Shown here: positions 1 to 64,000 of the stretch, in pieces
Layout of the letters: every line of letters begins with the position of its first letter
How positions within the stretch are numbered: the stretch's first letter is position 1
Source of the DNA: Candidatus Nitrospira kreftii
GTDB taxonomy: Bacteria > Nitrospirota > Nitrospiria > Nitrospirales > Nitrospiraceae
Assembly (NCBI GenBank): GCA_014058405.1
Contig: CP047423.1
Span: 1,922,001 to 1,986,000 of the forward strand
Direction of reading: 5' to 3'
Length of the DNA stretch: 64,000 nt
Notes under the pieces: model-generated
Seen by the model: only the letters and a program-made list of their open reading frames with translations
Database searches by the model: none
What the model was told of the DNA's origin: nothing
Program-made: the position numbers and the translations under genes

Positions 1-113
1 TGTCCCGCTTCATCGACCAGCACGATAAAAGGCTCCATTTCCCGCGTTTCTCCACGGAACCAGTACCATCCGGACCGAGTCGGTATCTCACTACTCCAAC
101 GATAGATCGCCAT
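1..113 (-). CDS. Unrecognised protein, N-terminal 37 codons only
   Basis: The reverse strand opens an ATG at 113 preceded by a good ribosome binding site (GAGGGAGAG a few bases upstream) and stays open to the left edge. The visible residues start MAIYRWSSEIPTRSGWYWFR and continue to VLVDEAG. Tryptophan/tyrosine-rich starts of this kind occur in small hypothetical proteins, but the fragment is too short to assign. It is divergent from the helicase gene that begins at 208, so the roughly 95 bases between them should hold both promoters. Confidence 0.5.
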   Translation of the reverse strand, partial: MAIYRWSSEIPTRSGWYWFRGETREMEPFIVLVDEAG

Positions 114-207
114 CGTCTCTCCCTCAGCTCTACAGAGTCTCGGCATTCCTTCTTGTCTTTACTTTTTGGTACAGTCTGTTCAACCTGATTTGAGACCCTA
201 TCACGTC

Positions 208-2727
208 ATGCTGCCACTTCCAATAGAAGAGGTCCTGCCCTCGATCCGACAAGCCTTGGAAACTTGTCCAAACGCCCTCCTCACCGCGCCACCAGGCGCT
301 GGAAAGACGACTCGGGTTCCGCTCGCACTTCTTGCAACGTCCTGGTTATCTGGGAAAAGAGTCTTGCTGCTTGAGCCGCGGCGACTCGCTGCGAGAGCCG
401 CCGCCCATCGTATGGCGGAGGAGATCCAGGAGCGCGTTGGTGAAACCGTCGGCTACCGGATGCGGCTCGACACAAAGATCGGACCGAAGACCAGAATCGA
501 GGTCGTCACGGAGGGGGTTCTCACCCGGATGCTCCACCAGGACCCATCACTGGAGGGCTATGGCATTGTGCTATTCGACGAATTCCACGAACGGAGTCTG
601 CAAGCCGACATCGGGCTCACCCTCTGCCTCGAAGCGCAACGGCTGTTTCGCCCTGATCTTCGCCTGCTCGTGATGTCTGCGACCTTGAATTGTGGTTCAG
701 TCAGCCATCTCTTGGGCCACGCCCCGATCATCACCTGCGAAGGCCGGATGTTTCCGGTGGAAACCCGATATCTTGATCAACCGCTCACCGGACCGCTTGA
801 CCGCGCCGTCACGCAGACGATCAAGCGCTCCCTCGTGCAGGACCATGGGAGTCTGTTGGTATTTCTTCCAGGCATGGCCACGATCCGTCGCATCGAACGG
901 ATGCTGCTGGACGCGGACCTTGGATCATCAATACAGATAGCGCCGCTCCATGGTGAACTCCCCCAAGCGATGCAAGATGCAGCCATTCGACCGGCGGCTC
1001 ACGGATCGAGGAAGATCGTACTCGCCACATCTATTGCCGAAACCAGTTTGACAATTGACGGAATACGCGTGGTGATCGATGCAGGCTGGTTACGCCTGCC
1101 TCGTTTTGATCCACGCTCCGGTCTCACTCGCTTGGAGACGGTCCGAATCACCAAAGATTCTGCTGCGCAACGTCGTGGCCGAGCAGGACGACTCGAGTCA
1201 GGGATCTGCTACCGGTTGTGGACCGAAAAGGAACAAGCCGCGCTGGTTGCCCATCGTCCACCGGAGATTTTGGAAGCTGACTTGGCGCCACTGACGCTTG
1301 ACCTCGCCCAATGGGGCACACTGGATCCGGAGGAATTATCCTGGCTCACGCCACCACCTCGTGGAGGAATCAGCCAATCCAAAGAGCTGCTTGTTCGGCT
1401 CGGAGCATTTTCTTCTGACGGACGCCTGACTCAACATGGTCGGCAAATGGCCGCGCTTCCGCTGCATCCTCGTCTGTCGCACATGATCATCCAGTCCGGG
1501 CCACTGGGATTGACTGGCCTCGCGTGCGAGGTGGCGGCGCTGCTCAGCGAGCGCGATATCGTGCCGGAGGTCCGTCACGATCAGAACCACGATCTCCGCA
1601 TCAGGCTGGATCTGCTCCATGGACAACACGAATCCGTCGGACTGCCGGTGAATCGAGCCACAGTTGAACGGGTGAAGCGGACAGCGCAGCTATGGCGCCG
1701 ACAGCTCAACGCACTACCCGTCAAGGAGAACGACGACGGGCACGACCCCTCGCAGGCAGTCGGGGTGTTGTTGGCGCTGGCCTATCCTGATCGGATTGCG
1801 CAACGACAGGCTGGTGAGGAGGCACGCTATCGGCTGGTCAACGGTCGTGGCGCGCAGTTCAGTGGACCGAATCCTTTGGCGGCAGAGCCATTCTTGGTTG
1901 TCGCTGATCTGGATGGCAGTACACCGTGGGCTCGGATTCATCTTGCTGCTCCAATTACAAGAGAGGAAATCGAATCGCTCTATCACGACCAACTCGTTGT
2001 GGAGGAATCGGTGAGCTGGGATAAGGCGAGTGGTGCCGTTCGAGCCTCTCGCCGACAGAAACTCGGCGCGGTGGTGACTACGGACGAGGCCATCTCTGAA
2101 CCTGACCAAGTCCATATCCGTAACGCCGTCTTACACGGAATTCAACAAGTAGGACTTGAATCTCTATCCTTCACTAATGAGCTTCAGAAGTGGCGGGCTC
2201 GGGTGATGTGGGTCCGGCATATAGAGGGATCTCACTCAGACTGGCCCGATCTTTCAAATGAAGCGCTGCTGACCACAGTGGGCACGTGGCTCAGTCCATA
2301 CCTGACTGGAATCACCACGGTCGATCGGCTCAAGCGACTCGACCTTACCCCACCGCTGCAAGGCCTTCTCACGTATGAGCAGCATAGGCGCCTCGATCAG
2401 CTCGCTCCAACCCATCTCGTCGTGCCGAGTGGATCCCGCCTCCGAATCGACTATGAACAGCCAGAATTGCCCATCCTGGCGGTACGCCTCCAAGAAATGT
2501 TCGGATGCAAAGAGACTCCGCGGGTCGGGAATGGAAAAATCTCCGTCATGCTGCATTTGCTTTCGCCCGCCGGACGGCCGGTGCAAGTCACGCAGGATTT
2601 AGCAGGATTTTGGAAGCGGGCCTACCATGAGGTCCGGAAAGAACTACGCGGTCGCTATCCGAAACACCACTGGCCGGATGATCCACTCAATTCCATTCCA
2701 ACTGCGAAGCCGAAACGGCGACGCTAA
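208..2727 (+). CDS. hrpB: ATP-dependent helicase HrpB (DEAH/RHA family)
   Basis: A superfamily 2 RNA-helicase-like ATPase of the DEAH/RHA type; the cellular role of bacterial HrpB is poorly known. From the ATG at 208 the protein has 839 residues, about the family length. Visible motifs: Walker A GAGKT (residues 30-34), DEFH (124-127), SAT (157-159), the ATSIAETSLTIDGI stretch and QRRGRAGR (321-328), followed by the HA2/OB-like region and the HrpB-specific C-terminal domain. An in-frame TTG at 166 would add 14 residues, but the ATG start gives MLPLPIEEVLPSIRQAL, which matches the usual HrpB N terminus. The C terminus ends in a basic KPKRRR tail. It stands alone on the plus strand and converges on the DUF1232 gene six bases away. 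Confidence 0.93.
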   Translation: MLPLPIEEVLPSIRQALETCPNALLTAPPGAGKTTRVPLALLATSWLSGKRVLLLEPRRLAARAAAHRMAEEIQERVGETVGYRMRLDTKIGPKTRIEVVTEGVLTRMLHQDPSLEGYGIVLFDEFHERSLQADIGLTLCLEAQRLFRPDLRLLVMSATLNCGSVSHLLGHAPIITCEGRMFPVETRYLDQPLTGPLDRAVTQTIKRSLVQDHGSLLVFLPGMATIRRIERMLLDADLGSSIQIAPLHGELPQAMQDAAIRPAAHGSRKIVLATSIAETSLTIDGIRVVIDAGWLRLPRFDPRSGLTRLETVRITKDSAAQRRGRAGRLESGICYRLWTEKEQAALVAHRPPEILEADLAPLTLDLAQWGTLDPEELSWLTPPPRGGISQSKELLVRLGAFSSDGRLTQHGRQMAALPLHPRLSHMIIQSGPLGLTGLACEVAALLSERDIVPEVRHDQNHDLRIRLDLLHGQHESVGLPVNRATVERVKRTAQLWRRQLNALPVKENDDGHDPSQAVGVLLALAYPDRIAQRQAGEEARYRLVNGRGAQFSGPNPLAAEPFLVVADLDGSTPWARIHLAAPITREEIESLYHDQLVVEESVSWDKASGAVRASRRQKLGAVVTTDEAISEPDQVHIRNAVLHGIQQVGLESLSFTNELQKWRARVMWVRHIEGSHSDWPDLSNEALLTTVGTWLSPYLTGITTVDRLKRLDLTPPLQGLLTYEQHRRLDQLAPTHLVVPSGSRLRIDYEQPELPILAVRLQEMFGCKETPRVGNGKISVMLHLLSPAGRPVQVTQDLAGFWKRAYHEVRKELRGRYPKHHWPDDPLNSIPTAKPKRRR

Positions 2728-2732
2728 CCTGA

Positions 2733-3038
2733 CTATACCCGATTGCGGTTCTGCTCCCACACTCGAAATGCTGCCAAGTCTTGCCCGATGCTATGGAGCA
2801 GCAATGCCAACACCGCTGCATCATCGATCAGTCCGATTCCTGGAATAAAATCCGGCATGAGGTCAATGGGACTCACGATATAGAGCAGGGCCGCGGCAAG
2901 CGACACGATCGTGCGCATCGAGAGCCCTCTGTAGCTGCCACGCTTCCAGGCTTTGAGCAATCGAGCCAACAGAGGAAGGTCGGACCAGAGACGGCTGATC
3001 ATTCGCAGGATCTCAAAGAATCTCGTGGATACGCTCAT
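2733..3038 (-). CDS. DUF1232 (YkvA-like) small membrane protein
   Basis: A 101-residue protein with the DUF1232 signature: a hydrophobic segment carrying LLYIVSPIDLMPDFIPGIGLIDD, where the SPIDLxPDFIPxxGxxDD pattern is the family hallmark, followed by a short helix. The family is membrane-associated and of unknown function. The ATG at 3038 is chosen because AAGGGAGGTGAAG lies just upstream; a GTG two codons earlier would lie inside that site. It is a single gene, convergent with hrpB. Confidence 0.85.
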   Translation of the reverse strand: MSVSTRFFEILRMISRLWSDLPLLARLLKAWKRGSYRGLSMRTIVSLAAALLYIVSPIDLMPDFIPGIGLIDDAAVLALLLHSIGQDLAAFRVWEQNRNRV

Positions 3039-3134
3039 CTTCACCTCCCTTGTGGCGTGGCGCCTCTGACAAGATCAATCTCCGGAAAGATGACACACAG
3101 AATACCAAACACCTCGTGGTTTAGGAAGTGGGCG

Positions 3135-3644
3135 TTAACTAAACAATGTCGCCAATACCCTGTGAAAGGCCTGTATCGCTGAGACCACTCCACCTGGCTC
3201 TTTCTGGAGCCGACTCCCCAAGACAAAGATCGTATCTCGGCCGAACGGCGCGCTCAGCTCGGCGAGTCGTTCCGGTCCGATTCGTCCACCAACCGCCGGC
3301 ATGGTCGATCTGAGTTGTCCCCAGGGCTTCCGACCGCCATTCGCGACCGATAAACACTCCTCTTGCGACATTGGGTAGTCAGAACCGAAGGCCGGATAGA
3401 TGGTGATGTCGGCGCCAGCCAGCCGAGGCAGGAGTCCGTACAACGCAGATGGCGCAAGACCGTTCCGCTGATTCCCGATGGATGCGCCGAGGAACGCCGG
3501 GTGGCAGGCAACAGGCAATCTGAGCGCATCATCTGTGCTGATCGCCCGAAGCGCATCAAAACCTATGAGACCAGGAGATTCAGGTCCATCGACATCATAG
3601 ATTGCTGTCAGAAACTCTGACGAACCCGTAGCCTTATCCTCCAT
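3135..3644 (-). CDS. RuBisCO-like protein, stand-alone C-terminal barrel portion
   Basis: A 169-residue product that matches only the C-terminal half of the alpha/beta barrel of RuBisCO-like (form IV, DK-MTP-1-P enolase type) proteins. It shows the GLIGFDALRAI strand, the HPAFLGA segment (RLPs have H-P/R-A-F here), NGLAPSALYGLLPRLAGAD, and a phosphate-loop-like PAVGGRI stretch. The N-terminal domain and the part of the barrel with the carbamylated-lysine motif are absent, and the last glycine-rich phosphate loop is degraded (VLGSRLQ). It nevertheless has a good start: GAGGAG five bases before the ATG at 3644, 27 bases after the OPT gene stop. It is either an expressed remnant or a reduced family member. 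A catalytic role is unlikely without the missing residues. Confidence 0.7.
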   Translation of the reverse strand: MEDKATGSSEFLTAIYDVDGPESPGLIGFDALRAISTDDALRLPVACHPAFLGASIGNQRNGLAPSALYGLLPRLAGADITIYPAFGSDYPMSQEECLSVANGGRKPWGQLRSTMPAVGGRIGPERLAELSAPFGRDTIFVLGSRLQKEPGGVVSAIQAFHRVLATLFS

Positions 3645-3670
3645 CGCAACTCCTCATTCTTCGGCTACTG

Positions 3671-5662
3671 TCACGATCCTGAGTCAGTAGTGAGGGTGCG
3701 CTTATTCGCTCGTGAGCCGACCGCAATCCGATACAGAAGCCATGCGACCAGCATCATCACGACCAGGCCAGGCCAACCACCCAGCGGAGGCGAGGCAAAT
3801 ATACTAAACGGATCAGAGGCCAGATCAGGCCAGAGTCCTGAGAGCGCGATGGGCATCGCCAACATGATGCCCATCAAGGCCTCACCGGTAATCAGTCCGG
3901 CGGAAAAGAGCAACCCTGACTGTGACGGCTCAAGTCTGCCTCCTAATTTTCTGCTCGCCAACCCTCCAATCACTCCACCAAGAACAATAGCCGCAGAGAG
4001 TTTCAGCGGAAGATAGATCCCAAGCGCTACCGCCAGGACCGGAAACCGAAATGCGCTTCCGCGACGTTCTTGCAGGCGATCTACCATAATTACCAGCGCA
4101 CCGATCGTCGCTCCCAGACCCACAAGCGGCCATGGTAGACCAGCGCCAAATACACTCCGTGTTAGGTTCGCCATGAGGGTCGCTTGCGGGGCTGTGAGCG
4201 GATGAGGATGGCTGCTTGTTGGTTCGCCTATCCCGTACTTAGCTTGGAGCAGGGAGAGCACCGGGACCAACACTAGGGCCCCGGTTACCACACCGAGAAC
4301 TTGCATGACTTGTTGTTTCCATGGTGTCGCTCCGACTAGATGACCCGTCTTGAGGTCTTGTAAATTGTCTCCGCCCATGGCGGCAGCGCAGCAGACGACG
4401 GCTCCGACCACTAACGCAGCGGCCGGTCCAGCGGGGTGTCCAGCTCCCAGGAAGAGGAGCAGCAAGAGTGCGGCCATCATGATCGTGGCAATCGTCACTC
4501 CGGACACGGGATTGCTGGAACTTCCCACCAAGCCGGCCATATAGGCTGCGACCGACGAGAAGAGAAACGCGGCGATTGCCATCACAAGAGTCATGACTAT
4601 ACCGATCAACCAGCTGTCCACAACTCGCGAATAGATCCATACCATCGGGATCAGTGAGAGCACCAATGACACGACAATCCACGCGAGCGACGCATCCTGT
4701 TCCGTGCGGGTTAATCTCAGGCGTGGTTTCATCGATCCAGAGGCGCGGTAGCCTGCTCGGAGTGTCTGCAGGCTGTTCCAGACCGGCTCGCGCAGTCTCG
4801 TCAAGGTCCACAAGCCTCCGGTTAACATCGCACCGATTCCGACATACCGAATCTGCTCACTCCAGATCGCCATGGCGGCCGCCAGTCCCGTCCGTTCGTG
4901 AGGCAATCCATAGAGGAGTCCATACGTTGGCATCAAGAACACCCATCCGATGACGCCACCAAGAAAGACTACAATAGCGGTTCGCAGTCCCAAGATAAAA
5001 CCCACGGCGAGCAACGCCGGTGAAAGATTCAGGCCTCCATAGAACACGGTCTTTCCGACCTGCGCGGCAGCTTCCAACGAATCTGTCCACAATCGCAGGC
5101 CGCTCTCGCCGAGTTTCACCGATGCACCTAACACGGCGGAAGCCAACAATGATCGAAACGGCGCCGTCGAATCTCGAAGGCGAGCAGAATTTCGATCCAC
5201 TGCGGCCACCTTCAACACTTCCGCCGTGGCTACCCCTTCGGGAAAACGCAAGCGAGCCGTGACAATAAGCGCGCGGCGTAATGGAATGGTAAAGAGTACA
5301 CCCAGTACCCCTCCGACGGTCGCAATGAGAACCGTCTCCCAATAGTCGAAGTCCGACCAATAGCCGACCAGGAGGAGCGCGGGAATCGTAAAGATGACAC
5401 CCGCAGCCAGAGCCTCGCCGGAAGATGCGGCGGTTTGCACGATGTTATTCTCGAGAATGTTGGAGTTGCGGAACAGACGCAAAATCGCCATGGACGCAAC
5501 GGCTGCCGGAATGGAGGCGGACACCGTCATTCCTGCAAACAATCCCAGGTAGGCATTGGCTGCAGCTAGGACGGCGGCAAGAATCACCGACAACACAACT
5601 GCTTTGACGGTAATTTCAGGGAGTCGGACTGTGGCCGGGACGACAGGCTGGTCGTCTTTCAT
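3671..5662 (-). CDS. OPT-family oligopeptide/metal-chelate transporter
   Basis: A polytopic inner-membrane protein of about 663 residues with roughly 15 hydrophobic segments. It matches the bacterial OPT family, which imports peptides or siderophore-like iron chelates by proton symport. Family landmarks are the early AANAYLGLFAGMTVSASIPA segment, SSNPVSGVTIATIM in the middle, and MGGDNLQDLKTGHLVGATPWK after it. A TTG four codons upstream (5674) is open, but the ATG at 5662 gives a normal short cytosolic N terminus; neither has a strong ribosome binding site. The RuBisCO-like fragment follows 27 bases downstream and is probably co-transcribed. The actual substrate cannot be read from the sequence. 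Confidence 0.88.
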   Translation of the reverse strand: MKDDQPVVPATVRLPEITVKAVVLSVILAAVLAAANAYLGLFAGMTVSASIPAAVASMAILRLFRNSNILENNIVQTAASSGEALAAGVIFTIPALLLVGYWSDFDYWETVLIATVGGVLGVLFTIPLRRALIVTARLRFPEGVATAEVLKVAAVDRNSARLRDSTAPFRSLLASAVLGASVKLGESGLRLWTDSLEAAAQVGKTVFYGGLNLSPALLAVGFILGLRTAIVVFLGGVIGWVFLMPTYGLLYGLPHERTGLAAAMAIWSEQIRYVGIGAMLTGGLWTLTRLREPVWNSLQTLRAGYRASGSMKPRLRLTRTEQDASLAWIVVSLVLSLIPMVWIYSRVVDSWLIGIVMTLVMAIAAFLFSSVAAYMAGLVGSSSNPVSGVTIATIMMAALLLLLFLGAGHPAGPAAALVVGAVVCCAAAMGGDNLQDLKTGHLVGATPWKQQVMQVLGVVTGALVLVPVLSLLQAKYGIGEPTSSHPHPLTAPQATLMANLTRSVFGAGLPWPLVGLGATIGALVIMVDRLQERRGSAFRFPVLAVALGIYLPLKLSAAIVLGGVIGGLASRKLGGRLEPSQSGLLFSAGLITGEALMGIMLAMPIALSGLWPDLASDPFSIFASPPLGGWPGLVVMMLVAWLLYRIAVGSRANKRTLTTDSGS

Positions 5663-5789
5663 CGGGAAGGGCAAGCAGTGAAGGCACAGCAGATGGAAGA
5701 TAATGGCGAGAGAGTTTTAGTCATGGTTACTCGGCAAAGATCAATTTGAATGTTCATGATGTCAGCGTCGCACACAACCGTACCAGATT

Positions 5790-7045
5790 TCAGACTATGG
5801 CATGATCCACCAGAACCGTTTCAGCCGCCTTGCGTCCTGATACCAATGCGCCATCAAGAGTGCCGCTCTCCCGGTAATCACCGCAGAGATACAACCCATC
5901 GGCCACACGAGAAGGCGTCCCGCCCTCAGAGGAAGGAAGCAGATCCACTGGAGGCAGTGCGCGGCGGATTCGATCGGTCCGTAGATGACGCCATTCATCC
6001 ACCTGTCGCCCGAACCACGATCGTAAGAATTCACGCACAACGTCTGGAAGATTATCGTAGCGCTCCGTGTGATCCGTCACCGTTGTGGAGATGAGGGCGC
6101 GTCCATTCGGCGCGTATGAGGGGGCAGCCTCGCTCAACACGCAGACCGTATTGACCAGTCCATTACCCGCTCCATTGAGCATCAACCAAGCTCCGTGTTG
6201 TGGTGGAGCCGGCGCATCAAAATAGATCGTGGTCGAGACTCGTGCCTCCCTACCCGACACACCCTCACCACGTAACCGAGACGCAGTCTCGTCATCTGTC
6301 GCAATCACCAACACATCTCCCGAGAGTGTTTCACCGGATTCCAGCAGTACGTTGCCTTCATCGATCTGCTGCACCCGCTGGTTCAGGCGAATCGTTCCTG
6401 GTGGTAACGTCTCCGCAAGCTGTTGTGCGATCGCGCCCATGCCTTTTCGCGGCAGCGCGGTCCCCCCTCGTGCGAATGCCGCCCAGACATGTTCAAACAC
6501 CCAGTATGGGGTTGCCAGCGCGGTCTCCAAAAAGACACCACTGAGAAATGGCTGAAAAAACGCGTGAGCATCGCCTCTGAAAACCCAAAAGACTTCAGAC
6601 CTTTGCTTGTCGATTGGGCCGACCCACCGGCCACGGAGCAAAGCCGATGTTGCAGAGCGCTCTGGCGAAGTCGAAATGCCAAATATTTGTCGGCGAACGA
6701 GCCGATGGGGTTGAACAAGGTCGACAGGAGATCTTGTGGACATCGCAACGGATCACTGACACGGTAAAAGCGCCCGCCGTAGCGAATCATCGCCCCTGGA
6801 TGAAAGGGTTTCAGATCAAGGGCTCTATAATCCAGTGTTTTGCGTGCTTCCGGGTAACCGGCAAGAAAGACCTGAAATCCGTGGTCGAGTTGGAATCCCT
6901 CCAGACTGTCCGTCCTCGCGCGCCCGCCGACACCATCTGAACTTTCAATCACGACGCAAGTGACACCTGCTTCAGTGAGGCGACGGGCACAAGCCAGCCC
7001 CGCAAGTCCGGCACCGATAATGACTGTGCGGGGCGTTGCCGTCAT
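5790..7045 (-). pseudogene. FAD-dependent amine-oxidase-family oxidoreductase, interrupted by one frameshift
   Basis: Two overlapping reading frames together make one flavoprotein of about 418 residues. The first frame (7045 to about 6555) begins MTATPRTVIIGAGLAGLACA, a Rossmann GxGxxG FAD site, followed by GVGGRART and HGFQVF, as in protoporphyrinogen-oxidase/amine-oxidase proteins. The second (about 6560 to 5790) carries the continuation QPFLSGVFLETALATPYWVF and ends with the C-terminal FAD motif YLCGDYRESGTLDGALVSGR. The switch lies at a run of six A (six T on the coding strand) at 6555-6560. One more T would restore MLTRFFQPFLSGVF. Both halves are otherwise intact, so this is either a recent mutation or a homopolymer error in the assembly. 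Confidence 0.85.
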
Positions 7046-7115
7046 CGTGATCTATTGTAAAGAGAGTCAGGGAGAAAGAAAACCATGCCTATCCGATACA
7101 CATTCTTTGGCCGTA

Positions 7116-8858
7116 CTATTCACGAAATAATCGGACCGGTACCTTCCGGCCTTTGATGCGAACACGACCCAGGATTTCAACGATGCCGGCGGCCATGGAT
7201 TCCGGAACATCGACAATGGAAAACCGATCTTCAATTTCAATGGCGCCGATGACGTTGGAGCGGACCTTTGCCTCGTTGGCGATGGCCCCCACAAGATCGC
7301 CCGGCCTGATCCCTACCTCGCGTCCAGCCCCAATATATACCCGTGCCATGCCGGCCTGTCGCTGTCCCTGACGTGGTGGCCCTGTCGGCTGACGATCCGA
7401 TCGGGAGGATAGGGTGCGAGACCGGTCATCGTAGCGACCAGCCTGACGGACCGGCCTTCCGAATTCAGGCTGCCGAGCAGGCATTCCGGGAATCTCTTGT
7501 TCTGGACGCTCCCCACCTTGGGCCCGAACAAGCAGCTTGATCGCGGCTGCGGCCACGTCGGCCGATGAATGGGAGGCGACCAATCGATCGACGAGTGGCG
7601 CAAACCCATCGAGTTTTCCATCTTGCAAGACCTCGACCATGGCAGCCTGTATACGTTCCAACTGTTTGGCGCGGAGATCGGCCACGCTGGGCACCGGCAC
7701 AACTATGACCTGAGCCTTTGTATGTTGCTCGATACTCCGTAAAAGCCGTTGTTCACGGGGATCGAGGATCGTGATCGCCGCACCTTCCCGTCCGGCTCGA
7801 CCGGTGCGGCCGATTCGATGGACATAGACCTCAGCGGAGGACGGCAGATCGTAGTTGATCACATGAGATACCTGTGGAATATCCAATCCGCGCGCGGCGA
7901 CATCGGTCGCAATCAGTAGCTCTGTTTGTCCGGCTTTGAACGCTTGCATGACGCGGTCACGCTGCCCTTGACTCATGCCGCCGTGGATGGCCTCGGCCCG
8001 ACACCCGCGGGCAGTCAGCATTGCCGTGACCTCATCGACCTCCAACCTTGTGCGGCAAAACACGAGCGCGGACTTTGCACCGGCCACGTCGATCACACGG
8101 GCCAGCGTGGCCGCTCGATGGGGTCTGGCCACGATATAGGCTGTCTGCTTCACACGCGGGGCAGTACCGGCCTTGACCGGTTCCTTGGCGATCGTAATCT
8201 CGACCGGATTGTGGAGATGCCGGTGGGCGATTGAACGAATTCTCGGCGGCATCGTTGCAGAGAACAAGGCGGTCTGTTTCGTCTTGGGTGTTTGTTGCAA
8301 AATGGCATCGAGATCATCTGCGAATCCCATATCGAGCATTTCATCCGCTTCGTCCAGAACGACGATCTGTACATGCTCCAGTTTGAGGACCCCCCGACGA
8401 ATGTGATCGAGGGCTCTGCCGGGAGTCGCCACGACGATATCCACTCCGCGCTTGAGTGCGTAGAGTTGTGGCCCTATCGCCTGTCCTCCGTAGACCGGCA
8501 GCACGCTGGTTCGTAATTCTTTGCCATAGCGCTGGACTGCTTCTCCGACTTGGATCGCCAACTCTCGCGTGGGAACGAGTACCAGTGCCGACGGGCGTGT
8601 TTTGGAGCCATGACCGATGCGCTGCAGCATCGGCAAGGCAAAGGCCGCCGTCTTCCCCGTTCCAGTGGCGGCTTGTCCGAGAAGATCTCGTCCGGCTAAC
8701 AGTGGAGGAACCGCCTCGCGCTGGATCGGAGTTGGTTCCTCGTAGCCGAGGGCTTCCAGGGTCGTGAGGAGTGACGCCTCCAGCCCTAATGAAGCGAACC
8801 CCGGCGAAAAGCCTGTCGCAGTCGGTGTCGTGGACTCGGAGCGCTGGCTATGTTTCAT
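7116..8858 (-). CDS. DEAD-box ATP-dependent RNA helicase with DbpA-type RNA-binding domain
   Basis: An RNA helicase of about 580 residues, probably acting in ribosome assembly or mRNA turnover. Visible are the Q motif PTPIQREAVPP, Walker A ATGTGKT (about 64-70), DEAD (169-172), SAT (200-202), the HRIGRTGRAGR motif VI, and a C-terminal domain resembling the DbpA/CsdA RNA-recognition fold (ARVYIGAGREVGIRPGDLVG through KVPVRLFRE). The linker near 480-510 is basic and disordered-looking. A GTG at 8894 would add 12 residues; the ATG at 8858 has GGAAAGG upstream, though at a long spacing. No neighbour in the same direction is close enough to make an obvious operon. Confidence 0.92.
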   Translation of the reverse strand: MKHSQRSESTTPTATGFSPGFASLGLEASLLTTLEALGYEEPTPIQREAVPPLLAGRDLLGQAATGTGKTAAFALPMLQRIGHGSKTRPSALVLVPTRELAIQVGEAVQRYGKELRTSVLPVYGGQAIGPQLYALKRGVDIVVATPGRALDHIRRGVLKLEHVQIVVLDEADEMLDMGFADDLDAILQQTPKTKQTALFSATMPPRIRSIAHRHLHNPVEITIAKEPVKAGTAPRVKQTAYIVARPHRAATLARVIDVAGAKSALVFCRTRLEVDEVTAMLTARGCRAEAIHGGMSQGQRDRVMQAFKAGQTELLIATDVAARGLDIPQVSHVINYDLPSSAEVYVHRIGRTGRAGREGAAITILDPREQRLLRSIEQHTKAQVIVVPVPSVADLRAKQLERIQAAMVEVLQDGKLDGFAPLVDRLVASHSSADVAAAAIKLLVRAQGGERPEQEIPGMPARQPEFGRPVRQAGRYDDRSRTLSSRSDRQPTGPPRQGQRQAGMARVYIGAGREVGIRPGDLVGAIANEAKVRSNVIGAIEIEDRFSIVDVPESMAAGIVEILGRVRIKGRKVPVRLFRE

Positions 8859-9163
8859 GGGTGATAGTACTGCCTTTCCGTCGTGAATGAACACATGGTC
8901 ATCGTGAGAGCATTATGCCAATTCATAGGGAGCTGATGTTACGTTGAATGGCGTGACAGCGCAAGGGAGTGTTGTGGCCAATCCAGCCCTGTCGCTGCTG
9001 TAGAGATGACGAAAATCGGCTGAGAGGAATTGGCGGCTGGAGACGGGATCGCGCCAGAATTATGGGCGGACAGGAGAGGCTACCCCCGTCCGCCGAAGGT
9101 CGACCAGAAGCAGGTCTCGCTCAAAACCTATACGACTGGATTATCAGACCGCAGTACCTGCTC
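8859..9163. other. Intergenic, no gene recognised
   Basis: About 300 bases between the DEAD-box helicase start and the end of the small gene at 9164. The short open frames here have no ribosome binding sites or family resemblance. The segment must hold the helicase promoter on its left side, but no clear -35/-10 pair could be picked out. Confidence 0.5.
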
Positions 9164-9484
9164 TCATATCCTTCTCGAAGCCAGGGCACGGACCGATACA
9201 AGCTGGTCTTGCGTCGGGAGAAGAAACATCACTTGTGCAAGCGTCCGATAGGTCTCTTCCAGCTGACGGCATCGATCCACAAACCGACTTGACGACAAAC
9301 GAGGGAAGTAGTCCCGATGCCGTTCATAGAACCGTGCGCGTCGTTTCCAGCGCTCGGCTTTGAAGATGAACAACCTGGTGACCAACTCCAACAGATGCTC
9401 TCGAGATAACCGCATTGCTCCTCCTCTCGCGGGAGCAGAGATGACGGATGTGGATATAGCCAGTCCTTTCGTGACTTCCTTCAT
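9164..9484 (-). CDS. Small basic hypothetical protein with two possible starts
   Basis: An 82- or 106-residue protein of unknown function. The core (MRLSREHLLELVTRLFIFKA, then WKRRARFYERHRDYFPRLSS) is helical, strongly basic and aromatic-rich, with no transmembrane segment. Two in-frame starts both have strong ribosome binding sites: ATG 9484 preceded by CAAGGAGGAATTCGCC, and ATG 9415 preceded by GAGAGGAGGAGCA. The N-terminal extension of the longer form is unlike the core. No family is recognised. Confidence 0.55.
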   Translation of the reverse strand: MKEVTKGLAISTSVISAPARGGAMRLSREHLLELVTRLFIFKAERWKRRARFYERHRDYFPRLSSSRFVDRCRQLEETYRTLAQVMFLLPTQDQLVSVRALASRRI

Positions 9485-9975
9485 GGCGAATTCCTCCTTG
9501 TGCGATGCCCAGCACCATCATCCTGAGTATCATGCCTACGGGGCAACAGGCGCCAATGGTCTGAGCTCATCTTGGTGTTATTATATAGTCCGAGAACATG
9601 AAGAGATGATTAGGACAAGATGAAAACTTCTTCATAATACTCAGACGAGTCTTCATCAGCGGTATCGCTGATTGGAATGGTTCGAATGGATGAAACGAAT
9701 GGCCCCGCGATTCTGGTCAGATAGAGGCTGGAGAAGTTCAGACGCAATATCCGGTATGGAGTTGATGTCGCAGACGATTCCCTTGTCTCGTTCATGGAGA
9801 AACGTCGGATTACAGTCTCTCGGATTATAGTCTCATGGAGGAAAACAGGATGATCGGAACGGGGGACGGATGAAATACAAAAGTACACAGGCTACTGACC
9901 AGACGCGGGCCTGTGATTTAGGGACGAGGTATCGAAATGATTGTGCGACGTTCGATGAATCGCACGCCTGGTTTG
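9485..9975. other. Intergenic, AT-richer, no confident gene
   Basis: Almost 500 bases with lower GC than the neighbourhood and no convincing gene. A 92-codon minus-strand frame (9610-9888) lacks a ribosome binding site and has an unlikely composition. A 15-bp tandem duplication lies at 9805-9834. The segment next to 9485 holds the ribosome binding site of the small gene at 9164-9484. Confidence 0.45.
9805..9834. repeat. 15-bp tandem duplication, one mismatch
   Basis: Two adjacent copies, TCGGATTACAGTCTC then TCGGATTATAGTCTC. The pair is bracketed by similar words (CATGGAGAAAC before, CATGGAGGAAAAC after). No function is assigned. Confidence 0.7.
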
Positions 9976-10359
9976 TTAGGCCTTAAAAGCCGCTACAGCC
10001 TCCTCTTCCGTGTTGCACAATTGAACGCTTTCTCCGTACACGCGGTTCAATAAATTAAATCCGCTGGCTTCGAGGGCTTCTTTTACCATCCCTTTCGCGG
10101 CGGCAATCTTCATCTCTCCCTGCACATTGTTGAGTTGCTTGCACGCCAGAATAAGAACTCGGATGCCACCGCTGCTGATATAGTCGACATCAGCCAGATT
10201 GACGACAACTTTTCTGGCGCCCGCGTCGACAATCTTTTTCATTTCCTGGTTCCCGTGCTCGGCTGTGGTAGCCGCAAGGCTTCCCTGCATGTTCACAACG
10301 GTGATGCCGGCGTTCTCACGCGAGGTCACGGTCAATGTGTGTCGGGTTCCCTGGTCCAT
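9976..10359 (-). CDS. STAS-domain anti-sigma factor antagonist
   Basis: A 127-residue single STAS domain of the SpoIIAA/RsbV type. In partner switching the unphosphorylated form captures the anti-sigma kinase, and a PP2C phosphatase reactivates it. The conserved core VVVNLADVDYISSGGIRVLI carries the phosphorylatable serine in the usual DxxYISSxG context. It lies 206 bases downstream of, and in the same direction as, the large MHYT-PP2C-HATPase-STAS protein, which contains the matching phosphatase and kinase-like domains, so a functional pair is likely. No partner sigma factor or transporter gene is adjacent. Confidence 0.88.
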   Translation of the reverse strand: MDQGTRHTLTVTSRENAGITVVNMQGSLAATTAEHGNQEMKKIVDAGARKVVVNLADVDYISSGGIRVLILACKQLNNVQGEMKIAAAKGMVKEALEASGFNLLNRVYGESVQLCNTEEEAVAAFKA

Positions 10360-10565
10360 TTCTTATGCTCCTTTTCCGGTGAAGATTGGACTCGTTATGA
10401 TCTGTTTGGCGCAAGCAATACATGTATCGCGCCAGGCCTCGCGCATACCACAAGTGGGACCAATCATAGCAAAGACGGGCGCACGCTTCCATCCTGGCAA
10501 CAGCGTAGGCGTGAACAGCTTGATTTCTGCATGAATTAGAGCATCCCCAAGGATGAAACGAAGCT

Positions 10566-13367
10566 CTAGCCCCGCTCTTGGACCTTCGACAGAGCTTCAT
10601 CCATCGTGGAAGCGTGAAGGCTCGTCATCAGCGCTCCGCTCAGTTGAAGGACCATCCTGACATGGTCACTCCCTCCCGAGAGTACCACCCTTCCACCAAT
10701 TTGCATCATCGCGACTACAGCTTTGAGAATCACCCGCAACCCAATAGAGGAAATATACGAAATCTGTGAGAGGTCAAGCACAATCTGCCGTTCCCCTCGC
10801 CCGATGTGGTGGGTCAGCACACGCTCCACTTCCGGCGCGCTGTTCGTATCGAAGCGGTCCCGTGGGGTGACGATCAGCACGGTCCCACTGTGACGTATTT
10901 CGACACCACCTCCGTCCTTCCGAGAGTCTTCCGGTAATTCTTGCGGAAGTCTCCCGACGTCGAGTGCGCTGATTCCTGTCATATCGGTACGACTGCTTGA
11001 ACCAGCTGTCCCGGACACCAGCCTCTTTTTTATCGTCAGAACATTACGCCTCACATTCCGATGGTACGTCACTTCGTCAAACATGGCCCGGACCAGATGA
11101 ATCCCCAAGCCACCGATTTCACGTTCATGCAACAACACCGACAGGTCCGGGGGAGCGACCGATAGCGGGTTAAAGGGGATGCCATCATCCCGAATAGTCA
11201 GCACGACACACGCGTCAAGCACTTCGCCTTCTACTTCGATGTGATGCTCCGTCGGATCATTAGGGAATGCATACTGCACCACGTTGTTCAGCAGGTCATC
11301 CAGCGCCATATTGAAGGTGGGGATAAGCGGTTTGGCACCTGGCCATTGCGCAACATACTCCTCAAACGCAATCTGTAAGTCGGGGATGGCCATCAACTGA
11401 TTAACCATCGTTTGGTGAAAGACCTTGACCGCAACGTTGGGCGGAGGGACGCCGTGATATCGCAGTCCCAGCATGGTGATATCGTCGGCCTGAGGGACCT
11501 CTCCGGCAAACCCTCTCACCGCATTCATGACTTCACTGAGCCGATCGACGACGGAGCCAGCTTTGGACTTGGTAAGGACCGATTTCAATCGGCTGTTGCC
11601 GAACAGTTCACGCCGCCTATTATCGGCCTCAGTGACTCCATCAGTGTACAAGAAGAGTTCGTCGCCCGGACCCAATTGAATCGTGCTTTCCTTGAATGCG
11701 ATACCCGGCATGGGGCCTACCATAGGGCCGTCTTGGGCCGTCATCCATTCGAACTGTCCACCCTGCCGCTTCAGCAGCGGAGGGTTGTGCCCCGCATTCG
11801 TCGCGAGAAGCGTCCCATCACGAAGATTCAAGATGCCCAGGTACAGCGTCACAAACATGCAGGAATCGTTATCTGCGCTGAGGGCATCATTCACATGGGT
11901 CACAATACTGGCGGGCGAGGGATCAGACATTGCCCTGGTCTTGACCATGATCTTGGTCATCGCCATAAAGAGCGCGGCAGGAACACCATTGCCCGCCACA
12001 TCGCCGACTACGAAACACAGTCGATGATCGTCGATCAGAAAGAAATCGTAAAGATCGCCCCCGATTTCCAGTGCTGGTTCGAGCACGGCATACAGTTCCA
12101 GCTCCTTCCGATCCGGGAAGGGAGGAAACACACGGGGGAGCATGCTCCGCTGAATATCCCGACCGACATTCAGTTCCTCCTGCATGCGGGCTTTCGCTGC
12201 TTCCACCAGCGCCAATGAATCCGTCAAGCGCCGCGTGGCATCCTCGGCAGCCTGTTCAGCATTTTTCAGAGCCGTGATGTCGGTTGCAATGGCGACAATG
12301 CCGCCATCGTGCGTCCTCTTTTCGTTGATCTGGATCCATTCGCCGTTGGACCTGTACTGAATATAGGGCCCTTGTGGGTTGTCGTGCATGTCGAGGCGGT
12401 TTTTCACCCAAGAGTCGACATTCCCGATTGCCGCGGGGATATCGCCTCGTTCGGCGATACGACGGATAATTGATTCAAATGAATCGCCGGGCTGGACCTG
12501 AGCTCCAGCCCCAGAGACCACTTCGCGATACTTGCGATTACAGATCACCAGACGATCGTCTACATCGAAGAGCGCAAACCATTGCGGGACGCTTTCGATC
12601 GCCTCCATCAGCCGGGCATGACTATCACGCGCCAGACTTGAGGCTGTGGTCACTTGCCGATCGATGATGGCCAGGAGAGTCGAGAGCGACACCGCGACAA
12701 CGGCGAGAAGCTGCACTTCGATCCCCGGTAGCGGAGTACTTGTCGTGAAGCCAGAAAAACTGTAGGCGGGAATCATCCCGGCCAAGTGGGAGGCAGACAA
12801 GGCGACACCCATGACACTTGCCTTTTCCGTTACACGCCAGTCCCTATGCCGAATGTTCCAACCGCCCACCAAGAGGACGACGATACCGAGCCCGACCATC
12901 CCCACAACCGAGAGAATGAAGAGAGGCAAGTCCTGCAGGACATCGGCCATCTGATGTATGGCCATCAAACTCGTAAAATGCGTCACCATCAGGCAGGCCC
13001 CCATCATCAACCCACCGGATACGAGTCGGAGGTGACTCCCGTCATGGGTGCTGATGAGATAGACCGCTACGGCTCCAGCAGCTCCGGCGGATAGGATGGA
13101 AACGATAGCGAGCCCAACGTCCTGTACGGCTGGAATCGGCGGACAGAATGCCAGATTCCCGATGAAGTGGATTGCCCAGATCTCAAGCCCACCTGCGACG
13201 GCGCCTACTGAAAGCCACCGCAGCTTAAAGGATACTTGTTCGGTTGCGCGCATCCGTTCGGCAATGCTGAGGATGACATAGGCTGCCGCACCCCCAAGCA
13301 GCATCGAACAGACGGCAAGCACCGGATCGCAAATTCCCAACAAGGCGAAGCTCCGGTCAGGACTCAT
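10566..13367 (-). CDS. MHYT-PAS-SpoIIE phosphatase-HATPase-STAS fused regulator
   Basis: A 933-residue membrane regulator combining every module of a partner-switching system. Residues 10-235 form seven hydrophobic segments with MHYT-type motifs (IWAIHFIG, MVTHFTS, SASHLAGM), thought to sense gases or redox through copper. Residues 250-370 are a PAS domain. A coiled linker leads to a PP2C/SpoIIE phosphatase (about 425-635) with GGDLYD, GDVAGNG, DGVTEAD and the terminal DD metal ligands. Residues 650-785 form an RsbW-like HATPase with DDLLNN, DDGIPFNP and GGLGIHLV. Residues 825-930 are a STAS domain with the YISSIGLRV serine motif. A separate STAS protein follows 206 bases downstream. The fused antagonist could be an internal substrate of the kinase and phosphatase. 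Confidence 0.88.
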   Translation of the reverse strand: MSPDRSFALLGICDPVLAVCSMLLGGAAAYVILSIAERMRATEQVSFKLRWLSVGAVAGGLEIWAIHFIGNLAFCPPIPAVQDVGLAIVSILSAGAAGAVAVYLISTHDGSHLRLVSGGLMMGACLMVTHFTSLMAIHQMADVLQDLPLFILSVVGMVGLGIVVLLVGGWNIRHRDWRVTEKASVMGVALSASHLAGMIPAYSFSGFTTSTPLPGIEVQLLAVVAVSLSTLLAIIDRQVTTASSLARDSHARLMEAIESVPQWFALFDVDDRLVICNRKYREVVSGAGAQVQPGDSFESIIRRIAERGDIPAAIGNVDSWVKNRLDMHDNPQGPYIQYRSNGEWIQINEKRTHDGGIVAIATDITALKNAEQAAEDATRRLTDSLALVEAAKARMQEELNVGRDIQRSMLPRVFPPFPDRKELELYAVLEPALEIGGDLYDFFLIDDHRLCFVVGDVAGNGVPAALFMAMTKIMVKTRAMSDPSPASIVTHVNDALSADNDSCMFVTLYLGILNLRDGTLLATNAGHNPPLLKRQGGQFEWMTAQDGPMVGPMPGIAFKESTIQLGPGDELFLYTDGVTEADNRRRELFGNSRLKSVLTKSKAGSVVDRLSEVMNAVRGFAGEVPQADDITMLGLRYHGVPPPNVAVKVFHQTMVNQLMAIPDLQIAFEEYVAQWPGAKPLIPTFNMALDDLLNNVVQYAFPNDPTEHHIEVEGEVLDACVVLTIRDDGIPFNPLSVAPPDLSVLLHEREIGGLGIHLVRAMFDEVTYHRNVRRNVLTIKKRLVSGTAGSSSRTDMTGISALDVGRLPQELPEDSRKDGGGVEIRHSGTVLIVTPRDRFDTNSAPEVERVLTHHIGRGERQIVLDLSQISYISSIGLRVILKAVVAMMQIGGRVVLSGGSDHVRMVLQLSGALMTSLHASTMDEALSKVQERG

Positions 13368-13519
13368 GTGATAGGAGTGGAGTGGAGATCATGACATCTT
13401 CATCCGGGATTATAGAAACGATAAACACCATCAATTGATGTATCACCTACCATGTTATACCGCATCTCTCAAGTTGGATATCCGGAACGGACACCCCATC
13501 GCAGCGTTTAAAGGGGCCA

Positions 13520-14476
13520 TCAATGTACCGGCTGATTGAGGCGATCCCAACGCGGCGTGCGTAGATCGTCATCCACAGACCAGTAGATGAACACAACCTG
13601 TCCTAGAATCTGGGTCCTCCTGATGGGCCCTAAGAAGCGGCTATCCAAACTCTCTTCTCTGTTGTCGCCCAAAACGTAGTAGGTATCCGGCGGGACGATC
13701 ATGGGTCCGACATGATCGCGCACGTTTCCGGGGGCAAGAGATCGGTCGGTGTGCTGCACATAGGATTCCGTCATGGGTTCACCATTCACCGAGAGTGCCT
13801 GAGCACGGATCTCGATCAGATCACCAGGAAGCCCGATCACTCGATGCAACAAGAGTTTCCCCTCTTCGTCCGGATAGCGGTAGAGGACGACATCCCCTCG
13901 TCGTGGAGTTGCTGTCTGATAGGCAACCCGGTTCACAATGACGTGGTCCCCCGGTAAGAACGTGGGGATCATCGCCTCGTGAGAAATTTCGAACGTCTGC
14001 GACCGGGCCCGGACTACTGGTAATAGTGTCGGGAGACGATCAGTCACAAAGCTCCGACGTAGAAGCTGCACCTGAGACGATGCATTCAGGATCTCCCGTT
14101 CGTACTCATCGACAAGTCTCTGAGCCTCCTTGATGGACAGGATTTCAGCATAGTGTTCGGCGAGATGCTGTTCCCAGAAGTCGGCCGGAGACAGGTCGAA
14201 CAGCATCACCTTGAGTGAGCCTGCGAACGATCGCTGGATGGGCTCAAAGTCGGCCGGGAGCAACGGGCCGGCAAGATCCGACTGGAGCTCAAGTTGACGG
14301 CTATACCCCACCACATCGGCCTGATCCACAACCGCCCGGTAGAGACGATTAGAAGATACTTCTAGGTGTGCCAGTTGTTGAAAAACGCTTTTCGGCTCTT
14401 GGTCGCGGTGTGAAACGGGACTCGGGGCACTGCTGCATCCTGCCCACAGCCCCATGCATGCAATCAGCAGGCACAT
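13520..14476 (-). CDS. Lipoprotein with signal-peptidase I (S26) fold, catalytic residues replaced
   Basis: A 318-residue protein with a lipobox (LWAGC, Cys14), a helical region of about 140 residues, then the S26 fold: box B, box D (RGDVVLYRYP, HRVIGLPGD) and box E (GDNREESLDSRFLGPI). Box B reads FEISHEAMIPTFLPGD, so the residue just before the Met that is normally the nucleophilic serine is alanine (Ala168). The usual general-base lysine before RVIGLPGD is histidine (His211). His is normal for the ER/SipW type, but that type still needs the serine. The lipid anchor replaces the usual transmembrane helix. Probably not a working leader peptidase of the standard type; a chaperone or scaffold role is conceivable but unproven. 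Confidence 0.75.
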   Translation of the reverse strand: MCLLIACMGLWAGCSSAPSPVSHRDQEPKSVFQQLAHLEVSSNRLYRAVVDQADVVGYSRQLELQSDLAGPLLPADFEPIQRSFAGSLKVMLFDLSPADFWEQHLAEHYAEILSIKEAQRLVDEYEREILNASSQVQLLRRSFVTDRLPTLLPVVRARSQTFEISHEAMIPTFLPGDHVIVNRVAYQTATPRRGDVVLYRYPDEEGKLLLHRVIGLPGDLIEIRAQALSVNGEPMTESYVQHTDRSLAPGNVRDHVGPMIVPPDTYYVLGDNREESLDSRFLGPIRRTQILGQVVFIYWSVDDDLRTPRWDRLNQPVH

Positions 14477-14774
14477 CGCCGTGCGATTCGTAGATCGATC
14501 GTCGTGGAAGGTCGCAGGGGGGAGCTGTTTGCCGTTCAGTCAACACCTCTTTCTTAGCTTGCGGTAGGATATCGTACCAGGCCTGAATGGGGAAGGCCTC
14601 TCGGACTCGGCCGCACGTGTCTGGCCTACGGCACGTTCGCAAAATTTGGACCGTACCATGTTGCCTATTCCACTCATCAAATGTGTTAGCCTATCCGGAG
14701 ACGGAATCAGTCCACATGCCAAAAGCCCTGGCCTAGTGTAGTGCCTGACGGGAGTACTGAGCAGATCGGGAGAG

Positions 14775-15461
14775 ATGATGCGTCTCGTCCTACTATTGGT
14801 CATTGTCGGTCTGATCATCTTCGGGCCGCAACTCTGGACCAGACGGGTGTTTGCCAAGCATAGTGCGCCGCGCCCTGACTTTCCAGGAACAGGAGGCGAA
14901 TTGGCCCGGCACCTGCTCAATCGTTTCGACATGCAGCACGTGAGGGTCGAACCGACCGAGACGGGCGACCACTACGACCCTGTCATCAAAGCAGTCCGAC
15001 TCACGTCCCCTATATTCGATGGGAAATCCCTCACGGCGATTACGGTCGCCGCCCACGAGGTCGGACATGCTATTCAAGACCATCTAGGTTACCAGCCCCT
15101 CGCGGAGCGCACCAAGCTTGTGCGAGTTGCGCATGGAGCAGAGAAGGTCGGTATCGTCCTGATGATGGGGATTCCAATCGCGGCGGCCGTCGCCCGAAGC
15201 CCTGCGGCAGGCGTCGTTGTCATGGTGGCCGGACTGGCGACCATGGGGATCTCTACGCTGGTGCACCTCGTCACGCTTCCGGTCGAGTGGGACGCCAGCT
15301 TCAGACGTGCCCTCCCCGTTCTCCGACAGGGAAGTTATCTGTCACCCGAAGATGAGCGAGGCGCTCGCAGCATCCTGACTGCCGCCGCCCTGACCTACGT
15401 AGCGGCTTCTCTTGCCAGTCTGCTGAACTTGTGGCGCTGGATTGCCCTCCTACGACGTTAA
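14775..15461 (+). CDS. Neutral zinc metallopeptidase, YugP family
   Basis: A 228-residue membrane protein of the Zn-peptidase_2 (YugP) family. An N-terminal membrane segment is followed by a soluble part with the HEVGH zinc motif (residues 94-98) inside ITVAAHEVGHAIQDHLGY. Two or three further hydrophobic segments follow, and the third zinc ligand region is probably the VEWDASFRRAL stretch. GGGAGAG directly precedes paired ATGs at 14775 and 14778. It is divergent from the signal-peptidase-like gene and convergent with the reductase gene. The substrate is unknown. Confidence 0.88.
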   Translation: MMRLVLLLVIVGLIIFGPQLWTRRVFAKHSAPRPDFPGTGGELARHLLNRFDMQHVRVEPTETGDHYDPVIKAVRLTSPIFDGKSLTAITVAAHEVGHAIQDHLGYQPLAERTKLVRVAHGAEKVGIVLMMGIPIAAAVARSPAAGVVVMVAGLATMGISTLVHLVTLPVEWDASFRRALPVLRQGSYLSPEDERGARSILTAAALTYVAASLASLLNLWRWIALLRR

Positions 15462-15491
15462 GCCTTGCCCATAGCGTGGCCGGGGAGGTCC

Positions 15492-16652
15492 CTACCCTGA
15501 GCCTTTGAACGTCTGAGGCGTGAGAAGCTTGAGCAGAGTCCGAGGTGTGAACGCCAAGTCTCGATAGAACCGCTTCCCGGCCATCACGTCCGTCACCGCC
15601 TCACAGAGCCGTTGCCCCTGTCGAGAAAACGCCCAGGATCGCGTGCGAGGAAAGTCGTACAGTAGCCGGGCCAGCCATCGCCCTCTTTGCAGTTCAGGAA
15701 GGATTGTTTCAGCCAGTGAGCGAATATAGGCGTGTTTGACGGGCTCCTCTTCAAGATGCCTATCGATCAAGGATTGCGCTGCCATCAAGCTGCTACGAAT
15801 GGCGAACGAAATGCCTTCCCCGGTGACAGGATCGGCGAAGCCGGCAGTATCACCGACCAACAGGATACGCTTGTCGACAAAGGGCCCTGTTCGTGGTCGG
15901 ATGGGGATGACAAAGCCATGTTGCTCGACTTGCGTGACCGAACCACAGCCAAGCCGATCGAGATAGCGCGCCATCGATGCCTTGAGATCGCCTCCCCCCC
16001 GCACTGTCGACAGCACACCAATCGACAGATGATCCTTTTTAGGAAAGGCCCATGCATACCCATGAGGCAGGATGCCAAAATCAAATCTCGCCAGGCCGCG
16101 AAATCTATCCAGTCGATCACGAGCAACCGTCACTTCGTACTCGAGAGCTGGGATGAGGACGCGTCTGTCGGCCAAACCCATTTTGCGTGCAACTGTACTG
16201 AGTGCCCCATCGGCAGCTACCACGAACTTGGCCTTCATTGATCCTGCGTTGGTGCCGACCGTGAGGAAGTCGCCCTGAAACGAAACATTCTCTACGGTAC
16301 ATCGCTGGTGGACGACTGCTCCGGCTGTTTGTGCAGCTGACAAAAGAGCGAAATCAAACTGATCACGCATCGTCATGGAGACGATGGGCGTCTGTCGATG
16401 AGTCGTGAAGGACAATTCAGCAGGGAGAAGATGTAACTGCGCGGCATGACAGTCCTGCTCGACCACATGGCGCACATCTACGGGCAGGGCCTGCATTGCC
16501 CGGCCCACGATCCCGCCGCCACAGGTCTTATACCTTGGCAGCGCGGCCTTCTCGAGCACGGCAACCGTCACACCCGCTTTTGCCAGACGCCACGCCGCGC
16601 ACGATCCAGCCGGTCCGCTGCCGACCACGATGACGTCATACGAGGTATTCAT
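15492..16652 (-). CDS. Geranylgeranyl-reductase family FAD oxidoreductase
   Basis: A 386-residue flavoprotein of the GGR/ChlP-like branch of the p-hydroxybenzoate-hydroxylase fold. It has the N-terminal dinucleotide site VVGSGPAGSCAAWRLAKAG, a KTCGGGIVGR stretch typical of the family, and the second FAD motif GDTAGFADPVTGEGISFAIR. Members reduce isoprenoid double bonds of lipids or quinones. Which substrate applies cannot be told, and no isoprenoid genes are nearby. The ATG at 16652 is preceded by GTGAGGC at a tight spacing. It stands between a convergent metallopeptidase and HflX. Confidence 0.88.
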   Translation of the reverse strand: MNTSYDVIVVGSGPAGSCAAWRLAKAGVTVAVLEKAALPRYKTCGGGIVGRAMQALPVDVRHVVEQDCHAAQLHLLPAELSFTTHRQTPIVSMTMRDQFDFALLSAAQTAGAVVHQRCTVENVSFQGDFLTVGTNAGSMKAKFVVAADGALSTVARKMGLADRRVLIPALEYEVTVARDRLDRFRGLARFDFGILPHGYAWAFPKKDHLSIGVLSTVRGGGDLKASMARYLDRLGCGSVTQVEQHGFVIPIRPRTGPFVDKRILLVGDTAGFADPVTGEGISFAIRSSLMAAQSLIDRHLEEEPVKHAYIRSLAETILPELQRGRWLARLLYDFPRTRSWAFSRQGQRLCEAVTDVMAGKRFYRDLAFTPRTLLKLLTPQTFKGSG

Positions 16653-16739
16653 GCCTCACGCATTCTGCAAACCAAGACGGCCCGTACCTATGGTGTCCCC
16701 CCAAGGAAATTCTTGAGCACCAGCTCCATTGGACGGTGA

Positions 16740-18137
16740 TCACAACCGCATGAGCTTCTTTTTGATCACAGCAAGGTTTTCAGGTGTGGAGCGCACCAGG
16801 ATCGTGAGCCCCTCGGCATCATAGTTCTCGGACAAGATCCGCATCCGAGCACGGATCTCTGCAAGCACGCCTTGAGCCGTAAACGGCAGATGCAACTCCT
16901 CGTCGACCATCTCGCGTTCAAAGTAGCGCATGATGCGCTCACGTAACGATTTCAAATCGTCTTGGCTTCTCGTGGACAGAAGAACAGCGTCAGGATATTC
17001 GGCCTTCAGCGAGGCAATCTCTTCCGGTCCGAGACGATCTTGTTTATTCAACACCAAAAGGCTGGGGACGTCTGTGGCTCCCACCTCGGCCAACACCTTC
17101 CGTGTGACGTCGAGTTGGGATCGAAACGACGGATCTGACGCATCAACGACAAACAGCAACAGTGACGCACCAGCTGCTTCATCAAGCGTCGACTTGAACG
17201 ACGCCACCAGGTCATGGGGGAGCTTGTTGATGAATCCCACCGTATCGGTCATCAGCACTTTGGGACGAGTCTCTGGATGCAGAGGCCGAATCGTGGTGTC
17301 GAGCGTGGCGAACAGCTTATCGGCCACAAGCACCTCGCTTCCCGTCATCGCACGCATCAGCGAGGATTTGCCCGCATTGGTGTACCCGACGAGGGCGACC
17401 GTCAATTCATTTCCCCGTCTCGCGCGGCGCGTGAGATGCTCGTCTCCAATCGCCGCCAATTCTACTCTAAGTTCTTTGATGCGATCGCGAATTCTACGCT
17501 TATCGAGCTCCAGACTCGTTTCTCCTGCCCCTTTGCCTCCGATCCCCCCCCTTTGCCGCTCTCCACCGCCACCGGTTTCACGCAACCGTGGTGCCAGGTA
17601 ATTGAGCCTCGCAATCTCCACCTGAAGTCCGGCCGCTCTGGTCCGAGCATGTCGGCTGAAAATCTCAATGATGACCCCGGTTCGATCGAGCACTTGCACG
17701 CCGGCGGCACGTTCAAGATTTTTCAATTGTGACGGCGACAGATCACAGTCCACGATGACGATCTGCGCTTGTTCGCGAGGACTGGGCGAGGCCTCGCTCG
17801 GTTCATCCGATTCCCCTTCCTCATCTTCTGATTCCTCCGCGCCGTCCACTTCAGCCGCCTCGCGCTTCGAGGCTGCCTTGTGCATCGGTCTCTCATACGA
17901 CGCCCCTACGGTTCCAGAACCTCCGGTCCACCGCGCCAATTCGGCGAGTTTGCCCTGACCCAACACCGTCGCAAATTTATCGGAACTGCGTTTTTGCGTC
18001 AGGCGGCCTACGACCTGATACCCGAGGGTTTTGACAAGACGGGTGAGCTCGTGCAGCGAACTCTCCAGCTCCTCACCTGTCACACGAGGAGTCTGGATCG
18101 CCACCAGCACGGCACGAGATGGTGAGGGATTTGACAT
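16740..18137 (-). CDS. hflX: Ribosome-associated GTPase HflX
   Basis: A 465-residue translational GTPase that splits or rescues stalled ribosomes. The N-terminal HflX domain has the VLGQGKLAEL pattern and DCDLSPSQLKNLE, then DRTGVIIEIFSRHARTRA and the glycine-rich GGGERQRGG linker. The G domain has G1 GYTNAGKSS, G3 DTVGF and G4 NKQD. An unusual acidic insertion (EESEDEEGESDEPSEASPSP) sits inside the N-terminal domain. The ATG at 18137 has AAAGGA about ten bases upstream; open codons extend ten residues further. Confidence 0.94.
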   Translation of the reverse strand: MSNPSPSRAVLVAIQTPRVTGEELESSLHELTRLVKTLGYQVVGRLTQKRSSDKFATVLGQGKLAELARWTGGSGTVGASYERPMHKAASKREAAEVDGAEESEDEEGESDEPSEASPSPREQAQIVIVDCDLSPSQLKNLERAAGVQVLDRTGVIIEIFSRHARTRAAGLQVEIARLNYLAPRLRETGGGGERQRGGIGGKGAGETSLELDKRRIRDRIKELRVELAAIGDEHLTRRARRGNELTVALVGYTNAGKSSLMRAMTGSEVLVADKLFATLDTTIRPLHPETRPKVLMTDTVGFINKLPHDLVASFKSTLDEAAGASLLLFVVDASDPSFRSQLDVTRKVLAEVGATDVPSLLVLNKQDRLGPEEIASLKAEYPDAVLLSTRSQDDLKSLRERIMRYFEREMVDEELHLPFTAQGVLAEIRARMRILSENYDAEGLTILVRSTPENLAVIKKKLMRL

Positions 18138-18336
18138 GGCTTGTTTTTCCTTTGATGACATCGTCAATGAGGGGATTTCATCTTAGCAGGGAATTGCGTT
18201 TAAAAGGCAGCTTACGTCGCAATATCGTCACAAGACGCTCAGCCATCATTACCGTGAGAATCTCTGTGGATGATCTTAAAAGACTTACAAGCTCTTTGCT
18301 CATTCGCGCAGCGCAGTCGTCCGGTGCTTCGACCGC

Positions 18337-19068
18337 TCAGTCCTTCAACGAGAACGGCGTGAAGTCCGTATGCCTGTCGTACCAGTCCTCGTTCTCCTGG
18401 CGCTTCAGCCAACCAACGATCGCGTAGGTCACCGGCGTGAAGACAATCTCGACGGAGACCTTGAACGCCCAGTTGAAGGCGATGACCTTTATCATCGTCC
18501 CTGGCTGCCAGATCCCGAGAAAGGCAATCGGATAGAAGAGGCCGCTGTCGACGAGCTGGCCGACCGCGGTCGAGCCGATCGTGCGGGTCCAGAGATGACG
18601 CCCCGCGGTCCAGACCTTCATCTTCGCCATGACATAGCTGTTCATGAAGTCGCCGCACCAGAAGGCGACCATCGAGGCAACGACAATCCGCCCCGTGCTC
18701 CCGAAGACGATCTCCAGCGCAGGCTGGATCACGGCATTGAAGGGCTCCTCCGGATCCCCCGGCATATGGATCACGAACAGCCCCATGATGGTCGCAAAGA
18801 TCATCGCGGTGAAGCCCGCCCAGATGACTTTGCGCGTGCGCGCGTAGCCATACACCTCGGTCAGCACGTCGCCGAAGATGTAGGAGATGGGGAAGAAGAG
18901 GTTCCCGGCGCCGAAGGTCAGCCCGAAGAGGATGCACGTCTTGCCCGGCCCGATCAGGTTCGAGCAGAGCAGGACCGTCACGAAGCCAGCCATGACGAGG
19001 TCGTAGTAGCGGTAATGGCGGGGGTTCGAGACGAGTTCGTGCTCGCGCGGTTCGGCGGGAGCGGTCAT
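18337..19068 (-). CDS. Queuosine precursor transporter, YhhQ/VUT family
   Basis: A 243-residue inner-membrane protein with six hydrophobic segments, matching the YhhQ (queuosine precursor transporter, VUT_1) family that imports preQ0/preQ1 for tRNA modification. Landmarks are FPISYIFGDVLTEVYGYART and MVAFWCGDFMNSYVMAKMK. Codon use is strikingly different from the neighbours: nearly every third position is G or C (for example CTC, ATC, GGC, TTC runs). This points to transfer from a high-GC donor. Its start codon and upstream region lie inside a 245-bp repeat that recurs at 20019-20263, where the gene body is missing. Confidence 0.9.
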   Translation of the reverse strand: MTAPAEPREHELVSNPRHYRYYDLVMAGFVTVLLCSNLIGPGKTCILFGLTFGAGNLFFPISYIFGDVLTEVYGYARTRKVIWAGFTAMIFATIMGLFVIHMPGDPEEPFNAVIQPALEIVFGSTGRIVVASMVAFWCGDFMNSYVMAKMKVWTAGRHLWTRTIGSTAVGQLVDSGLFYPIAFLGIWQPGTMIKVIAFNWAFKVSVEIVFTPVTYAIVGWLKRQENEDWYDRHTDFTPFSLKD

Positions 19069-19304
19069 GTATGGACCAGGTTCCTCTCGGTCTATAAGTC
19101 TCTATGCCGTGCAGGCGTCGCCCGTTCGTGAGCGCGATGCGGATCTCTGCTCGGAACTGCTTGGTCTTCGGATGGCCGGCATCGCGAGGGAAATGGGTCA
19201 GCCACTCAGGAGGGAATAGGAAATCGAAACGGCCTGTTGGCTTGGCCAGGAACGTACCAAAGACCTCGTGAAGGATCAATCCCCAGGCTCAGCCACGGGA
19301 ATAC
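19060..19304. repeat. 245-bp direct repeat, copy 1 (yhhQ side)
   Basis: This segment recurs at 20019-20263 at a constant offset of 959 bases with about 20 substitutions and no gaps. It starts in the first codons of the transporter gene (minus strand ATGACCGC) and covers the whole upstream region. On the minus strand both copies encode a similar frame of about 73 residues starting at a TTG (MILHEVFGTFLAKPTGRFDF). The frame is conserved between copies but unrecognised, and copy 1 lacks the stop that ends copy 2. The intervening 714 bases hold hicBA. Confidence 0.9.
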
Positions 19305-19410
19305 CGGCGTGTCCCCTGCCGAAGGTCGGCCTGGAGATTAGACAGGTTCCTGGAACCTTTCTTGGCCCCAAGAACGAGAGAGGATTCCCGGTACCTTTTC
19401 AGGTTTGGCG

Positions 19411-19653
19411 TTACCCAAACAGCCGTTCCAGTAACTGTTCACGGGTGATATCAAAATGTGCGGCCACATCGGCGACAATGGCGGAGAGTGTACCGATGCG
19501 AAGCGGCGTATATTGGGGGATCGTAAGATGATGCTCCCCATGCTCATGGGTGGTGAGTCGAAGGTGACTGCCGGTTTGACGGGTGATCGAATAACCGAGC
19601 TTACGAAGGGCCTGGGCAAGATCGCTTCCGGACAGATCGCGGGGAAGCCTCAT
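19411..19653 (-). CDS. hicA: HicA-family mRNA interferase toxin
   Basis: An 80-residue HicA/YcfA-type toxin with a double-stranded-RNA-binding-like fold. It shows the family pattern RKLGYSITRQTGSHLRLT, in which the histidine of GSH is the catalytic residue, followed by HHLTIPQYTPLRIGTLSAIV. It degrades mRNA when not neutralised. The start overlaps the antitoxin stop by four bases (ATGA at 19650-19653), so translation is coupled. The antitoxin is first in the operon, the reverse of the classical hicA-hicB order. The pair sits between two 245-bp direct repeats. Confidence 0.9.
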   Translation of the reverse strand: MRLPRDLSGSDLAQALRKLGYSITRQTGSHLRLTTHEHGEHHLTIPQYTPLRIGTLSAIVADVAAHFDITREQLLERLFG

Positions 19654-19862
19654 ACTGCGATGACTTCTTCCCGCACATGGTGCAGGCGGACAACCTTTGG
19701 CGCCTGGCCTTCCTCAAAGTGACATCGAACCGCCTCACGGACTTTCCCCGGCAATTCAGCCGGCGTGTCCGCTTCTGTGAAGATCGACTCCCCCAGTGCA
19801 CGGGCAATGTACCCGCCTTCAGGAGCCTCTTCCACGACAAAAATCAATTCACTCATGGCCAT
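19650..19862 (-). CDS. hicB: HicB-like antitoxin, short form
   Basis: A 70-residue antitoxin with the degenerate RNase-H-like HicB fold: LIFVVEEAPEGGYIARALGE, then FTEADTPAELPGKVREAV. It binds and neutralises HicA. No C-terminal helix-turn-helix or ribbon-helix-helix is present, so it probably cannot bind its own promoter alone. It precedes hicA and overlaps it by four bases. Confidence 0.88.
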   Translation of the reverse strand: MAMSELIFVVEEAPEGGYIARALGESIFTEADTPAELPGKVREAVRCHFEEGQAPKVVRLHHVREEVIAV

Positions 19863-20018
19863 CTCTCATCAAGGCTGTGAATACGCACATGGTAGTCCCG
19901 CGCACACTCAATGTCCAGTCTGCAACGGCTTAGCGCAGGAGCGCTCGGCCTGTTGCATTGGCCTGGCGCAGCCCTTTGTTTCGCCTGTCATACCCCGCAC
20001 GGGCTAGTCAGGTTTAAA

Positions 20019-20263
20019 AGCGGTCATCTATGGACCAGGTTCCTCTCGGTCTGTGGGTCTCTATGCCGTGCAGGCGTCGCCCGTTCGTGAACGCGATACG
20101 GATCTCTGCTCGGAACTGATCGGACTTCGGATAGCCGACATGGCGCGGGAAATGGGTCAGCCACTCAGGAAGGAATAGGAAATCGAAACGGCCTGTTGGC
20201 TTGGCCAGGAACGTACCAAAGACCTCGTGAAGGATCAATCCCCAGGCTCAGCCACGGGAATAC
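20019..20263. repeat. 245-bp direct repeat, copy 2
   Basis: Second copy of the segment at 19060-19304. Its left boundary retains the transporter start ATGACCGC on the minus strand but then runs into unrelated sequence, giving a seven-codon stub that ends in a stop. The minus-strand frame from 20238 gives a complete 74-residue reading, MILHEVFGTFLAKPTGRFDF to SIDDRF. It is unrecognised and may be a leftover of a larger gene. Confidence 0.9.
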
Positions 20264-20429
20264 AGGATCCCGCACAACGACCCCACTGCGCAGACCACCC
20301 TGTATCTCTTACAAGAGGTCAATACGCATGCCAGTCTTACTTTCACGGCGCCAGGGCGACGCGCAGGAGTGAACCATCGGCGGCGCGGTCGGGACGGACG
20401 AGCCAGCAACGAACAAGCCCTTGAGGCAG

Positions 20430-20451
20430 ACTATATCTAATATGGTATAGT
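20430..20451 (+). promoter_or_regulatory. Candidate autoregulatory operator of the RelE/XRE module
   Basis: A perfect inverted repeat, ACTATA (20430-20435) and TATAGT (20446-20451) separated by ten bases, sits just upstream of the toxin start. The right arm doubles as a -10-like hexamer; TTGAGG at 20421 is a possible -35, with a long 19-base spacer. An XRE antitoxin dimer bound here would block the promoter, as in other toxin-antitoxin operons. Confidence 0.5.
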
Positions 20452-20461
20452 ACCTCCGGCC

Positions 20462-20743
20462 ATGTGGGAGATCTACGAACACCGTCGAGCGAGCAAGTGC
20501 CTTGATCGCCTTCCTGTCGAGTTACTGAAACGCGACGAGAAGTGGAAAGATATCGTGCGAATCTCAGGCCCGGCAGGTTTACGCCTCATCAAGGGGTTCC
20601 ACGATGAACGGCTTCAGGGAAAATGGGAAGGACATCGGTCATCACGACTGAATGCTGAGTATCGGGTCATCTACAAGGTTGAGGAACATATCATTCAGGT
20701 GGTGGTCATGGACGTCACCGCGCACGATTATCGGAGGCAATGA
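20462..20743 (+). CDS. RelE/ParE-superfamily toxin
   Basis: A 93-residue toxin of the RelE/HigB-like fold, probably a ribosome-dependent mRNA interferase. Diagnostic is the C-terminal half GHRSSRLNAEYRVIYKVEEH followed by VVVMDVTAHDYRR, the usual R-L...YRVIY...V..V..H.Y pattern of the superfamily. The toxin is first in the operon, as in higBA. Its stop overlaps the antitoxin start by four bases (ATGA). An inverted repeat lies in the promoter. Confidence 0.88.
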   Translation: MWEIYEHRRASKCLDRLPVELLKRDEKWKDIVRISGPAGLRLIKGFHDERLQGKWEGHRSSRLNAEYRVIYKVEEHIIQVVVMDVTAHDYRRQ

Positions 20744-21009
20744 TGAAGACGAAAGACGTTCGTCCGGCAAAAGCACGGGTTGTGGTCTCAGTTGGGGAGT
20801 CCGTTCGGATCGTTCGTGAGCTACAAGAACTCACGCAGAGCGAGCTGGCTCGAAGGGCCAAGATCCCACAGTCCACAATCTCGGCGATTGAAAACGGCAC
20901 CATCAATCTTGGCGTCGAACGGGCTAAAACCCTGGCGCGTGTGCTGCAATGCCATCCTGCCGTCCTGGTCTTTCCAGGCTGGGACGTGGCCAAGTCGTCC
21001 GCAGCTTAA
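20740..21009 (+). CDS. XRE-family helix-turn-helix antitoxin
   Basis: An 89-residue protein with a central XRE domain (RELQELTQSELARRAKIPQS, then TISAIENGTINLGVERAKTL) and short flanking tails that should wrap the toxin. It neutralises the upstream RelE-like toxin and probably represses the operon through the inverted repeat at 20430-20451. GGAGG precedes the first of two adjacent possible ATGs (20740 and 20743). Confidence 0.9.
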   Translation: MMKTKDVRPAKARVVVSVGESVRIVRELQELTQSELARRAKIPQSTISAIENGTINLGVERAKTLARVLQCHPAVLVFPGWDVAKSSAA

Positions 21010-21141
21010 CCACCGATCGGCAAGCTTGATCCACGAGCCACTCCTATTTCGATCCTCCTCCAAGGGGAGTGAGGGAGACAGGCCAGACTTCTCGGAGACC
21101 GACTGTCTTCAACCGACCAAGATTCTTCATGTGGTATTAAC

Positions 21142-24100
21142 TCACACCGCTACTTCTCCACACAGCACTTCCGCCTGTTCCAAGACCGTCTGAGTCGCCT
21201 TCTCCTGCTTATCCGGCGGATAGCCATACTTCCTGAGGATGCGCTTCACGATGACTCGAAGCTGGGCACGGACATTTTCCCGCACCGTCCAATCGATCGT
21301 CACATTCTTACGAACCGCCTCCGCCACTTCTCGCGCAATGGTTCGTAGCGTCACATCGCCTAGTACCTTTACTGCGCTGTCATTCGTTTCAAGCGCATCG
21401 TAGAACGCCAGCTCGTCTTCGGTCAGACCGAGCCGTTCCCCTCTTTCGTGAGCGCCGCGCATATCCTTTGCCAAGCCGATCATTTCCTCGATAACTTGGG
21501 CTGCCTCAATCGCCCGGTTCTGGTACTTCCCCACCGCCTGGTCCAACATCTCCGCAAAGGACTTCGCTTGCACCACATTCTTGCGAGACCGCACCTTGAT
21601 CTCTCCACTCAGCAACTTCCGTAAGAGTTCGACTGCCAAGTTCTTCTGAGGCATTCCTCGCACTTCGGCGAGAAACTCATCAGAGAGAATCGAGAGATCC
21701 GGTTTCTTGAGTCCAGCCGCGGCAAAGATGTCCACGATCTCGTCTGACACCACGGCCCTTGAAATGATTTGGCGAATGGCATGGTCGAGTTCTTCATCGG
21801 TCTTCTGCTCGCCCGGCGTGCTCTTCGCCAGCACCGCACGCACCGCCTGGAAGAATCCGACGTCGTCCCGAACCCGAAAGGTCTCCTCATGCGGCACAGC
21901 GAGCGCAAAGGCTTGAGAAAGATCGCTCACGGCACGGAGGAGACGCGCTTTGCCGTCTTGCTGCTTCAAAATGTGCTCTTGTGCAGCAGGTAAGACCGAC
22001 AGTCGCTCGTGTGGCTTGCCGGTCATCCAAGGTGACCAGTCAAAGCCCGGCACCATGCCGACAGGCGTGCTATAGGAACCAAATAGGCCTCGGCAGATCT
22101 CATACTTCTCCAGCATCACTGCGACCGCCTCTTCCTGTTCAATCGCCGTCTTCCCGGTTCCGCCGCTTTCTGTGTAGACCGCAAGCGCCTGCTTGAGTTC
22201 GTCGGCAAGGCCGAGGTAGTCCACGACGAGTCCACCAGGCTTGTCTTTGAACACGCGGTTCACACGCGCAATAGTCTGCATCAGTCCGTGCCCACGCATC
22301 GGCTTATCAATGTACATCGTATGGAGACTCGGAGCATCAAAACCAGTCAGCCACATGTCGCGAACAATGACGAGCCGAAAGGGATCTTTGGGAGCACGAA
22401 ACCGGAGCGCCAGATCCTCGCGCCGTTTTTTATTCCGAATATGGCCCTGCCACTCGATCGGGTCGGATGCCGAGCCGGTCATGATCACCTTCATTGCCCC
22501 CTGCTCATCTGCATCGCCATGCCAGTGAGGGCGCAGAGCGGCAATCTCTCGATACAGCTCCACGCAAATCCGCCGGCTCATGCAGACCACCATCGCCTTG
22601 CCATCCATTACTGCAAGACGATCTTTGAAGTGATCGACGAGGTCTCGCGCAATCAACTTGACCCGATTCTCCGACCCCACCACAGCTTCCAGCTGCGCCC
22701 ACTTGGTCTTGAGCTTCTCCTTCCGCTCGACTTCCTCCCCCTCAGTCGCCTCTTCAAACTTGGAATCAATCTTTGGACGTTCGGAATCTTTCAGTTCGAG
22801 CTTCGCAAGCCGGCTTTCGTAGTAAATGGGAACGGTCGCCTTGTCGATGACCGCCCGCTGGATGTCGTAGATACTGATGTAGTCGCCAAAGACCGCTCTA
22901 GTATTGGCATCGGTCTTTGCGATTGGCGTTCCGGTGAATCCAATGAACGATGCATTGGGAAGGGCATCACGCATATGCCGGGCAAAGCCGTCGATAAAGT
23001 CATACTGACTTCTGTGTGCTTCGTCCGCGATCACCACGACGTTGCGGCGCTCAGAGAGCACGGGATGCCGGTCGCCTTTTTCTTCTGGAAAGAATTTCTG
23101 AATCGTAGTGAAGACCACACCGCCGGACGCCACGCTCAACTTGGCCCGCAAGTCAGCTCGATCGCTCGCCTGAACTGGGTCCTGGCGAAGGAGGTCATGA
23201 CAGCGAGCGAAGGTGCCGAAAAGTTGATCGTCCAGGTCGTTGCGATCAGTAAGCACGACGATGGTAGGGTTGGCCATCGTCGGGTGCAGGATCACCCGCC
23301 CAGCATAGAAGGCCATCGTGAGACTCTTCCCCGATCCCTGTGTATGCCACACCACACCCACCCGTCGATCGCCTGGTTCACCACCCGGTTGATGCCCCGA
23401 CTTGTATTGTCCCAGGGCCTCGGCAGCTCGATGCTCCGACTCCTGTCGGGCAGCCCGCAAGGTTTCCTCAACGGCCACATTCACCGCATGGAACTGATGG
23501 TAGCCCGCCATCTTTTTGATGAGTTTTCCATGGCCCTCGTCTTCGAAGGCAATGAAATGCCGTACCAGATCGAGGAACCGTCGTTTTTCAAAGACACCTT
23601 CTAGGACGACCTGCAACTCAGTGAGCGTCGATGGAGCGTCCTCGCGCCCGCCGATCGTCCGCCAGGGCTTAAACCATTCTTTCCCGGCCCCAAGAGTCCC
23701 GATCCGTGCCTGCATCCCGTCGGAGATGATCAGCGCCGCATTGGTTGCGAAGAAGGAAGGGATCTGGGCCTGGTAGGTCTGGAGTTGCTTGTAGGCGCTC
23801 CAAACGGTGGCATCCTCGTCTGCTGGATTCTTCAGCTCGATGACGGCGAGAGGCAGGCCATTTACGAACAGCCCCACATCAGGCCGCCGCGTGTGATGTC
23901 CCTCCGAAACCGTGAACTGATTCACCGCCAACCAGTCGTTCTTGTCCGGAGTTTGATAATCCAGCACAAGGGCTTGGGCACCTGCGATTGAACCGTCTTT
24001 CCGGCGATACTCGACGGTCACCCCATCCACAAGCATCCGATGGATGGCACGGTTCCGCTCAAGCAACGTCGCTGCATCAGTCCGCGTCAACTTCCGAAAG

Positions 24101-24315
24101 GCGTCTTCCAGCGCTTCAGCCGGCAGATCAGGATTCAGCCTGACGAGGGCTTTGCGCAGGCGCCGCTCCAGAATCACGTCGCGGTAGCTGGGATCGCTGC
24201 GCTCGGCGGCTAGCTCACCAACGGCAATGTCCGGCCCGTGCAGCACTTGGTAGCCTAGTGCTTCGAGCCAGCCAAGGGCGGCATCTTCGACTACAGATTC
24301 TGCAAACCGACTCAT
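21142..24315 (-). CDS. hsdR: Type I restriction endonuclease subunit R
   Basis: A 1057-residue motor and nuclease subunit that translocates and cuts unmodified DNA with HsdM/HsdS. The N-terminal PD-(D/E)xK nuclease shows PDVG (145-146) and ELK (160-162) in [20 protein letters not shown]. The helicase part has QGSGKS (326-331), DEAH (431-434) and the FTGTPI motif. The C-terminal helical region ([16 protein letters not shown] onward) contacts the methylase. The ATG at 24315 starts 14 bases after the PHP-ATPase stop, so translation is coupled; an in-frame upstream extension inside that gene is not part of the family. It is the last gene of the operon and looks intact. Confidence 0.95.
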
Positions 24316-24328
24316 TGTCGTTGAGCGA

Positions 24329-27300
24329 TCATGGTAGGTACTTCGCATCCCGTTTATCGAATGCGGGTCGCGTCCCTTCCAACACATCAACAATTTTCTT
24401 ATTAATCACAGGGTCCTCGATGGACCCACTCAAGTAAGTCACCTCGTTGCCTCGATCCTTGTGAATCTCGGCATAGATAACCTGCTCAGCATCACAAACG
24501 ACTGCCAGATTCGGATTGTGAGTGACCATCACGATCTGGCGTCGACGCTTCGCGTCCATCATGCATGGCACGAGTGTCTTTACCACCGTTTGGTTATCAA
24601 GATTCTCTTCAGGTTGGTCGATCACTAGCGGGATGTCGTCTCGATCCACTAAGAGATAGAAGATTAGAAGCAGGTTTCCCCGTTCACCTGGCGAAAGCTG
24701 CTCAAGGCCCTTCCCTTCCCATGTCAGCCTGTAAATCGGAGATAGATATCCAAACGAAAATATATAGTCGTAAAGTGCTTGGATGGACTCGCCTTGCCGC
24801 AACTGCTCGGATATATCCAATGCGCGCCCGTTAGCCTTGAGCTTGGCCAAGAGATCGCGCGTAAATCTAAGTACGCTCTTCGCAGAATTCCAATTCGTGA
24901 CGTCCAGAAGGCGCTTCAGCTCTGCAGCCCCCTCTTCGATACCTGCGAATGCACCTGACCGACGTTGATTTATTTTTCCGAGGAATTCCTCATGAAATCC
25001 CGACTGAAGAATCGCGACATTGAAAGTAACCTTGAAGTGGTCGCTCGCGGCCAATGGGTGGCTAGAGAGGAATTGCTGAACCGCCCCGTAATACTTCTCG
25101 TAATATTTTCGCAGTTTCTGCTTCTCGCGAAGCACTTCTAGTGCTTTTCGATCCCGGCTCCTGTAGAGGTCCTGCACAGTTGACGGCAACGTTTGGAGTT
25201 CTGCCAATTGGGCTTCCAGATAGCTGATTGACCCTGATATCTCTCGGGAGCCTTGAAGCGCTGCTCGCTGCTGTTCCCATTCACGGACCTTCTGCAGGTA
25301 CTCTTGATATTCCTTCTGTGGCGCGCTAAGCGCATCTTGGAGTTTCCTCACCTCCGCTTCGACACTTTGTCGCTTCTGATCAAAGCTGTTGTTGTGCTCT
25401 GGGTCCAGTTGCTCTGCAATTGACGCACGCGCTGTGTTCGCCTCTGCAATGATTGTCTGGATAGGCTCGCTATGCACACTGAAACTCACCAAACTGTCCG
25501 CTTGCAGCCCCAGCTCTTTAATGTCCTTCGCGGCCTCTGAAAGAGATCCTTCCACTTGACGCTGCAGGTTCTTCAGCCGAGCGAGAAGCTTCTCTGCCGT
25601 TGCTTGCCTTTTCGCCCACTGACCGTCTTTGTCCTTATGGTCTGCGATTGATACCAGCAGTTCGCGCAATGCATTCTGCTTTGCCTCTAGTGCCGACGCA
25701 ATTGACTGTGTTTTGGCTTGAGTTATTGGATCGGCCTCTGGCGCGGCACGTTCTCGGGGCTTCGCTCGCTCTTGAGCCTTTAGCTCCCTACGCTTTTCCG
25801 CCAATTGGAGTTCGAGCGTTTTCCTATGTCGTGAAGTGAGGCGTTCTTCAAACGAAATTATTTCACGGTTTATCTCGCGTAGCTCGCCAACCAGGATATC
25901 AATCGCCTCGTTGATTTCTGCGCTGCGATGCTCAATGAGGTCGTCCAGATTGTCGAAGCCAAGCCGCTCTGATTCAGAGACATGGGAAAAAATTACATCT
26001 TGGAGTTCTGAGTAGAAGCGACTCCCCTTTCCAAGCCCCACCTCGTTACATATTTCCTCAAGATAGTTCTGTGGAATGTATCGGACCTTCTCCACCGCTT
26101 CGGCATCTGGGTCTTGATCAAGTGATACGGGCCCTTCTGGCGTACCGTCTGCCCACAAAAGGGATGCCTCGAAATGCCTGGCCTTATTTCCGCGAGAATC
26201 TCGAAATCTGTCGGACCGCAGGAAGCTAAACGTGCGATATCGTGGCGTGTTTCCCAGGAGCCCCAAAATATCAGCAAGCGCACTCTTCCCGTTTCCCTTG
26301 TTACCAATGATTGCAACGAGCTCAGAATTAAGTGGTAAAGCGCAGTCAAACCATTTCTCGGCGAACGTTGAACCAGATCGCTTCCGAATTCTAAGTGATT
26401 CCACAACCTTCGTAGGACGAGCAGATACACTACTCAGGCTTGGTGGAATCTTTCCAATGAAAACCCGGTATTCGGGCTCATTTAATAGTTGCCGCAATCC
26501 TCTGAATGTCGGATCACACTTCACCCAGAGATAGCGCTCTCCATCGGGTTCGAAGAGCTCGTCATAGCAATGAGAATCGGAACCGTGAACGCATGGTTTC
26601 AATGTCTTGAACTCGCTAATGAAGTCCTGCACGGACGCGTGCTTCTTGCCAAGACCGAAGTCCCGAGTCCCGGAATTCCCCGAAAGCAACATGTGCGACT
26701 TCTGAATGTAGAGCTTCCGAGCCAGATGCCCTTGGCCGTCCCAGCTACATTTTGAGAGATCTTCGTCCGATGGCACGACCATCACATATTGGTCCTTAAA
26801 GCGCGAGTTCTGTCTCTCAAGAACATCTGTTACGTCTTCGTGCGATACAACGGCATTCATCATTCCAATATAGAGATCGCTCCTGTCGCGGAATTTATCG
26901 TGCTGAGCTTTGAGTGTCCTGCCGAGGTTCTCCAAGTTGGCAATCGTTAATGACCAGCGTTCGTCCTGGCTTCCCGGATTCGTTTCAGCAGTGAATCTCA
27001 ACTCTCGCAAGAAGTGTTCTTCGATTATCCTTGGATCAACGTTATCTGCGAACAGGACATGAAAGTTAACCCGGCTTGCTTCGCCATTTTGGCGAGCAAT
27101 AATTACGGAGGTACGAAACTCCACATTTGGCAGCAGGAGTATTTCTCGCGCTTCTTTGGCCACGTCAACGCCAACCAACGCTTCCAGTCTCGCTGCGTCT
27201 GCAACCAAGGCTCTGAGTTGCTTGTATCCTTCAATTGAAAAGTAGTCACTAACGCCAATTGCTGCAATTTCCTGTTTTACTGCCTGCTCAAAAAGCGTTT

Positions 27301-27415
27301 TGGCGTAAGCGTCGAAATCATTACCGAAACCATTGTTCAAGGCCGAAAACGGTGTATGAACCTGGAGATCCCACTTCCTCCATAGCGATCCACGCTGGTA
27401 TCTAGCGCCATTCAT
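24329..27415 (-). CDS. PHP-domain / SMC-ABC ATPase in the restriction operon (TrlF/RloC-like)
   Basis: A 1028-residue protein joining a PHP phosphoesterase domain to an SMC/RloC-like ATPase. The PHP part begins [13 protein letters not shown] (16-24; DLHxHT is usual, so one metal-binding His position is Gln), then [11 protein letters not shown] and [10 protein letters not shown] (277-286). Walker A is GNKGNGKS (371-378). A long charged, probably coiled-coil region follows (about 500-800). The ABC signature [10 protein letters not shown] starts at 907, Walker [10 protein letters not shown] is near 930, and the H-loop THNPN is near 965. No CxxC zinc hook is seen in the coil. It lies between hsdS and hsdR, where anticodon nucleases such as PrrC sit in other type I loci, so a backup defence nuclease is a reasonable inference. 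Confidence 0.82.
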
Positions 27416-27430
27416 GGAAATATCTCTTGG

Positions 27431-29569
27431 TCAGCTCGTTAAGCGCACCTGGCCAGTGATGAGCTTGGGCAGCAGCGTATCGCGCAGGGCAACCAGGGTT
27501 GTATTCATTTCGGCGTTTGCGCGGAGCTTGGTGAAGAGAGGCTGCACCATCTCGGCGAACGCCCGACACACGTCAGTACCGGCGAAGAGAAAGGGCATTG
27601 CGTTCATGCGACCTTGTGAAAGCTTCGGTTGGACAGCTCCTGTCACGTACGGCACGACCGACTGGAAGTGAAAGTACAAGTAAAGTTGCTCAGTGCTGAC
27701 GTCGTGCTTACCTTGCAGCACGTGTGCGTGGTTATTAACCCAGAGTTTTCCCCACACATACTGCGTCACGGCCACACCATTGTCTTGAACGACAGAACCG
27801 TCCTCTCCCACGAGAAGATAGATCCCGTCGAACAAGAAGTCATCTACATAGTCCATGACACCTGCAGCACCATGATATGGATATGGGCCTTGGCGCTTTG
27901 CCCGCTCCCCTCCTGAAACTGGAACACGCATTGAATCGAAGTTCGCCATGTGGTCGCCGACCGAGCTAATCCGCCATCCCTTCGGAATTTTCCCCAGGTC
28001 CGAGCCCTCAAAGGAATCCGGGAACAAGTGGTCGAAAGCATGGCTTTCGCCCACACCCTGACCCCAGCCCTCTCCCAGAGGTAGAGGGAGAGAGAGAGAT
28101 TCCCTTACACCCTCACCCAGGCCCTCTCCCAGTGGGAGAGAGTGTATAGGCGGCGACTGAACGATCTCGGCGATGGCAGTAAGAACGGATTCTGGATCTT
28201 CAACGAGTTGTTCGTTGCGGAATCGAAGCACAGTGAATCCTTGCGCTTCCATCCACGCGTCACGCTTGTGATCTTTTTTCCGCTTTTCGGAATGGATGCC
28301 TCCATCCAGTTCGATGACTAGTCGCTGTTCGTGGCAATAGAAGTCTACGATGTAGTCGCCCAACTGGTGCTGACGCCGGAACTTTAGACCCATGAATTGT
28401 CTGTCGCGCACCAGCTCCCAGAACAAGTTTTCCGCCGAAGTCTGCGCCTTTCGCAATATTCGCGCTGTCTCAACCAAACCTGTAAAGTCATACCCACCAC
28501 GGTACTGCTTACCCTCCTCGCCCTCATGCTTCGCACCCTCACCCCCAGCCCCTCTCCCACTGGGAGAGGGTGGCCTAAGGCCGGGTGAGGGTTGATTTCG
28601 GGTACGGGCGGCGTTTCGCCGCACGGGATCGAAATCAATGAACCACGACTTGAACAGCGCCCGTGCCATTGCCTCCAGCGTTTCGTTCATCTTTCGGTTC
28701 AGCTCGATCTTCTCGTCCAGCGCACCAAGGAAGTGGGCGATAGCGCGCTGTTCTTCGATTGGGGGTAGCGATATTCTGAGCCTTTTCTGGTCAATCAAGC
28801 TGAGGTAGGGGGCCATGTCGGTGGAGGCTTTCATTCCAGAAAGTTGCTCGGAAAACTCCGAACTCTTACTCCAATAGCGAAGAAAGCCACCCTCGATACG
28901 GTTGCGATCTTTACTGCGCCAGTAGCTCAAGTGTGGTGAGTAGACGAACGGCGGCATTGAGGATGTCACAAACGTCGTTCTTCCGGTGCTATTGCCTTTT
29001 GTTGTCACGACGGCGTCTCCAGGGATCGAAAGCTTCGAGCGAACTCGCGCTTCCAACGCAGCATGGAAGCGCTCGACGCCAGTGAAGTCAACGTGTGAAT
29101 TGGTTACGTGCCCGGCCCGGAGAAAGATCAGTCCATCACCACCAAGCTCCTCGTTCTTGGCCCGATAGCCATCTCCGATCTCCAGTGCACCCTCTTCGAT
29201 GAGGTTGGCGAACGTCGTCATCTCAGGCCACTCACCCGGCATACTCGTTTTGCTTTCCGGCTGCTTAGCCTCCTGCACCACCATATAGTCCTTGCGGATG
29301 ATCTCGCGGAATCGTTCCGGTACGTCGTCCCAGACATGGAGGTCCACTGGAAAGGGCAGATTACTTTCGGCAAGGGCTTCTTTGAGATCCGCTGCCTGTG
29401 AGCGTTGCTCGGGAGTGGTAAAGGCGACGAGATCGAGGTCAGAGTTGGGACGGGCGGTCCATTTCACGCGGGAGCCATAGGCCCACACGGCGACGCCGGG
29501 AAGGAACCGGCGCAAGAGCCCACGCAGTGTGTTTCGCTGCTCTGTTGTGATGTCTATCGCATCGGTCAT
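27431..29569 (-). CDS. hsdS: HsdS specificity subunit fused to a nucleotidyltransferase, with a DUF559 insertion
   Basis: A 712-residue composite. Residues 15-100 form a minimal nucleotidyltransferase (MNT) domain with WAYGSRVKW (GS at 32-33), NSDLDLV (43-46) and VDLHVW. Residues about 115-310 are the first target-recognition domain plus helix, with PPIEEQRAIAHFLGALDEKI and FKSWFIDFDPVR. Normal HsdS would run on to LFPDSFEGSDLGKIPKGW, but about 190 residues intervene: a repeat-encoded [14 protein letters not shown], a complete DUF559 endonuclease-like domain (about 356-472), and two more LPLGEG-type repeats. The second recognition domain (about 515-700) ends normally. The reading frame is open throughout. 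The ATG at 29569 lies 24 bases after the zinc-finger gene stop. Confidence 0.88.
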   Translation of the reverse strand: MTDAIDITTEQRNTLRGLLRRFLPGVAVWAYGSRVKWTARPNSDLDLVAFTTPEQRSQAADLKEALAESNLPFPVDLHVWDDVPERFREIIRKDYMVVQEAKQPESKTSMPGEWPEMTTFANLIEEGALEIGDGYRAKNEELGGDGLIFLRAGHVTNSHVDFTGVERFHAALEARVRSKLSIPGDAVVTTKGNSTGRTTFVTSSMPPFVYSPHLSYWRSKDRNRIEGGFLRYWSKSSEFSEQLSGMKASTDMAPYLSLIDQKRLRISLPPIEEQRAIAHFLGALDEKIELNRKMNETLEAMARALFKSWFIDFDPVRRNAARTRNQPSPGLRPPSPSGRGAGGEGAKHEGEEGKQYRGGYDFTGLVETARILRKAQTSAENLFWELVRDRQFMGLKFRRQHQLGDYIVDFYCHEQRLVIELDGGIHSEKRKKDHKRDAWMEAQGFTVLRFRNEQLVEDPESVLTAIAEIVQSPPIHSLPLGEGLGEGVRESLSLPLPLGEGWGQGVGESHAFDHLFPDSFEGSDLGKIPKGWRISSVGDHMANFDSMRVPVSGGERAKRQGPYPYHGAAGVMDYVDDFLFDGIYLLVGEDGSVVQDNGVAVTQYVWGKLWVNNHAHVLQGKHDVSTEQLYLYFHFQSVVPYVTGAVQPKLSQGRMNAMPFLFAGTDVCRAFAEMVQPLFTKLRANAEMNTTLVALRDTLLPKLITGQVRLTS
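28046..28147. repeat. GC-rich repeat, two copies on the right flank of the DUF559 cassette
   Basis: Two related units, one around 28051-28090 and one around 28108-28147, share the words CACCCTCACCC, CCCTCTCCCAG and GGGAG. On the coding strand each reads LPLGEG[L/W]G[E/Q]GV. The second has a clear palindrome, CTCTCCCAGTGGGAGAG. Confidence 0.8.
28535..28593. repeat. GC-rich repeat, left flank of the DUF559 cassette
   Basis: A unit of nearly 60 bases with the inner palindrome CTCTCCCACTGGGAGAG and outer complementary arms (ACCCTCACCC against GGGTGAGGGT). It is translated in frame as [19 protein letters not shown]. The same unit recurs in hsdM at 30326-30382. Confidence 0.85.
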
Positions 29570-29592
29570 TCCCAGGTTACCCACGCTCGACC

Positions 29593-29835
29593 TTAGGCGA
29601 CCTGTTGCCACTGCGTGACTTCCACCGCCGCGTGTTTGCTATGCGCATTTGACACGATGCGGTCCAGCTTCGCCGCCACCGGATCGTCAATCCAGGCATC
29701 GCCGCATTGGCCACAGACGAATGCCGGAACATCTCGTACAACCACCACGCCAAATTTCAAGTCCACGGCAAAGGTCGTCGTCCCTGGTTGTTTCTCGCCC
29801 CCGCACAGGGGACACCGTCCGACATGTCCACTCAT
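29593..29835 (-). CDS. YgiT-type zinc-finger protein (MqsA-like N-terminal domain)
   Basis: An 80-residue protein with two zinc-binding pairs, CPLCGG near the start and CGQCGDAW in the middle, the pattern of YgiT-type zinc fingers found as antitoxins beside DUF4258 or MqsR-like toxins. The C-terminal DNA-binding helix-turn-helix of full MqsA is absent. AGGAGG precedes the ATG at 29835. It lies between hsdM and hsdS. A 25-codon remnant directly upstream may be what is left of a toxin partner. Confidence 0.8.
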   Translation of the reverse strand: MSGHVGRCPLCGGEKQPGTTTFAVDLKFGVVVVRDVPAFVCGQCGDAWIDDPVAAKLDRIVSNAHSKHAAVEVTQWQQVA

Positions 29836-29874
29836 AGCTTTTTCCTCCTGGTCTTGTAATCCGCTTCAAAGCGC

Positions 29875-29952
29875 TCAAGGTCCGGACGGTAGCTGGATGC
29901 GGCCCTCGATCACTGCCGCACGCAGGAGCGCGATGTCGAAATCCTTACCCAT
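29875..29952 (-). pseudogene. 25-residue ORF overlapping the hsdM stop, possible toxin remnant
   Basis: An ATG at 29952 overlaps the hsdM stop by eight bases and reads [20 protein letters not shown] before a stop at 29875. Directly after, another frame reads LERFEADYKTRRKKL up to the start of the zinc-finger gene. The FDIALLRxAV start resembles small DUF4258-like partners of YgiT-type proteins. A frameshifted, shrunken toxin gene is the simplest reading, but the fragment is very short. Confidence 0.35.
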
Positions 29953-31555
29953 ACCCCAATTCCTTCAAATTCGCGGCGATGGCGGCATCAAGCTTCGCGG
30001 ATTCCTTCTGTTGTTCACGCAACGTGGCGGTGAGCCGCTTCATCTTGTCCTCGAACGGCTCCCCGTCGTCCTCGACGGCCTCCGCGCCGACGTAACGGCC
30101 TGGGGTCAGCACATGGCCGTGCTTGCGGATGTCATCGAGTTTTGCAGCTTTGCAAAATCCAGCCACGTCTTCGTAGTCGGCAACACCTTTATCCCCACGC
30201 CAGGCATGGTAGGTACCGGCAATCTTCGCAATATCTTCCTCGCTGAGCTCTCGATGGACCCGGTCAATCAGTGTCCCCATTTTGCGCGCATCGATGAACA
30301 ATACCTCGCCCCGTCGGTCTCGGTATCCCTCACCCCTAGTCCCTCTCCCACTGGGAGAGGGTGGCTGAAGGCCAGGCGAGGGTTTGCCGCTCTTGTCGCG
30401 GCAAATGAACCACAGGCACACCGGAATCTGTGTTGAGTAGAACAACTGCCCCGGGAGAGCCACCATGCAATCCACCAGGTCAGCCTCGATGATGGCCTTC
30501 CTAATTTCCCCCTCATTGGATTGATTGGACGACATGGAACCATTCGCCAACACAAACCCCGCGATCCCCGTCGGCGCCAGGTGATGGATGAAGTGCTGCA
30601 CCCACGCATAGTTGGCGTTGCCCGCAGGCGGTGTGCCGTAGACCCAGCGCTTGTCGTCTTTCAGCAACTCGCCCCGCCAGTCGCTGTCGTTGAAGGGCGG
30701 ATTCGCCAGCACATAGTCGGCTTTGAGGTCTGGGTGTTTGTCGTTATGGAACGTGTCTCCATGAGCAATCTGCGCGTCGATCCCCCGGATGGCCAGGTTC
30801 ATTTTGGCAAGCCGCCAGGTCGTGTAGTTCGATTCCTGGCCATAGATGGAGATGTCGCCGAGCTTGCCGCTGTGCGCTTCAATGAATTTCTCGCTGCTTA
30901 CGAACATGCCGCCTGATCCGCAGCAGGGGTCATAGACTCGACCCTTGTAGGGTGCAAGCATTTCGACGAGGACACGCACGACGCGGGACGGCGTATAAAA
31001 CTGTCCGCCCTTCTTTCCCTCAGCGCTGGCGAACTGCGAGAGAAAGTACTCGTAGACGCGGCCAAGTGTGTCCTTCGCACGGTCGGCTGGAGCGCCCAAT
31101 GCGATGTCGCTCACCAAATTGATAAGTTGCCCAAGCCGCTGCTTGTCGAGGCCAGGACGAGCATAATCTTTCGGTAGCACACCTTTGAGCGACGGATTGT
31201 CCCGCTCAATTGCCGTCATCGCATCATCGACAATCGTGCCAATGGTCGGCTGTGGGGCCTTGGCCTTCAGATGGGACCAGCGCGCTTCTTTTGGCACCCA
31301 GAAGATCCTCGCGGCCTTGTATTCGTCAGGATCCTCCGGATCAGCGCCTTGGTTCCTCTGCGCTTCGAGTTCGGCGTGTTTGGCTTCAAATGCATCCGAG
31401 ATGTATTTAAGAAAGATTAGGCCCAGAACGACGTGCTTGTACTCCGCCGCGTCCATGTTGTTGCGGAGTCCGTCAGCCATCTGCCAGAGCTTAGCCTCGA
31501 AGCCCAGGTTCGCACCGGTATCAGACTTTGAACCAGACTTCTCTTTTTTAGCCAT
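29945..31555 (-). CDS. hsdM: Type I restriction-modification methyltransferase subunit M
   Basis: A 536-residue N6-adenine methyltransferase. The N-terminal helical HsdM domain ([22 protein letters not shown]) is followed by the SAM motif [10 protein letters not shown] (209-218) and the catalytic NPPF (285-288). Residues about 390-415 ([20 protein letters not shown]) are translated from an inserted GC-rich repeat, between the [10 protein letters not shown] strand and LFIDARKMG, positions joined directly in normal HsdM. The insertion keeps the frame and lies in a surface loop by inference. It is the first gene of the operon. Confidence 0.95.
30326..30382. repeat. GC-rich palindromic repeat inserted in frame in hsdM
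   Basis: A close relative of the unit at 28535-28593, with the same CTCTCCCACTGGGAGAG core palindrome and outer arms. It adds about 20 codons to hsdM without breaking it. Confidence 0.85.
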
Positions 31556-31978
31556 TGATTCCCTTGCGGTTTAGATCAGCCCCTGTTGCCTGGGACCCAT
31601 TCTCTCAGATGTACTATCAAATATGGACGATTTTCCGCGAAGGATACCCTTTTCTCTTTAAGAATTCATCTCGCCTGTGAGGAGATGGGAGGCCCAAGAA
31701 GTGCTGAGGACTGAGTGCTCCACGGAAGGGCTGCACGGAAGGGCTGAGCGGTAGAGAATCTGCACCCTATTCTGACGTCGAGCAGGATAGTAATAAACAT
31801 GTCGCTCATGACGTCGAGGCCACGAGGGGCGAGCCTGCCCGCCTGGCCGCAGCCAACCCGCGGCCAGGCTTGTCGCAGCGGCGTATCGGCGGGTGCAGTA
31901 GAAGTGCTCGTGAATAATGCGGGCTAGGACCGTGCCGGAAGTGAGGAAGTCATTGACCAATAAGTACAACGCGATAGG
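31556..31978. other. Intergenic region upstream of hsdM, no gene recognised
   Basis: About 420 bases. The part next to 31556 should hold the promoter of the restriction operon (minus strand). Minus-strand frames at 31658-31996 and 31924-32292 lack family resemblance and ribosome binding sites. A perfect 13-bp tandem duplication lies at 31721-31746. Confidence 0.45.
31721..31746. repeat. 13-bp perfect tandem duplication
   Basis: CACGGAAGGGCTG occurs twice without a spacer. It is preceded by GTGCTGAGGACTGAGTGCT, a near-palindromic word. Confidence 0.8.
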
Positions 31979-31999
31979 ATGCCTATCGAGAACCACGCC

Positions 32000-32521
32000 A
32001 TGAAAACTAGACGGGTGTTGCCAATCTCAAAAGAACAGCATCTTCCCGCGCCGATGCGGGGGCGTAACACCGGCAATACAAGGGGGGGTACCCTCATCGA
32101 GCTGATGCTCGCGCTGTCGATTGTTGGGATCTTGGCATCACTCGCGATTCCCAAGTACATCGGCGTTCTCGAAAAGGCACGTGTGGCCAGGGCCGTGCCC
32201 GAACTCCATGCCTTCGCCAGGGAGATCAAGGGATTCACAATTAGTGGAGGAGCATACCCGGATGCCCTGGCGCAAAACGGGCGCAGCACCATGCTGGAAC
32301 GTTGGGAGAGTCCGTATCAGTACGACCGAATGAACTGTGCAGCCGACGTTGAGATTGCGAATCTTGCCAAACTGAAATTGCGTAAGAAAAAGCCCCCTCG
32401 CGTGCTTCCTGACCACGGCTCTCCTGCTACAACCACTGACTGGCATATCATGCTTGCCGTCGATACCGGCGATCATCGAGACACATGGTCAGATCGCTGT
32501 ATTCCTGGCCATTCTGTCTGA
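32000..32521 (+). CDS. Type IV pilin / GspG-like prepilin, aberrant C terminus
   Basis: A 173-residue protein with a type IV prepilin signature, TRGG followed by TLIELMLALSIVGILASLAIP: the cleavage site after Gly, Glu5 of the mature protein and the hydrophobic helix. A pilin-like domain follows (KARVARAVPELHAFAREIKG). The leader is unusually long (about 29 residues from the ATG at 32000). The last 20 residues overlap, in another frame, an EAL-domain remnant and look unlike a pilin end, so the gene may have lost its true 3' end by recombination. No other pilus genes are adjacent. Confidence 0.72.
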   Translation: MKTRRVLPISKEQHLPAPMRGRNTGNTRGGTLIELMLALSIVGILASLAIPKYIGVLEKARVARAVPELHAFAREIKGFTISGGAYPDALAQNGRSTMLERWESPYQYDRMNCAADVEIANLAKLKLRKKKPPRVLPDHGSPATTTDWHIMLAVDTGDHRDTWSDRCIPGHSV

Positions 32522-32687
32522 ACTCGAAGATTCTGTTACGGGCTATTCTTGCCTCACGTATCTCCAGCGGTTTCCCATCGACACGATCAAGATCGATCAA
32601 GAGTTCGTCAAGGATCTGAAGCTCTGCAAGGTCGATTCCCCTGCAACTAGAACGACCGAACGGTTGAGAAACCGCCTGGCTGGTTGA
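32454..32687 (+). pseudogene. EAL-domain (c-di-GMP phosphodiesterase) remnant
   Basis: Within this 77-codon frame about 30 residues match the inner part of EAL domains: TGYSCLTYLQRFPIDTIKID followed by QEFVKDL, where GYSSLSYLxxFPIDxLKIDxSFV is usual. Sequence before and after does not continue the domain, and no GGDEF or EAL signature residues are present. It is a fragment overlapping the 3' end of the pilin gene in a different frame. Confidence 0.6.
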
Positions 32688-32721
32688 GCGGCTGCTCGCT
32701 CGTCCTGTGGGAACCACCCTC
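32663..32721. repeat. 59-bp dispersed repeat, copy A
   Basis: It begins GTTGAGAAACCG and ends GGGAACCACCCTC, and aligns without gaps to 34177-34235 at roughly 80-85% identity. The two copies bracket the epimerase gene. The sequence between 32722 and 33075 holds no recognised gene. Confidence 0.7.
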
Positions 32722-33075
32722 GAACAGGGGCAACTCTACAATCTAGGTATCCCGACCTCGCCGAATCCGCTTCACAAGCGATCATGTTGATTCGATGCGG
32801 AGCGGTGAAGGAATTGCCGTGAGAGAAAACTCTTAAGCCATACCGTCCAAATAGAAACTGCAGTTCTATTGTGCGCATTTTGCACAATGGTTGACCGTTG
32901 ACGAGCAACTGTGCTTTCATGGGTTGCCAGCAATGTAAAGGAACTTTGCCTAACATATGGGACCCATGGATCGCTTTGATGTGACCATCCAAGGTGATTG
33001 AGGGTTCAATCCGTCCTGAATGGTAATGGCGTAGTTCGGCAAGATTTTCCCAGGATATGGTTTGAGGGAGTTGAT

Positions 33076-34041
33076 ATGAAGGATCACCTTACGCGTGTGC
33101 TCGTGACCGGTGGCGCCGGGTTTCTTGGCTCACATTTATGCGAACGCCTGCTGCAAAACGGCCACGACGTTCTTTGTGTGGATAATTTCTATACGGGGGC
33201 TAAGCGAAATATTGCGCACTTGTTGGAAAATTATTCTTTTGAACTCCTTCGTCACGATGTGACGTTCCCGCTCTTTGTTGAAGTCGACCAAATCTATAAC
33301 TTGGCGTGCCCGGCCTCCCCAATCCACTACCAGAGCGATCCTGTCCAGACGACGAAGGTGAATGTACACGGATCAATCAATATGCTGGGATTGGCCAAGA
33401 GAGTGAAGGCAACCATCCTTCAAGCCTCGACCTCTGAGGTGTACGGTAATCCAATCATGCATCCACAGGTCGAAAGTTATTGGGGAAATGTAAATCCCAT
33501 CGGGCCACGAGCCTGTTATGACGAAGGAAAACGATGTGCTGAAACATTGTTTTTTGACTATCATCGGCAACATCACGTCGCAATAAAAGTTGCCAGGATT
33601 TTCAATACCTATGGCCCGCGGATGCATCCGAACGATGGGAGAGTCGTCTCCAACTTTATTATTCAAGCGTTGGAGGGAAAGCCTCTCACCATCTATGGAG
33701 AGGGGGCACAGACGCGCTCGTTCTGTTATGTCGATGACCTGGTCGATGCGTTGATGAGGCTGATGCAGACACCGAGCACCTGTACCGGTCCTATCAATAT
33801 GGGAAATCCACATGAATGTACTATTCTGGAGTTGGCACAACTCATTATCCGACTCACCGGCTCCAAATCGAAGATAGTCAGCATGGGGCTTCCTCAGGAT
33901 GATCCAGAGAGGCGGAAACCCGATATTTCTCTGGCAAAGTCCACGCTAGACTGGTTTCCAAAGGTACAGCTGGAAGATGGCCTCACGAGGACCATCGGCT
34001 ATTTTGAAGACCTGCTTCGGTCAGGCTCAATCAGCAAATAG
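33076..34041 (+). CDS. NAD-dependent epimerase, UDP-glucuronate decarboxylase (UXS)-like
   Basis: A 321-residue extended short-chain dehydrogenase/reductase very like UDP-xylose synthase, which converts UDP-glucuronate to UDP-xylose for surface polysaccharide. It has the [12 protein letters not shown] site, [20 protein letters not shown] with the catalytic Thr/Ser, the YDEGK YxxxK pair, and [22 protein letters not shown]. All are hallmarks of UXS. GAGGGAG precedes the ATG at 33076; the frame is open further upstream without a better start. No other sugar genes are adjacent, and the gene is bracketed by a 59-bp repeat, which suggests insertion. Confidence 0.88.
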
Positions 34042-34176
34042 ATTGGTACGGGTTTCTGACCCTTGTAAGCTTCAACCTACCGTGAGACAGGTTGACATCT
34101 AGTGCTGCGTCTCGGAATTATCGTGGCAACGCCGTTTAAGTTTGTCCCACAGTGAATTCTTCGCTCCCGCGCAGAA

Positions 34177-34235
34177 GTTGAGAAACCGTCCGGCCAGTTA
34201 AACAGCTGCTCGCTCATTCTGTGCGAACCACCCTC
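34177..34235. repeat. 59-bp dispersed repeat, copy B
   Basis: Partner of 32663-32721. It lies after the epimerase gene and ends at the stop of the minus-strand propeller lipoprotein. Conserved words are GTTGAGAAACCG, CTGCTCGCTC and GAACCACCCTC. Confidence 0.7.
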
Positions 34236-35490
34236 ACAGTGTCGGGCCAGATATGGCAATTGCGGAAGGATTGGTCCCTGCACGAAAGGGATTACCGAGT
34301 AGCTGTGTGAGGGGGATCAAGGTGCCTGAACCGGATGCGATTGTGTAGGCTGAGACGGTGCCTCCCCGGTTCACCACATACAAGAATTGCCCATCCTGAG
34401 AGATTGTGAGCGCCGTTGGGGTAGACCCGGCCACCAGCGGCGGCGTAGGATTCTGCGCCGTCCCTGAGGCCGGCGCCAGCGTCAGTAAGCCATCGCTTCT
34501 TATGGCGAACGCCGACACAGTCCCTCCCCCATTGGCGATATAAAGATGGGCCCCATTCGGCGCGACGGCGATGCCGTTCGGGGTGGTCCCACGTGTCGAT
34601 GCAGGATTCGGAGTGGACCCGACCGGCTGGATCAGCGTTAATAGTCCTGATGTTTCAACCCGGAACGCCGTCACCGTATTGGATGCGCTGTTGGTCACGT
34701 AGAGAAACTGTTCGTTTGAAGACAGGGCGAGCGCAGTGGGCCCTGCCACACTGGTCGAGACGGGATTGGTTCCCGGTCCAGCCTGCGGCACTTGCGTCAA
34801 TAGCCCGGATGATTCAATTTGAAATGTTGTGATCGTGTTGGATGCGCTGTTAGCTACGTAGAGAACCCGTCCGATTGAAGAAATCGCTAATGCGACCGGT
34901 GACAGGCCTCCGGCGGAGATGGGATTGGGATTTCCTGTCGATGGCGGAATAGGTGTGAGAACCCCGGCAGCACCAATACTGAAGGCCGTCACGTTATCGG
35001 ATTCACTATTCGCGACATACAGAAATCGCGAATCCCGTGAAATGGCAAGTGCTCGTGGCGTCGTCCCGACGGAAGCTGGGTTGGGCGTGTCCGGAGTCGA
35101 GGCCCCAAGCAACAACGCACCATTGGTACCGACTCGGAAGGCCGTCACCTTGTTCGTCCGACTATTAGCGACATACGCAAAAAACCCATTGGATGACACG
35201 GCGATGGCTGAAGGAGCGGGCACATCGACAAACGGAGATCCGGAAATTGCCGCGAGCCCACCGGTGGTTGAGTTAATGGAATAGGCAGACACGTCGTTGG
35301 ATCCAGTATTGGTGATGTAGACACTTGCCGTCGTTCCCTCTCCCCCCCCGATTGTTCCTAGGCCGCCGAATCCGCCTCCCCCCCCACCATCATCGCCGCA
35401 GCCTGGCGCGAGCAAGAGCCAGACAATGAGCCAGGCCAGTGACGATCGATTCGCACAGAACCGAATAAGGGGCCTTCCGTACACCATCAT
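34234..35490 (-). CDS. Beta-propeller (YVTN/lactonase-like) lipoprotein 1
   Basis: A 418-residue lipoprotein with a signal ending LLLAPGC and a glycine-rich spacer (DDGGGGGGFGG), then about seven propeller blades. Each blade carries patterns such as FLYVANSESDNVTAFSIGA and LALSSNEQFLYVTNSASNTV. The fold is that of 6-phosphogluconolactonase/YVTN proteins, but an enzyme role is not implied for exported members; they may bind ligands or partners at the surface. The ATG pair at 35490/35487 gives a proper signal peptide; an open extension to 35640 is not needed. It is a tandem paralog of the next gene upstream. Confidence 0.82.
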   Translation of the reverse strand: MMVYGRPLIRFCANRSSLAWLIVWLLLAPGCGDDGGGGGGFGGLGTIGGGEGTTASVYITNTGSNDVSAYSINSTTGGLAAISGSPFVDVPAPSAIAVSSNGFFAYVANSRTNKVTAFRVGTNGALLLGASTPDTPNPASVGTTPRALAISRDSRFLYVANSESDNVTAFSIGAAGVLTPIPPSTGNPNPISAGGLSPVALAISSIGRVLYVANSASNTITTFQIESSGLLTQVPQAGPGTNPVSTSVAGPTALALSSNEQFLYVTNSASNTVTAFRVETSGLLTLIQPVGSTPNPASTRGTTPNGIAVAPNGAHLYIANGGGTVSAFAIRSDGLLTLAPASGTAQNPTPPLVAGSTPTALTISQDGQFLYVVNRGGTVSAYTIASGSGTLIPLTQLLGNPFRAGTNPSAIAISGPTL

Positions 35491-35537
35491 TCGGTTTATA
35501 CCACTCTCGTAGAGTGATAACAACGAAGCGGTTGCGA

Positions 35538-35571
35538 GACGCCTGCGGCTCGATCTCAGGCCGCAGGCGTC
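35538..35571. terminator. Strong hairpin between the two propeller genes
   Basis: A perfect 12-bp inverted repeat, GACGCCTGCGGC / GCCGCAGGCGTC, with a ten-base loop, 25 bases past the stop of the upstream propeller gene. There is no T run on either side, so it may act as a factor-assisted terminator or mRNA end protector rather than a classical intrinsic terminator. Confidence 0.6.
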
Positions 35572-35596
35572 TTGATTGACAAGAAGGCGGTGATCG

Positions 35597-36718
35597 TTAA
35601 CGTGGTGTGGCGATGCCGGCAGGCCCGGTCCCTGCGCCAAATGGATTGCCCAATGCGCCGTTGAGCGGAGTCAGCGCGCCGGTTCCGGTTGAAATTGTAT
35701 AGGCCGAGACCGTTCCACTTCCGCTATCCGCTGCATACAGGAATAGCCCGGATGAATCGATCGTGACGCCGATCGGGATAGATCCTGCGGCGAACGGCGA
35801 GCCCGTTATGGCTGTCAAGGCTCCGGTTGAACCGTTGACTGTAAACCCAATTACGTTGTTATTCGATCCATTGGCGACGTACAAGAAAGATCCGTTCGGT
35901 GAAACAACCGGACCGCCTCTCAGATCCGTTCCTGCGGCAAACGGAGATCCAGCGACTGTGGTCAAGGCACCGGTCGTACTGTTGACAGAAAAGACCGAAA
36001 CGGTATTGCTCCCTCCGTTGGGCACAAACAAGAACTCCCCATTTGGCGCGATGTCTACGCCTGTGGGGGCGGATCCACCCGTCAAAAATGGCGAGCCTCC
36101 CACCACCGTCAAGGCTCCGGTGGCTCCGTTAATCGTGTATGCGGAAATATCATTGGAGTTTTCGTTCGCGACATAGAGAAAGAGTCCGTTCGGCGAGACG
36201 ACGATTCCCGCTGGACCGTTGCCTGCTCCGAACGGTGACCCGGACATGGCCGTCAAGACTCCGTTGCCGGCCGTGATGGTGAAGGCCGAGACATTTCCTC
36301 CACCATTCGCTGTGTACAGAAATTGCCCATTCGGTGACACCACGACCCCACGAGGATTGGTTCCTGCTGCGAACGGTGAGCCTGCCGCCGCCGTCAGCAC
36401 ACCGCTGGCACTATTGATCGTAAAGGCTGCCACCGACCCTCCCTGGTTTGCCACATAGGCCAGCGTACTGTTTGGTGAGATGGCGATGGCTGTCGGGTTG
36501 GTCACTCCGGAAAAGGGAGAACCGGTGATGACGCTCAAGGCTCCCGTCGTCGGGTTCATCGAATATCCAGACACATTATTGGAGGCTCCATTTGCCACAT
36601 ACACCCGTGCCGTGGCGCCGGGTGATTCAAATCCCCCATCTTCACCCCCGCTGTTGGAACATGCGGCGAGAAGCACCAGCGTCGGAACCGTCAGCCATGA
36701 CAGCGATCGCACATTCAT
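35597..36718 (-). CDS. Beta-propeller (YVTN/lactonase-like) lipoprotein 2
   Basis: A 373-residue lipoprotein with signal MNVRSLSWLTVPTLVLLAAC (Cys20) and a short acidic/glycine linker. Its seven very regular propeller repeats are of the type SPFAAGTNPRGVVVSPNGQF followed by LYTANGGGNVSAFTI. The repeats are more alike here than in the neighbouring paralog. GAGGAG lies six bases before the ATG at 36718. Location is the outer membrane or periplasmic face. The ligand is unknown. A duplication produced the pair. Confidence 0.85.
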   Translation of the reverse strand: MNVRSLSWLTVPTLVLLAACSNSGGEDGGFESPGATARVYVANGASNNVSGYSMNPTTGALSVITGSPFSGVTNPTAIAISPNSTLAYVANQGGSVAAFTINSASGVLTAAAGSPFAAGTNPRGVVVSPNGQFLYTANGGGNVSAFTITAGNGVLTAMSGSPFGAGNGPAGIVVSPNGLFLYVANENSNDISAYTINGATGALTVVGGSPFLTGGSAPTGVDIAPNGEFLFVPNGGSNTVSVFSVNSTTGALTTVAGSPFAAGTDLRGGPVVSPNGSFLYVANGSNNNVIGFTVNGSTGALTAITGSPFAAGSIPIGVTIDSSGLFLYAADSGSGTVSAYTISTGTGALTPLNGALGNPFGAGTGPAGIATPR

Positions 36719-36878
36719 ATGGACTCCTCTGGGTTGCATCTCGTGGGACGAGACTTGTCTCTCCTGTAGCACGATATAGCACGAGGAAACACGTACACCA
36801 AATATAATGACGTTTTTCGTTGGACTCTGATCGACATACGCTGGCACACTACGCACGCAGCAGGAAGGAGCACGAGAG

Positions 36879-37706
36879 GTGGTGCAGTCGTCACTCACGA
36901 TTCTTGGATCCGGCTATACCGCAAAGTTTCTTGTGCCACTCGCGGAGCAACGGTACACACAAATCTTTTCGACTAGCCGAAATCCGGACCAACACCTCGG
37001 CCACCTGAGGCCTGAGCAACGGATTCGATTCGATCTTGCACGATCCGATACCTGGTCACTGCTCCCGGTAGAGACCGATGTGTTATGGTGCTTTCCTGCC
37101 GTACCGCTTGAACTGGTTGAGCAGTTCGCCGAATTCGCATTGCTTCGTGCTCGCCGATTGGTCGTGCTGGGGAGCACATCCTCTTACGATGACGGCATCT
37201 CGGCCGACTACCCTCCGCCATGGATTGAGGAAACTGCCTCGATCGACTCGACCAAACCTCGTGTACAAGGCGAAGAACTATTACGAACGCATTATGGAGC
37301 CATCATATTACGAGTCGCAGGGATCTATGGCCCAGGCCGCAATCCGCTCGATTGGATTCGGACGGGACGCGTGAACCGTTCACGCAAATATGTGAATCTC
37401 ATTCACGTGGAAGATCTGGGTACGACATGCCTTGCCGCTCTCAGGCATGCTCAATCAGGCGAAGTCTACAACGTGAGCGATGGGCAGCCGAGGACTTGGA
37501 GCGAGATCTGTGAATCGGTTGAACGACGCTGGGATATTCGTTCTTCTGTCTCTGATGAACCGAGTCCAGGTGGGAAACGTCTGTCGAACAATAAAGTTTG
37601 CGAGTTACTACATTTAGATGAGGCAGGTTTGCGCCACACAAATTTGTTCGAAGCTCTTGAGGCGATCCAGAAGGATTCGCTTAACGAAGCAGGGCCATCA
37701 CGGTAA
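36879..37706 (+). CDS. NAD(P)-dependent epimerase/SDR, YeeZ-like
   Basis: A 275-residue atypical extended SDR. It starts at GTG 36879 (a second GTG follows directly), with AGGAAGGAG upstream. The N terminus LTILGSGYTAKFLVPLAEQ has the GxGxxA-type dinucleotide site of the YeeZ group; the middle has LVVLGSTSSYDDG, LRVAGIYGPGRNP and VNLIHVEDLG. The catalytic YxxxK pair is not evident, as is common in this group. The enzyme's reaction is unknown. Its 3' end overlaps the convergent CPBP gene by 26 bases. Confidence 0.78.
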   Translation: MVQSSLTILGSGYTAKFLVPLAEQRYTQIFSTSRNPDQHLGHLRPEQRIRFDLARSDTWSLLPVETDVLWCFPAVPLELVEQFAEFALLRARRLVVLGSTSSYDDGISADYPPPWIEETASIDSTKPRVQGEELLRTHYGAIILRVAGIYGPGRNPLDWIRTGRVNRSRKYVNLIHVEDLGTTCLAALRHAQSGEVYNVSDGQPRTWSEICESVERRWDIRSSVSDEPSPGGKRLSNNKVCELLHLDEAGLRHTNLFEALEAIQKDSLNEAGPSR

Positions 37707-39177
37707 GGCACACCAGCAAGTTGTTCATCGCATGCGCCACCATGCCTGGAATCAGGCTTCCCGTCCGTTCATAAATCCAGGCCCAGAGAAAGCCGCTCCA
37801 AAACACGCTGATGAAACCGATGAGGCTGTAGCCGTGTGCGAGGGCGAAGATACTGGTGCTGATGATTGCGGCGGGCAAGAATGTGAGCCGTCGTCGAAGT
37901 GTTGCGTACAGCAACCCGCGGAATGCAATTTCCTCGAAGATCGGCGCAAAGATGACGTACTCCAATACACTCACAGTGAGCTTGGATGGTGATGCCCACA
38001 CGAGGTTGGGATCAAACCATTCTGTCCAGTGGTTTGTGAGATTCAGGACCTCGGCCGCCTTCCCGAGCACCCATTCTCCCCAGAGCCCGGCTGCAATCAC
38101 GGAGACGATGATGCACGCCAGGCGTCCATAATTGCCGCTCGTGATACGGAGACCAAAACCGTTCCAGAACGACAGACCGGCTGGTTTGAGCAAGTGGACG
38201 TACGCAAGGAGGAGTAGCGGGAGGTTGGCCAAGGGGATGACGAGTGCACTGACTGACGATTGTTCAAGAGCTGGCATCGACAAGAACGCCAAGGTTGTAA
38301 TCGCTCCTAAGGCGCCACCACGAAGGATGACAGCCACGGCAGTACTGCCGGACCACGGTGGCGGAACACCAGGCACATGTATGCGTAAGATGTCCACTCG
38401 CTGGCCCCGCAACCGCAGAATACCTAACAGCATGACGGAGCCGATCATCAGACACATCAGTTCCGCCACCATCAACGGGCGAATCCATTGTTGGACGTGT
38501 TCAGCTTTGGCGGCGCCCTGTTGTTCAACCGTTGCCAGTAACGTATGGTGCCCCCCTCTCGTCGCCAACCGTGCTGATAGCAGATTGTAGAACCATCCAC
38601 TCGGCAGCATCTCTGCCAAGTCAGATTGCAGTTCCAGTTCTTGGAGCCTGTCGAGAGGTTGAGAGCCGTAGGCTCCGACAATCAGTTGTTCGAACAGTCC
38701 TGCAGATACATCATGCTCATGCCATCTCTTTGCTTCGGCAAGGGCTTCTGCTTCACGCCCTGATTCTCCCAATAGAATCGCCAATCGGAATTTAGAGAGC
38801 GGATCATCGGTCGTCTCTACTAACTCGCGATACCACTGAATGCCTTGGGTATATGCTTCATCCTTGCTCCCCATGGTCCATGCTGCGAGCCACTGCTGCC
38901 ATTCCGGCGAGCGGCTGAGACCGTCTTGAGCCTCCATCATACGGCTGACCATCAAATCTAAGGCACGATCTGGTTCTTCAAATCGCTGGAGTTTGGGTAC
39001 TGTGATCGAGAACCACAGGATGCTCCCGAGGGCGGACATCAGAATGCAGGCGCAGACGATACTCACAAAGAGCGACCATCGGGAACCATAGGGTAGAATG
39101 GGTATCTGCGACGGGCTCGCGGCACCAACCTGTGGTAGGTGTTGCAATCGTCCGATCGATAGGGCTTGTTCGCTCAT
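37681..39177 (-). CDS. CPBP-family intramembrane glutamic protease
   Basis: A membrane protein of about 498 residues. An N-terminal transmembrane helix is followed by a soluble helical region of about 190 residues, then a C-terminal CPBP (Abi/Rce1-like) domain. The catalytic set is present: FEEIAFRG (Glu pair about 415-416), FALAHGY (His about 448) and VAHAMNN (His about 482). Such proteases process prenylated or secreted peptides, or protect against them. The ATG at 39177 is preferred over the GTG at 39207; neither has a clear ribosome binding site. The large soluble insertion (tetratricopeptide-like, GESGREAEALAEAKRWHEHD) is unusual for the family. Confidence 0.85.
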   Translation of the reverse strand: MSEQALSIGRLQHLPQVGAASPSQIPILPYGSRWSLFVSIVCACILMSALGSILWFSITVPKLQRFEEPDRALDLMVSRMMEAQDGLSRSPEWQQWLAAWTMGSKDEAYTQGIQWYRELVETTDDPLSKFRLAILLGESGREAEALAEAKRWHEHDVSAGLFEQLIVGAYGSQPLDRLQELELQSDLAEMLPSGWFYNLLSARLATRGGHHTLLATVEQQGAAKAEHVQQWIRPLMVAELMCLMIGSVMLLGILRLRGQRVDILRIHVPGVPPPWSGSTAVAVILRGGALGAITTLAFLSMPALEQSSVSALVIPLANLPLLLLAYVHLLKPAGLSFWNGFGLRITSGNYGRLACIIVSVIAAGLWGEWVLGKAAEVLNLTNHWTEWFDPNLVWASPSKLTVSVLEYVIFAPIFEEIAFRGLLYATLRRRLTFLPAAIISTSIFALAHGYSLIGFISVFWSGFLWAWIYERTGSLIPGMVAHAMNNLLVCLTVMALLR

Positions 39178-39320
39178 GGGAGGCTGACTATACCATGGGC
39201 TTCGCACTCGCCAAATCCCTCGAAGTAGCTACTCAGTAGTCCAGACGAGCATTTCTCGCGTAGCCTTGCCCGGCGAAGTTGGCTATACTAATCGCGCGAC
39301 ATGTAAGGAGCCTTGCTGTA

Positions 39321-40499
39321 ATGGAACATTTTCATGCGCCACGACGGCTGTTGCTGGGACCTGGTCCCAGTACGGTGCACGCTCGTGTACTGCAAGCCAT
39401 GTCGACGTCGCTTGTTGGACATCTGGACCCTGCATTCTTGAATGTGATGAACGATGTTCAAGCGGGTTTGCGTCATCTCTTTGCGACGATGAATCGTTTT
39501 ACGATTGCTGTCTCCGGAACCGGATCCGCTGGTATGGAGGCAGCGGTGGTCAATATCGTAGAACCTGGCGATGCCGTGATTGTAGGCGTCAACGGTGTCT
39601 TCGGCACCCGACTTGCGGCCATCGTCGAGCGTTGCGGGGGGCAGGCCATTCGGATCGAGGTGCCTTGGGGGCAGATTATCGAACCGAAGATGATTGCCGA
39701 GAAGCTCCAACAATCAGGGCCGGTGAAGGCGGTCGCACTCGTCCATGCCGAAACCTCCACAGGCGCATGGCAGCCGATTGAAGCGATCAGCGCGATTTGT
39801 CGGAAACATCATACCCTCCTGATTGTCGATGCGGTGACATCCCTGGGGGGAATCCCCGTCGAAGTTGATCAATGGGGCATCGATGTCTGCTACAGCGCCA
39901 CACAAAAATGTCTCAGTTGTCCGCCAGGCTTAGCCCCCTTGACCCTGAATGAACGAGCACTCTCCGTGGTCAAGAATCGACGAACTCCCTGCCAGAGTTG
40001 GTATTTGGACCTGTCTCTGATCGCAGACTATTGGACGGAGCACAATCGGGCCTATCATCACACAGCGCCGATCTCGATGTTGTATGCTCTTCGTGAAGCG
40101 TTGCGAGTGATTGAGGAGGAAGGGCTTCCTTGCCGGTTCGCACGCCATCGCCTGAACAGCCGTGCATTGCTGGCCGGACTCATGGCAATTGGCCTCGATC
40201 CTCTACCTTCTTCCGATGACCGACTCCCCACGTTGCTCTGCGTCACCGTTCCGTCATCGATAGATGAGGGTGCCGTCCGCTCTCAATTGCTTGAACGATT
40301 CGGTATTGAGATCGGTGGAGGTCTCGGGCCGCTCAAGGGAAAAGTGTGGCGGATTGGCCTCATGGGAGAATCGTCTACGGAAGCGAATGTGCTCACTCTG
40401 TTGAATGCGCTCGAAGAGATCGGTATTCAGCGTGGGTGGGTGTCGACTCCTGGAATTGCCCTGCAGGCAGCAGCCCACACCTATAGCGTAGGACGGTAA
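39321..40499 (+). CDS. Class V aminotransferase, alanine-glyoxylate/serine-pyruvate type
   Basis: A 392-residue pyridoxal-phosphate enzyme. LLLGPGPSTVHARVLQAMST is the typical start of the alanine-glyoxylate/serine-glyoxylate group, with VSGTGSAGMEAAVVN and the cofactor lysine in CYSATQKCLSCPPG. It probably transfers the amino group to glyoxylate. TAAGGAG lies about ten bases before the ATG at 39321. The amidohydrolase gene starts four bases after its stop, so the two are an operon and could share a nitrogen-compound salvage role. Confidence 0.88.
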   Translation: MEHFHAPRRLLLGPGPSTVHARVLQAMSTSLVGHLDPAFLNVMNDVQAGLRHLFATMNRFTIAVSGTGSAGMEAAVVNIVEPGDAVIVGVNGVFGTRLAAIVERCGGQAIRIEVPWGQIIEPKMIAEKLQQSGPVKAVALVHAETSTGAWQPIEAISAICRKHHTLLIVDAVTSLGGIPVEVDQWGIDVCYSATQKCLSCPPGLAPLTLNERALSVVKNRRTPCQSWYLDLSLIADYWTEHNRAYHHTAPISMLYALREALRVIEEEGLPCRFARHRLNSRALLAGLMAIGLDPLPSSDDRLPTLLCVTVPSSIDEGAVRSQLLERFGIEIGGGLGPLKGKVWRIGLMGESSTEANVLTLLNALEEIGIQRGWVSTPGIALQAAAHTYSVGR

Positions 40500-40502
40500 C
40501 TT

Positions 40503-41711
40503 GTGACGATTGCTATTTATCACGCGCGGCTGATCGATGGGACCGGGGCGGTGCATGAACGCGCGACGCTGGTGGTGCGCGGCTCTAAGATCTCGGCGGT
40601 TGGTCCAAGCAGGACCCTGACGATTCCCAAAGGGGCAAGACGTATCAACGGACGGGGTCTCACGATTCTCCCAGGACTCATCGACTGTCACGTTCATCTT
40701 TGCTTGGGGGGAGAAGCGGATGTCGTTGGTGCATTGGAGTCAGAGCATCCTTCTCTCACGTTACTCAAGTCCGCCAGCTATGCGAAGGCGACGCTGAATG
40801 CAGGCTTTACCACGGTACGCGACGTGGGAGCTCGTGACCATTCGATCTTCGCTCTCAAACAAGCAGTTGATTCAGGTCTTCTGCCCGGGCCGCGCATCAT
40901 TGGTGCCGGTCTGGCCATCTGCATGATCGGTGGGCATGCGCGTTTCATCGGTCAAGAGGTGGAGGGGACCGAGCAAGTTCGGCAAGCAGTCTTGGAACAG
41001 ATTGCGGCTGGTGCCGGAGTCATTAAAGTCATTGCCTCAGGAGGAGTTCTGACACCCGGTACCTCTCCGGATCAAGCCCAGATGACGATGGAGGAATTGT
41101 CTGCGGCCGTCGATGCCGCGCGACAGGCTGAGAAGAAAGTCGCGGCCCATGCGCACGGCGCTTCCGGTATGAGGAACGCAATTCTTGCCGGTGTGCGTTC
41201 GATCGAGCATGCGACGTTGCTGGATGAAGAGGCCGGCACACTCATGAAGCGATACGGCGTCTATATGGTCCCCACCCTTTCAGCCCTGGCGACCACAGCA
41301 GCCTGCCGGCCCAGTTGTGGGATCCCGGAAAGTGCGCTGGACAAAGCCAAGGCCATGACGAAGCGCCACAAGGTCAGCTTTAAATCTGCGCATCAGGGGG
41401 GCATCTCTATTGCGATGGGCACCGATGCCGGTACCCCGTTCAACTATCATGGAGAGAATGCGCAAGAACTCGAACGGATGGTGGCGCTCGGCATGACGAC
41501 GATGGAAGCCATCGTCGCCTCGACGGCTACGGCAGCTCGATTGATCGGGATTCAGGATTCGGTCGGAAGACTGACCAGAGGAATGGAGGCTGATCTTGTC
41601 ATCCTGAAAGGCAACCCCCTTCAACGAATCGACGTGCTGCGGGACGGTGACCGAATCCTTGGAGTCATGCGCGGAGGCCGATTCGTGTCGGGCCCTCTTG
41701 CCCAGGCCTAA
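40503..41711 (+). CDS. Amidohydrolase-superfamily metal-dependent hydrolase
   Basis: A 402-residue enzyme of the imidazolonepropionase/Xaa-Pro dipeptidase-like branch. The N-terminal beta-sandwich (YHARLIDGTG) is followed by the HxH metal site LPGLIDCHVHLCLGG, KVIASGGVLTPG (the position of the carbamylated lysine), AAHAHGASGMRNAILAG, SIEHATLLDEE and the final metal-binding GTDAGTPFN. It starts at GTG 40503 directly after the aminotransferase stop, with translational coupling. The substrate may be an N-acyl or prolyl dipeptide; the specific one is not readable. Confidence 0.86.
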   Translation: MTIAIYHARLIDGTGAVHERATLVVRGSKISAVGPSRTLTIPKGARRINGRGLTILPGLIDCHVHLCLGGEADVVGALESEHPSLTLLKSASYAKATLNAGFTTVRDVGARDHSIFALKQAVDSGLLPGPRIIGAGLAICMIGGHARFIGQEVEGTEQVRQAVLEQIAAGAGVIKVIASGGVLTPGTSPDQAQMTMEELSAAVDAARQAEKKVAAHAHGASGMRNAILAGVRSIEHATLLDEEAGTLMKRYGVYMVPTLSALATTAACRPSCGIPESALDKAKAMTKRHKVSFKSAHQGGISIAMGTDAGTPFNYHGENAQELERMVALGMTTMEAIVASTATAARLIGIQDSVGRLTRGMEADLVILKGNPLQRIDVLRDGDRILGVMRGGRFVSGPLAQA

Positions 41712-42337
41712 TGCCTTTCATAAAAGAGTTCCAGCGCCGAGGCGACACCGAATACACGTCCTTTGCGGAAACTTTCTGTGAGTCGAGCGCGCAACCCGCG
41801 AATTCCGCGTTCATCACTACTCTTGGTGACTCCCTGAGAGACAAGCATTTCGGTGGCCACCTCGACGAGGCGTTGCATCCGCACATTCATGTCTTCCGTT
41901 ACCACATCATCCAGTATTTCATATGCTCGTGCCTGAACTGCCGGTTCAAAGAATGAATCATACCCCTGCGCCTGAATTGTTCGTGCACGGATGACCTCTA
42001 ATTCATCCTTCACCCGAGCGACATTGTGCATCAAGATCGCGAATAGTTCTTTTCGTCCCTCATCAAACAGCTTCTGCTCAATCTCATTGAGAATGACGTC
42101 CGGGTCAGCCGCCGCAGCGCGTGGCTCATCTCCCCAGGACAATCGATCGTAGCTCTTACGTTTTTCCGGGTCACCGACGATCTCGTAGGCGGCATTGATC
42201 GCCCTGATGCGCTCATCTGCATCCGTCTTGTGTGGGTTACGGTCGGGATGGTGCGCAAAGACCAGCTTTCGATACGCCTTCTTGATGTCTTCGTCGGAGG
42301 CTTCGCGGGAGACGCCGAGCACTTGATAGTAATTCAT
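41708..42337 (-). CDS. J-domain (DnaJ-like) protein
   Basis: A 209-residue co-chaperone-like protein. It has an N-terminal J domain, MNYYQVLGVSREASDEDIKK through the HPD motif in AHHPDRN, then a charged helical region with no zinc-finger or client-binding domains of classical DnaJ. It should stimulate an Hsp70 ATPase for some special task. The ATG at 42337 begins exactly at the J domain; the upstream open extension is not conserved. Its end overlaps the convergent amidohydrolase gene by four bases. Confidence 0.87.
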   Translation of the reverse strand: MNYYQVLGVSREASDEDIKKAYRKLVFAHHPDRNPHKTDADERIRAINAAYEIVGDPEKRKSYDRLSWGDEPRAAAADPDVILNEIEQKLFDEGRKELFAILMHNVARVKDELEVIRARTIQAQGYDSFFEPAVQARAYEILDDVVTEDMNVRMQRLVEVATEMLVSQGVTKSSDERGIRGLRARLTESFRKGRVFGVASALELFYERH

Positions 42338-42477
42338 TCGTGCCACGCGAAGGACTATAGCATGCAGAGTCGGCTGCTTCACCTTGACTGTGGCCGAGAT
42401 CCTCCGTAGCCTTGGCCATGCCGGAGTGCGAGCTATTGAACCAGTGATCAGAAATTAGTTAGCGGCAGGTTGACAGC

Positions 42478-43743
42478 ATGAATAGTTCGTCATGGCGCAC
42501 TGGGGTCACCAGGTACCAATGGTTGGTGCTTTTCGTCGCTTGGCTTGGATGGGTCTTTGATGCCATGGATGCGACGATCTACGCCATCGTCCTACATCCG
42601 GCGCTGCACGATCTGCTGCACACGGAAACCGGGCCGCCGACCACCGAACAGATCGGTTGGTACGGTGGGATTATCTTTTCCATCTTCCTCATGGGATGGG
42701 CCATCGGTGGTATCACATTCGGTATTCTGGCCGATCGATTCGGACGTACCAAAGTTCTGATCGCGACGATTCTCATTTATGCGGTGTTCACCGGGGCAGC
42801 TGCATTGGCGGAAACCTGGTGGCATCTGGCGTTGTCTCGTTTCTTGACGGCGCTTGGCATCGGTGGTGAGTGGGCAGCTGGTGCTGCAATCGTCGCTGAG
42901 ACGTGGCCGGAAGATAAGCGTGCCAAGGCGGCGGGCATCCTTCAGTCGGCGTGGGCCGTTGGTTTTTTTCTGGCGGCTACGATGAACCTGACCCTCAAGG
43001 AGTCCTATGGATGGCGAGGACTGTTTGTGATCGGCATTCTTCCGGCTTTCGTCGCCCTGTTGGTTCGCTGGTGGGTCAAAGAGCCGGAACGATGGACCCA
43101 TACACATGAGCAACAAGCCATCCCTCTGACGGCAATCTTCCACGGCTCGTTACGGCGCGCGACGTTAGTGGGTTCAGCTCTGGCATTTGTTGCCGTGTTC
43201 GGCCTTTGGGGTTCGACGAATTGGGCTCCGACGCTGATCCGTGAATTGCCTGATTTGAAAGGAGAGGACCCGGCGATACTCACCCGGTATGTCAGCTATG
43301 CCATCATGTCGTTGAACGCCGGAGCGATCTTCGGCTACCTCGGATTCGGCCCATTAGCAGATCGATTCGGCAGACGACCCGTATTTGCCTTCATGTGCCT
43401 TGGGAGTTTCATCATGTTGCCAGTCACCTACTTGACCCCCTCGAGTTATACTGGTGTCTTGATGCTTCTGCCGATCCTTGGGTTTTTTAATAACGGAATC
43501 TTCAGTGGATTTCCAATCTATCTTCCGGAGCTGTACCCCACTCGATTACGGGCAACAGGAGCGGGATTCTGTTTCAACGCGGGACGTATCTTGGCATCGG
43601 CCTCCCCTCTCCTGACCGGCTGGCTGGTCACGACTTTGGGCACGTTTGGACGTGCAGCCAGCACCGTTGCGCTGGTCTATCTGATTGGACTTATTGTGCT
43701 TTTGTTTGCTCCTGAAACGAAGGGTCAACGCCTTCCGGATTAG
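42478..43743 (+). CDS. MFS transporter, sugar/aromatic-acid:H+ symporter type
   Basis: A 421-residue major facilitator with 12 hydrophobic segments. It carries the TM1 motif GWVFDAMDATIYAIV, loop 2-3 GILADRFGRTK, RFLTALGIGGEWAAGAA in TM4 and the repeat of the loop motif GPLADRFGRRP between TM8 and TM9. These are typical of the AAHS/sialic-acid branch, which imports organic acids. The substrate is not evident from context. Confidence 0.85.
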   Translation: MNSSSWRTGVTRYQWLVLFVAWLGWVFDAMDATIYAIVLHPALHDLLHTETGPPTTEQIGWYGGIIFSIFLMGWAIGGITFGILADRFGRTKVLIATILIYAVFTGAAALAETWWHLALSRFLTALGIGGEWAAGAAIVAETWPEDKRAKAAGILQSAWAVGFFLAATMNLTLKESYGWRGLFVIGILPAFVALLVRWWVKEPERWTHTHEQQAIPLTAIFHGSLRRATLVGSALAFVAVFGLWGSTNWAPTLIRELPDLKGEDPAILTRYVSYAIMSLNAGAIFGYLGFGPLADRFGRRPVFAFMCLGSFIMLPVTYLTPSSYTGVLMLLPILGFFNNGIFSGFPIYLPELYPTRLRATGAGFCFNAGRILASASPLLTGWLVTTLGTFGRAASTVALVYLIGLIVLLFAPETKGQRLPD

Positions 43744-43790
43744 TCGTTCTCTACTCTTGACTTTCCGGTCTCTCAGCTTATCTATAAGCC

Positions 43791-44426
43791 ATGGATACAC
43801 AACAGACTCCCAGACAGCTTACTCATGACGAACGAAAAGCAGCGGACGCAGCGTTTGCTGGTCGTCCATGCAATCCAGCCTGGTCAGAGTCCGCCAAGAG
43901 GGTGTACGAAGGCGTGATCGGGGCAATGCCAACTTCCCAGAATGAGTCAAGCTCGCCAGGTACCCAGCCTCTACCGACGGTTTCGGAGTCAGAGAGCGAT
44001 GTGCCTGCACCATTAGATGAGCTCTCAACTGTAACCCCTGAGAATCAGACCGTCTCTCGACAGCACGCCATCAACTCAGGGTTTCTCATCGATGTGACGG
44101 ACGATGCGAAAAAACTTGGACTGACTTTTCCTGTCACGGTCACGAAACCTCTGTGGGAAATGGGAATTGCACCGACTGCGGAGCTGTCAGACGAAGAGAA
44201 GTCGATACGGCTGCGAGACGTCCTAATGGCGTTTCGTCTCAGGCTTGCCACTCAAGGCACACTCTCGCCATTGCTTGATTTTCCGGCGATGTTGTCGATG
44301 CCGCCAGGGGCCATTCCTCAGCCGGTACCGTTGTTCGCATTGATCCAACCAGGCGAGCAGAATCAGGCGATGGTCACGCTCCTGCTGCCCAATGAAGTGT
44401 CAACCACGATAATTCCGATGAATTAG
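43791..44426 (+). CDS. DUF6573-like hypothetical protein
   Basis: A 211-residue soluble protein. The N terminus (HDERKAADAAFAGRPCNPAW) resembles a small conserved domain of unknown function and is followed by a low-complexity linker. Residues about 100-150 (NSGFLIDVTDDAKKLGLTFP, then VTVTKPLWEMG and RLRDVLMAF) match the DUF6573 pattern found on plasmids and mobile elements. Function unknown. No ribosome binding site is clear at the ATG, and the 3' end overlaps the convergent tRNA nucleotidyltransferase gene by four bases. Confidence 0.65.
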   Translation: MDTQQTPRQLTHDERKAADAAFAGRPCNPAWSESAKRVYEGVIGAMPTSQNESSSPGTQPLPTVSESESDVPAPLDELSTVTPENQTVSRQHAINSGFLIDVTDDAKKLGLTFPVTVTKPLWEMGIAPTAELSDEEKSIRLRDVLMAFRLRLATQGTLSPLLDFPAMLSMPPGAIPQPVPLFALIQPGEQNQAMVTLLLPNEVSTTIIPMN

Positions 44427-47080
44427 CCGGGTGTTTCTATACCGGCTAGTTGCTTCACGAGTCCCCGCTCATCGGACTCGGTCGTAACCTCCCCATTCAG
44501 GCGAGCCTCAAGGAGTCGGTCGAGGACTCTCTTGAACTGGGGACCCGGTTTCATCCCCATCGCCTTTAGGTCAGTCCCCTTCAGGATCGGCTTCACGTGC
44601 TGGTAACTCGTGAGAAAGGCCGAGACCTGCCGCCTCACCATTTCTCCTTTGCTCGTCGCCATCATGATCAGAAGTGTCTCGTCAGACAGCTCCGACAGGA
44701 GATGGTATACGTCTGCCGGTTTGAGCGGCGATCGCGTCCCGAGTCGACGCATTACCTTGTGGCAACCGCGACGAGCCGTCCTGAGCTTGGTCTCCTCGGA
44801 CTCGGGAAATGGAAATCGCTTAAGAACCTCTGATACCCCCCGCTCGGGTAAGACCTCCAGCATGGCCATCAGATAGACCAACCACACCTCCATTTTGCGA
44901 TCGAGATAGGAGAGGTGATACCAGTCGACTGCCTGATCGACGGCATCGAGGAGTGCAGCCAAACGATTCGACCACGACAGCTTGGGATGGAAGAACTTCA
45001 GGAGTCCCAAATCTGCCAGCCGTTTGATGGCCCGCTTTGGCTCACGCTCAGTGAGGAGCAACTTCAGCTCTTCGAGTACGCGATGTCCGGACAATCGATT
45101 GAAAAGATTCATCTTCACGGCTCCCTCGATGAGAGCCGTGGTATCTCGCCCTAAGCGGAACCCATAGCGAATCTCAAAACGAACGGCACGGAAGACGCGA
45201 GTCGGATCCTCCACAAAACTCAGACCATGCAGCACTCGGATGATCTTCTCGTTCAGATCCCGTTGACCTCCATAAAAGTCAAGAATGTCTCCGAAGCCCT
45301 TCTCGTTCAAGCGAACGGCCAATGCATTCATCGTAAAATCGCGTCGGTACAAATCTTTCTTGATTGAACTTTGCTCCACGGTCGGCAGCGCTGTGGGATA
45401 TTCGTAATATTCTGTTCTTGCCGTCGCGATATCCAACCTGAACCCATCCGGTAGCAACAAGATAGCTGTGCCGAATCGCTCATGCGTCTTCACGCGCGCA
45501 TGCAGTACGTCGCTGAGCTTTCGCGCGAAGGCAATTCCGTCGCCTTCGACCACGAAATCCAAATCAAGATTTTCGATGCCCAGTAACAGATCTCGGACGC
45601 AGCCTCCGACGACGAAGAGTGAGACCCCACAGTGGTCGGCCAACTGCCCGGCTTGCTCCAGCAACGTCACGAGGCGATGGGGCAACCGACTTCGCAGTAA
45701 CCCCTTCACGTTACGGTGCGACCTTGCGATTTCTACTTCGACCTCGCCTTGGTGTTGAGCCCGCACTCGAGCGACCTTGAGTACGTCGTCGTGTAACGTG
45801 CGTAGCAGATCTGTCCTGGTAATGACGCCGACCACTTTTGCGTCAGTGATGATCGGAACGAACCGTTGGTTCCGCTCGATCATGGCTGTTTCAATCTTAT
45901 GAAACGGCGTCTCGGTCTGAGCGGTATAGGCATCCGTCTGCATGATGTCACGGACGGCCATCTTGCCGAGCCGATGAAACAAGGCCTTTTGAATCAGCTC
46001 TCGGCTGACCAGTCCGGCGTAACGGGCGTTCTCATCCAACACCGGAAAGACATTGAGTCCATACGTCGTCATCCGTTGCCCAGCCTCCGTCACTGTTGTG
46101 CCATCCTCGATTGCCTTTACTGGGCGGGTCATGACATCCTGCGCCAGCAACGTTGGGCGATAATGTCTGGTCAGCAGCTCGACGAGCTTTTCTTTGACTT
46201 CCACGAGCGTCCGTCCTTTGACCGTTGCGGCAGCAGCGACGGCATGACCTCCACCGCCAAACTCTCGCGCGATCCATCCAACGTCGATTTCAGACCGGCG
46301 ACTTCTTCCAATCACCTGGACCCGGTCTTCCATCATCACGGCGACGATGACGGCGTCGATGTCGTGCATCTCAGCGAGTCGGTGGACGACGCCGGCCGCT
46401 TCACCACGGAGCCGATCACTGGTGCTGGTTGCGATGAGAACTTTGCGCCCTTCCAAGTAATGGATGTCGCTATGCTCCAAGAGATCGTTCATGAACGCCA
46501 CGGTATCGGCATCCAGTGGACGACGAAGAACATCCGTGACGATCGTGAGGTCCGCTCCGGACTCCAAGAGAAAGACACCGGCTTGGAGGTCTCGAGGCGT
46601 TGTGGAAACGAAGCAGAATGAACCGGTCTCTTCATAGAGGCCCAGAGCCAATACGGTGGCTTCGAAGGGAGTCACCGGTATATCCTTCTGGCGAAGGTGT
46701 TCTATGAGCAACGTCGTTGTTGCGCCGACAGGCTGCACAACCGACAACGAAGAACGACCGGCGCATGGAGAGTCCTTGTCAACATGATGATCGAACACCA
46801 CCACCTCGACGGAGCGGTCTTCGACACAAGACTTGAGTGATCCGATTCGATCGGGATCTTGGGTATCGACGAGGATCAGCCTGGTGATGTGAGAAAGATC
46901 GATCGTTTTGAGCTTGACGATGTCCAGATCGTGCACGGCGAGAAAATTGCGAACTGTTTCCTGAGCGCCAGCCGGCAAGACCAGCTTGGCTTCCGGAAAG
47001 AGTTTTCGCGCAGCCACCATGGAGGCCAAACCATCAAAATCCGCATTGCTGTGGGTGGCAAGGACTTCCATAGAGTGCAT
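44423..47080 (-). CDS. tRNA nucleotidyltransferase with N-terminal DHH phosphoesterase and CBS pair
   Basis: An 885-residue fused enzyme. The N-terminal DHH/DHHA1 phosphoesterase (THSNADFDGLASMVAARKLF, VFDHHVDKDSP, REFGGGGHAVAAAATV) is followed by two CBS domains (VMTRPVKAIEDGTTVTEAGQ; DIMQTDAYTAQTETP). A class II polymerase-beta nucleotidyltransferase then shows FVVGGCVRDLLLG and LDLDFVVEGD, and an RNA-binding helical tail closes the protein. This architecture is known from the A-adding or CC-adding enzymes of Aquifex-like and deltaproteobacterial lineages that finish the tRNA CCA end. A separate partner for the other nucleotides is not in the window. The start at 47080 or 47071 cannot be told apart by ribosome binding site. 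Confidence 0.88.
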   Translation of the reverse strand: MHSMEVLATHSNADFDGLASMVAARKLFPEAKLVLPAGAQETVRNFLAVHDLDIVKLKTIDLSHITRLILVDTQDPDRIGSLKSCVEDRSVEVVVFDHHVDKDSPCAGRSSLSVVQPVGATTTLLIEHLRQKDIPVTPFEATVLALGLYEETGSFCFVSTTPRDLQAGVFLLESGADLTIVTDVLRRPLDADTVAFMNDLLEHSDIHYLEGRKVLIATSTSDRLRGEAAGVVHRLAEMHDIDAVIVAVMMEDRVQVIGRSRRSEIDVGWIAREFGGGGHAVAAAATVKGRTLVEVKEKLVELLTRHYRPTLLAQDVMTRPVKAIEDGTTVTEAGQRMTTYGLNVFPVLDENARYAGLVSRELIQKALFHRLGKMAVRDIMQTDAYTAQTETPFHKIETAMIERNQRFVPIITDAKVVGVITRTDLLRTLHDDVLKVARVRAQHQGEVEVEIARSHRNVKGLLRSRLPHRLVTLLEQAGQLADHCGVSLFVVGGCVRDLLLGIENLDLDFVVEGDGIAFARKLSDVLHARVKTHERFGTAILLLPDGFRLDIATARTEYYEYPTALPTVEQSSIKKDLYRRDFTMNALAVRLNEKGFGDILDFYGGQRDLNEKIIRVLHGLSFVEDPTRVFRAVRFEIRYGFRLGRDTTALIEGAVKMNLFNRLSGHRVLEELKLLLTEREPKRAIKRLADLGLLKFFHPKLSWSNRLAALLDAVDQAVDWYHLSYLDRKMEVWLVYLMAMLEVLPERGVSEVLKRFPFPESEETKLRTARRGCHKVMRRLGTRSPLKPADVYHLLSELSDETLLIMMATSKGEMVRRQVSAFLTSYQHVKPILKGTDLKAMGMKPGPQFKRVLDRLLEARLNGEVTTESDERGLVKQLAGIETPG

Positions 47081-47242
47081 TCTAGCAGGGGATTTCAGAA
47101 GGTAAAATAGAGCTTAACCTTCCACAGGTCGAGAAGTCTCTTCTAGGATATTTCGCCTATAATAGAATCCACGACACATTACTGGGAGGCATAATCGTTT
47201 TCAGAATCCGTGGCATGCAGGAAACAGATGATTTGGACTCGG

Positions 47243-48187
47243 TCAATCTCTGCCACGACCGGAATGGTCTGATCGCTCAAGGCGATCACTGCGCTCCACT
47301 CGGTCGGATCGATCGCCTCGATCCACTTTATCGGGACGGTCAATCCGGTCGGATCGGTCTCGGCCACCGGATTGCTCATGTCGGTCAGATTGGTTTCTGT
47401 CGGAACCGTCGCGGCTCCCCTTTTCGCCACGATCGCTGCGTCCTCCCCGATCGCGCTCACTTCCCGACCCGCTATGATCGTCATCCTTAAAGAGCCGATC
47501 GCTCCGTTCGCCTTTACTGACTTTGTCACGAAGGGTTTGAAGACTCGCACGGCCTTCTTCAAAGTCGGACCCACGCCGTTTTACTTCTCGACTGAGATCC
47601 AAGAGTTCAGATGCACGATAGCCTTGTTTAATTCCTTCACCGACCAATGCTGTTCCATCTTTCGACGGAATCTTACCTTCTTTCATCACAGCAATACCTT
47701 TTGCGCCGGCTGCCAGAACTTCCTGTGTCGCTTTCTGACGCCCCTCTTGTTGCGCAAGCCGAGCCAATTCCCGGACTTCATCGATGGTCGCTCCACGGGA
47801 CAGGGCTTCAGCCATCGTTTCAATGGCACGATGGCGATTCCTCTCGTCTCCTCCACGAGAACCAGCCTCCTGCAACACCTCATGGGCAGACTCAAGCCGA
47901 GAGGTCATTTGTCGAATGACGGGGTCGATCCGTTTTGGTTCAATCCCTTTGGCCAATCCTTCTTTCACCTTGTTGGCCAGTGATTCGATAGGGAGGCCTC
48001 GTTCACCCGCCTTGTTCACGTGTTCGAGTAATGGGCTGATCTCCTCAGGAGGATGACCTTGTGCCGTCCGCAGTCGATTGATTTCCGTTCGATCTTGAGC
48101 CGAGAGAGATTCGGCCTGGGCTGTGTTGCCACAAAGGGTCAGTGCCAGACTCAAGACGATATTTCGGAAGACGGTTCCGTTGCCCAT
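47243..48187 (-). CDS. Secreted protein with Asp/Arg-rich repetitive tail
   Basis: A 314-residue exported protein: signal peptide MGNGTVFRNIVLSLALTLCG with cleavage after AQA, a helical region of about 190 residues, and a tail of about 90 residues made of SDR/RDR/DRxDR repeats (KVDRGDRSDRVERSDRLERS). The tail is low complexity with alternating charge. It starts four bases after the stop of the CBM lipoprotein gene, using TAAGG of that stop as ribosome binding site, so it is the fourth gene of the ECF sigma operon. No family is recognised. It may be an envelope-binding filament or polysaccharide-interacting protein. Confidence 0.7.
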   Translation of the reverse strand: MGNGTVFRNIVLSLALTLCGNTAQAESLSAQDRTEINRLRTAQGHPPEEISPLLEHVNKAGERGLPIESLANKVKEGLAKGIEPKRIDPVIRQMTSRLESAHEVLQEAGSRGGDERNRHRAIETMAEALSRGATIDEVRELARLAQQEGRQKATQEVLAAGAKGIAVMKEGKIPSKDGTALVGEGIKQGYRASELLDLSREVKRRGSDFEEGRASLQTLRDKVSKGERSDRLFKDDDHSGSGSERDRGGRSDRGEKGSRDGSDRNQSDRHEQSGGRDRSDRIDRPDKVDRGDRSDRVERSDRLERSDHSGRGRD

Positions 48188-48191
48188 TGCC

Positions 48192-48575
48192 TTACCGTAC
48201 GACCACGACTCCGTTTGTTTGCCCGAATCCATCTGTCACAAAATCGTCAGCCTGTGGCGGTGTCACCCATTGATCTTCGTCGATGACGTACATAAAGGCA
48301 TACTCGCCTTCCTTGAGCGGCATGACGACTGACCATAGGGTCCCGTTCACTCTCGCCATCGGTGTCGCGCGTTTGACCCATCCATTGAAGGTTCCGACCA
48401 GACAGACGTCCTTGGCCCCCGGTGCAGAGATCGTGAACTTGACGCCTCCGGGTGTGACTCTCGGTGGTTGGGGTACTATGGTTTTGGTGCAGCTCCCGGT
48501 TCCGATGAACGTGACGAGCACGCTCAACAGCGCGATCGAATTGAACAATCCATGGCGCCTCTGTTCTCTGGCCAT
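48192..48575 (-). CDS. Lipoprotein consisting of an AMPK-type glycogen-binding domain (CBM48-like)
   Basis: A 127-residue lipoprotein with signal ending GTGSC, followed by one immunoglobulin-like AMPK1/CBM48 domain: VKFTISAPGAKDVCLVGTFN, GW, ATPMARVNGTLWSVVMPLKE and YAFMYVIDEDQW. The FNGW...Y.F...D..W pattern is the glycogen/isoamylase-type binding fold. No enzymatic domain is attached. It is third in the sigma operon, after the anti-sigma protein that carries the same domain. By inference it binds glucan or a protein ligand in the periplasm. Confidence 0.82.
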   Translation of the reverse strand: MAREQRRHGLFNSIALLSVLVTFIGTGSCTKTIVPQPPRVTPGGVKFTISAPGAKDVCLVGTFNGWVKRATPMARVNGTLWSVVMPLKEGEYAFMYVIDEDQWVTPPQADDFVTDGFGQTNGVVVVR

Positions 48576-48628
48576 GGGGGCAAGAGTAATGGAGGTGCAG
48601 CCTCGTTGCAAGAGACCCGCTCTGTAGA

Positions 48629-49309
48629 CTAAATTGCCACATCAAGCACCGCATTCTGCGAACCAAATCCATCGGTGGCTTCTTCAGGCGCCAGCGGATC
48701 GGCGATCCATTCTTTCCCATCGATGACGAACATGTATTGATAGCGACCTGGTTTGAGCGGAATGGTCGCAGTCCACATCCCGCCATCAGACCGCTCTAAC
48801 GGGGTATACGACGGGTTCCATCCGTTGAAATCGCCTGCGACAGATACGGATCGTGCCTCCGGCTGCAGCAGGACCAGTCGCACGAACACCGTTGGCTCCT
48901 CTCTTGCGCTGGCCGCAATCGTCTGGGCCGGGGCCGTCGCAACCGGTACCTCTACGACTCGCTCCGGTATCACTGCTACCAGCCCCGCGACTGTCACGAT
49001 TGCGACGCAGACTGCTGCAGCGGCACCGGCCAGGTTCCACTCCAATGTCCGGGGTGTCGTCACAAGAGCCCATAACCGCTCCCATAGACCAACGCGATGT
49101 GGCACTACCTGAGCCTTCAGCTCGCTCAAGAATCTGGCCGACGGCACAATCCTCGTTAATTGAGCAGCCTGTGCCACCACCATTTCAAGATTGAGCCATT
49201 GCCGCCGCAACGTTGGATCGGTATCCACTGCCTGGAGAAATGCCACCCGTTCTTCCGGAGTCAAGTCGTGGTCCAGAAACTGTTGAATTAATTCTTCATG
49301 CTCATGCAT
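48629..49309 (-). CDS. Putative anti-sigma factor with periplasmic AMPK-type glycogen-binding domain
   Basis: A 226-residue single-pass membrane protein. The cytosolic N terminus (MHEHEELIQQFLDHDLTPEE) resembles anti-sigma helices but lacks the zinc HxxxCxxC motif. A transmembrane helix (about residues 80-105, AGAAAAVCVAIVTVAGLVAV) follows, then an extracytoplasmic AMPK1-CBM domain (SVSVAGDFNGWNPSYTPLER, YQYMFVIDGKEW). Its ATG overlaps the sigma-factor gene by eight bases, the usual sigma/anti-sigma coupling. Sensor domains on the far side of anti-sigma proteins control sigma release, so carbohydrate sensing is a plausible inference. Confidence 0.78.
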   Translation of the reverse strand: MHEHEELIQQFLDHDLTPEERVAFLQAVDTDPTLRRQWLNLEMVVAQAAQLTRIVPSARFLSELKAQVVPHRVGLWERLWALVTTPRTLEWNLAGAAAAVCVAIVTVAGLVAVIPERVVEVPVATAPAQTIAASAREEPTVFVRLVLLQPEARSVSVAGDFNGWNPSYTPLERSDGGMWTATIPLKPGRYQYMFVIDGKEWIADPLAPEEATDGFGSQNAVLDVAI

Positions 49310-49895
49310 CGGATTCACCACGTGAATTGAGTGATGCCAAATCACGGCTGAGTTGCAGTCGCCCCTTATACACCCGCATTTTCAACGTGTCACTGCTTAT
49401 GCCCAAAATCTGCTCCATCTCTTCGTAGTTGAGCCCTTCGACATGTTTGAGTACGAACGCTTCACGATATAGCGGTGGTAGACGCTGAATCGCTTGTTCC
49501 AATTCCTGTGCAACCTGTTGTTGAGACAACAGGGCTTCAGGGGTCCGGTGCTCAGCCACATGACTGTCCTGGACCTCATCGGCATCTAAGTCGTATGGCC
49601 CCTGTCCGGGGCGCTTGGCGCGTAGCCAATCCTTGCATTTATTTGCACCAATCCGGTAGAGCCAGGTCGAAAACTTAGAATCTGCACGAAACGTCGCTAA
49701 TGCCTTGAAGGCCGTGAGAAAGGCCTCTTGCGCCAGATCCTCTGCTTCGGCCCGATTGCCCACCATCCGGTAGGCCAGGTTGACGATCGCCGATGCATGC
49801 CGGTCGATCAGCTGCCCGAATGCCTCGTGATCCTGCTGGAGGCTACGGGTGACCAGTTGGGCATCATCAGGGGCTGCATCATGACCCGGTAGCAT
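49302..49895 (-). CDS. ECF-type RNA polymerase sigma factor (RpoE-like)
   Basis: A 197-residue sigma-70 family factor with region 2 (LAYRMVGNRAEAEDLAQEAF, FRADSKFSTWLYRIGANKCK) and region 4 (LPPLYREAFVLKHVEGLNYE, EMEQILGISSDTLKMRVYKG). No region 3 or C-terminal extension is present. It directs transcription in response to an envelope or extracellular signal and is followed by, and overlaps, the membrane anti-sigma candidate. No autoregulated promoter could be identified with confidence upstream of 49895. Confidence 0.9.
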   Translation of the reverse strand: MLPGHDAAPDDAQLVTRSLQQDHEAFGQLIDRHASAIVNLAYRMVGNRAEAEDLAQEAFLTAFKALATFRADSKFSTWLYRIGANKCKDWLRAKRPGQGPYDLDADEVQDSHVAEHRTPEALLSQQQVAQELEQAIQRLPPLYREAFVLKHVEGLNYEEMEQILGISSDTLKMRVYKGRLQLSRDLASLNSRGESDA

Positions 49896-50013
49896 AGGAT
49901 GTGCTCGTCAGCCCCGCATCCTGGCACACGACCGTCTGCAGTAGTCCACCTGTCTCATTGTTAGACGATTTGCGGAGAACCTGGTAAATGGCTTCCCAAA
50001 ATGGGGAAGAGAA

Positions 50014-50982
50014 CTAGAAACGATAGCTAGAGCCAATTGAGACAACATAATCCGGTGCACCATTCGAGAGGCCGACCGCTACGCCACCATTGAGACGCCA
50101 GGCAGCCGAAAGACGGTAATTCGTGGAGAAAAACACGTCTCTCGCATTCGGTAATCCCGGTACAAGCGCCCGATATTCCTCAAAATACACGCTCGCCAGC
50201 AAGTCCTTCGTGACATAATACCCGGTCCCCACATCGTACCAATATTGGTTGCGCAAGCCTAATGTTCCAGAGCCATCGGCCCGATCCGGGTCCCCGATGA
50301 TGTTATACCCCCCGTCAAAAAAGACCAGCCAGCTGGACCCAATGAGCTTCGACACCTCGACGCCATACCCATGATCGAACTTGCCGGTTCCCAATCCTTG
50401 GCTGGCATTGGCCGTTGGAAGCTTGAACCGCGCGGTGAGCGCAATCAGTGGCGTATACTCGTCTTCTTCAATGACATAGTACCGCCCTCTCAGAATAACG
50501 TCACCGATACCCGTGGTTGTCACCTTCTGGCCAGCAAGACGCGTTGTCGTACCGCAAGGCACATCATTATTATTACCGGAACCACTATTGTCCCTACGAC
50601 AGTCGTCATCCGACCCGCCACCTCCTCCACCGCTGCCAGACCCGCTGTTGTCATCATCAACACGGAATGCGGTATTCCCGACGACGGTCGTGCGCCCGTC
50701 CGTGATCGCCGTCACAGAAGGGATGACCAGTGAAATATCACCTTTCGAGAATAAGCGCCTGATTGATAACGGGGCATAAATGAACTCGCTGGTCGTATTG
50801 GTTCCAAAATTTCCGTGGCTATAGCTGGGTGTGAAACTGATCTGCCAGTTTCGCTCCGTCGCCGGTTGTGGCCGTTTATCGGCGGCATCCGCCGCCAATC
50901 CAGACTCTGCCCACAATCCACCGACTGTGCCAATAACAACGGTCATCACGACCATACGCACTCTCTGCATCCCTTTCACCAT
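50014..50982 (-). CDS. Outer-membrane beta-barrel protein, transporter-like
   Basis: A protein of about 322 residues with a signal peptide (VVMTVVIGTVGGLWAESGLA) and alternating amphipathic strands ending in the aromatic C terminus SIGSSYRF typical of outer-membrane barrels. An internal low-complexity loop (DDDNSGSGSGGGGGGSDDD, then CRRDNSGSGNNND) lies between strands and could bind calcium. It resembles MetA-pathway/OMPP1-like or DUF-type barrels annotated as transporters. Alternative starts at 51054 and 50970 are open. It is a single gene. Confidence 0.72.
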   Translation of the reverse strand: MVKGMQRVRMVVMTVVIGTVGGLWAESGLAADAADKRPQPATERNWQISFTPSYSHGNFGTNTTSEFIYAPLSIRRLFSKGDISLVIPSVTAITDGRTTVVGNTAFRVDDDNSGSGSGGGGGGSDDDCRRDNSGSGNNNDVPCGTTTRLAGQKVTTTGIGDVILRGRYYVIEEDEYTPLIALTARFKLPTANASQGLGTGKFDHGYGVEVSKLIGSSWLVFFDGGYNIIGDPDRADGSGTLGLRNQYWYDVGTGYYVTKDLLASVYFEEYRALVPGLPNARDVFFSTNYRLSAAWRLNGGVAVGLSNGAPDYVVSIGSSYRF

Positions 50983-51103
50983 CCCTTTCCGTACGAGAAA
51001 TTCGCACACTATGCGGTGATTCGCCTGCAAGTGCCTTGCTAAGGGTTTTGCCATCGACTGATCGTAATGCAGTGATTCCGAGAGGTGCTCGATGCCACAA
51101 CAG

Positions 51104-51136
51104 AACGACGCCGAGATAATCCCGGCGCCGTTCTGA
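51104..51136. terminator. Imperfect hairpin upstream of the barrel gene
   Basis: AGAACGACGCCG and CGGCGCCGTTCT pair over 12 positions with one mismatch around a nine-base loop. It lies 27 bases past the stop of the Asp/Arg-rich gene at 51164, so it is probably that gene's terminator. There is no T run. Confidence 0.5.
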
Positions 51137-51163
51137 CACTTGTATCACACTAGTGAGAAAAAT

Positions 51164-51787
51164 CTAGTTCCGACCGGACCGCTCAGGTCTCTCTCGATGC
51201 TCTGGGCGTTCTGTTCGCTCGATGCGCTCCATCCGTTCCGGTCGGTGCGGCCGTTCCATCTGCGTCATCCGGGCATGGTCTCGCCCATCGCGGCCATGTT
51301 CACTGGCCACGTGATTGGCTCGATCGAGTCCTCGAAGTTCGCCATGAGGATTTGATCGATGATCTTCCCGACGGTCTTGCCGCCTGTCCATCTGCCGTTC
51401 TTCTCTCCTGTCTTCTCTCCGATCGAGTTGTCGATCCTCACGACGATCTTCCCTTCGATCGATCTGTCGATCTTCTGTGCGATCGGCGCGGCGATCTTCC
51501 TGACGGACGTCATTGACCTGAGCCACCAGGTGCTCTTTCCCATGCGTTCTTCCCCGATCTCCCCCATCGTAACCACCGTTGGCGGACCCGTAACCGCTAT
51601 TCCGTGATCCCGGTCCACTGTTGAGCGACCCATGGCCGCTATTCATCGAGCCCGGCTCTTGGTTGTCGATCCGCACTTCCGCCCCTGCCATGGGGTCATT
51701 CATCCTGCCCATGGCAGGTGAGGTCAGCACTGAGAGTCCTGCGAAAGTTCCTATCATGATTTCTTTCCAACTAAGACGGTTCATCAT
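51164..51787 (-). CDS. Secreted Asp/Arg repeat protein
   Basis: A 207-residue exported protein: a hydrophobic N terminus (MIGTFAGLSVLTSPAMG), a Gly/Ser/Asn-rich segment (GSMNSGHGSLNSGPGSRNSG), then heptad-like DRREDRR repeats (about 95-145) and an RPERMERIERTERPEHRERP tail. AAGGAG lies six bases before the paired ATGs. It is a second, non-orthologous protein of the same alternating-charge style as the one at 47243-48187. Function unknown. Confidence 0.7.
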   Translation of the reverse strand: MMNRLSWKEIMIGTFAGLSVLTSPAMGRMNDPMAGAEVRIDNQEPGSMNSGHGSLNSGPGSRNSGYGSANGGYDGGDRGRTHGKEHLVAQVNDVRQEDRRADRTEDRQIDRREDRREDRQLDRREDRREERQMDRRQDRREDHRSNPHGELRGLDRANHVASEHGRDGRDHARMTQMERPHRPERMERIERTERPEHRERPERSGRN

Positions 51788-51845
51788 TCATCTCCTTTTC
51801 AAATGACCTGGTCGCAGTCTAGCCCGCCTGCCGGCATCCACCTAG

Positions 51846-53264
51846 TTAGTCTTCCAATTCTGCCTCGTCCCATACGACCGTCGCACCGCTCAACTTCCCC
51901 TTCACTTTCACCAGTGAGTTGACGCGCACAGCAGCCAAGAATCCTGTACGACTTATGGATGTGCCGCGCACGCTCTCAAACTGATTGATGATGCTGGTAT
52001 CAACCGACACGCCTAAGAGCGTGATGACATTTCCGGTAATCGATTGAACCGGCCCCTGTAAATCAATATCGTTGTCGGCCGATCGCAGGTCAATGCGTGT
52101 CGCCACGACCGCGTTGTTCCCGCTGACACGGCCACGCACGCGGACATGATCACCAGATGACATGCCATTGAGGCTGGTATCCTTGAACTCTGTCTGGCTG
52201 TTCACGGTGACGGTCACACTGGGCAACTGTGTGAGCGTGAAGGCGTTCGTGCCAATTGTCTCAATGTCGCCTTCTAACCGCACACTCTCATGGAACTTCA
52301 CGTGTTTCGCAATGAGCAGACCGTTCTCCCATCGTCCTTCCGCTGAGAGCTTTGCACCCACGACAATCTCGTCGATCGTACCGCCACGGAATTCTGTGTT
52401 CCCAGTCGTCTGCACCTGCGTATTGCCGATGATGAAATTGCCGGTTCCGAGCACCTGCGTCACATAGCCCTCGACTTCGAATTCGTCGACCTGATTCCCT
52501 ATGCCGCGATGTTCCGGTTCGACCTTTGTAGCGGTGAGGGTCGTCGTCGCTGCATTGAAGACGGTCCCCTTTGCTTCCACCAGTAGGCCGTTCCAGCTAT
52601 TGCCGGATGGATTCGGCATGTCATTGATGAGGGCAGTCGTATAGATCACGGTCAGATCACCAACTTGGAAGGTTTTGGCTCCGTCGTTGTGGTTCTTGAC
52701 GAATCCACGCGCCTCCGGCGTGACGTTAATGAGTTTCTTTTCAATGTATGTTGCTTGTATGACGCCGTTCGGACGGATATGACCGCTGACTTCCACATGG
52801 TCGGTTCCTGTCACAAGATTCAGAACATTGCGCCCCGGAATGTTGTTGTCTATCAGGGTGTCGTTGTCGACCAGAACTGTTTGCCCCATCACGATCACGC
52901 TGAGACCATCCGTGGCTGCCGACTGCACTAGTCCTTCAACCGCGTCCTTCTGGAACACGGCGTTGGCCGACCGCTGAGTGCCGTTGAACGAGCCATTGAC
53001 CGTCACCGTCATCCCGACCTTGAGGTCGCTTTGGCTGCCAGATTGGCCATCGACGATGAATGACGAACCACTCGTCTCAAACTGTTTTCCGTTGACAAAG
53101 ACGCTGCCGAAACCGGTAATCGTGCCCGATGCAGACGCGGAGCCTGATCCGTTTCCAGATCCACTGGCGGACACAGGAGGAGTCGCCTCGCTGCCGCAAG
53201 CGGCGAGGAGTCCTGCGAGTCCGATTATGCTCACGATACTGTAGACACATCGCGATGTACTCAT
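51846..53264 (-). CDS. DUF5666-domain lipoprotein
   Basis: A 472-residue lipoprotein (signal ending GLLAAC) with a Gly/Ser spacer and several copies of the DUF5666 beta-barrel-like domain. Each copy follows the pattern GxGSVFVNGxxF...V...G...V.G. Examples are ITGFGSVFVNGKQFETSG and VGMTVTVNGSF. Exported DUF5666 proteins are frequent in this kind of genome; their role is unknown. GAGGA precedes the ATG. It follows the small lipoprotein gene by 27 bases and is probably co-transcribed. Confidence 0.82.
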   Translation of the reverse strand: MSTSRCVYSIVSIIGLAGLLAACGSEATPPVSASGSGNGSGSASASGTITGFGSVFVNGKQFETSGSSFIVDGQSGSQSDLKVGMTVTVNGSFNGTQRSANAVFQKDAVEGLVQSAATDGLSVIVMGQTVLVDNDTLIDNNIPGRNVLNLVTGTDHVEVSGHIRPNGVIQATYIEKKLINVTPEARGFVKNHNDGAKTFQVGDLTVIYTTALINDMPNPSGNSWNGLLVEAKGTVFNAATTTLTATKVEPEHRGIGNQVDEFEVEGYVTQVLGTGNFIIGNTQVQTTGNTEFRGGTIDEIVVGAKLSAEGRWENGLLIAKHVKFHESVRLEGDIETIGTNAFTLTQLPSVTVTVNSQTEFKDTSLNGMSSGDHVRVRGRVSGNNAVVATRIDLRSADNDIDLQGPVQSITGNVITLLGVSVDTSIINQFESVRGTSISRTGFLAAVRVNSLVKVKGKLSGATVVWDEAELED

Positions 53265-53291
53265 GATGTATTCCTCGTTGGATGATGATTA

Positions 53292-53732
53292 TTACGGTTG
53301 CTGGTTTCGTTCCTGGTCGAGTGAAATGCTCGCCGGTCGTGGGTTTTCGGCCAGGACGTCCGCCGACCAGCTGACCCGCGCCGGGCACCATTGCCAGATG
53401 CCGAGGGTGATGATACGCGTGAGTCCAGCAGGCATGCAGGCCAGTCGGTTGACGAACACCTCCCGATTGACCACCCTGGTCGAGGCTCCGCATCGGTTCA
53501 GATACGGCTCACTGGAGACGTCTCGCAGATCGATATGCGGTGTGACAAAGGCGACGATTGGCACCGGCAATACGGCGATGGACGAGTCATCCACCCACTC
53601 GCTGCCAGAACAATGTCCCTCGAGCCCGGCCATACGCTTCACATCATCGCGAACCAGCGTCGAGGTGCAGCCAGATAACAACAGTGTTGCGGAAAGTAGA
53701 TACACGGTTACTTGAGAATAGAATGGTTGCAT
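53292..53732 (-). CDS. Small Cys-containing lipoprotein, unknown
   Basis: A 146-residue lipoprotein with signal VYLLSATLLLSGC and a strong ribosome binding site (GGAGGGG). The mature part has several further cysteines (HCSGSEW, NRCGAST, LACMPAG, WQWCPAR) that could form disulfides. No family is recognised. It is the first gene of a two-gene unit with the DUF5666 lipoprotein. Confidence 0.68.
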   Translation of the reverse strand: MQPFYSQVTVYLLSATLLLSGCTSTLVRDDVKRMAGLEGHCSGSEWVDDSSIAVLPVPIVAFVTPHIDLRDVSSEPYLNRCGASTRVVNREVFVNRLACMPAGLTRIITLGIWQWCPARVSWSADVLAENPRPASISLDQERNQQP

Positions 53733-53834
53733 AGTCCCCTCCTTCCAATTGTGTCTGATGGGTTAGACGGAAGGGACAGCGAATAGTAAACGGGAGCCGA
53801 GGAACGCGCGTTTGGCCCAGCGAAGGTGGAATGC

Positions 53835-53863
53835 GTCCCGCCTGAGTTTTACTCAGGCGGGAC
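53835..53863. terminator. Perfect hairpin after the truncated propeller gene
   Basis: GTCCCGCCTGAGT and ACTCAGGCGGGAC form a 13-bp perfect stem with a TTT loop, 13 bases past the stop at 53876. There is no T run on the minus-strand 3' side. It probably ends transcription of the propeller gene. Confidence 0.65.
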
Positions 53864-53875
53864 CGAAAAACCAGT

Positions 53876-55339
53876 CTACGGCAATGGATACGGATTCTGT
53901 TGCGAGGGAGTCAGTTGACTCTTCCACGAGGGCGGCAGGTTCTGCACCCAGCCGTTGTAGACCAGCGGAATCGGCAGGACGCCTTGTCCGCCCATACCCG
54001 CGTTGCCCGTGATGTTGGCATCCTTTGCTGTGCCACCATTCGCCGTCAATAAAACTCGCCCAACCACAGCGGCATCGGCGGGATTGCCGTCATTGTTGGG
54101 ATCTGGATCCACGATGAGCATCGTATTGGAAAATTTGCTAGAGACATAGGCGTAATAGCCACCCCCATTCTTGGCGCCATACTGCACTCCGTGACACCCG
54201 GGATCACAGCCCAACATCGCCACAACTGTGTCTGTCGTGGCTAACCCAGGCCGGGTATCAACAACTGTAATGGTTCCGGTCAAGGTATTGGCCGTTATCA
54301 TGTGCTTTCCGTTCGGGGACACCGGTGTCTGAATCGGCAAGGCGCCGACCGGCCCGGTGATATCGCCGTTGATTGGATTATAGTCGGCGATCAGATTAAT
54401 CGTCTTAATCACCGCGTTGGTATGCATGTCAATGACCGTCATCGTGCTGTCGAGGAGATTAGCCACATAATACTTGCTCGCATCCGGCATCATTCCGGTG
54501 GCAATGGGATGGCTCAAGGGACTGCTGGCCGGAAGGATGGATTCGACGGCATTCGTGGTGAAATTAAATTGAGTGGTATCCCCGGTGATCACATTCGGTG
54601 TCACCATCTGCCGGCCGTTCGCGCTCATCCAATGGGCATGCGGATTGCCGCGGCCGATATCCACACGCCGCTCTACCCCTGTGCCGAGAGGGGCGATCTC
54701 CATGACAGAATCGGTACGTGTATCGCCGTTGTTTGTGACGTGAAGTTGATCCGTATCCACTCGGGTCATCACGTGCGCCGGGGATTCTCCGACCGAGAGA
54801 TTCCTGACAAGAGCGCCTGTCTGCCGATTGAAGACGGTCAACTTACTGTCAAACCACTGGGTCTGATAAATCAGGTTCTGATTGCGATCAGTCCACATGT
54901 TGTGGGGGTTGTTCATGTTGATCTGTGGAAGCGCGACCTTCCGCGTAGGTTGCCAGGTCGTGGCACTGATCACCGTGGCGGTACCCGGCTTACTCTTGCC
55001 GGACGTCTTTTCGAACTGTGTATCTACCCACACTTCGCCCACGCCTGCTGTGGCCGGATTAAATGGCGCTTGCAACGAGATATCGTTCCCGTAGCGGGCA
55101 TTCAACACCGCTGGGAGATTGACCACCCCGATATCCACTCGAACATCGACGTCCGGGTAAGTGATATGCCAGGGAGTGCCGGAGCCATAGTTCTGCCAAT
55201 TGGCCGGATGCGTCGCAATAAAGAACGTCCTCAGCAACCGCGTCGCTAAATCGCTGCTTGTGGGAACCGTAATGCCATTCACAAGCGTAATCGAATTTCC
55301 GAGGTCCAATCCCGGCGTGTTGGGATCTGGCCAATTACG
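53876..55339 (-). pseudogene. YncE/nitrous-oxide-reductase-like propeller protein, N-terminally truncated
   Basis: About 487 open codons lacking a plausible start: the only start near the beginning is a TTG at 55309, in-frame codons continue upstream (RNWPDPNTPGLDLGNSITLV) to a stop at 55340, and there is no signal peptide. The body is a seven-bladed propeller with histidine-bearing blades (NPHNMWTDRN, NPHAHWMSANGRQ, CDPGCHGVQYGAKNGGG, YYVANLLDSTMTVIDMHTN), as in YncE and cytochrome-d1/N2OR-like proteins. The missing N terminus probably held a secretion signal and perhaps a cupredoxin or further domain. A 16-bp palindrome sits exactly where the frame ends. Likely a decayed gene. Confidence 0.65.
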
Positions 55340-55350
55340 TTAAAACGTAA
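55335..55350. repeat. 16-bp palindrome at the break of the propeller gene
   Basis: TTACGTT-AA-AACGTAA is a perfect inverted repeat that supplies the stop codon ending the open frame. It could be a small insertion scar or a regulator site. Confidence 0.6.
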
Positions 55351-55456
55351 CTGTGAGGGTCTCAGGCCTTGGATGGCTGACTCTCAAGCTCTAACAGAAA
55401 ATGAGGCTGACACGAAGCAATCTACCCTTGAGAGAATGTGAAATGTGTCACACCGA

Positions 55457-56218
55457 TCACCGCACATCTTGAAAGAATGCCCGAGGAATGACCGGCAGGC
55501 GGAACTCGACGTGGAGGATGATGAGGATCACGCGGAGGAAGCTCGTCCATATGCCCATTGTGATGAACTTTCTCGCATCCGTCACGACGGGAGGTGACAG
55601 GAGAAGCGGGTTCGTGACCTTAATGAGACGTTCGCAGAAGGCCACATCTTCTAAAATTGGTTGGTTGGGAAAACCGCCAAGTTTCTCGAACAGTCTTCGC
55701 CGAACAAAGAGGGCTTGATCTCCATAAATGATTCGGCTGCGAGTGCAGCGGAAATTATCCAAGAACGAAATGAATCGAAGCCGCCAATCATCTCCGGAGA
55801 ACCGGTGCATGAAGCCACCGGCCTGAATGGCCTGATCGGTTTCCATCTCATTGAGCCGTTGGAGTGCACTCACTGGCAAGACCGTATCGGCATGGAGGAA
55901 GAGCAACCACTCGCCCCGTGCCCGTTTGGCTCCGGCATTCATCTGGGAGGCGCGACCCTTGGGTGCCGTCAGAACAACATGTGAAGTGTGAAGCGTATAT
56001 CGTGAAGGGTCTGGCGAACGACGAAAGACGAGCGACGACCAGCCGTCATCGCCGGTTCGATTAGCAAACCCAAACGATTCGGCGATCGCGTAGGTCTGGT
56101 CGGTGCTGCCGCCATCGACGAGGATTGTCTCAAATTCTCCTGGCTGTGTGAGCAACGCCCGTAGGGTGGCAGGTAAGACCTTTTCTTCGTTGTAGGCAGG
56201 AATGATGACGCTGATCAT
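55457..56218 (-). CDS. TIGR04283-type family 2 glycosyltransferase
   Basis: A 253-residue GT-A fold enzyme of the rSAM/selenodomain-associated transferase 2 type. It starts MISVIIPAYNEEKVLPATLR and has ETILVDGGSTDQT, RASQMNAGAKRARGEWLLFL and the HADT metal site, then GDQALFVRRRLFEKLGGF. It transfers a sugar from a nucleotide donor to an unknown acceptor. The start overlaps the ferritin-like gene by four bases (ATGA). It is the last gene of the rSAM-DUF547-ferritin-like-GT operon. Confidence 0.88.
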   Translation of the reverse strand: MISVIIPAYNEEKVLPATLRALLTQPGEFETILVDGGSTDQTYAIAESFGFANRTGDDGWSSLVFRRSPDPSRYTLHTSHVVLTAPKGRASQMNAGAKRARGEWLLFLHADTVLPVSALQRLNEMETDQAIQAGGFMHRFSGDDWRLRFISFLDNFRCTRSRIIYGDQALFVRRRLFEKLGGFPNQPILEDVAFCERLIKVTNPLLLSPPVVTDARKFITMGIWTSFLRVILIILHVEFRLPVIPRAFFQDVR

Positions 56219-56850
56219 GCCGAACACCAGTCCGGCAGGAATGTCCGGACATCGTGTGCCCAAGCCGCGGCATCTTCATTGATACTGTCGAAGAGATCGC
56301 AGAGCGTGAGGACCATGGCGTCGGTCAACGCAAGATATTGCTCTGCCTGTCTCCTGAGTGACTGCGGATCGGTCTCGCCCCGCTCAACGGCACGGGCCAG
56401 TTGCTGCCTGCCGAAACCGTGATGGGCCTCTTCTTGCCGCAACAAGATCCGGCGCAGCCGGCCGAATGGCGCCGCACGTTTTGCAAGGCCTTGCTCGATG
56501 CGCGTGAGGATAGCTTCGCCCAAGCCCTCGAGCACGACTTGCTCGGCCAAGAACGTTTCCAGAAGATCATGACGGGCCAGTGCCTCAGCGAGAAGTGTTC
56601 GATATTCTTCCAAGGCTGGAAGGAATGGGGCATCGCGCAGATGTTTTGGGGCTAACCAGGCGATCGCCCCCTGAAAGACTACTGCGTGCATCGCCTCTTG
56701 TTTGGCCTGGCTAATGAGAAACCGTTGCGTTCCGGCGTCTTTGGACAATGCCGATTGGGCCTTTGCGCAATCATGGGCCATCCGCTCACCATGCTCCAGA
56801 AAGGTCAAGAGTCGCGCGATCGGCACTTTCTCGTCAGGACGGACCAACAT
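56215..56850 (-). CDS. Ferritin-like di-iron protein (MiaE-like fold)
   Basis: A 211-residue four-helix protein with two ExxH-type metal pairs, KQEAMHAVVF and RQEEAHHGFG, and supporting glutamates, as in ferritin-like di-iron oxygenases related to MiaE. An oxidation or hydroxylation role is inferred; the substrate is unknown. The ATG at 56850 lies inside the end of the DUF547 gene; the stop overlaps the glycosyltransferase start. Confidence 0.78.
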   Translation of the reverse strand: MLVRPDEKVPIARLLTFLEHGERMAHDCAKAQSALSKDAGTQRFLISQAKQEAMHAVVFQGAIAWLAPKHLRDAPFLPALEEYRTLLAEALARHDLLETFLAEQVVLEGLGEAILTRIEQGLAKRAAPFGRLRRILLRQEEAHHGFGRQQLARAVERGETDPQSLRRQAEQYLALTDAMVLTLCDLFDSINEDAAAWAHDVRTFLPDWCSA

Positions 56851-57652
56851 GGTTCTGCTCCTTGGGTGGTATTCCATTGAGGTTCCAGTCGTACTCGATG
56901 TACTCGATGCGATATTCTGATTGCATGAGGTCTTGAACCAATTCGGGATCGTTCACATAACGCGTGATGTAGACCAGAACTGAGCCGGCAGCTCTCATGA
57001 AATCCTCCTCAAACCACTTGAAGATCATGGAGAGCGACGCGACTTTCTTCACACGATCAAAATGATTTCGCGTCGGGTCGTTGATAAACTCCCTGGCGAC
57101 ACGGTCCAGCTGGACTTCAAGCTGATCCGGCTCATACGTCCAGGCTTGAAGCTTCGGACAAGACAGCGACGCGCATACAATAGCAAAATGAATCCGTGGC
57201 TCACGGAACTGTGCGATCAACACTTTTCGTTCAAGATCATAGAGATTGATGGTTTCACCGCCGACACGATATTTCCGGCCGATAAAATAGCGATACCGTC
57301 CCCAATAACTTGTGGGCGAGTACTTGTCGAGGATGCCCTTGATCGCGAAGGCGTTGTAGGCATTGATCCAGAAGGCCAGTCGCTCATTCCGCGTTGTGAA
57401 TGCATTGGGGTTCACTCGGTCGAGCTGCCCGAAATACCTCGGTAGCCGCGTATCAGACTGGATGGCAGGATAGTCGACGCTGCCATCTGTAACGTGGGCC
57501 TGTACCACATCATGAAACGCCTTGTGTGAGAACTCTTCTGGCGGAATCGGGTTGAGAGGAGTGAAGGATGTCGGAATTGTGGAGCATCCTGCAAAAACGA
57601 TCGCGAGGCTCACGGGGACGCATTTCAAGAAGCCCTTCGCCTTCGTCACCAT
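56834..57652 (-). CDS. DUF547-domain lipoprotein
   Basis: A 272-residue lipoprotein (MVTKAKGFLKCVPVSLAIVF, then AGC). Its DUF547 domain shows LAFWINAYNAFAIKGILDKY, then INLYDLERKVLIAQFREPRI and HFAIVCASLSCPKLQAWTYE, the family hallmark with H...C.S..CP. The Cys and His suggest a papain-like or peptidase-like active site, but the family's reaction is not established. It lies within an overlapping operon: its start overlaps the radical SAM stop and its stop overlaps the ferritin-like start. An in-frame ATG at 57670 is also possible. Confidence 0.87.
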   Translation of the reverse strand: MVTKAKGFLKCVPVSLAIVFAGCSTIPTSFTPLNPIPPEEFSHKAFHDVVQAHVTDGSVDYPAIQSDTRLPRYFGQLDRVNPNAFTTRNERLAFWINAYNAFAIKGILDKYSPTSYWGRYRYFIGRKYRVGGETINLYDLERKVLIAQFREPRIHFAIVCASLSCPKLQAWTYEPDQLEVQLDRVAREFINDPTRNHFDRVKKVASLSMIFKWFEEDFMRAAGSVLVYITRYVNDPELVQDLMQSEYRIEYIEYDWNLNGIPPKEQNHVGPS

Positions 57653-58704
57653 TGCACCGGGGTTTGCCATGCAGCAATTGGGTGCCGCAGTACCGACCCG
57701 ATCACGCGGCCGTCCAGCCTGTTACAGGACGATCGGTCTGAACAACGTTGGATTGCTTGCCGATCAAACCGCGCAAGGATTTCGTTCAGCGAAGACTCGA
57801 GGAGATTCCCAACGTCAGGGAGAGACAAGCAGGGGGAGACATTACCCGATGCATCAATGGCAATGCTGTACCGCCCAGCGTCGCAAGGTTTGAGGGTTTT
57901 ACCAGCAAGCCAGGCTACGTTGTCCTTCGCGTATTGCCGCAAATATCCAGGCGGGAGTACATTCTCTTTGAGCAGCCCTTCAAACACGGCCCGCGCCTGT
58001 GCACGCTCATACATCAACAAGGGTTCTTGCTTTCCGTACAATCCGACGTCCCAATGATAGACGCCGACAACGGGCAAGAAGCCTCGCTCTTGAGCAAACT
58101 GAACCATCTGGGTGACTTCCTGGCGATTGACTTCACTGACGATACAGGTCAGAAACATGGGATGATGGTAACCTTTCAGTAGCTCAAGACCACTGAGCAC
58201 GTGATCAAGTTGATCGGCACCTCGGATTCGTTCATATTTAATCGGGTCAAGCGTATCCAGGCTGATCGAAAGAGACACTGCGAGCTCGTTGAATGCTTCC
58301 ACCAGATTGGGGGTCAACCTGGTGCCGTTTGTAATGAGCGTAGTATGAAATCCAATCTGAACCAAATCTTGAAGAATTGGCACCAAGTCTCTTCGAAGCA
58401 AAGGCTCTCCGCCCTGTAAAAATACAAACCGAACGCCTTCCTTGTAGAGTCCTGTAAAGACTTGCCAAATCTCATCACGAGACAATTCGTACCGACCAAT
58501 GTTCAAGGGAAGGTTGCAGTATCCACAAGAGGAATTACAGCGAAGGCACATCTGAAAAATAGCAAGCACCGGGCGCTGAGAAATAAGATTGGTCAACCCG
58601 CCCCATAAGGCTTGATAGAGACCCGGCCTCCTGCCTTCGAACGTCGAAGGTTGCCTGCCGTGATCATGAAGTGTTTGATTGGCTGGCTTAATTTGTATCA
58701 GCAT
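57646..58704 (-). CDS. Radical SAM protein with SPASM-like C terminus
   Basis: A 352-residue radical S-adenosylmethionine enzyme. The 4Fe-4S motif is CNSSCGYC (Cys56, 60, 63), followed by FVFLQGGEPLLRRDLVPILQ (GGEP SAM site) and LSISLDTLDPIKYERIRG. The C terminus has extra cysteines (KPCDAGRYSIAIDASGNVSP, CLSLPD, QRCSDRSSCNRL), a SPASM/twitch-like set for auxiliary clusters, as in peptide- or hopanoid-modifying enzymes. It heads the operon and is divergent from a small secreted protein gene. Confidence 0.87.
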   Translation of the reverse strand: MLIQIKPANQTLHDHGRQPSTFEGRRPGLYQALWGGLTNLISQRPVLAIFQMCLRCNSSCGYCNLPLNIGRYELSRDEIWQVFTGLYKEGVRFVFLQGGEPLLRRDLVPILQDLVQIGFHTTLITNGTRLTPNLVEAFNELAVSLSISLDTLDPIKYERIRGADQLDHVLSGLELLKGYHHPMFLTCIVSEVNRQEVTQMVQFAQERGFLPVVGVYHWDVGLYGKQEPLLMYERAQARAVFEGLLKENVLPPGYLRQYAKDNVAWLAGKTLKPCDAGRYSIAIDASGNVSPCLSLPDVGNLLESSLNEILARFDRQAIQRCSDRSSCNRLDGRVIGSVLRHPIAAWQTPVQW

Positions 58705-58903
58705 GCGCTTCGAGACTCCATCCTGCCCAGATCTGTACAGGATCTGCCCATTTTTTTACCGCCCTTGAAATGCCGTCCCACAATCCCCTTCCAGCAAGCT
58801 TTGTAACGCTTTGAAATTCATAGCCCATCAGTTTTGTGACACCGGCATGTGCCTTGCTGAGAACTTTCCCGGCCACGATGATTTCTTCCACAGGAGGTTC
58901 ATC

Positions 58904-59281
58904 ATGAACAAAGATCATCAGAAATTCCACTTCGCGACAATCGGAGGACTGACCGCAATGTTGCTGGCCGCACCCTCTTTCACCATGGCCGGCCAACAGC
59001 ATGAGAAGAAGGCAGCTGCCGCTTCGCCTTCATCTCCTACCGAAAGTCACTCCCCCGCCGTTGCACACCAGTCCAACAATAAGCCTGGCCCTGCCTGGAG
59101 GACAATCGGCGGGACTGTCAAGCACATGAAAGATACGATGTATACCATCGAAGACTACGACGGAAACCAGGTTCAACTCTTCGTGAGCCGAGAAACCAAG
59201 CAGATGGGTGGTCGCAAGAAAGTTGGTGACCATGTTCGTGCTGAGATCACTCACAGCGGTTTTGCCAATTCGATTCAATGA
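58904..59281 (+). CDS. Small secreted hypothetical protein
   Basis: A 125-residue exported protein. AGGAGG lies seven bases before the ATG at 58904. A signal peptide (HFATIGGLTAMLLAAPSFTM, cleavage after AMAG-like site) and a Lys/Ala/Ser/Pro linker precede a small beta domain (GPAWRTIGGTVKHMKDTMYT, DGNQVQLFVSRETK, KKVGDHVRAEIT) resembling OB-like DUF5666/PRC-type folds. Function unknown. Confidence 0.75.
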   Translation: MNKDHQKFHFATIGGLTAMLLAAPSFTMAGQQHEKKAAAASPSSPTESHSPAVAHQSNNKPGPAWRTIGGTVKHMKDTMYTIEDYDGNQVQLFVSRETKQMGGRKKVGDHVRAEITHSGFANSIQ

Positions 59282-59313
59282 TCACTCCGCGTGGAGCCCC
59301 GCTTAGTCCGAAT

Positions 59314-59341
59314 CACGCCCGTCTGAATGGAGGCGGGCGTG
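59314..59341. terminator. Hairpin after the small secreted protein gene
   Basis: CACGCCCG and CGGGCGTG pair around a 12-base loop, about 30 bases after the stop at 59281. There is no T run. The rest of 59342-59591 shows no gene; the minus-strand frame at 59313-59567 overlaps the hairpin and looks spurious. Confidence 0.55.
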
Positions 59342-59591
59342 CTCTGTCCTGAGATGTTTGTCGGCCGAACACTTCATTTCTTACAACCACGCAATCATTT
59401 TGAAAGACATCATTACGACGACAACATAATTGAATGGAACGGGTATGACCAAGAATGGGTGTTAAAGGGGTAAGGTGGGCAAGAGCGAAGGAGATGCAGA
59501 TCATCCGAGATGCGGCTGAGGAAACAGTGCAGAGCGTTTCTTCCGAACAATTGACAAGTAGGATCACATTTTGCCGCTACTGCCAGTTCTC

Positions 59592-59790
59592 CTAACCTCC
59601 AATCTCGCCGGCCGGCGCTCTCCCCGCCCAGACATAGTTGATGGCCTCGATCGGAATGTCTGCTAACAGCACGTGGCCTGCATTATACTTGAGCTCCTTC
59701 CCATAACTCACCCTATCGGGGTCGTATTCAAAAGAGATGTAGAGACGCAGCCAACACCCCTATTGCCAACATCATCAAGATACGGACCAT
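59592..59790 (-). pseudogene. Small membrane-anchored protein gene with one-base frameshift
   Basis: An ATG at 59790 opens MVRILMMLAIGVLAASLHLF, a signal or anchor segment, then a stop. One base on, a second frame reads without interruption EYDPDRVSYGKELKYNAGHV, then LLADIPIEAINYVWAGRAPA and GEIGG to a stop at 59592. Removing one A from the AAAA run near 59731 joins them into one product of about 65 residues. The gene follows the flavoprotein stop by 26 bases. Confidence 0.5.
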
Positions 59791-59816
59791 ACCTGTCCCT
59801 TTAACGGCCTCAATGC

Positions 59817-61370
59817 TTAGCGTCTCATCCAGGCAAAGAGTTTTATCAACATGTCTTTCGTCCTCTGCGTAAAGTGGGCTTTTCTCCAGAGATTAATCAC
59901 CTTCTTGTTCACTTCGGCCTGCGTCGGGTAGGGATGAATCGTTCCCGCGATGAGTTTAGCTCCACCTCCTGTCTTCATGGCGACCGAGAACTCGCTGATC
60001 ATGTCACCGGCATGCCTTGCAACGATCGTGGCGCCAAGGATCTTGTCCGTCCCCTTTTGGATATGAACCCGTGCAAACCCTTCCTCGTCTCCATCGAGAA
60101 TTGCTCGATCGACCTCGTCGAGTTTGTAGGTATAGGTTTCCACGTCGAGACCCTTGTCCTTGGCATCCTTCTCGTACATCCCGACGTGAGCAATCTCGGG
60201 GTCGGTGAACGTACACCATGGCATATTCAAAGCCTCGACGCTCGCATGCCCCAAGCCAAAGGGGTGAGGAAAAAGGGCATTCTGAATGACGATTTGAGCC
60301 ATCGCGTCGGCGGCATGGGTAAATTTGTACTGTGAGCAGATATCCCCCGCCGCGTAGATCGTTGGATTCGTCGTTTGCAACCGTTGGTTAACCTTGATGC
60401 CGTTTCTGTCGTATTCCACCCCTGCTACCTCCAACCCAATTCCCTCCACATTCGGCGTGCGCCCCACTCCAACAAGGATTTCATCAACGATGATATCGTA
60501 CTGTTGTCCATGTGAATCGAGCGTTAGGCGCTTGCCAGCCTCGGTCTTCTCCACGAACAAGTGCTTTCCACAGCAGAGCAGCGTCACTCCATCTCGTACC
60601 ATCGCGCGCTCCACGATGTCTGCGGCATCTCGATCCTCATTTGGCATAATGCCGTGTGTGGCCTCGATGAGATAGACCTGGCCCCCAAACCGAGCGAATG
60701 ACTGCGCCAGTTCACAGCCGATGGGGCCGGCTCCAATCACACCAATGCGTTGTGGCAGCGCAGTCAGTGAAAAGATGCTTTCATTCGTCAGATAACCGGC
60801 TTCCTCAAGGCCAGGCGTGTTCGGGACTGAGGCTCGTGCCCCGGTGCAGACGGCGGCTTTCGCAAATGTCAGGATCCGATCGCCGGGAGGACCAACGACT
60901 TGGATCGTATCGGCACCGAGAAACCGTCCACTGCCAACATAGACATCGACTCCAAGGTTTGCATAGCGATGAACGGAATCGTTCTGGCTGATATGTGCCC
61001 GTAGTCGTCGCATCCTTGCCATCACAGCGCCGAAATCGTATCTCACACCAGGCGGGATGTGCAGGCCGAACTCTGTTGCCTTCCGCAAATCAGCCCACGC
61101 TCTCGCGGCTCGGATCACACCTTTGGACGGCACACACCCGACATTCAAACAATCGCCGCCCAACAGGTGTTTTTCGATCAAGGCGACTTTTGCTCCAAGA
61201 CTTGCGGCGACGACTGCAGTGATCAAGCCCGCCGTTCCTGCTCCGATTATGACGATATTGTAGCGACCGGTCGGTTCAGGGTTGACCCAGTTGGAAGGAT
61301 GCACATTGGCGACAAGCTGTCGGTTGTATTCATCGTCAGGTAGGACCAGATGATGATCAGGCTCAGTCAT
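59817..61370 (-). CDS. Mercuric-reductase-like pyridine nucleotide-disulfide oxidoreductase
   Basis: A 517-residue class I flavoprotein disulfide reductase. FAD site IVIIGAGTAGLITA; redox pair in GGDCLNVGCVPSKG (Cys74, Cys79); NAD site IGVIGAGPIGCELAQSFARF; dimerisation C terminus ending TIHPYPTQAEVNKKVINLWR. The N-terminal extension (PDDEYNRQLVANVHPSNWVN) is typical of proteins encoded with TVP38/TMEM64 membrane proteins. There is no N-terminal HMA domain and no C-terminal vicinal cysteines, so mercury reduction is doubtful. It lies 72 bases downstream of the TVP38 gene in the same direction. The ATG at 61370 has AAGGA; ATG 61403 is also open. Confidence 0.88.
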   Translation of the reverse strand: MTEPDHHLVLPDDEYNRQLVANVHPSNWVNPEPTGRYNIVIIGAGTAGLITAVVAASLGAKVALIEKHLLGGDCLNVGCVPSKGVIRAARAWADLRKATEFGLHIPPGVRYDFGAVMARMRRLRAHISQNDSVHRYANLGVDVYVGSGRFLGADTIQVVGPPGDRILTFAKAAVCTGARASVPNTPGLEEAGYLTNESIFSLTALPQRIGVIGAGPIGCELAQSFARFGGQVYLIEATHGIMPNEDRDAADIVERAMVRDGVTLLCCGKHLFVEKTEAGKRLTLDSHGQQYDIIVDEILVGVGRTPNVEGIGLEVAGVEYDRNGIKVNQRLQTTNPTIYAAGDICSQYKFTHAADAMAQIVIQNALFPHPFGLGHASVEALNMPWCTFTDPEIAHVGMYEKDAKDKGLDVETYTYKLDEVDRAILDGDEEGFARVHIQKGTDKILGATIVARHAGDMISEFSVAMKTGGGAKLIAGTIHPYPTQAEVNKKVINLWRKAHFTQRTKDMLIKLFAWMRR

Positions 61371-61442
61371 TCCGGGGATCCTTGGGATCGGCTGGATGCT
61401 CATAGGGTGTCGTCATTCTTTGTGTGTGGTCAATCAGTGTCA

Positions 61443-62177
61443 TCAGGAAGATTGTGCCACGTATTTCTTGTAGAGCACCGGCACCAATGCAAGGAGTCCC
61501 AGCAGCACAAATGCCGCGATCACATTGGGCGATGCGATTTCTTTCAAGGAACTGATGGTACCTAGTTGTCGACCCGCATACGCGTAGACAAACGAGCCTG
61601 GAATAATCCCGAGCGCCGTGGCTGCGACATACGTCCCGACACTCACGCGTGTGAGACCCGATACAAGATTCACGACAAAAAATGGAAACAAGGGAATCAG
61701 TCGCAGGGTCAACAGATAGCTGAAGGCGTTCTTGGCGAATCCTTCTTGGAACGGCCTCAGCCATTTTCCAAATTTCCGTTCCACGGTGTTCCGTAGTAAA
61801 TACCGTGCGGTTAGAAACGCCACCGTCGCTCCGGTTGTCGCTCCGACATTCACCAACACAGTCGCCAAGCCGGCGCCAAATAAGAATCCGCCCGCCAACG
61901 TGAGAATGGCCGCCCCGGGAAGCGACAATCCAGCCACCATTGCGTAGGCTCCGATGAAAATAGCCACAGCCGCCCAAAAGTTCGCATGTGTGAACGCCAA
62001 TAGGCTGTTCCTATTTTCTTGTAGTGCGGTCAATGATAAGAACCGTCCGAGATCGAAATAAAAAAAGGCTCCAACAGCCACCGCCACAACAAAGAGGATG
62101 ACCATTTTGCCCGCGTTCGAGCTGTTTGATCCAGAGTGGTTCGTGACCTGCGTCATTGCGATATCCTGCGGTATCAT
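61443..62177 (-). CDS. TVP38/TMEM64-family (DedA-like) membrane protein
   Basis: A 244-residue polytopic protein. The SNARE-associated/VTT domain shows LSLPGAAILTLAGGFLFGAG, the GATTGATVAFLTARYLLRNT loop and RLIPLFPFFVVNLVSGLTRV. The family may move lipids or ions; in many bacteria it is paired with a mercuric-reductase-like flavoprotein, as here. GAGGAG lies six bases before the ATG at 62177. Confidence 0.88.
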   Translation of the reverse strand: MIPQDIAMTQVTNHSGSNSSNAGKMVILFVVAVAVGAFFYFDLGRFLSLTALQENRNSLLAFTHANFWAAVAIFIGAYAMVAGLSLPGAAILTLAGGFLFGAGLATVLVNVGATTGATVAFLTARYLLRNTVERKFGKWLRPFQEGFAKNAFSYLLTLRLIPLFPFFVVNLVSGLTRVSVGTYVAATALGIIPGSFVYAYAGRQLGTISSLKEIASPNVIAAFVLLGLLALVPVLYKKYVAQSS

Positions 62178-62400
62178 GGGGGCTCCTCTTCGTTCTGTCA
62201 ATGCGCTAGACTGTTCAGTGTCTTGTCGGGCGAGATTGCCAAATCTTACGTGCGTGGTGAAGACTGACGCCCGAAACTCACAAGGGGACGATGTCGTGGA
62301 AAGAATTTCAGCCCGCCTAAAATCCGACGCGGGCGACCACCACCCAGAAAACAGTTGTCAGATCACCTGGAATTCTCGTAGTCTGTTAGGAGGAGATCCA

Positions 62401-63045
62401 ATGGATGAATCAAGCAGACTGACCAGGACCAAAGAACAGTGGGCAAAGGCTCGGCGAGGTGGAGAAGAACGAGAAGTCTTTTATGAAGGCGATGATCGAT
62501 TACCTCCAGGCCAACACCTTGTCGACAACTTTCCTGTGCTGGACCTAGGCTTCAAGCCGGAGCTTCCATTGAGTGAATGGAAACTTAGTATCAACGGGTT
62601 TGTTGCTGAGCCCATGACATGGACCTGGGAGCAATTCTTGGCACAGCCCCAATTCAAAGACCGGTCGGATTTCCATTGTGTCACTTCATGGAGCCGCTAC
62701 GACAACGACTGGGAAGGTGTCAGCTTCAATCACCTCATCGCAGTGGTGAAACCGCTCTCGCTTGCGCGATTTGTCTTATTCAAGTCCTACGACGACTACA
62801 CGACGAACCTATCGCTTGAGGCCTGTGCTGATGACGATGTGTTGCTCGCCCGCAGTTGGAACGGCAAACCGCTCTCTCGAGAACATGGCGGGCCGGTCCG
62901 CGTGATCGTTCCCAAGCGGTATGCGTGGAAGGGAGCAAAGTGGGTGAAGGAGATTACCTTTTCAGATCGGGATGAAAAGGGGTTCTGGGAGGTTCGTGGC
63001 TACTCCAATACGGCTTTTCCCTGGAAGAACGACCGTTACGGCTGA
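62401..63045 (+). CDS. Sulfite-oxidase-like molybdopterin oxidoreductase
   Basis: A 214-residue single-domain molybdoenzyme of the sulfite oxidase/YedY fold: PVLDLGFKPELPLSEWKLSI, FHCVTSWSRYDNDWEGVSFN with the molybdenum-ligand Cys93, then EHGGPVRVIVPKRYAWKGAK. No signal peptide is present, so it is cytosolic or not Tat-exported. TTAGGAGGAGATCC precedes the ATG. Electron partner and substrate are unknown; sulfite or nitrogen/sulfur oxides are possible. It is divergent from the TVP38 gene. Confidence 0.87.
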   Translation: MDESSRLTRTKEQWAKARRGGEEREVFYEGDDRLPPGQHLVDNFPVLDLGFKPELPLSEWKLSINGFVAEPMTWTWEQFLAQPQFKDRSDFHCVTSWSRYDNDWEGVSFNHLIAVVKPLSLARFVLFKSYDDYTTNLSLEACADDDVLLARSWNGKPLSREHGGPVRVIVPKRYAWKGAKWVKEITFSDRDEKGFWEVRGYSNTAFPWKNDRYG

Positions 63046-63048
63046 CCC

Positions 63049-63384
63049 TTATTTTTTCATCCAGCCGCCAGGACCTTCGACGAAGTGTCCCGGTTTCGTG
63101 TTCTGAATGGCTTTTTCGCCTGCCAGTGTCTCGACCGCAGTCCGTGGCGTTCGATTTCTTTTGGCGATATCCTCATACGCCTGCCGACGTTTCCCATTGA
63201 TATCCGAGATTAATGCCTGAGCCTCGGCATTGGAGGTGTTGACCGCCCCAAGGTAGCCGTTGGTTCGTTCCCCGACCAAGCCCTTGGCTTTGGCTTCGTC
63301 CAGTGACAGCGCCGAAACCGGCGATGCCATCGTTGCCCATAGGATCGCGATACATGTTGCCATGGCCAACCGTATAATCAGCAT
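63049..63384 (-). CDS. YdbL/DUF1318 periplasmic protein
   Basis: A 111-residue periplasmic protein: a signal peptide ending ASPVSALS, then LDEAKAKGLVGERTNGYLGA, NAEAQALISDINGKRRQAYE and AGEKAIQNTKPGHFV, the DUF1318/YdbL pattern. In E. coli YdbL works with YnbE and YdbH in transport of phospholipids between the membranes. GGGAGGG precedes the ATG at 63384. It is third gene of the ydbH-ynbE-ydbL order, as in E. coli. Confidence 0.85.
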   Translation of the reverse strand: MLIIRLAMATCIAILWATMASPVSALSLDEAKAKGLVGERTNGYLGAVNTSNAEAQALISDINGKRRQAYEDIAKRNRTPRTAVETLAGEKAIQNTKPGHFVEGPGGWMKK

Positions 63385-63399
63385 CAATCCCTCCCGCAG

Positions 63400-63630
63400 C
63401 TAAAACAATCCGCTATCCTTCGAGATGACTTCATCGAGGTCTTTTTCTACTTTCAGTCGAATTTCATGATCAATCTTCACATTAAGATTGATCGTGATCG
63501 GCTTGTCCGATGGGGCTACTTCGACACGTGGAGTACATGCGCCAAGGGTAGCGAGCAGAGCTCCCCACAACAATATTCCGGTGCTGATCAGCCTGACTCC
63601 GCTCCGCATAATGCGCCTCATGATGGTCAT
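63400..63630 (-). CDS. YnbE-like outer-membrane lipoprotein
   Basis: A 76-residue lipoprotein with signal ISTGILLWGALLATLGAC. The short mature part PSDKPITINLNVKIDHEIRL matches YnbE, which in E. coli pairs by strand stacking with the end of YdbH to complete an inter-membrane lipid bridge. The ATG overlaps the YdbH stop by four bases (ATGA). Confidence 0.85.
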   Translation of the reverse strand: MTIMRRIMRSGVRLISTGILLWGALLATLGACTPRVEVAPSDKPITINLNVKIDHEIRLKVEKDLDEVISKDSGLF

Positions 63631-64000
63631 AATCGTCCATACTTTCTCTCAATAGAGCCACGAATCTCATCAACCAGACGCAGACTCTTCAGAAGGGTGG
63701 GAATATGTTCCTGCACAGTTAAATTGAAATGAATCGGTGGAGTATTCGTCAAATCAGGATTCTTCCCTTCAAGCCGAGCGCTCAGATCCAACATCCCGCT
63801 TTCTTCGTACTTCAGACCGACTCGCAAGAGTGTATAGTGAAAGTTATTCAACGCCTGCTGTACAAACTGAAGGTTGCGGCCTGATTCCGAGACATCTTTT
63901 GATGGTTCTGTCGCCGAGATATAGCGCAACACGCCTCCCGGAGGTTGCGCCTCGATGCGACCATCTTTCACAACCGCTCCGCTGGGCGTGAAGGTCACAG
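63627..64000 (-). CDS. YdbH-like AsmA-family protein, C-terminal part only
   Basis: The final roughly 124 residues of a larger protein that continues past the right edge. FVQQALNNFHYTLLRVGLKY, then EESGMLDLSARLEGKNPDL and PIHFNLTVQEHIPTLLKSL, are typical of the last strands of YdbH/DUF748-like bridge proteins (ALxNFxY...L.L...D......I..NG.NP). The adjacent YnbE and YdbL genes confirm the identity. Confidence 0.83.
   Translation of the reverse strand, partial: VTFTPSGAVVKDGRIEAQPPGGVLRYISATEPSKDVSESGRNLQFVQQALNNFHYTLLRVGLKYEESGMLDLSARLEGKNPDLTNTPPIHFNLTVQEHIPTLLKSLRLVDEIRGSIERKYGRL

Follow-up and report, generated by a model that had tools for sequence, protein, structure and literature searches.

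We analyzed a gene module of Candidatus Nitrospira kreftii that probably encodes an autoregulated ECF sigma/anti-sigma system for envelope signalling, which would receive an extracytoplasmic input through CBM48 (AMPK-type) domains and would have a carbohydrate as its likely ligand. The module lies in the window, i.e. the whole 64,000-nucleotide stretch of DNA that was analyzed. The evidence was computed and comprises the domains of the encoded proteins, a conserved gene set, a promoter motif shared by a small regulon, and a conserved binding pocket.

Genes of the module and their conservation

A sequence-only reading of the window had described four coupled genes, and all four were recovered, on the minus strand. 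The first gene, SIG (49302-49895, minus strand), encodes a protein of 197 aa that matched the Pfam families Sigma70_r2 (residues 29-95, 8.6e-22) and Sigma70_r4_2 (residues 130-182, 9.7e-15) as well as NCBIfam sigma70-ECF TIGR02937 above its cut-off. SIG contains solely regions 2 and 4 of sigma-70 in about 200 aa, and is thus an ECF sigma-70 factor. The second gene, ANTI (48629-49309, minus strand, 226 aa), has an 8-bp overlap with SIG, which points to co-transcription of the two genes. LIPO (48192-48575, minus strand, 127 aa) follows 53 bp after ANTI, and DR1 (47243-48187, minus strand, 314 aa) another 4 bp after LIPO.

ANTI consists of an N-terminal candidate sigma-binding part (residues 1-75), a transmembrane helix at about 93-113, and a C-terminal AMPK/CBM48 domain at about 140-226. 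The latter matched the Pfam families AMPK1_CBM (2.6e-11) and CBM_48 (4.5e-11) at residues 148-225, above the curated cut-offs, and both families were also found in 39/39 ANTI orthologues. Exactly one helix was predicted in both the sequence and the structure model, and the gene overlap, the helix and the domain all agree with the earlier description of an overlapping single-pass protein with an outer AMPK-type domain. The N-terminal part of the window ANTI had a sub-threshold similarity to zf-HC2 (0.013), and among the 39 members zf-HC2 was weakly detected in six and RseA_N in one, at E 0.001. The zinc motif CxxC/HxxxCxxC is absent from the window ANTI; it is present in the distant relative L287 and, partly, in L290. 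When the ANTI model was compared with known structures, the match list was filled by CBM domains and barely covered the N-terminal half. Position, overlap, topology, the weak zf-HC2/RseA_N similarity and the zinc-type N-termini of distant relatives suggest that ANTI is a single-pass inner-membrane anti-sigma factor, and the single helix together with the SIG-ANTI neighbourhood in 78 loci is characteristic of class I anti-sigma factors.

LIPO is a lipoprotein with a signal sequence and a lipobox cysteine, which was present in nearly all orthologues. Its residues 53-127 matched AMPK1_CBM (9.8e-10), and both AMPK1_CBM and CBM_48 exceeded the Pfam cut-offs. In the genome, AMPK1_CBM occurs only three times, in ANTI, in LIPO, and in a small separate protein without a signal sequence. 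This third protein is soluble and stand-alone (L073 9242-9601, G000:C1 near 2922780) and retains the AMPK lysine; similar genes were also found in Nitrospira genomes that lack the module.

DR1 has a signal sequence, a conserved core from about 30 to 235 that was modelled by AlphaFold as a helical solenoid with a pLDDT above 90 over most of its length, and a disordered low-complexity Arg/Asp/Ser/Gly tail with 19 Arg and 16 Asp in the last 78 residues. No Pfam family matched, and a Foldseek search of the model against the PDB yielded only helical-repeat designs and nothing at E<=0.001, which does not in itself establish a new fold. DR1 had previously been described as a secreted Asp/Arg-repeat protein. 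Secretion and the presence of the tail were borne out, but the tail had to be abandoned as the defining feature, because distant homologues have Gly/Ser/Met tails. The DR1 family itself is conserved in the module, and we can only guess that it acts as a secreted scaffold or chaperone.

The four-gene extent assigned previously was correct as far as it went, but it overlooked the upstream half of the regulon, a beta-barrel partner and a distant target. The system reaches upstream to 53790, and all genes of this part are again on the minus strand. PORIN (50014-51054, 346 aa) is an outer-membrane beta-barrel of the Phenol_MetA_deg family (Pfam, 1.1e-7), and in both Nitrospira and Acidobacteria the gene immediately upstream of SIG encodes a beta-barrel. 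Three predicted SIG targets follow: DR2 (51164-51787, 207 aa), by its sequence a second secreted Asp/Arg-rich protein and a conserved neighbour; a DUF5666 repeat lipoprotein (51846-53264, 472 aa; Pfam DUF5666, 1.1e-39), also a conserved neighbour; and a small lipoprotein with an LLLSGC lipobox and no Pfam family (53292-53732, 146 aa). In two lineages, represented by L148 and G734, a LIPO-type CBM forms the C-terminus of a barrel-like protein; the barrel parts were judged from the sequence, as Pfam recognized only the CBM. These fusions suggest that LIPO acts at the outer membrane in concert with the barrel.

Two further neighbours were noted. The minus-strand gene at 44423-47080 encodes an 885-aa fusion of a DHH/DHHA1 phosphoesterase, two CBS domains and a poly(A)-polymerase/A-adding tRNA nucleotidyltransferase, and its counterpart beside the module in some relatives is a nucleotidyltransferase of about 440 aa only. 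At 55457-58704, also on the minus strand, a conserved block encodes a radical SAM protein, a DUF547 protein, a protein of unknown function and a family 2 glycosyltransferase. It adjoins a beta-propeller gene; in one relative, G223, this gene has the SIG motif.

Within a set of 198 Nitrospirota genomes, full-length ANTI was found in Nitrospiraceae and, with 30-38% identity, also in distant families. Two arrangements were seen in 40 mapped loci, SIG-ANTI-LIPO-DR1 in Nitrospiraceae and LIPO-SIG-ANTI-DR1 in the distant families, and both recurred in 80 named loci drawn from 84,980 species genomes. These loci include N. moscoviensis (L113) and Ca. N. defluvii (L120) and, outside the Nitrospirota, a Vicinamibacterales MAG, another Acidobacterial MAG, a deltaproteobacterial MAG and a Rokubacterial MAG. 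The gene order, the conservation of which had been proposed as a check, is kept across Nitrospira, and the same genes are found in a different order in distant Nitrospirota, Acidobacteria, Rokubacteria and a deltaproteobacterial phylum. Apart from the SIG-ANTI pair, the measurable neighbour pairs were ANTI-LIPO (77 loci) and ANTI-DR1 (76 loci), and a 4-bp overlap of ANTI and DR1 is the usual arrangement in the distant group. Conservation of gene set and order rules out a coincidental gene cluster.

The distribution of the module is patchy within Nitrospira, a genus found in soil and water, with ANTI present in 27 of 59 sampled genomes. A decayed copy was found in G088 (L050 9000-9760). Here an upstream lipoprotein gene is joined to what is left of the ANTI CBM, both SIG and the barrel have been lost, and LIPO and DR1 still have open reading frames. 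Matches to the ANTI profile were obtained in 41/297 genomes of the Acidobacterial phylum and in 15/195 genomes of the phylum of L148, in both cases covering for the most part just the CBM and frequently lying within other proteins; several genomes of the latter phylum have the order SIG-ANTI-barrel-LIPO-DR1. Several genomes of the Acidobacterial phylum (L264-L267) also encode subtilisin-like proteins of about 480-520 aa that end in an AMPK-type CBM. In a Rokubacterial locus (L289 2429-3622), SIG and ANTI appear to share one open frame of 397 aa, a possible sigma/anti-sigma fusion.

Promoter motif and predicted regulon

Alignment of the sequences upstream of SIG revealed one conserved block, TTTAC-N16-CGTCTAA. 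A CGTC -10 element is typical of ECF promoters. Of 76 loci, 59 have the motif upstream of SIG (shuffle expectation 0.15); it was not found in the other 17, which include the Acidobacterial ones. Upstream of the small lipoprotein gene it was present in 31/31 orthologous loci (shuffle expectation 0.04), and it was absent from all 251 upstream regions of CCA, DR1, LIPO, ANTI and PORIN.

The whole genome of 4.13 Mb contains exactly three copies. P2 (49961-49988, minus strand) is the predicted SIG-dependent promoter of SIG-ANTI-LIPO-DR1, and P1 (53763-53790, minus strand) that of the adjacent upstream operon, which is opened by the small lipoprotein gene starting 31 bp downstream and continues with the genes for the DUF5666 protein, DR2 and PORIN. 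The third copy (G000:C1:2379889) precedes a distant gene for a 199-aa outer-membrane barrel (OMP_b-brl, 8.6e-11). When one mismatch was allowed in a 13-base version of the motif, no extra sites appeared, compared with eight for the reversed control. On sequence evidence, SIG thus has the promoter arrangement of an autoregulated ECF factor, i.e. a sigma-type promoter upstream of its own gene that is common to its predicted targets, in support of the proposal of the sequence-only reading that a sensor is in control of its own sigma factor.

The occurrence of the motif follows that of ANTI. Within the genus, the motif was found in each of the 27 sampled genomes that have ANTI (mean 3.2 sites), but in only 4 of 31 genomes that lack it (Fisher p 1e-12), a correlation that is partly built in, since the module carries its own sites. 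However, sites outside the cluster were also nearly absent where ANTI was absent, and genomes without ANTI had a mean of 0.13 sites, which is below the reversed control of 0.71. Recurrent targets outside the cluster in other Nitrospira genomes encode envelope proteins, namely paralogues of the small lipoprotein and the 199-aa OMP_b-brl barrel. Glucan-degrading or glucan-uptake genes were not found among the predicted targets. Matches with a 17-nt spacer and conserved ATGCAGGAC... spacers looked like chance occurrences in conserved sequence and were excluded from the targets.

The SIG genes of distant Nitrospirota are closely preceded by a related motif, TGTAAC-N16/17-CGTCTTA. Its few further sites include some in front of genes for small secreted Asp/Arg-rich proteins, which match the Asp/Arg theme of DR2.

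Possible ligand, proposed mechanism and alternatives

The ANTI model was closely similar to the CBM of AMPK beta (Z 13.9, rmsd 1.3 over 81 residues). In AMPK, beta-cyclodextrin is contacted by Trp100, Trp133, Asn150, Lys126 and Leu146 (PMC9788615). Their ANTI equivalents W164 (Trp100), W201 (Trp133), N219 (Asn150) and F215 (Leu146) are invariant in 39/39 sequences; in LIPO, W66 and N121 are invariant among the orthologues and W103 is conserved in at least 90%, the LIPO of one other phylum lacking the second Trp. Lys126 is replaced by Met in both proteins. With a domain above the curated cut-off, the AMPK fold and the Trp/Trp/Asn glucan contacts, the domains belong to CBM48, and the loss of the aromatic contact residues, which had been named as a possible refutation, was observed in neither the ANTI nor the LIPO domain. 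Because these residues are kept, carbohydrate binding is favoured, and a glucan or another carbohydrate is a plausible ligand; the identity of the sugar is not indicated. The earlier idea of an extracellular glucan sensor requires correction as to the site, which is predicted to be the periplasm, and the lipoprotein that accompanies the sensor probably belongs to the outer membrane. Its glucan part is an extrapolation, given the exchange of Lys126 for Met and the lack of glucan enzymes among the predicted targets.

We propose the following mechanism. The N-terminal domain of ANTI would retain SIG at the inner membrane, and its CBM48 domain would extend on the periplasmic side. The most likely signal is the binding of a glucan-type ligand or another carbohydrate at the site formed by the two Trp and the Asn; it would inactivate ANTI, probably by way of regulated proteolysis in the manner of RseA or RsgI. 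Free SIG would then direct transcription from the TTTAC-N16-CGTCTAA promoters of its own operon, the adjacent operon and the distant outer-membrane barrel gene. LIPO, which probably resides alongside the barrel at the outer membrane, may deliver the ligand to ANTI or compete for it, which would result in feedback, and DR1 may serve as a secreted helical scaffold in a complex with LIPO and the barrel. In its widest form, which we put forward only tentatively, the proposal is that a carbohydrate-gated ECF system exists in at least four phyla, in which two AMPK-type CBM48 domains, one on ANTI and one on an outer-membrane lipoprotein or barrel, sense one and the same periplasmic glucan-type ligand, DR1 represents a new family of helical scaffolds, and the response remodels the outer membrane and surface.

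The strongest competing explanation, possible but clearly less probable, is that the CBM48 domains are protein-interaction modules. LIPO, together with the beta-barrel and DR1, would bind the ANTI domain across the periplasm and report on the assembly or integrity of the outer membrane without any sugar being involved, as in envelope stress responses like RpoE/RseA or Rcs. Such a role would fit the predicted targets, which are barrels, lipoproteins and secreted proteins and include no sugar genes, the CBM-barrel fusions, by which the second domain is assigned to the outer membrane, and the replacement of Lys126. However, the glucan-contact surface Trp pair and the Asn are invariant or nearly so in ANTI and LIPO across phyla, and they are not obviously needed for the structure.

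Two other explanations retain a sugar ligand and take it from the cell itself. Glycogen or a periplasmic glucan released upon damage or starvation could serve as an alarm for lysis or carbon status in place of an external polymer, as might be expected for a domain of the glycogen-binding type in a genome that also encodes a soluble AMPK-CBM protein lacking a signal sequence; yet glycogen is normally cytoplasmic and the ANTI domain is predicted to be periplasmic, and we regard this explanation as unlikely. It is highly improbable that ANTI is inserted in the inverse orientation, with a cytoplasmic CBM that reads intracellular glycogen. AMPK1/CBM48 domains usually act inside cells, and this would speak for such a topology, but the N-terminal domain of ANTI, which is encoded by the part overlapping the sigma gene and is zinc anti-sigma-like in relatives, could then not reach SIG, and the partner CBM is located on a lipoprotein with a signal peptide. 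The carbohydrate-gated, periplasmic reading is preferred.

Comparison with known systems

In the openly licensed literature, we found no description of an anti-sigma factor with an AMPK-CBM or CBM48 domain, and the module is apparently a gene switch undescribed so far. This is in line with the previous statement that no such system was known, but sigma-I/RsgI is a clear functional analogue. If our proposal is true, a glycogen-sensor domain famous from eukaryotes has been placed outside the inner membrane in a signalling module, which occurs in cultured nitrite oxidizers (N. moscoviensis, Ca. N. defluvii) and in other phyla. The complete, very small predicted regulon and the named residues make the claims about ligand, topology and promoters directly testable, and families of unknown function, i.e. 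DUF5666, the helical DR1 family and the small lipoprotein at 53292-53732, have gained a context.

Sigma-I/RsgI of Clostridium thermocellum (PMC4711584) is likewise an autoregulated alternative sigma factor with a co-transcribed, single-pass anti-sigma factor that carries an outer carbohydrate-binding module, and its regulon was also found via the promoter motif. However, the module studied here has an ECF-type sigma factor, CBM48/AMPK domains instead of CBM3, CBM42 or PA14, diderm hosts, an additional CBM lipoprotein, DR1 and a barrel, and its predicted targets are genes for envelope proteins instead of cellulosome genes. A Pfam scan of the 39 ANTI orthologues gave no match to RsgI_N, and therefore, despite the similar working, the module is not a member of the sigma-I/RsgI family.

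RpoE/RseA-RseB (PMC8103513) shares with the module an ECF sigma factor, a membrane anti-sigma factor, a second periplasmic regulator in the operon and outer-membrane targets, but the operon described here lacks homologues of RseB and RseC, has a CBM48 sensor, and is accompanied by only three predicted promoters. FecI/FecR and the glycan-sensing ECF/anti-sigma systems of Bacteroides (PMC10766802) similarly combine an outer-membrane barrel, a membrane anti-sigma factor and an ECF sigma factor in the response to external compounds. The barrel of the module, in contrast, is small and porin-like (Phenol_MetA_deg); neither a FecR domain nor a TonB-dependent receptor was found in the operon, and Pfam detected no FecR among the 39 ANTI orthologues. 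At the level of the domain, the closest counterpart is the glycogen-binding domain of AMPK beta (1Z0M/1Z0N), which has the same fold and the same Trp/Trp/Asn pocket, whereas in the bacterial module the domain is found on a transmembrane anti-sigma candidate and on a lipoprotein, with Lys126 exchanged for Met and Leu146 for Phe.
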